Below, in pieces: positions 1 through 41,003 of a DNA stretch of 41,003 nt. The notes below the pieces were generated by a model that saw nothing but the letters and a program-made list of their open reading frames with translations, did not search any database and was not told the DNA's origin. Positions within the stretch are counted from its first letter, which is position 1; each line of letters begins with the position of its first letter. Location: the NCBI GenBank assembly GCA_027292975.1, contig JAPUGG010000274.1:1-41003 (forward strand), in the 5' to 3' direction. The DNA comes from Alphaproteobacteria bacterium. GTDB taxonomy: Bacteria; Pseudomonadota; Alphaproteobacteria; SMXQ01. A program made the translations under genes and the position numbers.

Positions 1-1712
<1,712 letters not shown>

Positions 1713-1885
1713 AGAGTGATCGCCCGCGGCATCCGGCACCACGGGTTCAGGCCCCTCGTGGTTGCGAGGGACAAATTGTCGGTGGGGTTCGCGGTATCAG
1801 CGGCCCAGGGATAGGACCGAGGGACGGTGATTCGGCCGAGGGGCGTCAGGACCGGCCCGAAGGCATTGGAAGGCTAGGAGAACAT

Positions 1886-3772
1886 ATGTCTGATCAACAC
1901 GCCGGAGATGTGGCCGAGCCGTTTTCGACCGGCGAGAACTTTGCCGAACTGCTCGAGGAATCTCTTGGCGACAGAGGCCCCGTCGAGGGCACCGTGCTCA
2001 AAGGCACCGTCGTCTCCATAGAGAACGACATGGCGGTGGTCGACGTCGGACTCAAGTCCGCCGGCCGCGTCGCCCTGAAGGAATTCTCCTCTCCCGGCCA
2101 GGGCGCCGAATTGAAGCCCGGGGACGAGGTCGAGGTCTATCTCGAGCGCTACGAGGACCGCAACGGCGAAGCGGTGCTCAGCCGCGACAAGGCTCGGCGG
2201 GAAGAGGCCTGGACCCTGCTTGAAAGCGCGTACAATGATAACCTGCGCGTCTCCGGAACCATCTTCGGCCGCGTCAAGGGCGGGTTCACCGTGGATCTTT
2301 CGGGCGCGGTGGCGTTTCTCCCGGGGTCCCAGGTCGACATCCGGCCGGTGCGCGACGTCAGCCACCTGATGAGCACGCCCCAGGAATTTCATATCCTCAA
2401 GATGGACCGCTCTCGGGGCAATATCGTGGTTTCGCGCCGCGCCGTGCTCGAGGAATCCCGCGCCGAAGCCCGTTCCGAACTGATCGCCAACCTGAAAGAG
2501 GGGCAGGTGCTGGAGGGCGTCGTCAAGAACATCACCGACTACGGCGCCTTTATCGACTTGGGCGGCGTCGACGGCTTGCTGCATATCACCGACATCTCGT
2601 GGCGGCGCATTAGCCATCCCAGCGAAGCGGTCAATGTGGGCGATTCGGTTAAAGTTCAGGTGATCCGATTCAACCCCGAGAACCAGCGCATCAGCCTCGG
2701 CATGAAACAGCTGGAATCCGACCCCTGGGAAGGCATCGAGAAGAATTATCCGATCGCAACCAAGCTCAAGGGGCGGGTGACCAACATCACCGATTACGGC
2801 GCCTTCGTGGAGCTCGAGCCCGGCGTCGAGGCCCTGGTCCATGTGTCCGAAATGAGTTGGACCAAGAAGAACATCCACCCGGGCAAGATCGTCTCCACTT
2901 CCCAGGAACTGGAAGTCATGGTGCTCGACGTCGATCCCCAGAAGCGTCGCATCAGCCTCGGCCTAAAACAGTGCACCGAAAATCCCTGGGAAGCCTTTGC
3001 ACAGCAATACAGCGCCGGCGCCGAGCTCGAAGGCGAAATCAAGAACATCACCGAATTCGGCCTGTTTGTCGGCCTGCCCGGCGATATCGACGGCATGGTG
3101 CACCTTTCGGATCTCGACTGGACCCGGCCGGGCGAAGAGGCCATCGCCGATTTCGAGAAAGGCGATATGGCCAAGGTCAAGGTGCTGGAAATCGACGTCG
3201 AGAAGGAGCGCGTCAGTCTCGGTATCAAGCAGCTGACCGATGACCCGTTCGAAGGTCGGGCGGCGGCACTCAAGAGGGGCAAGGTCGTGACCTGTACCGT
3301 CAAGGTGGTCACCGACCGTGGTATCGAGGTCGACGTGGATGGCGCCCATGGCTTCATCCGCAGGGCGGATCTCGCCCGCGACCGGTCCGAGCAGCGTCCC
3401 GACCGTTTCGCCGTCGGCGAAAAGGTCGATGCCAGAATCACCAATATCGATCGCGCCTCGCGCAAGCTGTCGCTCTCCATCAAGGCCCACGAATTCGCCG
3501 AAGAGAAGGAAGCCATGGCCCAATTCGGGTCTTCGGATTCCGGCGCCAGCCTGGGGGACATCCTGGGCGCCGCCATCTCCAAGGCCAACCAACAGCGCGC
3601 CCAGGGCGACGACGCCCCTGCGGAGGAAACCCCAACCGAGGACGCCGCCGAGGAGGACACCCCGGCGGAGGATGCACCCGAGGATGCCGCCAAGGGCACG
3701 GCCAGCGAAGAGTCCCCGGCAGCGGTTGATGCCGCCGCCGCGGACGAGGACAAAAAAGACAAGGACGGCTGA
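1886..3772 (+). CDS. rpsA: 30S ribosomal protein S1
   Basis: Repeated S1 domains (NITDYGAFIDLGGVDGLLHITDISW, NITDYGAFVELEPGVEALVHVSEMSW, NITEFGLFVGLPGDIDGMVHLSDLDW); located downstream of cmk; AGGAG upstream of start. Confidence 0.97.
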   Translation: MSDQHAGDVAEPFSTGENFAELLEESLGDRGPVEGTVLKGTVVSIENDMAVVDVGLKSAGRVALKEFSSPGQGAELKPGDEVEVYLERYEDRNGEAVLSRDKARREEAWTLLESAYNDNLRVSGTIFGRVKGGFTVDLSGAVAFLPGSQVDIRPVRDVSHLMSTPQEFHILKMDRSRGNIVVSRRAVLEESRAEARSELIANLKEGQVLEGVVKNITDYGAFIDLGGVDGLLHITDISWRRISHPSEAVNVGDSVKVQVIRFNPENQRISLGMKQLESDPWEGIEKNYPIATKLKGRVTNITDYGAFVELEPGVEALVHVSEMSWTKKNIHPGKIVSTSQELEVMVLDVDPQKRRISLGLKQCTENPWEAFAQQYSAGAELEGEIKNITEFGLFVGLPGDIDGMVHLSDLDWTRPGEEAIADFEKGDMAKVKVLEIDVEKERVSLGIKQLTDDPFEGRAAALKRGKVVTCTVKVVTDRGIEVDVDGAHGFIRRADLARDRSEQRPDRFAVGEKVDARITNIDRASRKLSLSIKAHEFAEEKEAMAQFGSSDSGASLGDILGAAISKANQQRAQGDDAPAEETPTEDAAEEDTPAEDAPEDAAKGTASEESPAAVDAAAADEDKKDKDG

Positions 3773-3848
3773 AACTTTCGCCGTGGATCGGCTATACTCC
3801 GCCTAGCGGCGGCGGCGCCGTCCCAAGGAGACCACCGGTTCAGGTTTC

Positions 3849-4751
3849 ATGACCTTCGAATCCGATTCCCTGATCGATCGCAAGAGGCTCAAGCGTCGGC
3901 TGGCAAACTGGCGGCTTGCCGCGGTCATCGCCGTCGCCAGCGTGGGGCTGGCGTTGTTTGCCCGGTTCGATTCTTTTGAAAGCCGCAATCACGTGGCCCG
4001 GCTGTCGGTCAATGGCATTATTGTCGAGGATCGAAAGCGCGCTCAAGCCCTTGACCGCGTTGCCCGGGACAACAGCGCCAAGGCGCTGATCGTCCGCATC
4101 AACTCTCCCGGCGGTACCGTGGTGGGCGGCGAAACGCTCTATCACAAGCTGCGCAAGGTTGCCGCCAAGAAGCCGGTGGTCACCGTCATCGGCACGCTCG
4201 GCACGTCCGGCGGCTATATGGTTGCCATAGGCGGCGACCGCATTTTCGCACGGTCGGGCACCATTACCGGCTCCATCGGCGTGATCATGCAGACCACCGA
4301 CCTGACCGGTATGCTGAAGAAGTTCGGCATCACGACCGAGTCCATCAAGTCGGATCCGCTGAAGGCCGTGCCGTCACCCTTAGAGCCGCTGACCGACAAT
4401 GCGCGCGCGCTCATCAAGACGGTCATCAGGGATACCCATCGCCAATTCGTCTCCATGGTGGCCAACCGGCGTGGCCTCGGCCCCGACAAGGCCCGGAAAT
4501 TGGGCGATGGCCGGATTTTTACCGGCGACCAGGCGCTTTCCAACGGGCTGATCGACGCCATCGGCGGCGAAGCCGAGGCGCGGGACTGGCTGGCCAAAGA
4601 GCACGGCATCACCGCGAGCCTCCCCGTGCGTGACGTGCGAATCAACAGAGGCACCAAGAATCTGTTCGGGCTGGTCGAGGAAATGTTTGGAAAAACATTG
4701 TTTTCTGAACGACTTAGACTTGACGGGCTGATTTCCCTTTGGCACCCTTAA
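3849..4751 (+). CDS. sppA: Signal peptide peptidase SppA, short form (S49 family)
   Basis: [45 protein letters not shown]-terminal TM segment. Confidence 0.92.
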
Positions 4752-4824
4752 GTGGATTCTTCGGTTACGATCAGGGCCAGGGGGCAAATTCCCCGGCCCG
4801 GAAGCGGAGGGGTACGACGGCCCC

Positions 4825-5106
4825 ATGACAAAATCTGAATTGATCCTGCATCTCGTGGAAAAGAATCCCCATCTCTATCATCGGGATGTGGAACGCATCG
4901 TCACGGCGATCTTCGACGAGATTACCGCCGCGCTGTCACGGGGCGACCGCGTGGAACTGCGCGGCTTCGGCGCGTTTTCCGTAAAGCAGCGCGATGCCCG
5001 GATCGGCCGCAACCCGCGCACCGGGGAAGCGGTCAGTGTCGCCGCGAAGCGGGTGCCGTTTTTCAAGACCGGCAAACTGCTTCGCGAACGGCTCAACGGG
5101 CGTTAG
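4825..5106 (+). CDS. ihfB: Integration host factor subunit beta
   Basis: HU/IHF fold: [49 protein letters not shown]. Confidence 0.96.
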
Positions 5107-5142
5107 CGCCCCCGTCTCCTTGCGGCCCGCGGCGAGGGCGAC

Positions 5143-5538
5143 ATGCCGACCACCACAGGCGATGGCACCGTGCGCATTCTCTTTTGGCTTTTCACCATCC
5201 CCTTTCTGGCACTGGCCGGCGCCTTTGCCGCGGCCAATCACGGGTCATTGACACTCAAGCTCTGGCCCTTTCCCTTCGAGGCCCAGGTGCCGGTCTACGC
5301 CGCCGTCCTGGGCGCGTTTTTCCTCGGCCTCCTGGTGGCGGCCCTATGGTTCTGGACGGCGGGCCTGGGCGGCCGCCTGGCGCGGCGGCGGTTGGCGCGT
5401 CACGAACGCGCCCTAGAGCAGGAAACCGCCCGTCTCAAACGGGAGTTGGCGGAAAAGAACCGCGCCCCGCCCGCCGCCACCGCGGCCGGGCACGACGACA
5501 CCCGGGCGCGTCGGCTGATCGCCGCGGGGGACGGCTGA
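5143..5538 (+). CDS. LapA domain (DUF1049) membrane protein
   Basis: Two TM helices with ANHGSLTLKLWPFPFEAQVPVYAAVLGAFFLGLLVAALWFW; position after ihfB. Confidence 0.85.
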   Translation: MPTTTGDGTVRILFWLFTIPFLALAGAFAAANHGSLTLKLWPFPFEAQVPVYAAVLGAFFLGLLVAALWFWTAGLGGRLARRRLARHERALEQETARLKRELAEKNRAPPAATAAGHDDTRARRLIAAGDG

Positions 5539-5614
5539 CCCGCCCCCTGTTGCGGCGCCGCGATACAGGCTATAAGACCGGCCCCAGAGGCAACCCACCG
5601 GGCGCCACGACACC

Positions 5615-5767
5615 ATGAACGACACCCAGTCCCACGCCGCGGCGGATCGATCCATTCGGCAAAAGATCCTTTGCGCCATCGACACGCCCGACCTAGAGCA
5701 CTTCCGGGCCCTGGCGGCGGCGCTGAAGGGCCGCATCGTCGCCGAGGCGGCGGCCGAGCTCGCCTGA
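5615..5767 (+). pseudogene. pyrF: Remnant of orotidine 5'-phosphate decarboxylase (pyrF) with in-frame internal deletion
   Basis: ATG at 5615, TGA at 5765: MNDTQSHAAADRSIRQKILCAIDTPDLEHFRALAAALKGRIVAEAAAELA*. ILCAIDTPDLEHFRALAAALKGR resembles the PyrF N-terminal strand (CALDTPDLxxALALAxxLxG); the catalytic core is absent; lies between lapA and trpF where pyrF is commonly found. Confidence 0.72.
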
Positions 5768-5771
5768 TCCC

Positions 5772-6419
5772 GTGCCGGTCACCGTCAAGATTTGCGGCAT
5801 CAACGCGCCCGACGCCCTAGAAGCGGCGATCGAGGGAGACGCGGGCTACGTCGGATTGATGTTTTATCCCGCCTCACCCCGCTTCCTCGCCCTCGACGAG
5901 GCGGCCCGGCTAGCGGCCCTGGTGCCGGACGGGATCCAGCGGGTCGGCGTGTTCGTGGACGCGCCCGATGAGGTCATCGCCCGGACCCTGGATGCGGTGC
6001 CCATAGACATGGTGCAACTCCACGGCGCAGAGCCGCCCCGGCGCGTGGCCGAGATCCGAAGCCTCTTCGCGCGACCGGTGATCAAGGCCATCAAGATCGC
6101 CGGGCCCGACGACCTGGCCGAGGCCCGGGCCCAGGAAACGGCGGCCGACATGCTTCTGTTCGACGCCAAACCCCCCACTGATATGACCGACGCGCTTCCC
6201 GGCGGCAACGCGCTGGCCTTCGACTGGCAGATTATCGCCGGCCACCCTTGGGCGCGGCCGTGGATGCTGTCGGGCGGCCTCACCGCCGCCAATCTGGACC
6301 AAGCGGTCGCCACCAGCGGCGCGGCGCGCGTGGATGTTTCCTCGGGCGTGGAAACCGCGCCGGGACGAAAGGACCCGGCGCTGATCCGCGCCTTTATCCA
6401 GGCCGCGGCGGAGATTTAG
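5772..6419 (+). CDS. trpF: Phosphoribosylanthranilate isomerase
   Basis: VKICGINAPDALEAA, GYVGLMFYPASPRFL, DMVQLHGAE, DVSSGVETAPGRKD; GTG start. Confidence 0.96.
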   Translation: MPVTVKICGINAPDALEAAIEGDAGYVGLMFYPASPRFLALDEAARLAALVPDGIQRVGVFVDAPDEVIARTLDAVPIDMVQLHGAEPPRRVAEIRSLFARPVIKAIKIAGPDDLAEARAQETAADMLLFDAKPPTDMTDALPGGNALAFDWQIIAGHPWARPWMLSGGLTAANLDQAVATSGAARVDVSSGVETAPGRKDPALIRAFIQAAAEI

Positions 6420-6501
6420 CGCCCAGCCGCGGACCGGCCGCGGCATTGGAATATGGCGGCGCCGGGAGTATAGTTCGGCACCCCGATGACGAGTAAAAAA
6501 C

Positions 6502-7713
6502 ATGAGCACCGCCAACACCTTCCGGAGCGGGCCCGACGAGGGCGGGCATTTCGATCTTTTCGGTGGCCGATTCGTCGCCGAGACCCTGATGCCGCTGGTC
6601 CTGGACCTGGAACGGGCCTGGAATGAGGCCCGAACCGATCCCGGCTTCGCCGCCGAATTGGACCATTTCTTGGCCCATTACGCGGGCCGGCCCTCGCCGC
6701 TTTATTTCGCCGAACGGCTGACCCAAGAACTCGGCGGCGCCAAGATCTATTTCAAGCGCGACGAGCTCAACCACACCGGCTCCCACAAGATCAACAACTG
6801 CCTGGGCCAGATCCTGCTGGCCCGGCGCATGGGCAAGAAGCGGATCATCGCCGAGACCGGTGCCGGCCAGCATGGGGTGGCGACGGCGACGGTTTGCGCG
6901 CGCTTCGATCTGGACTGCACCATTTACATGGGCGAAATCGACATCGAGCGCCAACAGCCCAACGTCTTTCGCATGAAGCTTCTCGGCGCCAAGGTGGTGC
7001 CGGTTGGTTCGGGCTCGGCCACCCTCAAGGACGCCATGAACGAGGCCCTGCGCGACTGGGTGGCCAGCGTCGAGACCACCTATTACCTGATCGGCACGGC
7101 GGCGGGGCCGCACCCCTATCCGGCAATGGTCCGCGATTTCCAATCGGTGATCGGGCGCGAAACCCGCGACCAGCTGGACGCCGCCGAAGGCCGGGGGCCC
7201 GATACCCTGGTTGCCTGCATCGGCGGCGGATCCAACGCCATCGGCCTGTTTCACACCTTCCTCGACGAACCCGAAGTCGAGATGTTCGCCGTGGAAGCCG
7301 CCGGCGAAGGCATCGAAACGGGGCGCCACGCCGCCTCCATCACCGCCGGCGCGCCGGGGGTCCTGCACGGCAACCGCACCTATCTGTTGCAGGACGATGA
7401 CGGCCAGATCACCGAGGCCCATTCGATCTCCGCCGGCCTCGATTACCCGGGCATCGGCCCGGAGCATGCCTGGCTTCACGACCAGGGGCGTGTCAATTAC
7501 GTCTCGGCCACCGACGCCGAAGCCTTGGCCGCTTTCAAGCTGTGCTCCGAGTTGGAGGGCATCATACCGGCGTTGGAGCCGGCCCATGCGTTGGCCCACG
7601 TCATCCGCCACTGCCCGGGCCTGGCCCGGGACCATCTGGTGGTCATGAACCTGTGCGGCCGGGGCGACAAGGACGTTTTTTCGGTGGCCCGGCACCTGGG
7701 GGTTGAGTTGTGA
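6502..7713 (+). CDS. trpB: Tryptophan synthase beta chain
   Basis: [24 protein letters not shown] (PLP lysine), [28 protein letters not shown]. Confidence 0.98.
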
Positions 7714-8570
7714 GCGCCGGCGCCGCACTCGACCGCATCCATGAGCGCTTCATGGCGCTTCGCGCCGAGGGCCGTGCCGGGCTGGTGACCTTCGTCACCG
7801 CCGGAGATCCCGATTTCGAAACCTCTTCCGAGATTCTCGCCGGACTTCCCCAAGCCGGCGCCGACCTCATCGAGATCGGCATGCCGTTTTCCGACCCCAT
7901 GGCCGATGGCCCCGCCATCCAGGCCTCCAGCCTGCGGGCGCTTGGAGCGGGCCAGAACATGGCCAAGACGCTCGACCTGGTGCGCCGGTTCCGCGCCGTC
8001 GATGCGACGACGCCGCTGGTGCTGATGGGGTACTACAACCCGATTTACAGATACGGCAACTTAACCTTCCTCGACGACGCCAAAAGTGCCGGCGTCGACG
8101 GGCTGATCATCGTCGACCTGCCGCCCGAGGAGGATTCCGAGCTCTGCCTGCCGGCCCGGGACGCGGGCCTCCACTTCATCCGCTTGGCGACGCCCACCAC
8201 CGATGAGGCGCGCCTGGCCAAGGTGCTCACCAACTCGTCGGGCTTCATCTACTACGTTTCCATCACCGGCATCACCGGTACGCGGTCCGCCCGGCCCGGT
8301 GATGTCGGCGAGCGGATCGCCGCCTTGCGGGTGGCCACGGAGCTCCCCATAGCCGTCGGTTTCGGCATCAAGACCCCGGATCAGGCGGCGGCCATCGCGC
8401 GCATCGCCGATGCCGCGGTGGTGGGCTCCGCCCTGGTTGAACGCATTGGCGATGGCCTTGACGCCGAGCGCCGCCCGGGGGCAAATTTGGTGGCCGAAAC
8501 GCTTAGCTTGGTGAAGCAGCTCGCCGCCGGCGTGCGCGGTGCGAGGCACTCAGAGGCCGCCACGGGGTAG
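7710..8570 (+). CDS. trpA: Tryptophan synthase alpha chain
   Basis: [44 protein letters not shown]; 4-bp overlap with trpB. Confidence 0.98.
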
Positions 8571-8573
8571 ACC

Positions 8574-9500
8574 ATGAACTGGCTCACCAATTTCGTCAGA
8601 CCCCGCATCCGCGCCCTGGTGGGCAAGCAAGGCGTGCCCGACAACCTGTGGCACAAATGCACCGCCTGCGAACAGATGATCTTCCACCGGGAATTGTCGG
8701 CCAACCTGTATGTCTGCACCCATTGCGGCCATCACATGCGGATGTCGGCCAAGGACCGGCTGGCCATGATGTTCGACGGCGACAGCACCCAGACCATCGA
8801 ACTCCCCGAGACCATCGACGATCCCCTCAAATTCCGGGACCAGAAACGTTACGGCGACCGCCTCAAGGAAGCCCGGGCGAAGACCGGCATCAATGACGCG
8901 ATTCTGGTCGCCCACGGCGAGATCGGCGGGATTCCCGCGGTCATCGCCGCCTTCGATTTCCGTTTCATGGGCGGCTCCATGGGAACCGCCGTCGGCGACG
9001 GCCTGATCGCCGCCGCCCGCCTGGCGATCTTGCAGGACGCGCCGCTCATCGTTTTCCCGTCCTCGGGCGGGGCGCGCATGCAGGAGGGCATCCTTGCCCT
9101 GATGCAGATGACGCGGAGCACCATCGCCGTCCAGGAGATCCGCGAAGCGGGCCTGCCCTATATCGTCGTGCTGACCGACCCGACCACCGGCGGCGTATCG
9201 GCGAGCTTCGCCATGCTGGGCGATATCTCCATCGCCGAACCCGGGGCGATCATCGGCTTCGCGGGCGCGCGGGTCATCGAAAGTACCATCCACGAGACCC
9301 TGCCCGAAGGTTTCCAGCGCGCCGAATACCTTCTCGAACACGGCATGATCGACATGGTGGTGCCGCGCCATGAGTTGCGCGATACCTTGATCCGGGTGCT
9401 CGACCTCCTGCGCAACCGGAACCCGGCCGCAGAAGTGGTCGCCCTGCCCAAGTCAGAGGCCGCGGCCGATGACCAAGGGAACCCCGCCCCTGAACTCTGA
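8574..9500 (+). CDS. accD: Acetyl-CoA carboxylase carboxyltransferase subunit beta
   Basis: Zn ribbon CTACEQMIF...CTHCGHHMRM; SSGGARMQEG; LTDPTTGGVSASFAMLGD. Confidence 0.97.
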   Translation: MNWLTNFVRPRIRALVGKQGVPDNLWHKCTACEQMIFHRELSANLYVCTHCGHHMRMSAKDRLAMMFDGDSTQTIELPETIDDPLKFRDQKRYGDRLKEARAKTGINDAILVAHGEIGGIPAVIAAFDFRFMGGSMGTAVGDGLIAAARLAILQDAPLIVFPSSGGARMQEGILALMQMTRSTIAVQEIREAGLPYIVVLTDPTTGGVSASFAMLGDISIAEPGAIIGFAGARVIESTIHETLPEGFQRAEYLLEHGMIDMVVPRHELRDTLIRVLDLLRNRNPAAEVVALPKSEAAADDQGNPAPEL

Positions 9501-10776
9501 CGCGGTGCTGGCCCGCCTCCACCAGCTTCACCCAAAAAAGATCGACCTGTCCCTTGGCCGGATCCGGCGTCTCCTGGGCGCCCTGGGCAATCCGGAACGC
9601 GACCTGGCGCCGGTCATCCACGTCGCCGGCACCAACGGCAAGGGCTCCGTCATCGCCTTCATCAAGGCGATGGCGGAAGCCGCCGGGCGCAAGGCCAACG
9701 TCTATACCTCCCCCCACCTGGTGCGCTTCACCGAGCGCATCCGGCCGGCCGGCCGGGAGATCGGCGAGCGCGCCCTTGCCCGATTGCTGGGGGAATGCGA
9801 AGCCGCCAACGCAGCCCATCCCATCACCTTCTTCGAGATCACCACGGCGGCGGCCTTCCTCGCCTTCGCGCGCGTTAAGGCCGACCTCACCTTGATAGAG
9901 ACCGGTCTCGGCGGACGGCTGGACGCCACCAACGTGATCGCACGGCCCAAAGTCACCGTCATCACGCCGGTCTCCCTCGACCATCAGCAATTCTTAGGGC
10001 CGCGCCTTGCCGGCATCGCCGGGGAAAAAGCCGGCATCCTGAAGCGCCGCATTCCCGGCATCATCGGCCCCCAGCATGCCATCGCCGCCCGGGTGATCAA
10101 TCAGCGGGCCGAAGCACTTCAGGCGCCGCTGATCCGCTGGGGCCGGGATTTCAGGGCCGAATTGGGGCCTGGGTCGCTGATTTTCAGCGACCGGGACGGC
10201 GATCTCCAGCTGCCCCGTCCCGGGCTCAAAGGGGCCCACCAAGCCGCCAACGCGGCCATCGCCATCGCCGCGCTCAAGGCACTGGGGGACCGGGACATCG
10301 GCGCCGCCGCCTTCGCCCGGGGGATCGCCCGGGCCACCTGGCCGGCCCGCCTGCAACGGCTGACCGGCGGCCCGTTGAGCGCGCCGCTGATCGCCGGCGG
10401 GTTCGAGGTCTGGCTCGACGGCGGGCACAATCCCGCCGCCGGACGGGCGCTGGCCAAGACACTCAGCCAGGACGGCGGGACGCCGCTTTACCTGGTGGTC
10501 GCCATGGCGGCGCCGAAACGTGCGGGCGAATTCCTAAAACCGCTGGCCGGTCTCGCCCCCAAGGGCCTCTGGGCGGTGGCCGTGCCGGGCGACCACGCTT
10601 CCTTCCCCCCCGATCGCCTCGCCGCCCTCGCCCGGCGTCTCGGCATTGCCGCCCATCGGGCCGCCTCGCCGGCGGCGGCGCTCGGCGCCATCGCGGGGCT
10701 CCCGCCGGGCCGGGTCCTGATCACCGGCTCGCTTTACCTGGCCGGCGCGGTGCTGTCCGAGGATCGCGCCGGATAG
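9469..10776 (+). CDS. folC: Bifunctional folylpolyglutamate synthase / dihydrofolate synthase
   Basis: VIHVAGTNGKGSVIAFI, YTSPHLVRFTERI, LIETGLGGRLDATNVI, SLDHQQFLG; overlaps the accD 3' end (start codon not certain). Confidence 0.94.
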   Translation: MTKGTPPLNSDAVLARLHQLHPKKIDLSLGRIRRLLGALGNPERDLAPVIHVAGTNGKGSVIAFIKAMAEAAGRKANVYTSPHLVRFTERIRPAGREIGERALARLLGECEAANAAHPITFFEITTAAAFLAFARVKADLTLIETGLGGRLDATNVIARPKVTVITPVSLDHQQFLGPRLAGIAGEKAGILKRRIPGIIGPQHAIAARVINQRAEALQAPLIRWGRDFRAELGPGSLIFSDRDGDLQLPRPGLKGAHQAANAAIAIAALKALGDRDIGAAAFARGIARATWPARLQRLTGGPLSAPLIAGGFEVWLDGGHNPAAGRALAKTLSQDGGTPLYLVVAMAAPKRAGEFLKPLAGLAPKGLWAVAVPGDHASFPPDRLAALARRLGIAAHRAASPAAALGAIAGLPPGRVLITGSLYLAGAVLSEDRAG

Positions 10777-10804
10777 CGCATTAAACCGATAAGGGGAATT
10801 CCGT

Positions 10805-12412
10805 TCAGGCGACGGCGTGGATGGCCGCCTCCTTGACGCTGTCGGGCACCTGGGGCTCGAATTCCTTGAAGTTTTCTTCGAACATGCGCGCGACGTCGTG
10901 GGCGGCCTTGTCATAGGCCGCCTTGTCGGACCAGGTGGTCCTGGGATCGAGCACGTCCCGGGGCACGTCGGGGCAGCTCTCGGGCACCAGCACCCGGAAA
11001 TTGGGGTCGGGCGTCATGGCAACGTGGTCGAGCTCTCCGGCCAGGGCGGCGCGCAGCATGGCCCTGGTATAGGCGATTTTCATGCGGCTTCCGACCCCAT
11101 AGGCGCCGCCGGTCCAGCCGGTATTGACCAGCCAGCAGTTGGTTTCGTGCCGGGCGATGCGTTCGCCCAGGAGCTTGGCGTAAACCGTGGGATGCCGCGG
11201 CATGAAGGGGGCGCCGAAACAGGTTGAGAAGGTCGCCTCGGGTTTGGTCACGCCGCGCTCGGTGCCGGCCACCCGCGCCGTGTAGCCCGACAGGAAATGG
11301 TACATGGCCTGGTCGGGGGTCATGCGGCTGATCGGCGGCAGCACGCCGAAGGCGTCGGCCGTCAGCATCACCACATGGTCGGGATGGCCCGAGGTCAGGG
11401 TGTCGGAAATGTTGGCAATGAACTCGATGGGATACGACACCCGCGTGTTTTCGGTGAGAGCCTCGGAATCGAAGTCGAGCGCGCGCGTCACCGGATCGAT
11501 GACGACGTTTTCCAGGACCGTGCCGAAGCGATGGGTGGTGGCGTAGATCTCCGGTTCCGCTTCTTGGGACAAGCGGATCGCCTTGGCATAGCAGCCGCCC
11601 TCGAAATTGAAGATGCCGTTGTCGGACCAGCCGTGTTCGTCGTCGCCCACCAAGATGCGCGAGCCATCCGCCGACAGCGTCGTCTTGCCGGTTCCCGACA
11701 GGCCGAAGAAGATCGCCGCATCGCCCCCATCGCCGATATTGGCCGAGCAATGCATGGGCATCACGCCCTGGGCCGGCAGCAGGTAGTTGAGGATCGAAAA
11801 CACCGATTTCTTGATCTCCCCGGCATACCAGGTGCCGGTGATCAGCACCTCACGGGCGGCGAAATTCACGATCACGCAGATGTCGGAATTGGTGCCGTCG
11901 GTGGCCGGGTCGACGTTGAGCCCCGGCGCGTGCAGGATGGTGAAGGCGGGCTCAAAAGAGGCTAACGCATCATCCGCCGGCTGGATGAACATGTTGCGCG
12001 TGAACAGCGCATGCCACGCGGTTTCGGTGACCACCCGCACGTTCAGCCGGTAATCGAGATCGGCGCCGGCATAGCTGTCCTGGATGAACAGGTCGCGGTC
12101 GACGTAATAATCCAGGATCTTGCCGCGGATGGCGGCATAGTGCTCTTGGGAAATCGCCCGGTTGACCGACCCCCACCAGATATCGTCGCGGCTGGTGGCT
12201 TCCTCGACGATGAACTTGTCATTAGGCGAACGGCCGGTGTATTCGCCGGTCTCCACCGCCAACGCCCCGCCGGGGACTAAAAGGCCTTCGCCGCGTTTGA
12301 TCGATTCCTCGACCAAGGCAGGCGCGGCCATGTTCCAATAGGCCGCGCGGGCACCTTTGATCCCGTGCTTATCCAAGCCGATGCTGCTCTTGACGGATCC
12401 CCGCTCTTCCAA
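10805..12412 (-). CDS. pckA: Phosphoenolpyruvate carboxykinase (ATP)
   Basis: MHCSANIGDGGDAAIFFGLSGTGKTTLSAD, GRSPNDKFIVEE, NTGWTGGAYGVGSRM. Confidence 0.98.
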   Translation of the reverse strand: MEERGSVKSSIGLDKHGIKGARAAYWNMAAPALVEESIKRGEGLLVPGGALAVETGEYTGRSPNDKFIVEEATSRDDIWWGSVNRAISQEHYAAIRGKILDYYVDRDLFIQDSYAGADLDYRLNVRVVTETAWHALFTRNMFIQPADDALASFEPAFTILHAPGLNVDPATDGTNSDICVIVNFAAREVLITGTWYAGEIKKSVFSILNYLLPAQGVMPMHCSANIGDGGDAAIFFGLSGTGKTTLSADGSRILVGDDEHGWSDNGIFNFEGGCYAKAIRLSQEAEPEIYATTHRFGTVLENVVIDPVTRALDFDSEALTENTRVSYPIEFIANISDTLTSGHPDHVVMLTADAFGVLPPISRMTPDQAMYHFLSGYTARVAGTERGVTKPEATFSTCFGAPFMPRHPTVYAKLLGERIARHETNCWLVNTGWTGGAYGVGSRMKIAYTRAMLRAALAGELDHVAMTPDPNFRVLVPESCPDVPRDVLDPRTTWSDKAAYDKAAHDVARMFEENFKEFEPQVPDSVKEAAIHAVA

Positions 12413-12482
12413 TTCCTGATCTCCAGTTTGCGCCCGGGCAGGCCTCGGGCAACCTTTATATACGGGTTCGCCCTAGGGGATG

Positions 12483-12532
12483 CTAGAGCATTTTCCGGCC
12501 CAATTGAACCATTCGACCGGAAAATCCTCTAG
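12483..12532. repeat. REP-like palindrome (near-perfect 16-bp arms)
   Basis: CTAGAGCATTTTCCGG (12483-12498) vs reverse complement of CCGGAAAATCCTCTAG (12517-12532), one mismatch; related in sequence to the 20749-20989 element arms. Confidence 0.8.
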
Positions 12533-13224
12533 TCCGCCGGCCGGCCTGAAAATCGGCCGAGAAAGATGCTCACGGCGACGCCGAGAACGGCCCAGAACAC
12601 CGCCGAGGAGGTCATCGAAGCGGCCACGAAGGCGGCCACCAGCGCCGCCGGCAGGGCGGCGCCCGCGCCGGTGGCCGCTGCCGGCCCGCCGGCGATAAAC
12701 GGGAGCGCCAACAGGGCGAGGCCCGCGGCGCGCCAGCGCCGGCGCCCGGCAAAGACCACCAGGCCCAGGCCCGCCCCGGTGGCGCCCACCGCGCCCAGCC
12801 ACCACAATTGCCGCGTGGCGAGGTCGCTTTCGGCCATCCCCGGAAGGTGCGGAGGGACCACCAGGGCCGGGGCAAGGGTGAACACCGCAAACCCCGCGAT
12901 TCCCCAGAGGAGGCCCTCCATCACGGTGGGGTCGCGGCCGGAAAAGGCGATGGCGCCGGCCAGCAGGAGACCGAACCCGGCGCCCGTGAGCAGGCTGGCG
13001 GCCAGGGTCAAGCCGGCGCGCGCAAGGGATTGCCGCCGGCTGTCCGCCGCCACCACCACCGAGCCCGCCGAGCCCCCGCCGAGGCCCGCCCGGGCCAGGG
13101 CCGCCGCCTCGAAGATTTCCGCCTGGTGGATGAGTGGCACCACCTTCAGCGCCTGGACGGTGAACCCCACGGCGCCCGCGATTAGCCCTGCCATGATCCC
13201 GGCCAGCAGGATGCGGCGCATCAC
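12529..13224 (-). CDS. cbtA: CbtA-family cobalt transporter subunit
   Basis: MMRRILLAGIMAGLIAGAVGFTVQALKVVPLIHQAEIFEAA, multiple TM segments, HLPGMAESDLATRQLWWLGA; paired with cbtB. Confidence 0.85.
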   Translation of the reverse strand: MMRRILLAGIMAGLIAGAVGFTVQALKVVPLIHQAEIFEAAALARAGLGGGSAGSVVVAADSRRQSLARAGLTLAASLLTGAGFGLLLAGAIAFSGRDPTVMEGLLWGIAGFAVFTLAPALVVPPHLPGMAESDLATRQLWWLGAVGATGAGLGLVVFAGRRRWRAAGLALLALPFIAGGPAAATGAGAALPAALVAAFVAASMTSSAVFWAVLGVAVSIFLGRFSGRPAD

Positions 13225-13252
13225 CGCCCGGCCCCGTCAGTGGCAGGGGCCA

Positions 13253-13444
13253 TCAGTGGCAGGGGAAGGTGAAACCGTGGCGCACGTCATGGGCGGCGTC
13301 GTGGAGCAGGTCGGAATGGGCGAACCCGGTGCCCAGCAACAGGAACGACCCGAGCAGAACCGCGATCAGCCCCGCGGAAAGGTGTTGAGAATGGGTTCTC
13401 GCCCACGCGCCCGCCTTGGAATCCTCGTTCAATGACATGCCCAT
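13253..13444 (-). CDS. cbtB: CbtB-family cobalt transporter subunit (63 aa)
   Basis: One TM helix plus His-bearing tail FAHSDLLHDAAHDVRHGFTFPCH; immediately upstream of cbtA. Confidence 0.82.
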   Translation of the reverse strand: MGMSLNEDSKAGAWARTHSQHLSAGLIAVLLGSFLLLGTGFAHSDLLHDAAHDVRHGFTFPCH

Positions 13445-13450
13445 GGCGTT

Positions 13451-14161
13451 CTATTGAAAGAGTCCCTGGGCCGATGCCACGCGCCAGGCGATGGAAACGC
13501 CCAGCACCACGGTGGCGGCGCCGATCCCCGCGGTCAGGCCACGGAAGGCCACGCTCAGGCGGCCCGCGGTGAAGCGGAGCGGCAGGGCGATGGCGCAGGA
13601 CAGGATTGCCATGCCGACGACGGAACCGAGGCCGAACAGCAGCATGTAGGCGAACCCCAGCCACAGCGAGGAGATGGTGCCCAGGGTCAGCAACACCAAG
13701 GCGGCGGAGCCGGCCAGGCCGTGGACGAAGCCGACCAGCAGGGCGCGGATGGGAAGGCCCCTGGGATGGGCATGGTGATGGGCGGAGACATCATGACCGC
13801 CACCCGGCGCATGGCGATGGGCGTGGAAATGACGCGCACCGCCATGGGCATGGGCATGGAAATGGGCCTTGCGCCGCGTCAAGCGGACCATGACGTCGAG
13901 CCCGAGTCCGACCAGCATCAGGCCGACCACGAATTCCAGGATTAGGGCGACGGTTTCCGGCACCACCCAATCCAGCATCAGCACCACGGAGCCGATGAGG
14001 AACAAGGTCAGGGTATGACCGAGACCCCAGGCCACGCCCATCCGGGTGGTTTCGCCGATGGATTGAGAGCCCGAGGCCAAGCTTGCCACGGCGGCGACGT
14101 GGTCGGCTTCAAGGGCATGCTTCATGCCGATCAGAAAGCCGAGCCCCAAGACGGAAAGCAT
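13451..14161 (-). CDS. Nickel/cobalt (NiCoT/UreH-like) membrane transporter with His-rich loop
   Basis: HX4DH signature in GMKHALEADHVAAV; loop AHFHAHAHGGARHFHAHRHAPGGGHDVSAHHHAHPRG; six or so TM segments. Confidence 0.82.
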   Translation of the reverse strand: MLSVLGLGFLIGMKHALEADHVAAVASLASGSQSIGETTRMGVAWGLGHTLTLFLIGSVVLMLDWVVPETVALILEFVVGLMLVGLGLDVMVRLTRRKAHFHAHAHGGARHFHAHRHAPGGGHDVSAHHHAHPRGLPIRALLVGFVHGLAGSAALVLLTLGTISSLWLGFAYMLLFGLGSVVGMAILSCAIALPLRFTAGRLSVAFRGLTAGIGAATVVLGVSIAWRVASAQGLFQ

Positions 14162-14435
14162 GTGGTGGTCCTTCCCCGAAATTTTTCTTGGTGTTCCAAA
14201 GCGGTTGGCCGCGTGGGCATCATAGAAGAGGCCCCTGGCGAGTCAACCGAACGGCCTGAAATGCCCTCAGCCGCGGCCGCGCCTTGCCTTCAAATGGCCC
14301 TATTTGCCCTGTTCCGTAGCGCGGTTTCCCTGGTGCGCGGTTTCCCTATGGGTCCGCCGCCAAATCGTGCAAAATGAACCTGTTGTGGGCACCAGGAGTG
14401 TCGCTCACACCAACAACCTAAGAAAGGGATGATCA

Positions 14436-15152
14436 TTGGCCCGGACCATTGCTCTCGTTGACGACGATCAGAACATCCTGGTGTCGATTTCCATGTCGCT
14501 CGAGGCCGAGGGCTTCGACGTGACCACTTATACAGATGGCGTCAAGGCCTTGGAGGGGCTTGCCGATCATCCCGTGGATCTCGCCATTCTCGACATCAAA
14601 ATGCCGCGCATGGACGGCATGGAGCTGCTCAACCGCATCCGGCGCAACTCTCAGATTCCGGTCATCTTCCTCACGTCGAAGGACGACGAGTTGGACGAGC
14701 TTCTGGGACTGCGCATGGGCGCCGACGATTACATTCGCAAGCCCTTCTCCCAACGGCTTCTGCTCGAGCGGATCCGGGCGCTGCTGCGGCGATCGGAGGC
14801 CAATGCCGACCAGGGCAGGACCGATGGCGCCAACGGCGGTGGCCAAGAAGACTCCATGGCGCGGGGCGAACTGGTGCTTGATTCCGCACGCCATCTCTGT
14901 ACCTGGCGCCGGGAACAAGTGCAGCTCACGGTGACCGAATTCCTCATTCTCCGGTCGCTCGCCGAACGACCCGGTCACGTCAAGAATCGCGACCAGTTGA
15001 TGGACGCCGCCTATGGCGAGCATATCTACGTGGACGACCGCACCATCGACAGCCACATCAAGCGCTTGAGGCGCAAATTCAAGGCCGTGGATTCGCAGTT
15101 TGCCCAGATAGAAACCCTTTACGGCCTGGGCTATCGTTATCGCGAAGCCTGA
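14436..15152 (+). CDS. chvI: Two-component response regulator, OmpR family (ChvI-like)
   Basis: [37 protein letters not shown], winged-helix [18 protein letters not shown] start; adjacent to chvG-hprK. Confidence 0.92.
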
Positions 15153-15208
15153 TCGGGGGCGGCGCGCGCGCATGATGCGGGGCCCCTGGCGGAAAGCAGC
15201 CGGAGAGA

Positions 15209-16924
15209 ATGGCGGTCGAAACAACCAACAGGGACTCAACGGGTGAGAGGCGCGGGCGCGGCCGGGTTCGCGACCGCGACCGGGTTCGCACCCGGGAGCC
15301 TCGGCCGCGGGCAGCGGCCAAGCCCCCGGCGCGCTTCCGATCCCTGACCTGGCGCGTGCTCGCGGTCAACCTGTTGGGGCTGGCGATCCTCGCCGCCGGG
15401 CTGCTCTACCTCGATCGCTACAAGCAGTCACTGATCCGCGGCCAACTGGATTCTCTCGCCATCCAGGGCGGTATTTTCGCCGCCGCCCTGGGCGAGGCGG
15501 CGGTGACTTCCAACCCGCAGGAGGGCCGCGATTTACTGACCGTCCAGGCGCGGCCCATGGTGCGTCGGCTCGCCACTCCCGCGGGCTTGAGGGCCCGGCT
15601 GTTCGCCGCCAATGGCGATATCATCGCCGATTCGCGGTATTACGGGACCGCCGGCGGCAAGGTCCAGGTCGCCGTTCTGCCGCCGCCGTCCCGGGGCCGC
15701 ACCTTCGGGGGCTCGGTGGTGGATTTCTATGACTGGGTGGTACGCCAGTTTCCCGACCGCCACAGCTATCCCCCCTATATCGAACTTGCCGAACCCCGGG
15801 CCAATCACTACGCCGTGACCAAGAAGGCGATGATGGGAGAGATCGGCCGGGAGGTCCAGATCGACGAGAACGGCCGGCTGGTGATGCTGGTGGCGGTTCC
15901 CGTGCAGCACTACAAGCAGGTGCTCGGCGCGCTGGTGCTTTCGGTGGATGAGGAAGGGATAGAAAAAAGCCTGCGCAGCGTGCGGCTCGAGATCCTGACG
16001 GTGTTCGCCGGGGTCATCTTCGTAACCGTCCTGCTGTCGCTCTGGCTCGCCGGCACCATCGCCCGGCCGGTGCGCCTGCTTGCCGCCGCCGCCGACCGGG
16101 TACGTTCCGGCCGGGGCCGGGAATCGGAAATTCCCGACTTCACCAAGAGAGGCGACGAAATCGGCGCCCTCTCCGCCTCGCTCAGGGACATGACCCACGC
16201 GTTGTGGACCCGCATGGAAGCGATCGAAAGTTTCGCCGCCGACGTCGCCCATGAAATAAAGAACCCGTTGACCAGCCTGCGCAGCGCCGTCGAAACCGCC
16301 GCCCGGCTCGACGATGCCGATCAGCAACAACGCCTGATGACGATCATCCTCGACGATGTCGAGCGCCTCGACCGGTTGATCACGGATATCTCCGACGCGT
16401 CCAGGCTCGACGCGGAACTGTCGCGCGCGGACATGACGACCGTGGATATCAGGGGCTTGCTCACGACCCTGATGGAGGTCGAACTGATCGCCAGCGAGGG
16501 GCGCGGCGGCGACGCGCCCAAGCTTCGCCTCGATCTGCCCGAAGACGAGCCGCTCCGTGTGGTGGGCTTGGAGGACCGCATCGCCCAGGTGCTGCGCAAT
16601 CTGATCTCCAACGCGGTCTCCTTCTCGCCGCCGGGCGGCACCATCGGCCTAAGCTGCCGACGTCGGGACGCGAGCATCCACATCGTCGTCGAGGATGAGG
16701 GCCCGGGGCTGCCGCCGGCCATGTTGGAGGCGGTCTTCCAGCGCTTCTATACCGAACGCCCCGAAGGCGAGAAGTTCGGCACCCATTCCGGGCTGGGGCT
16801 GTCCATTTCCATGCAGATCGTCACCGCCCACCATGGGCACATCCGCGCCGAGAACGTGGAGCGCGACGGGGCCGTCACCGGGGCCCGTTTCATCGTCACC
16901 CTGCCGGCGGCGGCCGATGACTGA
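15209..16924 (+). CDS. chvG: Sensor histidine kinase (ChvG-like)
   Basis: Two TM, HAMP-like region, H-box DVAHEIKNPLTSLRSAVETAA, N-box NLISNAVSFSP, GLGLSIS. Confidence 0.92.
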   Translation: MAVETTNRDSTGERRGRGRVRDRDRVRTREPRPRAAAKPPARFRSLTWRVLAVNLLGLAILAAGLLYLDRYKQSLIRGQLDSLAIQGGIFAAALGEAAVTSNPQEGRDLLTVQARPMVRRLATPAGLRARLFAANGDIIADSRYYGTAGGKVQVAVLPPPSRGRTFGGSVVDFYDWVVRQFPDRHSYPPYIELAEPRANHYAVTKKAMMGEIGREVQIDENGRLVMLVAVPVQHYKQVLGALVLSVDEEGIEKSLRSVRLEILTVFAGVIFVTVLLSLWLAGTIARPVRLLAAAADRVRSGRGRESEIPDFTKRGDEIGALSASLRDMTHALWTRMEAIESFAADVAHEIKNPLTSLRSAVETAARLDDADQQQRLMTIILDDVERLDRLITDISDASRLDAELSRADMTTVDIRGLLTTLMEVELIASEGRGGDAPKLRLDLPEDEPLRVVGLEDRIAQVLRNLISNAVSFSPPGGTIGLSCRRRDASIHIVVEDEGPGLPPAMLEAVFQRFYTERPEGEKFGTHSGLGLSISMQIVTAHHGHIRAENVERDGAVTGARFIVTLPAAADD

Positions 16925-17375
16925 GCTCGCCGAATGCACCGTTCACGGCACCTGCGTCGTCATCGGCGATGCCGGAATCCTGATCCGGGGCGGGCCCGGG
17001 GCGGGCAAGTCCGACCTGGCGCTGCGTTTGATCGACGATGGCGCGCGGTTGGTGTCCGACGATCAGGTGCGGCTCCAGAATCGCGGCGGCGCCGTCATCG
17101 CTTCGGCGCCCGATGCCACCAAAGAGATGATCGAAGTCAACGGCATTGGGCTGATTCGCTTGGACGCCGAGCGCATCACCGGCGAGGCCCACTTGGCGCT
17201 CCTGGTGGACCTGGTGGGGGCCGGCGGGATCGAGCGTCTGCCGCGGCCCCAAGTTGAAACCGTGTTGGGCGTTAGCCTCCCGCGCATCGCGCTTTCGCCT
17301 TTCGAGGCCTCGGCACCGGCCAAGCTGCGGCTTGCGGCGGGCCGGGGCACCGGGTCTATAATGACCGCCCCATGA
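16917..17375 (+). CDS. hprK: HPr kinase/phosphorylase, short alphaproteobacterial form
   Basis: GGPGAGKSDLALRLIDDGARLVSDDQVRL; internal ATG at 16917 within the longer ORF, overlapping the chvG end. Confidence 0.92.
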   Translation: MTELAECTVHGTCVVIGDAGILIRGGPGAGKSDLALRLIDDGARLVSDDQVRLQNRGGAVIASAPDATKEMIEVNGIGLIRLDAERITGEAHLALLVDLVGAGGIERLPRPQVETVLGVSLPRIALSPFEASAPAKLRLAAGRGTGSIMTAP

Positions 17376-17439
17376 CGCTCGATCGCCGTCGGCCGCCGAG
17401 GAGCAGGTCCCGACCCATGCCCCGCCATGAACCCATGAA

Positions 17440-18357
17440 ATGACCGCCGCGCGCGACCGTGGCATTCCGCCCAGGCGACGGCTGGTGCTGGTCACCGGCA
17501 TGTCGGGCGCGGGGCGATCATCGGCCTTGAAGACATTCGAGGACATCGGCTTCGACGCGGTCGACAATATGCCGCTGGCATTGTTGGGCAACCTCACCTC
17601 CGGGGCACCCGCGCTGTCCCGTGATGTGGCCGTGGGGGTCGATATCCGGACGCGGGATTTCGGGGTCGGCTCCCTGGTCGCGGAAATGGATCGGGTCATG
17701 GCCGACGGCGGCATCGAGGTACGGCTGGTGTTTTTCGATTCCTCCGATGAGGTGCTGCAGCGGCGCTTCACCGAATCCCGGCGGCCCCATCCTTTGGCCG
17801 CGGACCGGCCTGTGCTCGACGGCATCGCGCGGGAGCGGCAAATGCTCAGGGCCCTGCGCGAGCGGGCGGACCTGATCATCGACACCACGGAATTGACCCC
17901 GAGCGAGTTGCGGCGCATTCTCACCGGCCATTTCAACGACGTCGAGCCCAACGGGTTGACCGCTTTCGTGACGTCTTTTTCGTACCGCAACGGCATACCG
18001 CGGGAAGCCGACTTGGTGTTCGATGTCCGGTTTCTCGCCAATCCCCATTACGACGAAGAACTCCAACCGATGACCGGGACGGCGCCGGAGGTGGGTGCCT
18101 TTATCGCCGAGGACCCGCAATTCGAGCCTTTCTTCGGCGCGCTCACGGGGCTCATGGAGGTGCTGATGCCGGGCTACATCAAGGAAGGGAAGAGCTACCT
18201 GACAATCGCCATCGGCTGTACCGGCGGGCGCCACCGTTCGGTCTATGTGGCCGAGCGTCTCGGCGAATGGCTCAAGGGGGAATCGCTCAACGTCGAGGTC
18301 GCTCATCGTGACGCCGAGGACGCTGCCCAACACCCGCGAGGGGATGATCATCGATGA
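17440..18357 (+). CDS. rapZ: RNase adapter protein RapZ (YvcJ family)
   Basis: VTGMSGAGRSSALKTFEDIGFDAVDNMPL, SFSYRNGIPREADLVFDVRFLANPHYDEEL, IAIGCTGGRHRSVYVAE. Confidence 0.96.
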   Translation: MTAARDRGIPPRRRLVLVTGMSGAGRSSALKTFEDIGFDAVDNMPLALLGNLTSGAPALSRDVAVGVDIRTRDFGVGSLVAEMDRVMADGGIEVRLVFFDSSDEVLQRRFTESRRPHPLAADRPVLDGIARERQMLRALRERADLIIDTTELTPSELRRILTGHFNDVEPNGLTAFVTSFSYRNGIPREADLVFDVRFLANPHYDEELQPMTGTAPEVGAFIAEDPQFEPFFGALTGLMEVLMPGYIKEGKSYLTIAIGCTGGRHRSVYVAERLGEWLKGESLNVEVAHRDAEDAAQHPRGDDHR

Positions 18358-18812
18358 CCAGAGGTGGGGGTAGCAAAAGCGAAGACAAAACGGATCACGG
18401 TGTTGTCGGTCTTGTCCTGGTGACCCACGGGGCGGTAGGCGTTGCCTTGCTGGAGGCGCTGGAGAATATCGTCGGCGGCCAGGACAACGTGGTCTCGGTC
18501 TCGATCCAGCCCGACGACGACGTCGAGGCCCGCAGGGCCGAAATTCTCGACGCCATCGCCCGCGTGGGGGCCGGAGGTGGCTGCATCTTGATGACCGATA
18601 TGTTCGGCGGCACGCCCTCGAACCTCGCCCTTTCGGCCATGGGGGAAGAGGCGGTGGATGTCATCGCCGGGGTCAACCTGCCGATGCTGATCAAATTTGC
18701 CTCGGTCCGGGCCAGCGCCCCGCTCGCCGATGTCGTCGCCCAGGTGCAAGATGCGGGGCGGAAATACATCAATGTCGCTTCCTCCTTCCTCAACCCACCG
18801 GAGCCCGATTGA
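18354..18812 (+). CDS. PTS mannose-family EIIA component
   Basis: LVLVTHGAVGVALLEALENIVG (active His), ILMTDMFGGTPSNLAL. Confidence 0.92.
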   Translation: MTRGGGSKSEDKTDHGVVGLVLVTHGAVGVALLEALENIVGGQDNVVSVSIQPDDDVEARRAEILDAIARVGAGGGCILMTDMFGGTPSNLALSAMGEEAVDVIAGVNLPMLIKFASVRASAPLADVVAQVQDAGRKYINVASSFLNPPEPD

Positions 18813-18823
18813 AGGACCGGAAC

Positions 18824-19114
18824 ATGACAGGGTCCGATCGCCGGCCATGGCGGTCACGGACGGTGACCATCACCGGCGAACTCGGCCTCCATGCCCGGCC
18901 CGCCGCGCTCTTCGTCAAGCTGGCCGGCGCCTTCGATGCCGAGATCACGGTCGCCAACAAAAGCGGCGTGGTGTCGGGCGGCTCGATCATGGGACTGATG
19001 ATGCTGGCCGCGGCATCGGGGACGGAACTCGACATAACCGCGCGCGGGCCGGAAGCCGACCAGGCGCTGGACGCCCTGGTCGGCTTGGTCGAGGGCGGGT
19101 TCCAACGCGGTTGA
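18824..19114 (+). CDS. HPr family phosphocarrier protein
   Basis: GELGLHARPAALFVKLA (His site), SGGSIMGLMMLAAASGTEL (Ser site); ATG at 18824 inside ORF 18809-19114. Confidence 0.92.
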   Translation: MTGSDRRPWRSRTVTITGELGLHARPAALFVKLAGAFDAEITVANKSGVVSGGSIMGLMMLAAASGTELDITARGPEADQALDALVGLVEGGFQRG

Positions 19115-19146
19115 GCGGCGCCGGCCCCGGCGGCCCCCCGGCGTCT

Positions 19147-19180
19147 CCCGGGGAAGGCTCCGCCCCCGGGTGCCCTTTTT
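19147..19180 (+). terminator. Rho-independent terminator-like hairpin after HPr gene
   Basis: CCCGGGG-loop-CCCCGGG followed by TGCCCTTTTT. Confidence 0.65.
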
Positions 19181-19234
19181 CGGAGAAATTTACCGCACGA
19201 ACCGGCTAATTCTTCTTGCAAACGGCCATATATA

Positions 19235-19260
19235 AAAATATAAGGCTCTCTTTATATTTT
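19235..19260. promoter_or_regulatory. AT-rich palindrome, candidate operator upstream of ahcY
   Basis: AAAATATAA GGCTCTCT TTATATTTT: perfect 9-bp inverted repeat in a GC-rich context, about 90 bp upstream of the ahcY start. Confidence 0.55.
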
Positions 19261-19346
19261 GTTAAACCGTGGCATCGACAATACGCCGATCAAAGGACCC
19301 GTCCGCGGCCCCGATCGGCGCCGAGGGGCGCGCAAGGAGACCAATC

Positions 19347-20663
19347 GTGAGTGACCAATCCAGCATCGGGGACGGCGGCGCCGGCTACAAGGTCGCCGAT
19401 ATCGGCTTGGCCGAATGGGGCCGCAAGGAAATCTCCATCGCCGAAACGGAAATGCCGGGATTGATGGCGCTGCGCGAGGAGTATGGCGCCGCGCAGCCCC
19501 TCAAGGGCGCGCGCATCGCCGGCTGCCTGCATATGACCATCCAGACCGCGGTGCTGATCGAGACACTGATCAACCTCGGCGCCGATCTGCGTTGGAGTTC
19601 GTGCAACATCTTCTCGACCCAGGACCACGCCGCGGCGGCCATCGCCGCCGCCGCCATTCCCGTCTTTGCCTGGAAGGGGGAGACCGAAGAGGAGGCCGTG
19701 TGGTGCATCGAGCAGACCATCGACGGCCCCGACGGATGGCGGCCAAATATGATCCTCGATGACGGCGGCGACCTCACCAGGATCATGCACCATGAACATC
19801 CGGAACTGATGGCCGACGTGAAGGGCATCTCCGAAGAGACCACCACCGGCGTCATCCGTCTGTCCGAAATGCAGAAGCGCGGCGAACTGTTGGCGCCCGC
19901 CATCAACGTCAACGATTCCGTCACAAAGTCCAAATTCGACAATCTCTATGGCTGCCGGGAGAGCCTGATCGACGGCATCAAGCGGGCCACCGACGTCATG
20001 CTGGGCGGCAAGACCGCGGTGGTGGCCGGCTACGGCGACGTCGGCAAGGGCTGCGTCGCGGCCCTGGCCGGCCAGGGGGCGCGCGTCATCGTCACCGAAA
20101 TCGACCCCATCTGCGCCCTTCAGGCAGCCATGGAAGGCCATCAGGTGATGACCATGGACCAGGCCGCCCCGCTGGGCGATCTGTTCGTCACCGCCACCGG
20201 CAATATCGACGTCGTGACCATCGATCATATGCGCGCCATGAAGGACCGCGCCATCGTCTGCAACATCGGCCATTTCGATAGCGAGATCCAAATCAACGCG
20301 CTGCGCAACATGTCTTGGGACGAGATCAAGCCCCAGGTCCATGAGGTGACCTTGCCCGACGGTAAGCGGCTGATCATATTGGCCGAAGGGCGGCTGGTGA
20401 ACCTGGGCTGCGCCACCGGCCATCCCAGCTTCGTCATGAGCTTCTCGTTCACCAACCAGGTCATCGCCCAGATCGAGTTGTGGCAGAACCATGAAAAATA
20501 TGGCAGGGAGGTGTACTTCCTGCCCAAGAATCTGGACGAAAAAGTAGCGCGGCTCCACCTCGACCACGTCGGCGTGCGCCTGACCCAGCTGACCCGGGAA
20601 CAGGCCGAGTATATCGCCGTCCCCTCGGACGGCCCCTTCAAGCCGGATCACTACCGCTACTAG
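19347..20663 (+). CDS. ahcY: Adenosylhomocysteinase
   Basis: GTG start at 19347 preceded by [82 protein letters not shown]-terminus. Confidence 0.97.
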
Positions 20664-20672
20664 GGCACGAGG

Positions 20673-20715
20673 GCCTTTCCCGGCCAACGCGTGGGCCGGG
20701 AAAGGCGATGCTTTT
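20673..20715 (+). terminator. Terminator-like hairpin after ahcY
   Basis: GCCTTTCCCGGCC-AACGCGTG-GGCCGGGAAAGGC perfect 13-bp stem (20673-20706) followed by GATGCTTTT. Confidence 0.65.
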
Positions 20716-20748
20716 CGCCAACGGCTTGTGGGCGGCCGGGGAGAGGCC

Positions 20749-20989
20749 GAGAGCATTTCCGGGCCAGATTGAACCATTTGACCGGGATGATTTTGCCCCA
20801 AGGCTAGGCGCGCGTCGCATGGCGATGTGGGGCATCGGCGAAGGTGGGCAACAACGCCTCGGGGTAAAAGCACCCGGCCTTTGGTGGGGCTCGTCATGCG
20901 AAGCGTGCATCCGCACGACGCCCCGCGTCTGCCCTGGAAACCGATGAGCACCCATCAAATTGATTCAATCTGGCCCGGAAGTGCTCTAG
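20749..20989. repeat. ~240-bp intergenic element bounded by ~31-33-bp imperfect terminal inverted repeats (MITE/REP-composite-like)
   Basis: Left arm 20749-20779 GAGAGCATTTCCGGGCCAGATTGAACCATTT; right arm 20957-20989 reverse complement CTAGAGCACTTCCGGGCCAGATTGAATCAATTT; internal inverted repeat TTTTGCCCCAAGGC (20791-20804) / GCCTCGGGGTAAAA (20856-20869). Confidence 0.75.
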
Positions 20990-20998
20990 ACTGCCGCC

Positions 20999-23548
20999 GT
21001 GTTGCACGGGGGTTTCATCGACCGGCGAATGCCGCCCCGGCCAAGCCGGGCGCGGGACGCCGTGCTTAACGCCCCGCGGACACGTATGGGCCGGGTCCCC
21101 GCTGCCCTTCCCATCCCCTTTTTGGGGGCCCAAAGCGCCGATACCCTGAACCTCCAGATCCTCGCCGCGCTCTTGGTCGCCGGGCTCCTGATTGCCGTAT
21201 TCCTTGCCGTCCGGCTGGCCCTCGCCCGTGACCGCGGCCGAGATGCCCTGACGGATGCCGAGCTCCGGGCGGCGGGTTTGGACGCGGCGGCGGCCGCGGC
21301 TCCCGGCAGTTACTGGTCTTGGCCCGCATCCGCCCCGTCCGAGGACCCCGGGACCGGGGGACCGGGCTTGGCCGCCTTGCTGGGCGGCGGCGATGGTGAC
21401 CTCCAAACCTTTGATGGTGTCGTTGGAGCCTTGGCGCCGGGCCCGGCCGGCGACCTCAGCGACTACGTGGCGGCGCTGCGCAGGACGGCGGCGCCGTTTA
21501 CCCTGACCATTAGTGATGCCGGCGGCAAGCGCACCTTTGAAGTCCACGGTGCGCGCAGCGCCGGGTCCGAGGGCATCCCCGGCTTCGATACGGTCTGGTT
21601 CCGGGATATCAGCAAATCCGCGCAGGCGGCGGCGACGACCAAGCAGCGCACCGAGGAACTCACCTCTCTCAGCGCCCAATACCGCAATACTTTGGACCTC
21701 ACCGGAATCCCCGTATGGGTGCGGGGGCCGGGGCTCGATCTCGCTTATTGCAATCGGGCCTTCGCCGAGGCGGTGGAGGAGGACTCGCCCGCGGCGGCGG
21801 TGACGGGATGCGCGGAAATCGCCGGCGGGCCCACGGGCTGGGGACGGGAACTCGCCGAGGAGGCCCGGCGGACGGGCACCCCGGTCACCCGCAGCACCTA
21901 TGTGGTGGCGGGTGGAGAACGCAGGTTCATGGAAATAACCGAGCTTCCCATGGGCGGCGCTTCCAGCCCTTGGCAGGTTATGGGGATCGCCATCGACCGG
22001 ACCGACGCCGAGGAAGCCCGTGGCGATCTTTCACGCCACATGATGGCCCATGGCGAGGTCCTGGAGCGCTTAGGCACGGGGATCGTAATTTTCGGCGCCG
22101 ACACCCGCGTTCAGTTCGCCAACACCGCCTTTGCCCGGTTGTGGGACCTGGACGAGCAATGGCTCAAGACGGCGCCCACCCACGGCGAGGTGCTGGAGGA
22201 CCTTCGCGCCCGCCGGGTCTACCCCGACCAGACGGATTTCCAGCAATTCAAGCTCGAAGTCATGGGGCTCTACACCTCTTTGATCGACCCCCGGGAAGAA
22301 CTTCTCTACCTCCCCGATGAACGCGTCTTTCGCGAGGTGGTCAACGCCCATCCCTTCGGCGGCCTGCTGGTGACCTACGAAGACGTGACCGACCGGCTGA
22401 CCCTGGAACGGTCCTACAACACGCTGATCGAGGTGCAATCGGAAACCCTGGACAACCTCCTCGAAGGGGTCGTGGTGTTCGGCACCGACGGGCGCATCAG
22501 GTTGTCCAATCCGGGTTATGCGCGCATTTGGAAGCTCGACGCCCAAACCCTGCGGGGCGAACCGAGGCTCGCCGACATCATCGAGGAGGTGCGTGACCTG
22601 TTCATTTTCGAGGGTCCCTGGGAGACCTTCCGGGATAAGATCCTGGCCGGAGTCATGGACCGCACGCCGCGCACCGGAAGGTTCGAGCGCGCCGATGGTT
22701 CGGTGATCGACTATGCGGCGGTGCCCCTGCCCGACGGTGCCATGATGTTCGGCTATATCGACGTCACCGACACGGTCTCGGTCCAGCGCGCCCTGGCCCA
22801 ACGCAACGAGGCCCTGCTTGCCGCGGATGGCCTGAAATCGCAATTCATCACCAACGTGTCCTACGAATTTCGCACGCCGCTCAACAGCATCATCGGCTTC
22901 ACGGAGATCCTGTCTAATCAGTATTTCGGCACGCTCAACGAACGCCAGGGAGAATTTGCCGAAAATATTCTTCAGGCCTCGAGGGTCCTGTTGTTTTTGA
23001 TCGACAACATCCTCGATCTCGCCCTCATCGACGCCGGCGGGCTGGAGTTGGAGCGCGGTGAGGTGGATATCCACGCCATGATAGAATCCGTAGCGGCCCT
23101 GGCCCGGACCCGGAAACAAGAGATTTCCTTGGAGATCGATTGCCCCGAGGATATCGGCGCCCTGATCGGCGACGAGCGGCGACTCAAGCAGGCGCTGTTT
23201 AATCTGGTGATCAACGCCATTACCCATACGCCGGCCCACGGGCAAATTTCCCTTGCGGTGCGCCGTCAGAACGGTGCCGTCGAGTTTTCCGTGACCGATA
23301 CCGGGCCGGGGATCCCCGAAGAGGAATTCGACCGTCTCCTTGGCCGCTTCGAGACCGGTCGGGGCAGCGCCGAAAGGGGCAAGGGGCTGGGGCTTGGCCT
23401 GGCCCTTGTGAAAAGCTTCGTCGAACTTCATGGCGGCCGCCTGGTGCTGGCCTCGGCGCCGGGCGAGGGAACCACCGTGTCTTTCGACGTCCCCGCCGAC
23501 CGCACGGCCCCAACCGGGCAGGGTACCGAGGCCGAACCCGCGCCATAG
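20999..23548 (+). CDS. divL: DivL-like PAS-domain sensor kinase with Tyr replacing the H-box His
   Basis: N-terminal TM, PAS regions, H-box-equivalent KSQFITNVSYEFRTPLNSIIGF (Tyr codon TAC at 22862-22864), intact NLVINAITHT, DTGPGIP and GLGLGLAL; upstream of tsaE. True start may be ATG 21086 rather than GTG 20999. Confidence 0.85.
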   Translation: MLHGGFIDRRMPPRPSRARDAVLNAPRTRMGRVPAALPIPFLGAQSADTLNLQILAALLVAGLLIAVFLAVRLALARDRGRDALTDAELRAAGLDAAAAAAPGSYWSWPASAPSEDPGTGGPGLAALLGGGDGDLQTFDGVVGALAPGPAGDLSDYVAALRRTAAPFTLTISDAGGKRTFEVHGARSAGSEGIPGFDTVWFRDISKSAQAAATTKQRTEELTSLSAQYRNTLDLTGIPVWVRGPGLDLAYCNRAFAEAVEEDSPAAAVTGCAEIAGGPTGWGRELAEEARRTGTPVTRSTYVVAGGERRFMEITELPMGGASSPWQVMGIAIDRTDAEEARGDLSRHMMAHGEVLERLGTGIVIFGADTRVQFANTAFARLWDLDEQWLKTAPTHGEVLEDLRARRVYPDQTDFQQFKLEVMGLYTSLIDPREELLYLPDERVFREVVNAHPFGGLLVTYEDVTDRLTLERSYNTLIEVQSETLDNLLEGVVVFGTDGRIRLSNPGYARIWKLDAQTLRGEPRLADIIEEVRDLFIFEGPWETFRDKILAGVMDRTPRTGRFERADGSVIDYAAVPLPDGAMMFGYIDVTDTVSVQRALAQRNEALLAADGLKSQFITNVSYEFRTPLNSIIGFTEILSNQYFGTLNERQGEFAENILQASRVLLFLIDNILDLALIDAGGLELERGEVDIHAMIESVAALARTRKQEISLEIDCPEDIGALIGDERRLKQALFNLVINAITHTPAHGQISLAVRRQNGAVEFSVTDTGPGIPEEEFDRLLGRFETGRGSAERGKGLGLGLALVKSFVELHGGRLVLASAPGEGTTVSFDVPADRTAPTGQGTEAEPAP

Positions 23549-23628
23549 GGCACGATGGACCGAACCCGCGCCATGGGCCGCGGCGCCGGGTCTACAAGCC
23601 AATCGATGCGAGGAAATCTTCGCCGACC

Positions 23629-24111
23629 ATGATCGAACTTGCACTTTCCGACCTCGAGGCCACCCGATCCCTGGCCCGGCGCCTGGCGCCCGCACTTGGT
23701 GCCGGCGACGTGATCGGCCTGGCGGGGCCCTTGGGGGCGGGCAAGACGACCTTTGCCCGGGCCCTGATCGAAGCACTGGCGAAGGCGGGCGGCGGGGGCC
23801 CCGTGGGCGAGGTGCCGAGCCCCACCTTTTCCCTGGTCCAGGTGTACGAGACCGGCGCCGTGCCGGTCTGGCACTTCGATCTCTATCGCCTGGAACACCC
23901 GGCCGATGCCCTGGAACTGGCCGTCGAGGAGGCCTTCGCCGGCGCCATATCCCTGGTCGAATGGCCCGAACGCCTGGGCGAGATTATGCCCGGCGACTGG
24001 CTGGAGTTGCGCATGGAGCGCCACGGCGACGGTGCCCGGCGCGCCGTCATCCGGGGCTATGGGCCTCGGGGGATGGCACTCGAGCGGGCCTTGCAGAAGA
24101 CCGCCCCATGA
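23629..24111 (+). CDS. tsaE: tRNA threonylcarbamoyladenosine biosynthesis ATPase TsaE
   Basis: GLAGPLGAGKTTFARALIEAL, SPTFSLVQVYE, HFDLYRLEHPADALEL, LVEWPERLGE. Confidence 0.95.
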   Translation: MIELALSDLEATRSLARRLAPALGAGDVIGLAGPLGAGKTTFARALIEALAKAGGGGPVGEVPSPTFSLVQVYETGAVPVWHFDLYRLEHPADALELAVEEAFAGAISLVEWPERLGEIMPGDWLELRMERHGDGARRAVIRGYGPRGMALERALQKTAP

Positions 24112-25157
24112 ACGGCGGCGACGCAGCTCCGGCCCGCCATGATCGCCTCCGGGCCGGGTCGATCCAAAGCCTGCTGAACGACGCCGGCTTCGGGGCGGCG
24201 ACGTTCACCACTCTCGCGGCCGATGCCTCCTTCCGCCGCTATGCCCGCGTAACCGGCGGACCGCGCCCGGCCCTGCTGATGGACGCGCCGCCGGAAAAAG
24301 AGGACGTCCGGCCCTGGTTGGCAGTCGCCCGCCACCTGCGGCGTCTCGGTTTCAGCGCACCCGAGGTGTTCGCCGCCGATGAGGATGCGGGGCTGTTGTT
24401 GATCGAGGATTTCGGCGACGACACCTTTACCCGGCTGCTGGCCCAAGGCGGCGCTGAGGCGGCGCTTTACGACCTGGCGGTGGACCTGCTGGCGGCGCTC
24501 CATGAGATCGGCCGTGCCGACGCGGTGCCCGGCTGGCTGCCGCCCTATGACGACGACCGGCTGTTGGGCGAGGCGGCGTTGTTCACCGACTGGTACATGC
24601 CCGCGGCCCTGGGTGCGCCGACGCCGCCCGAGCTGCGCGTGGAGTTCTTAGGCCTTTGGCGTGAGGCGCTCCCGCCCGCCCGCGCGCTGCCGGAAACCCT
24701 GGTCCTACGCGACTACCACGTGGGCAACCTGATGCTGCTACCGGATCGCCATGGGATCGCCGCCTGTGGGTTGCTCGATTTCCAGGACGCGGTGGCGGGC
24801 GCCTGCGCCTATGACGTCGTCTCCCTCATCAAAGACGCGCGCCGCGACCTCGGCCCGGGGATCGCGGCGCGGGCCGAAGCGCGGTATCTGGAACGCTTCC
24901 CCGGCCTCGACCGCGCCGGATTCGCCGCCGCCGCCGCGGTGCTCGCCGCCGGTCGAGCCGCCAAGATCATCGGCATTTTCACCCGGCTTTGGAAACGGGA
25001 CGGCAAGCCGGATTATCTCACCCATATCCCAAGGGTCTGGCATTTGTTGGAAGCCGATCTCGGTCATCCCGCGCTGGCGCCTCTCAGGGACTGGTTCGCC
25101 AAGGCGGTGCCGCCCGCCAAACGCGCCGTGCCCGGACCGGGCGGGAGTGGGCGGTGA
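24108..25157 (+). CDS. amgK: AmgK-like anomeric MurNAc/GlcNAc kinase (aminoglycoside phosphotransferase fold)
   Basis: ATG 24108 inside the longer ORF; LLIEDFGDDTFTRLL, LVLRDYHVGNLMLLPDRHGIAACGLLDFQDAVAGACAYDVVSL; followed by murU. Confidence 0.88.
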   Translation: MNGGDAAPARHDRLRAGSIQSLLNDAGFGAATFTTLAADASFRRYARVTGGPRPALLMDAPPEKEDVRPWLAVARHLRRLGFSAPEVFAADEDAGLLLIEDFGDDTFTRLLAQGGAEAALYDLAVDLLAALHEIGRADAVPGWLPPYDDDRLLGEAALFTDWYMPAALGAPTPPELRVEFLGLWREALPPARALPETLVLRDYHVGNLMLLPDRHGIAACGLLDFQDAVAGACAYDVVSLIKDARRDLGPGIAARAEARYLERFPGLDRAGFAAAAAVLAAGRAAKIIGIFTRLWKRDGKPDYLTHIPRVWHLLEADLGHPALAPLRDWFAKAVPPAKRAVPGPGGSGR

Positions 25158-25891
25158 ACGGTCCAATGCCCGAATTCGCCATGGTGCTGGCCGCCGGGCT
25201 GGGCACCCGGCTGGGGCCGTTCACCGATGATCTGCCCAAGCCCCTGGTCGAGGTGGCGGGCCGCGCCATCCTGGACCGGGTGCTCGACGCGCTGGCCGAT
25301 GCCGCGGTGGCGCGCTGCGTCGTCAACACCCATTATCTCGCGCCGATGATCGAGGCCCACCTCGCCGGCCGCACGGCACCGGAAGCGGAGCTGTCCCACG
25401 AGGACCAGCTGCTTGATACCGGCGGCGGCGTCGCCCGGGCGCTGCCGGCCCTGGGCGCCCGGCCCTTCTTCGTGATCAATGCCGATATCCTGTGGAGCGA
25501 AGGCCCCGGCGGGGCGGCGCTGGCGCGCCTGGCCGCGGATTTCGATTCCCAGACCATGGACGCGCTGCTGCTTTTGGTGCCCCTAGAGCGGTCCATGGGC
25601 TATGACGGGCCGGGCGATTTCATGTGCGATGACCGGGGCCGTCTCAGGCGGCGGGGCCGGGCGGCCTCCGCGCCCTATGTCTTCACCGGGCTGCAAATCC
25701 TCGATCCGCGGCTTTTCGGCGATTGCCCCGATGGCGCTTTTTCCCTCAACATCCTCTACGACCGCGCCATTGCCTCGGGCCGCGCCTTCGGTATCGAGCA
25801 TACCGGGCGCTGGTTCCATATCGGTACGCCCGCGGGGCTGGAGTTAGCCTCGGCCGCCCTTGGCGCGGCGCCGGAACTTCGCCGCCCATGA
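25154..25891 (+). CDS. murU: MurU-like N-acetylmuramate-1-phosphate uridylyltransferase
   Basis: FAMVLAAGLGTRLGPFTDDLPKPLVEVAGRAILDRVLDAL nucleotidyltransferase signature; GTG 25154 or ATG 25166 start. Confidence 0.88.
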   Translation: MNGPMPEFAMVLAAGLGTRLGPFTDDLPKPLVEVAGRAILDRVLDALADAAVARCVVNTHYLAPMIEAHLAGRTAPEAELSHEDQLLDTGGGVARALPALGARPFFVINADILWSEGPGGAALARLAADFDSQTMDALLLLVPLERSMGYDGPGDFMCDDRGRLRRRGRAASAPYVFTGLQILDPRLFGDCPDGAFSLNILYDRAIASGRAFGIEHTGRWFHIGTPAGLELASAALGAAPELRRP

Positions 25892-28800
25892 GCGCCCCTG
25901 GCCTGAATGTCTATACCATCGACGCCGGCATTCCCTTCGTCGATGCCCTGGCCCGGGGGCTGCTGGCGCGGATCACCCGCGACCATGGGGACGATCCCTT
26001 GGCGCTGGCCCGGGTGACCGTCTTGCTGCCGACCCGCCGCGCGGTGCGGTCGCTCAGCGAGGCGTTCCTCCGCGCTTCGGGCGGGACGCCCCTGTTGCTG
26101 CCCCGCATGATGCCGCTGGGCGATCTCGACGAGGACGAGCTGCTGATCACCTTTGAGGCCGCCGGCCCGGCGGCCGACGGAACGGGGCCCGAGGCCGGCC
26201 AGCCGCTTGCGCCGGTGATCGGCGGCCTGCGCCGGCAATTGATCCTGGCCCGCCTGGTGATGACCTTCGGCGGCCGCACTTGGCCGACCCCACCCGACGC
26301 CGGCCAGGCGGCGGAGTTGGCATCCGCGTTGGCCCGGCTGCTCGACCAGATGGAGACCGAGCGCCTCGGCTTCGAGGGTCTCGCCGACCTGGTTCCCGAG
26401 CGCTTCTCCGAGCATTGGCAGGCGACTCTGGAATTCCTCAAGATCGTGACCGAATTCTGGCCCCGGGAACTGGCCGAAGAGGGCGCCATCGGTCCCGCCG
26501 AGCGGCGCAACCGCCTGTTGGCCGCCCAAGGTGCTGCCTGGACGGCCGCCCCGCCCCGGGATTGGGTGGTGGCGGCGGGCTCCACCGGTTCGATTCCGGC
26601 GACCGCCGATCTGCTGGCCGTCATCGCCCGGGCCGATCGCGGGGCCGTGGTGCTGCCGGGCCTCGATGCCGCGCTCACCGACCGGGCCTGGGACGCCCTG
26701 CCCGAAAGCCATCCCCAGTACGGGTTTGCCCGGCTGCTGGCGCTGCTCGGCATGGCCCGCCAAGAGGTTCTCAGCTTCGCCGCCGATTGGCCCCATGGCG
26801 TTGAACCGGCGGCGCCTCAGCTTCGGGCCCAAGTGCTCTCCCGGGCCATGAATCCCCTTCCCCAGGGGCAGCCCCAGGGGACCGGCGCGGCGCTGGCGGG
26901 GGTCGGCCTCGCCAGTTGCCCGACCTCGTCCGATGAGGCGGCCACCATCGCTTTGCGCATGCGCGGCGCGCTCGAAAAGCCAGGCGCGACCGCGGCCCTG
27001 GTCACCCCCGACCGCGGGCTCGCCCGCAGGGTGGCCGCGCGGCTCGGCCACTGGGGCATCGAGGTCGACGATTCCGCGGGCACGCCGCTCGCCGCCACCG
27101 CGGCCGGATCCTTTTTCCGGCTGATCGCCGATATGGTCGGCGACGGTTTCGCGCCCCTTGCGGTGCTGGCCTGCCTCAAGCACCCGCTGGCCGCCGGTGG
27201 CACCGACCAAGCCAGTTTCAGGGGCGCCGTCAGGGCCCTGGAAACCCATGTCCTGCGCGGTCCCCGCCCGGGTCCAGGCCTCCATGGCCTCCGCCAGAGG
27301 ATCGAAGCCGCCCTCGAGTTCGCCGGGGAGGAAGACCAGGAGGAGCTCGAGCGTTTAGGGTCATGGACCCGCTCCATCGCCCAATTGATGGCGCCTCTCG
27401 CCGCCGCCATGACCGGACCGGACATCGCCTTGGGGGATATCGTGCGCGCCCATGTCGGCGCCGCCGAGGCGCTGGCGGCGACGGAAGGGGAATCGGGCGC
27501 CGCCCGGCTCTGGCGGGGCGACGATGGCGAAGCGCTGGCCGCTTTCGCCGCCGAGATCCTGGACTCCGGGGCGAGCATGCCGCCGCTTCCGGGCGCCCGC
27601 TATCCGGCGCTGCTGGGCGCCCTGATGGCCGGCCGCGTGGTGCGGCCCGGCTGGGGCCGCCATCCCCGCCTGTTCATCTGGGGACCGCTGGAGGCGCGCC
27701 TCCAACACGCCGATGTCATGATCCTGGGCGGCCTCAACGAAGGCACCTGGCCGGCCGATGCCGGCAGCGACCCGTGGATGAGCCGCCCCATGCGGGCCGC
27801 CCTCGGCCTGCCCCTGCCCGAGCGGCGCATCGGCCTCGCCGCCCACGATTTCGCCCAGGCGTTTTCCGCGCCCGAGGTGCTGCTGACCCGGGCCCAACGG
27901 GTGGACGGCACGCCGACGGTTCCCTCGCGCTGGCTGGCACGCCTGGAAAACGCGTTGCCCGAGGGGGAATTCGCGGCCCTCGAGGCGCGCGGCGAAGCCT
28001 GGCGGCGGGCCGCCGCCCAACGTGACGAACCGGCCGGGGGCGGCGGCGCGGCATTGGCCCGCCCGGCGCCCAAGCCGCCCCTTGCCGCCCGCCCGCGCCG
28101 GCTATCGGTGACCGAGATCGAAACCCTTCAGACCAACCCCTATGCCATCTATGCCAAGCGGATTCTCGGGCTGCGGCGGCTCGACGACATCGATGCCGAT
28201 TCCGGGGCCGCCGAGCGCGGCACCTTCACCCATCAGGCCTTGCAGATTTTCCTCGATCAATGGCCCGACAGGCTGCCCGGCGGCGGGGCGGAGGCGATCA
28301 CCGAAGCGATCATCGAGATCGGCCGCGAAGTGTTCCGCCCGGTCAAAGCGACCCCGGGCCTGTATGCCTTCTGGTGGCCCCGTTTCGAGCGCATCGCCCG
28401 CTGGGTCGCCGAAACCGAAATCGACCGCCGCCCCGGCCTGTTGCCACTGGGCGCCGAACGCCGGGGGAAAATGGTCATCGAGGCGCCGGGGGGCCCATTC
28501 ACCCTCAACGGCACCGCCGACCGGGTGGATCGGCGCGCCGCCGACCACGGGCTGGCGATCGTCGATTACAAGACCGGCGTGCTGCCTAAGGGCAAGGACC
28601 AAAGCACCGGCTTCGCCCCGCAATTGCCGCTGCTCGCGGCCATGGCGGCGGCCGGCGGGCTCGAAGGAATCGCGCCCGGACCGGTGATGGAGCTCGGCTA
28701 TTGGCGGCTCACCGGCGGCGATCCGGTCGGCGAGGAAAGGGCCTTCGCGGTCCCCGCCGCGGAGGCGGCCGAGGACGCCCTCGAAGGGCTCAAGGCCCTG

Positions 28801-28944
28801 ATCGCCCTGTTCGACGATCCCGGCTGGCCCTATCGCCCACGCCCGGTGGCGGGCCATGAGCCGCGCTTCGATGATTACGCCCATCTCGCCCGGGTCTCCG
28901 AATGGTCGATCCTGGAAACCGGGGCAGAGGACGGTGAGGGATGA
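25888..28944 (+). CDS. addB: Double-strand break repair protein AddB
   Basis: ATG 25888 within the longer ORF; MILGGLNEGTWPADAGSDPWMSRPMRAALGLPLPERRIGLAAHDF; C-terminal nuclease motif GLAIVDYKTG. Confidence 0.94.
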   Translation: MSAPGLNVYTIDAGIPFVDALARGLLARITRDHGDDPLALARVTVLLPTRRAVRSLSEAFLRASGGTPLLLPRMMPLGDLDEDELLITFEAAGPAADGTGPEAGQPLAPVIGGLRRQLILARLVMTFGGRTWPTPPDAGQAAELASALARLLDQMETERLGFEGLADLVPERFSEHWQATLEFLKIVTEFWPRELAEEGAIGPAERRNRLLAAQGAAWTAAPPRDWVVAAGSTGSIPATADLLAVIARADRGAVVLPGLDAALTDRAWDALPESHPQYGFARLLALLGMARQEVLSFAADWPHGVEPAAPQLRAQVLSRAMNPLPQGQPQGTGAALAGVGLASCPTSSDEAATIALRMRGALEKPGATAALVTPDRGLARRVAARLGHWGIEVDDSAGTPLAATAAGSFFRLIADMVGDGFAPLAVLACLKHPLAAGGTDQASFRGAVRALETHVLRGPRPGPGLHGLRQRIEAALEFAGEEDQEELERLGSWTRSIAQLMAPLAAAMTGPDIALGDIVRAHVGAAEALAATEGESGAARLWRGDDGEALAAFAAEILDSGASMPPLPGARYPALLGALMAGRVVRPGWGRHPRLFIWGPLEARLQHADVMILGGLNEGTWPADAGSDPWMSRPMRAALGLPLPERRIGLAAHDFAQAFSAPEVLLTRAQRVDGTPTVPSRWLARLENALPEGEFAALEARGEAWRRAAAQRDEPAGGGGAALARPAPKPPLAARPRRLSVTEIETLQTNPYAIYAKRILGLRRLDDIDADSGAAERGTFTHQALQIFLDQWPDRLPGGGAEAITEAIIEIGREVFRPVKATPGLYAFWWPRFERIARWVAETEIDRRPGLLPLGAERRGKMVIEAPGGPFTLNGTADRVDRRAADHGLAIVDYKTGVLPKGKDQSTGFAPQLPLLAAMAAAGGLEGIAPGPVMELGYWRLTGGDPVGEERAFAVPAAEAAEDALEGLKALIALFDDPGWPYRPRPVAGHEPRFDDYAHLARVSEWSILETGAEDGEG

Positions 28945-28948
28945 TGCC

Positions 28949-31900
28949 ATGACGGCAGCGCCGAATCCGAGCCCCGGCGCCGACGCCAAGGTGGCACAGC
29001 GCAAGGCCGCCGACACCAAGGCCTCGGTCTGGGTCGGCGCGTCCGCCGGCACCGGCAAGACCAAGGTCTTGACCGACCGGGTGTTGAGCCTGCTGCTGGC
29101 CGGCACGCCGCCCCAGCGCATCCTGTGCCTGACCTTCACCCGGGCGGCGGCGGCCGAGATGGCCAACCGGGTCCGCGAAGCGCTCGGCCTATGGGCCACC
29201 GATTCCGAAGAGGAACTCGATCGAAGCATCGAGGACCTGACGGGAAGCCGCCCCGACCCGGAGCTTTCGGGCCATGCAAGGGGGCTGTTCGGCGCCGTGC
29301 TCGATTGCCCGGGCGGGCTGAAGATCCAGACCATTCACGCCTTTTGCGAATCCTTGCTGCGGCGCTTTCCGGTGGAAGCGGGGGTGCAGCCCCATTTCCG
29401 GCTGATGGACGAGCGCACCGCACGGGAACTTCTCGCCCTGGCCGGGGACGAGGTCCTGGCCCGGGCCATGAACCGGGCCGAGCAAGGCGCATCGGGGGAC
29501 GGCATCGGCCTCGCATCGGCGCTCGCCGCCATCGCCGGAGAGGTCAACACGGAAGCGTTTCATAAACTCATGGACCGCCTTGCCAATGACCGCGCCCGCC
29601 TCGCCCGAATGCTGAACCGCACCGGTGGGCTCATTGGCGCCGCCCGGGCCATGGCGGCGCGTCTCGATATCGATCCCGGGACGCGGGCCGAAGACTTGAT
29701 CGCCGCCGCCTGCGCCGACGCCGTGTTCGACGGGCCCGGCTTGGGCGAGGCGCTCGCGGTGATGGCGGAAGGCCAAGCAACCGATAGGAAGCGGGCGGGC
29801 GCCATGGCACCGTTCCTCGCCGCCGATGCCGGCGGGCGCCCGGGCTTGATGGAGGAATACCGCAAGGGCTTTCTCAGGGCCGATGGGCAGGCGTTCGCCA
29901 GGTTCATCACCGAAGGCGGGCTCAAAGGGGTGGACCATGGGGAGGCGCTGCTTGCCATCATGGCAGCGGAAGCCGGGCGCCTGATGGCCCTCGCAGGAAG
30001 CCTCAACGCCCTCGCCAATTACCACTCTTCGGTGGCGGCGGTGACCCTCGGCGCGGCGCTGGTGGAGGCCTACGACGCCCACAAGCACGCCCGCGCCAGG
30101 CTCGATTACGAAGACCTGATCCTCAAGACCCGGGATTTGTTGGAGGGTGGCACCGCCGCCCAATGGGTGCTGTTCAAGCTCGATGGCGGGCTCGACCATA
30201 TCCTGGTCGACGAGGCCCAGGACACCTCTCCCGACCAATGGGGGGTGATCAAGGCCTTGGCGGAGGATTTCTTCAGCGGCGCCGGCGCCCGCGACGACCA
30301 CCGTACGGTGTTCGCCGTCGGCGACGCGAAGCAGTCCATCTACAGCTTCCAGCGCGCCGACCCGCGCGCCTTCGAGGAAATGCGCGCCTTCTTCAGGACC
30401 CGTGTCGAGGATGCCACCCAACGCTGGCGGGACATCGATCTTCACGTGTCTTTCCGCTCTACCGCCGCCGTGCTCAACGCCGTGGACGCGGTGTTCGCGG
30501 GCGATGAGGCGGGCCAGGGGCTTGGGCCCCCGGGGATGGAAATTCTCCACCGGCCCGACCGGGGCGGCATGGCGGGTCTGGTGGAAATGTGGCCGTTGAT
30601 GGCATCGGATAAGCCGAGCCCGGCCGACCCGTGGACGCCGGCAATGGACCTTGAGACCGGTTTCGACGCGCCTGCGCGCCTGGCCAGGGTGATCGCCGTC
30701 ACCATCAAAAATTGGATCGCCGACAAGGAGATGCTGCCGGCCCGCGGCCGGGCCATCGAAGCCGGCGACGTCATGGTCCTGGTGCGCCGGCGCACCGGCT
30801 TCGTCGAAGCCCTGGTGCGGGAATTGAAACGCTTGGACGTCCCCGTGGCCGGAGTCGACCGCATGGTGGTCACCAACCAGCTGGCGGTGATGGACCTGGT
30901 GGCCGTCGGCCGCTTCGCATTGTTGCCCGAGGACGACCTCAATCTCGCCTGCGTCCTTAAAGGGCCGTTCTTGGGTTTCGACGAAGACGCGTTGTTCGAC
31001 CTCGCCCATGGGCGCAAGGGCACGCTCTGGGCGGCGCTGAGAGCGCACGCACGCACCGATGAACGGTTGGCTCGCGCCCGGGACTGGCTGGGCGTCGTCC
31101 TCGGGCGGGCGGACTTTGAGAGGCCCTATGAATTCTTCGCCGCCATCCTCAATCGCGGGGGAGGCCGGGAGAAATTGCTGGCCCGCCTGGGCCGCGAGGC
31201 GGCCGACCCGGTCAATGAATTCCTGGAGCTCGCACTGGCCTACGAACAGATGACGGCGCCGTCCCTGGAAGGCTTTCTAGCCTGGGCCTGCGCCGGCGAG
31301 GTCGAGATCAAGCGCGACCTCGAGCAAGCGGTCCGTAACGAGGTGCGGGTGATGACGGTCCACGCCGCCAAGGGGCTTGAGGCGCCCATCGTTTTCCTGC
31401 CCGACACCACCCGGAACCCGCCTCCGCCGGACCTTCCCTATTGGACCGGGCCCGGGGATGGTAGTGGGCCGGGCTTGCCGCTGTGGGCCCCCAGAGTCGC
31501 CGAGTTCGGCGCCGATCTCACGGCGTTGCGGGCGAGGGGCCAGGCCGACCAGCTTGAGGAAACCCACCGGCTTCTCTACGTCGCCATGACCCGGGCCGAG
31601 GATCGGCTCTATGTCTGCGGCTGGCAGACCACCAAGATGCCGGCCCAAGGGTGTTGGTACGACCTGATCCGCGCGGGGTTGGAGGGGATGGCGGGCATCG
31701 AGGAGGTTGCGGTCGATTTCACAGCCGGTATCCCCGGCCTGATGGTGACCGGGCGCAGGCTCTCTTGCCCCCAGGATGCCCCCGCCAAGGCCGGCGACAG
31801 ATCTCCCGATCACCCGGTGAGCCCGCTGGCGGCCGCCTGGGCGGATCTGCCGCCGGCCCCGGAACCGGCCCGCGCCCAGCCTTTGGCGCCGTCGGATCCG

Positions 31901-32455
31901 GGCGAGGAGCCGCCGATCCTGAGCCCCGCCGGCGCCGGTGGCGACTGGTTCCTTCGTGGACGGGTGGTCCATGGGCTTCTCGAGCACCTGCCGGAGCTTC
32001 CCCCCGGGGCTAGGGCGGCGGCGGCGCGGGCCTACCTCGCGCGGGCCACCTTCGGCCTCGATGCCCAAACGAGGGCGGAGATCGCCGCCGAAACCCTGGC
32101 GCTGCTGGACGATCCGGCCTTCGCTCCCTTGTTCGGCCCGGGCAGCCTCGCCGAGGTGCCGGTGGCTGGCGTCATCGGCGATATCGCCGTCTCCGGCCAG
32201 ATCGACCGAGTCGTGGTGGGCGACGGCACCGTGCTGGTGGTCGACTACAAGACCGGCCGCCACTGCCCCGATGACGCCGCCGGGGTGCCGCCCGCCTATC
32301 TTCGTCAGATGGCGCTTTACCGGGCCCTTTTGCAACTGGCCTTTCCCGGCTTTGACGTCCGCGCGGCGCTGGTTTTCACGACCGTCCCTAAGCTGTTGGC
32401 GCTGCCCGGCGCGGCCCTCGACAAGGCGCTTGGGGCCCTCATTCGGCCAACTTGA
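28949..32455 (+). CDS. addA: Double-strand break repair helicase AddA
   Basis: ATG 28949; GASAGTGKTKVLTDRVLSLLL, LVDEAQDTSPDQW, VMTVHAAKGLEAPIVFLPDT, LLYVAMTRAEDRLYV, nuclease VLVVDYKTGR. Confidence 0.97.
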   Translation: MTAAPNPSPGADAKVAQRKAADTKASVWVGASAGTGKTKVLTDRVLSLLLAGTPPQRILCLTFTRAAAAEMANRVREALGLWATDSEEELDRSIEDLTGSRPDPELSGHARGLFGAVLDCPGGLKIQTIHAFCESLLRRFPVEAGVQPHFRLMDERTARELLALAGDEVLARAMNRAEQGASGDGIGLASALAAIAGEVNTEAFHKLMDRLANDRARLARMLNRTGGLIGAARAMAARLDIDPGTRAEDLIAAACADAVFDGPGLGEALAVMAEGQATDRKRAGAMAPFLAADAGGRPGLMEEYRKGFLRADGQAFARFITEGGLKGVDHGEALLAIMAAEAGRLMALAGSLNALANYHSSVAAVTLGAALVEAYDAHKHARARLDYEDLILKTRDLLEGGTAAQWVLFKLDGGLDHILVDEAQDTSPDQWGVIKALAEDFFSGAGARDDHRTVFAVGDAKQSIYSFQRADPRAFEEMRAFFRTRVEDATQRWRDIDLHVSFRSTAAVLNAVDAVFAGDEAGQGLGPPGMEILHRPDRGGMAGLVEMWPLMASDKPSPADPWTPAMDLETGFDAPARLARVIAVTIKNWIADKEMLPARGRAIEAGDVMVLVRRRTGFVEALVRELKRLDVPVAGVDRMVVTNQLAVMDLVAVGRFALLPEDDLNLACVLKGPFLGFDEDALFDLAHGRKGTLWAALRAHARTDERLARARDWLGVVLGRADFERPYEFFAAILNRGGGREKLLARLGREAADPVNEFLELALAYEQMTAPSLEGFLAWACAGEVEIKRDLEQAVRNEVRVMTVHAAKGLEAPIVFLPDTTRNPPPPDLPYWTGPGDGSGPGLPLWAPRVAEFGADLTALRARGQADQLEETHRLLYVAMTRAEDRLYVCGWQTTKMPAQGCWYDLIRAGLEGMAGIEEVAVDFTAGIPGLMVTGRRLSCPQDAPAKAGDRSPDHPVSPLAAAWADLPPAPEPARAQPLAPSDPGEEPPILSPAGAGGDWFLRGRVVHGLLEHLPELPPGARAAAARAYLARATFGLDAQTRAEIAAETLALLDDPAFAPLFGPGSLAEVPVAGVIGDIAVSGQIDRVVVGDGTVLVVDYKTGRHCPDDAAGVPPAYLRQMALYRALLQLAFPGFDVRAALVFTTVPKLLALPGAALDKALGALIRPT

Positions 32456-32542
32456 CGGCTCTCGGCCGGGCCCCTAAACTGCGCCCCGCCTTCCGGTGGC
32501 CCACCGATCAAAACCATAAACCGGAACCATCAGGGGAACGAC

Positions 32543-32863
32543 ATGAGTGCGACCCATGTAACCGATTCCAGTTTCGAGGCCGACGTGCTCAATGCCGAAG
32601 GTCCGGTGCTGGTGGATTTCTGGGCCGAATGGTGCGCGCCCTGTAAGCAGATCGCGCCGATCCTCGAAGAGCTGGCTTCGGAACTCGAGGGCAACCTGAC
32701 CATCGCCAAGGTGAATATCGACGAGAACCCTCAGACCCCCACCAAGTACGGCGTCAGGGGCATTCCCACCTTGATCCTGTTCAACGGCGGCCAGGTGGTC
32801 GGCACCAAGGTGGGAACGGTCCCCAAGGGTGTCTTGTTGGATTGGGTGCAATCCAGCCTGTGA
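32543..32863 (+). CDS. trxA: Thioredoxin
   Basis: [46 protein letters not shown]. Confidence 0.96.
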
Positions 32864-32886
32864 GCCCTCCGAAATTTTTTCCGGCC

Positions 32887-33996
32887 TCACAGGAGCCCCT
32901 TGGCCCGGCCGAAGAAAACGATGAAAACCGTCATGGCGCCAATCAGGGCGCCCACCACCAGAAAACTCCCATCGAGGCCCACCCAGGCGACCAGCGCCCC
33001 CATGACCATCGGCGTGACGGTCGAGGTCAGACGGTTCATCATGGTGCGCAACCCCACCGCCTTGCCCTGGTCGGGGCCAACGGCATGTGACAATTGGGAA
33101 ATGATCAGGGGCGTCGACATGCCGGCGCTGGCGCCGCGCGCCACCTGGGCGGCGAGAAACAGGACATAGAGTCCGAGCAATGGCGTCACCGCCATGGCCA
33201 AAACCGACAGCAAGGCAGTCGTCACCAGAAGCCAAGACGAATGCATCATGCGGGCAAGCGGCGCCGCGCCCAGGGCGCCGGCGGCGGCGGCAACCGCGCC
33301 GGTGGCCATGAGAAGACCGATGGCCGTGCCGGTAATTCCATGGCCGTTGAGATAAACCACGTAAAACGAGCCCTGGATGGAATAGCCAGTAATCCGCACC
33401 ATGGACAACATCACCACGAAGGCCACCATGGGCAGGGCCAACAATCGGAAGGCCGCGGTATAGCTTCTGATTTCCGGCTTGAGGTCGCGCGCCTTGAGCC
33501 ACCCATGGGGCTCTGCGACATGATCGCCAGCGGCCGGCGGCAGGGCAAAGACCGCCAGCAATTGCAGCGCCGTCCACGCGAACAGCACCCCGAACGCGCC
33601 CCACGGGCCGATGAAATCCCAGCCCGCGCCGGCCAAGGGCGGCCCCACCATGTTCCCCAGGACGCAAATGGCGGTGAACCGGCCGGCATGGCGGGGGCTG
33701 CCCTTCATCAGCTGGCCGATCAGGGTCTGGGCGCCGACCCAGCCCATGGTCGAGGCGAGTCCGCCGATCATCTGCAGCACGAACACCGCCCAGATGAAGG
33801 GAAGCACGGGAAACAAGAGCGGCGTCGCCGCCCCCATGACGGCGAAGGCGATCATCACCCGGCGCGGACCGAGCCGGTCCATGAGCGCGCCCCCGTGAAC
33901 CGAAAACAGAAACGGCAACAGGTTGAAACTGCCCAGCGCGAAACCGATCATCACCGGGCTGGCGTTCAGGTGGAGAAGCCATAGCGGCAATACCAC
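32887..33996 (-). CDS. MFS transporter; N-terminus possibly truncated by an in-frame TAG at 34051-34053
   Basis: GGALMDRLGPRRVMIAFAVMG, multiple TM helices; upstream in-frame translation ...*AAVYATGLFSSTQTVLVAVVLPLWLL continues as TM1. Confidence 0.82.
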   Translation of the reverse strand: MVLPLWLLHLNASPVMIGFALGSFNLLPFLFSVHGGALMDRLGPRRVMIAFAVMGAATPLLFPVLPFIWAVFVLQMIGGLASTMGWVGAQTLIGQLMKGSPRHAGRFTAICVLGNMVGPPLAGAGWDFIGPWGAFGVLFAWTALQLLAVFALPPAAGDHVAEPHGWLKARDLKPEIRSYTAAFRLLALPMVAFVVMLSMVRITGYSIQGSFYVVYLNGHGITGTAIGLLMATGAVAAAAGALGAAPLARMMHSSWLLVTTALLSVLAMAVTPLLGLYVLFLAAQVARGASAGMSTPLIISQLSHAVGPDQGKAVGLRTMMNRLTSTVTPMVMGALVAWVGLDGSFLVVGALIGAMTVFIVFFGRAKGLL

Positions 33997-34119
33997 GGCG
34001 ACCAGGACGGTTTGGGTGGAACTGAACAGGCCGGTGGCGTAAACCGCGGCCTAGACGCGGACGGGGACCGAATCCAACGGTGTTCTCCCTAGAGCATCAG
34101 GCGCGGGGCCGCTATTCCG

Positions 34120-36993
34120 TCAGTGGACCTCGGCCCAGTTGTCGCCGATCCCGGTCTCCACCTCGAGGGGGACCGAAAGGTTCACCGCCGGGAAGGGTGC
34201 GTCGGCCATCACCTTGGCGACCAATCGGGCGGTGGCCTCGGCCTCGGCCTCGGGCACCTCGAAGATCAACTCGTCATGGACCTGAAGCAGCATCTCCGCC
34301 CCCAGGTTGTTTTCCCTGAGCGCCGGCGGCACCCGGATCATGGCGCGCTTGATGATGTCGGCGGCGGCGCCCTGCAAGGGGGCATTGATGGCCGCCCGTT
34401 CGGCGAACGCCTTGTGGGGTCCCTTGGCGGTGATGTCCGGCGTGTGCATGCGGCGCCCGAAAATGGTGGTGACAAAACCCTGTTCGCGGGCCAAGGCCTT
34501 GGTGTCTTCCATGTAGTCCCTGATGCCGGGATAGCGTTGGAAATAGGCCTCGATAAAGTTTTTTGCGTCCTGTTGGGGGATCCCCAGCTGGCGGGCCAGG
34601 CCGAACGGGGAAATGCCGTAAATGATGCCGAAATTGATGGCTTTGGCCGAGCGCCGGGTCGCGGCGTCCATTCGATCCAGCGGCACACCGAATATTTCCG
34701 ATGCCGTCAGCGCGTGAATGTCGGCCCCGTCGCGGAACGCCTCCTTCAGGGCCGTGATATCGGCCACGTGGGCTAAAAGACGAAGCTCGATCTGGGAATA
34801 ATCGGCCGAGAGCAGCTTGGCGCCGTCCCTGGCGACGAAGGCCTCGCGGATCTTGCGCCCTTCCTCGGTGCGCACCGGGATGTTCTGCAGGTTGGGATCG
34901 GTCGACGACAGCCGCCCGGTGGAGGCGACGGCCATGGCATACGAGGTATGCACGCGCCCGGTGTCGGGATTGATCTGCTTTTGCAGGGCGTCGGTATAGG
35001 TCGACCGCAGCTTGGCCAGCAGGCGCCAGTCGAGCACCCGGGCGGGCAGGTCGTGACCCCGGGCGGCAAGGTCTTCCAGCACGTCGGCGCCGGTCGACCA
35101 GGCACCGGCCTTGCCCTTCTTGCCGACGGGGAGGGCCATATCCTCGAACACGATCTCGCCCAACTGCTTGGGGCTGGCGATGTTGAATTCGCGGCCGGCG
35201 AGCTTTTGGATCTCGGTCTCCAGCACCCCCAGCCGTTTGGCGAAGTCCCGGGACAGCGCCTTCAGACACTTGGAATCGACCTCGATGCCGGCCTGCTCCA
35301 TGGCCACCAGCACCGGGATCAGCGGGCGTTCCAGGGTCTCGTAGACCGTCGACAGGTGCTCCACCATGAGCCTGGGCTTCAACAGGTCGTGCAAGCGCAG
35401 GGTGATGTCGGCATCCTCGGCGGCGTAGTCCCGGGCCGCCTCCAGGGGGACCAGGTCGAAGGTCACCTGTTTCTTGCCAACTCCGGCCACCTCGGAAAAC
35501 TTGATATTGGTGTGATCGAGATGGCGTAACGCCAGCTCGTCCAAACCATGGCCGTGACGGCCCGCGTCGAGAACGTAGGACAGCACCATGGTGTCGTCGA
35601 CGGGCGCGATATGGACGTCGTAACGGGCCAGGATCTCGGTATCGTATTTGATATTGTGCCCGACCTTGAGGACCGAGGGGTCCCCCAGCATCGGCGCCAG
35701 CAGCGCCAGGGCGGCGGCGCGATCGATCTGCCCTTCCACCAGGCCGCCGGCCTGGCCGCCCGTTTGGCCGCCGCCATCGCCCAGATCAAGCGCCCCTTGG
35801 GAGACCGCGCCGCGGTGGGCGAGCGGGATGTAGCAAGCCTTCCCCGGCTCCAGCGCCAGGGAAACGCCGACCAGAACCGCCCGTTGCGCATCGAGCGAGG
35901 TGGTCTCGGTGTCCACCGCCACCCGGCCCTTTTCGGTCGCCGCGGCGATCCAGGCTTTGAGCTCCGCCTCCTCGGTCACCAGCTGGTAGCCGGCTTCGGC
36001 CTCGGCCTTGGCCCCGGCGGCGGCCTCGGCGCCCAGGCCATCACCGCCGATCTCGCTCATGACACGGGCGACGATGCGCTCGAATTCCTGGGCGCGCAGG
36101 AATTTCAGGAGTTTTTCGTGGTCCGGTGGGCGCATGGCGAAGGCGCGGTAGCTGCCCTTAACCGGCACGTCGTCCTTGAGGGTCACCAGTTCCAGGGAAA
36201 TCCGCGCGAGGTCGGCGAATTCCAGGAGATTCTCGCGCCGCTTGGGCTGCTTGATCTCCCCCGCCCGGGCCAGCACGGTCTCGAGATCGCCGAACTCGTT
36301 GATCAGCTGCGCCGCCGTCTTGACGCCGATGCCGGGCACGCCCGGCACGTTGTCCGTGGGATCGCCGGCCAGGGCCTGCACCTCGACCACCTTCCCCGGC
36401 CCGACGCCGAACTTCTCCACCACTTCCTCGGTGCCGATCCGGCGGTTGTGGATGGGATCGTGCATGGTGACGCGCTCGGTGACCAGCTGCATCAGGTCCT
36501 TGTCCGACGACATGATGGTGACCTGGTCGCCGGCCTCGCGCGCCTGGCGGGCATAGGTGGCGATCAGGTCGTCGGCCTCGAAGCCCGGCATCTCGATGGC
36601 CGGAACGTTGAACGCCTCGGTGGCCTCCAGGACCAGGGGGAATTGCGGGATCAGGTCTTCCGGGGGCGGCGGCCGGTTGGCCTTGTAATCGGCATAGATA
36701 TCGTTGCGGAAGGTCTTGCGCGCGGCATCGAAGATGACGGCGAGGTAATCGGCGTCGGTGTCGTCCAGCAGCTTCATCAACATGTTGCAGAAGCCGTACA
36801 CGGCATTGGTCGGCGTGCCGTCGGAGCGGGTCAGGTTGCTCTTGAGCCCGTAATAGGCGCGGAAGATGAAGCCCGAGCCGTCGACCAGGAACAAGTGGCG
36901 GGGCTTGCCCTCGCCGCCACCACTGCTATCCGCCGCGTTCAATGGCCGCCGCCGGGCTGGAAGCCCTCGGCCAGAACATAGCGGCGGCCGCAA
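34120..36993 (-). CDS. polA: DNA polymerase I with 5'-3' and 3'-5' exonuclease domains
   Basis: LFLVDGSGFIFRAYYGL, VAVDTETTSLDAQRAVLVGVSLAL, LLSADYSQIELRLLAHVADI, RSAKAINFGIIYGISPFGLA, QVHDELIFEVPE. Actual start may be TTG 36942, overlapping the upstream gene stop. Confidence 0.97.
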   Translation of the reverse strand: MRPPLCSGRGLPARRRPLNAADSSGGGEGKPRHLFLVDGSGFIFRAYYGLKSNLTRSDGTPTNAVYGFCNMLMKLLDDTDADYLAVIFDAARKTFRNDIYADYKANRPPPPEDLIPQFPLVLEATEAFNVPAIEMPGFEADDLIATYARQAREAGDQVTIMSSDKDLMQLVTERVTMHDPIHNRRIGTEEVVEKFGVGPGKVVEVQALAGDPTDNVPGVPGIGVKTAAQLINEFGDLETVLARAGEIKQPKRRENLLEFADLARISLELVTLKDDVPVKGSYRAFAMRPPDHEKLLKFLRAQEFERIVARVMSEIGGDGLGAEAAAGAKAEAEAGYQLVTEEAELKAWIAAATEKGRVAVDTETTSLDAQRAVLVGVSLALEPGKACYIPLAHRGAVSQGALDLGDGGGQTGGQAGGLVEGQIDRAAALALLAPMLGDPSVLKVGHNIKYDTEILARYDVHIAPVDDTMVLSYVLDAGRHGHGLDELALRHLDHTNIKFSEVAGVGKKQVTFDLVPLEAARDYAAEDADITLRLHDLLKPRLMVEHLSTVYETLERPLIPVLVAMEQAGIEVDSKCLKALSRDFAKRLGVLETEIQKLAGREFNIASPKQLGEIVFEDMALPVGKKGKAGAWSTGADVLEDLAARGHDLPARVLDWRLLAKLRSTYTDALQKQINPDTGRVHTSYAMAVASTGRLSSTDPNLQNIPVRTEEGRKIREAFVARDGAKLLSADYSQIELRLLAHVADITALKEAFRDGADIHALTASEIFGVPLDRMDAATRRSAKAINFGIIYGISPFGLARQLGIPQQDAKNFIEAYFQRYPGIRDYMEDTKALAREQGFVTTIFGRRMHTPDITAKGPHKAFAERAAINAPLQGAAADIIKRAMIRVPPALRENNLGAEMLLQVHDELIFEVPEAEAEATARLVAKVMADAPFPAVNLSVPLEVETGIGDNWAEVH

Positions 36994-37112
36994 TAGGGGC
37001 AGTCCACCTCACCGTCGGGGCCGAGGTTGAGATAAACCAGCGGATGGCCGAGGGTTCCCCCGTCGCAGCCGACCGTGGAGTACTCTACCGTGATGGTTTC
37101 AACGGGGTCCAT
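36939..37112 (-). CDS. Small zinc-finger domain protein (NDUFS6-like CxxC)
   Basis: MDPVETITVEYSTVGCDGGTLGHPLVYLNLGPDGEVDCPYCGRRYVLAEG; ATG 37112 chosen inside ORF 36939-37208. Confidence 0.85.
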   Translation of the reverse strand: MDPVETITVEYSTVGCDGGTLGHPLVYLNLGPDGEVDCPYCGRRYVLAEGFQPGGGH

Positions 37113-37180
37113 GGCGTAAATACTTTCGCATCCGGGTTGGCGGTTGGCGGAACGGATTTGTTGACCGTCCCGACCCGCCG

Positions 37181-38281
37181 ATGATACCGATTGCCCCACC
37201 TCTTTCAACCGCGAGAAAGCATCCGTCCATGACCGTCACGCGCCCCCACGACCGGCAAGGGAATGCGCTCCTGACGCCTCCTGAGCGGGGCTGGCGTTGG
37301 GCGGCCTGGGGTTGCCTCCTCATGGGGCTCACGCTCGGCGCTTGCGCGCCCAGGCTTCAGGAGAGCGGGCCCATGACCGGCCAGGCGCGCATCGTCGGCG
37401 ACACACTGATTGCCCGGGACGGCGCCCGCCTGCCGCTTCGCCGATGGGCACCGGAGGCGCAAGAGCCCTGGGCCGTGCTGGTGGCGCTGCACGGCTTCAA
37501 CGATTATTCCAACGCTTTTAACGCCGCCGCCCGTCACTGGGCCAAGCACGGGGTGGTGACCTACGCCATCGACCAGCGCGGCTTCGGGCGGACCGCCGAG
37601 GCTGGCCTGTGGGCCGGCATCGACGCCATGGTGGCCGATCTCCGGGCGCTCACCGCCATTGTCAGCAAGCGCCATCCGGGGCTGCCCCTCCATGTGCTGG
37701 GCGATTCCATGGGCGCCGCCGTCGCCATGGTGAGCCTGGCGCGGCACCCCGGGGGCGCCATCGACGGCGCCGTGCTGGTGGCGCCCGCGGTCTGGGGACG
37801 CCGCCACCTGGGCGCCATCAAGAGCGCAGCGCTCTGGCTCGCCGCCCATTCCGTGCCCTGGCTCAGGCTCACCGCCGAGGGGCTCGATATCCAGGCGTCG
37901 GACAATGTCGCCATGCTACGGGCGCTCGGCAAGGACAAGCTGGTCATCAAGGAGACGCGGATCGACGCCATCTGGGGCATGGTGAACCTGATGGACGCCG
38001 CCTTCGCCGCCAGTGACAAGATCGAAGCCCCGCTGCTGCTGCTCTACGGCGCCAGGGACGAGGTCATCCCCAAGCACCCCACGGTCGAGGTGCTGGGCAA
38101 GCTCATGGCAACGGGGCGGGTGCGGGCGGCCTATTACGCCGATGGCTATCACATGCTGCTGCGCGACTTGGCCGCCGAGCCGGTGCTCGACGACGTGCTC
38201 GCCTGGATCAGGGATCACCGCGCGGCCCTGCCGTCGGGCGCCGAGGCCCGGGCCCGGAGGTGGCTGGAAATGGCCGATTAG
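37181..38281 (+). CDS. Lipoprotein-like alpha/beta hydrolase (lysophospholipase / serine aminopeptidase S33 type)
   Basis: Lipobox-like [51 protein letters not shown] nucleophile elbow; start may be ATG 37229. Confidence 0.88.
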
Positions 38282-39369
38282 GCGGCGCCGTCGAGGGTTC
38301 CTTGGGGAACCATGACCGCGCCCTGGAACAACAGCCGCGCGGTGCGCAGGATGCCGGCGCTCCTAACCTCGGGCGGGGTTCGCGAAAGATCGAGGGTCAG
38401 CGCCACGTCGATGGTCCCGGTGGGATGCTCGATGGCGATCTCCATTTTCTCACCAATCTCCATGTCGGCGAGCCCATGGGCGACGGTGCCCGGCGTCACG
38501 GCGGCGCAAGAGAGGCAGACGGCGCCGGTCACCGCGTGGGCCTCATGGGCGGCGTGGGGCGTGAAATAGCGCGAAGAGATGGTAGCGCCCGCCCGCGCGG
38601 GGGCGAGCAATACCGGCTTGGGGATCACCATGTCGGTGACATCGCCCAAGCCCATCATCTCGCCCGCCTGCAAGCGGATGGGCTCGAGCCGGGCGAAAAA
38701 ATCCCTGTCCCCGTCGAGATCGGCGGCCGTCTCATAACCGGTCTTGCCCATGGAATCGGCGGCCATCATCATCACCGGCATGGCCGCGTCGGCCAAGGTC
38801 ACCTCGATGCCGTCGATCAAGTCCACCACGTTACCGGTGGGGAACAGCGCCCCGGTCTTGGAGCCCAGGCAATCCATGAAATTGAGGATCACCGGCGCGG
38901 CGCTGCCCGGCACGCCGTCGACGGTGGCCGCGCCCGCGTACTCCACCGTGCCGCCCGGGGTCTGGATCACCGCCTCCACCAGATCGCCGGTATTGACCAG
39001 GCGGATGCGTACCCTTGTCTCGCCATGGGCCGCCGCCACCAGGCCGCGCTCTATGGCGAACGGGCCGACCCCGGCCAGAATATTTCCGCAGGTCGGGCCG
39101 GTATCGACCATGTCCTCGGCGACCAAAACCTGGGCGAAGAAGTAATCGACGTCGATTCCGGGCTCTTCGGACGGGCCGACGATGGCGACCTTGGAGGTCA
39201 GCGGCGTCGCCCCGCCCATGCCGTCGATCTGGCGCGCATCGGGCGAGCCCATGGCGGCCAGCAGGAGCCGGTCGCGGGCGGCGGCGTCGCGTGGCATGTC
39301 GCTCGCCTCGAAATAAAGCCCGCGCGAGGTTCCGCCCCGCATGAAAAGCGCAGGAATGGCTGTCTGCAT
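38278..39369 (-). CDS. PrpF-family protein, probable 4-oxalomesaconate tautomerase
   Basis: [61 protein letters not shown] 39369 chosen since the longer ORF runs antisense through a tRNA. Confidence 0.85.
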
Positions 39370-39531
39370 GTCTGCTCCGCTCCGTGCTCGATGGCGGCAG
39401 GTGTTCCTCATACTTAGCCCATGGCCACGGCCCATGACAAGGCGGCGGAGTAAGGTTTGCGCCGGGCCCACCATTGGGCTAGATTTCCGCCGCGCACGTT
39501 TCGGCCCCGCGCCGGCGCCCCCGAGACGGTT

Positions 39532-39608
<77 letters not shown>

Positions 39609-39655
39609 TATTTTCAATGGGTTAGAGTACATTCTCCAGGTAAGGCTCATCCCTT

Positions 39656-39706
39656 TAAGTGCAATGTAAGTGCAAATCCCTTTATGATTACCGCCTATTG
39701 CACTTA
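39656..39706. repeat. Iterated TAAGTGCAA motifs (two direct, one inverted), integrase-arm-site-like
   Basis: TAAGTGCAA at 39656-39664 and 39667-39675 (11-bp period); TTGCACTTA at 39698-39706. Confidence 0.6.
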
Positions 39707-39990
39707 CCGCTCACCTAAAAAACGAATAACACTGCCGCGCTTAAGTCCTGCAAATTAAAGCCTCAAAGGCTTCCCGCAGAAGGGATTCGCATAAGAGCGA
39801 ATATGGAAACTGATGCATGGGCACTATACACTGCGACGGGTGCCGGCTTTCAGGTAGAAGTAGGTTCAAATCGGGGGCAGGATTTGTTCAAGACCCTACC
39901 ATGCTCAGGTTGAGGAAAGCTGTCTGAAATTGGTTGCGGGGGCCCGCAACTGCCTTGATTTGCTCTTGTCTGTAAGCAGTGTAAAATTCG

Positions 39991-40044
39991 GAGCAGCTGC
40001 CTCTTAATCAGCGGGTCCGGGGTTCGAATCCCCGATCGCCCCCC
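39991..40044 (+). pseudogene. 3'-half fragment of tRNA-Lys(CTT), probable attachment-site scar
   Basis: GAGCAGCTGCCTCTTAATCAGCGGGTCCGGGGTTCGAATCCCCGATCGCCCCCCA: anticodon arm, T arm, 3' acceptor and CCA present; no matching 5' acceptor or D arm upstream. Confidence 0.78.
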
Positions 40045-40093
40045 AATTAAAACAAAGGCTTAGAGGTTTTTCCTCTAGGCCCTTGTTCATTAT

Positions 40094-40112
40094 GGGTAAC
40101 AATTTGGGTAAC
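40094..40112. repeat. Direct repeat GGGTAAC (12-bp period) next to the tRNA fragment
   Basis: GGGTAAC 40094-40100 and 40106-40112. Confidence 0.5.
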
Positions 40113-40135
40113 TCAAGCGCCCGTTCATTGGGCGC

Positions 40136-40160
40136 AAAAAAAGCCGCCGCGAAGGGCGGC
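40136..40160 (-). terminator. Rho-independent-like terminator for minus-strand transcription
   Basis: Minus strand reads GCCGCC-CTTCGC-GGCGGC followed by TTTTTTT. Confidence 0.6.
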
Positions 40161-40441
40161 GCTGGTGTGGTAGGAAGGTCAGGAGAGGCCGGGGGAGGGC
40201 GTCAGTTGATGAACAATGTTTCAGGGTAGGCGTTTTTTCTGGGTAAAAATAAATGAGTAGGTAGGAGAACAGCCGGTCTTCGTTATCGCCTTGGAGTGCA
40301 TCACTGAATGGGGGCTTTGTGGGTACGCCCTTCCTTGTGCGGGTCTGATGGCATCACATGATGGTCAAATGTTGTGAAATTTATAGCCGCATTTAGCTGG
40401 CGGATCACTTCTACTTGGCATCAAAATCTGTCACCCAAAAA

Positions 40442-41003
40442 TTAAGAGTATTGCAGCGGATTAGTGGAAGCCGCTTGCAAAGAGTTAGTAATTAAATGAA
40501 GGACCGAAATCAGCCCCCAAAGCCCCCATGGACCTGTTGCTTTAATTCCTGCGTATTGGTTTGAAGAGACGAAAACACCGCTATCGATAACTAAGACACC
40601 GGCAATATCAGGATTTTTTCCGAGGTTCTGCTCCGCCGTCGAAACTTTTGTCCAACCGGTATAACCAGCAACAAACAGTGGAATTTTATCTGTAACTGCC
40701 AACCCCCCCATCTTCATGGAACTGCCAATTTTTTTGCGCAGGGGCGCGAGTTGATTTGCCGTCGCAATTGCTTGCCCCCACTGAGAAGCGATGTTCGATT
40801 TCACCTCAATTACGGCCGCAATACTTTCTGCAAGATATAGGCGTGTGTTTGCGTTCCGCCCAACCCCGGGCAAAGATGGAGAAATTGGATATTCCACAAC
40901 AACATCAAGTTGGCCACTTCTATGGCCCGAAATATCCGTAGCGTCACCAGTTCCGAACCGATAGATCGGCGGCAACACATTTGACAAAAAATCTTCAATA
41001 AAT
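40442..41003 (-). CDS. DUF6602-like protein, putative PD-(D/E)XK-type fold, 5'-partial at window edge
   Basis: Frame open to 41003 (FIEDFLSNVLPPIYRFGTGDATDISGHRSGQLDVVVEYP...LYLAESIAAVIEVKSNIASQWGQA); D ... (I)EVK arrangement; resembles the DUF6602 family from recall, not searched. Confidence 0.62.
   Translation of the reverse strand, partial: FIEDFLSNVLPPIYRFGTGDATDISGHRSGQLDVVVEYPISPSLPGVGRNANTRLYLAESIAAVIEVKSNIASQWGQAIATANQLAPLRKKIGSSMKMGGLAVTDKIPLFVAGYTGWTKVSTAEQNLGKNPDIAGVLVIDSGVFVSSNQYAGIKATGPWGLWGLISVLHLITNSLQAASTNPLQYS

Follow-up and report, generated by a model that had tools for sequence, protein, structure and literature searches.

A pyrF remnant with a clean in-frame internal deletion in a draft alphaproteobacterial genome

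Comparison of an alphaproteobacterial contig with its closest available relatives confirmed that a 50-codon open reading frame between lapA and trpF is a remnant of pyrF, the gene for OMP decarboxylase, with a clean in-frame internal deletion. The remnant (5615–5767, + strand; ATG to TGA, 50 amino acids) lies in the 41,003-nt stretch of DNA analysed here (the window, on contig C195), downstream of lapA (5143–5538, +; LapA_dom, PF06305, E = 1.3e-8) and just ahead of trpF (5772–6419, +; PF00697, E = 2.8e-40). Start, stop and frame survive as the original prediction described, and the frame has no internal stop or frameshift; the GTG start of trpF follows the remnant stop after 4 intervening nucleotides. 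Against the intact PyrF of G003 (MAG N075bin64), a genome of the same genus that shares the gene order and served as the reference for the intact gene of 253 codons, the peptide aligns ungapped over residues 1–41, 31 of which are identical (76% at the amino acid level; pairwise E = 1e-13). The PyrF N terminus that had been read in the first ~37 residues is thus homologous as proposed, but the retained part extends to residue ~40–41, and within it codons 27–32 (LEHFRA) are atypical for PyrF and match the end of a dispersed repeat. Codon-by-codon comparison showed that codons 1–26 (5615–5692, +) are homologous to G003 codons 1–26 and that the pyrF match takes up again at codons 33–39 (5711–5731, +), continuing to the deletion junction. 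The proposed C-terminal end is likewise present, carried by DNA rather than by protein alone: the final ~12 codons with the stop (5732–5767, +) are 36 nt that match the terminus of the G003 gene at 94% and run gapless into trpF.

By slot and frame, and in its start region as well as its 3′ end, the remnant resembles the intact pyrF of the genus, and its collinear homology to both ends of the orthologue in the same slot marks it, as assembled, as a deletion remnant. Unlike PyrF proper (PF00215; NF001273, TIGR01740), it has lost 203 of 253 codons, including the whole TIM-barrel core, as had been noticed originally, and the catalytic residues. No whole-domain match to PF00215 or to the NCBIfam pyrF models was found, and the peptide matched no Pfam or NCBIfam family at E ≤ 1, compared with 252 bits for the sister PyrF; a 50-residue peptide is too short for a profile match. 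Because the catalytic DLKFHDIPN (D-K-D) motif and the GRPIT phosphate loop both fall within the missing codons, as read from the plus-strand rows of an alignment of relatives (G003, G004 and G006) and from a second comparison with orientation-corrected loci, the known chemistry of the family implies that the remnant product cannot decarboxylate OMP and is non-functional as an OMP decarboxylase.

The window is collinear with G003 over ~37 kb at 88–91% identity, with flanking synteny intact. Window positions 1604–5741 align to positions 1–4080 of G003 contig C97 and positions 5732–13441 to 4680–12419, and the alignment diagonal shifts by 609 bp inside pyrF, in frame, which corresponds to the missing 203 codons (80% of the gene). 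The bases at 5732–5741 (+) align to each edge of the 609-bp segment that G003 has in addition, and mark the junction as a short shared, CGCATCG-like stretch. Across the pyrF genes of related genomes, compared with orientation-corrected loci, the 3′ edge of the missing stretch is CGCATCG-like and the 5′ edge TCGGCGG-like. The missing stretch has a GC content of 73.9%, compared with 67.6% for the contig, and includes one 60-mer at 85%, within the top 1% of the contig. Such a short sequence common to the two edges is compatible with an in vivo deletion between short repeats and with a false join alike. Deletion between short direct repeats is a known route in bacteria, and the resulting internal-deletion pseudogenes (PMC5426353) likewise show one clean join inside a short shared sequence; here, however, the junction is read against G003 rather than the intact allele of the same species, and may be an artefact.

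The remnant is ordinary in kind, as a truncated gene, but unusual in its target, because pyrF was kept by every other family genome examined (n = 10) and no bypass was found. A PF00215 search recovered pyrF in 10 of 10 of these genomes (one copy cut at a contig end) and in 14 of 14 controls, so the relatives do not share the deletion, a question that the original prediction had raised. The order ihfB–lapA–pyrF–trpF–trpB was found in the examined family genomes whose fetched DNA extends far enough, in agreement with the claim that pyrF commonly occupies this slot, and the short form was not found in any other genome searched. A TrpF scan of a one-genome-per-species collection returned the sister and more distant relatives and no second genome of the same species. 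The remnant's own genome is a draft of 331 contigs (2.58 Mb, 91.75% complete); in this assembled part PF00215 gave no match, and the suggested search with a full-length PyrF, using the sister protein at E ≤ 10, returned the remnant alone, leaving no intact copy elsewhere in the assembly.

pyrF is normally essential for making RNA building blocks, and without OMP decarboxylase or uracil/uridine salvage, UMP has no visible source. The pathway up to OMP is represented by pyrB, pyrD and pyrE, all present with open frames. For uracil phosphoribosyltransferase (upp, TIGR01091) the genome gave only a fragment match below the cut-off, and it gave no match for uridine kinase (udk, TIGR00235), the PRK fold containing it (PF00485) or NCS2 permeases (PF00860); the same searches yielded nothing above cut-off in three genomes of the genus. 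Since neither pyrF nor upp, udk or an NCS2 permease was found, the genotype as assembled should, on its gene content, not make UMP. Either the ~8% left unassembled contains a gene that rescues the pathway, or the allele with which the organism works is not the one on this contig. A real deletion would predict a lineage that is auxotrophic for pyrimidines and lacks any recognised gene for their salvage, a dependence relevant for its cultivation. If the fault lies in the assembly, a clean in-frame collapse that leaves start, stop and spacing intact has mimicked biology, and metabolic models built from draft genomes would contain a false call of auxotrophy.

Retention of the upstream pathway together with the lack of a detected route to UMP leads us to favour, narrowly, a collapse of the assembly or consensus, or a contig that followed a minority deletion variant, a reading to which we give an even chance. 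The pyrF core would have been removed between two short matching stretches, the remnant being what stays, and the core would be missing from the assembly alone or from a minority variant that the contig followed. A false join of the two ends at the short shared GC-rich stretch could stem from the assembler, from a chimeric read or from gap closing, and the GC-rich missing sequence may have had lower short-read coverage. The in-frame loss relative to an intact same-genus gene in the same slot, the universal presence of pyrF among the relatives, the lack of a second pyrF piece in the genome and the fragmentation of the draft all agree with such a collapse. Against it, the 37-kb region of synteny contains no second gene conserved in G003 that has been cut short in this way, and 55 kb of alignment revealed no further loss of more than 500 bp, so a general tendency of the assembly to collapse is not obvious. 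A literature search on false deletions in draft genomes gave nothing useful.

A further lesion, which would fit a gene in decay better, also counts against collapse. Codons 27–32 of the remnant consist of an 18-bp block, CTAGAGCACTTCCGGGCC (5693–5710, +), which sits in register with G003 codons 27–32 with its length unchanged; its bases diverge strongly from G003, and the adjoining bases on both sides match almost perfectly. The block equals the terminal 18 bp of an element at 20748–20989 (strand unassigned), and the LEHFRA stretch that it encodes is probably repeat-derived, judging from these matches. Only two 18-mers are common to separate places in the window, the block being one of them, and four matches with at most three mismatches were found where 0.07 were expected from shuffles; a chance origin was rejected on these grounds. 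The element is ~242 bp long and absent from G003; its 30-nt terminal inverted repeats are 90% complementary, its DNA fold has a z-score of −6.95, and its right end provides the 18-bp match. A second copy (L165, G000:C235) has its ends at 4497 and 4764, and partial copies occur in other sampled contigs. Short length, terminal inverted repeats, several copies and both occupied and empty sites, the empty one in G003, make the element MITE-like. Ends of this kind and related ~50-bp palindromes recur at dispersed sites in 208 kb sampled from the own genome and, more sparsely, in 254 kb sampled from the sister. Insertion of the whole element followed by simple excision fails to account for a replacement of 18 bases with no change in length.

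The match of the remnant to a dispersed-repeat end is new here, and so is the observation that no route for pyrimidine salvage is visible. As with prokaryotic MITEs and Rickettsia palindromic elements (PMC10969869), an element end lies in frame within a protein gene; here, however, only 18 bp of the end are present and bases were replaced rather than added, and the likeness concerns in-frame position without implying kinship of the repeat families. The block modestly favours real decay of pyrF, but does not settle the question, because working genes can tolerate element sequence in frame, as with the palindromic elements of Rickettsia. Where the 5′ part of pyrF is retained, its codon changes lean towards the nonsynonymous (10 versus 2 synonymous, compared with 30 versus 29 in trpF; Fisher p = 0.055); this lean also speaks against collapse, and half of the changes stem from the block.

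Genuine recent loss of pyrF, which we judge a little short of evenly probable, would have begun with the repeat-derived block in helix 1, followed by deletion of the 609 bp through RecA-independent recombination or slippage between short direct repeats. Pyrimidine auxotrophy would follow, unless a second pyrF or salvage genes lie within the unassembled ~8%. The clean join at a short shared sequence, the element end within the same remnant, the nonsynonymous excess and a syntenic region otherwise free of truncated genes are consistent with such a loss, and PF00215 is absent from several small alphaproteobacterial genomes. Loss fits less well with the lack of uracil or uridine salvage genes, the presence of the pathway up to OMP, the retention of pyrF in all other family genomes examined and the remnant itself, which has no stop, frameshift or other decay. 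It is rather unlikely that this is a free-living alphaproteobacterium with a route to OMP that truly lacks pyrF, its loss having started from a palindromic-element end in the first helix, and that takes up its neighbours' pyrimidines through an unrecognised salvage route.

Of the three origins first proposed, collapse and clean internal deletion both stand; the third, a micro-ORF kept by selection because it couples translation into trpF, gained no positive support and appears very improbable. Start, stop and the spacing to trpF are preserved, as it would predict, but the native TGATCCCGTG spacing, identical in G003, merely came down from the full-length gene, and the short form, confined to this genome among those searched, offers no conservation to assess. 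That the remnant is a chance ORF unrelated to pyrF, as the lack of a Pfam or NCBIfam match for the peptide alone might suggest, is refuted by the synteny, the collinear DNA matches on both sides and the peptide–PyrF alignment, and we give it almost no credence.

Other sequence features were seen beside these. Solitary half-ends of ~17–18 bp without the rest of the element, like the block in pyrF, occur at L153:19288, L155:4150 and L174:11272. At 12483–12532 the window contains a 50-bp palindromic mini-element, CTAGAGCATTTTCCGG...CCGGAAAATCCTCTAG. Rfam matched nothing in the window, and a literature search for the sequence turned up no paper; the family of the mini-element occupies about one locus per 10–15 kb in sampled G000 contigs and is rarer in G003. 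About 124 bp of the sister (G003:C97 12419–12552) are absent from the window at 13441–13451. In a ribosomal protein S1-like ORF (1886–3772), the C-terminal tail at 3617–3734 is longer than that of the sister, owing to three in-frame indels (18, 12 and 42 bp) within an acidic/alanine-rich stretch.
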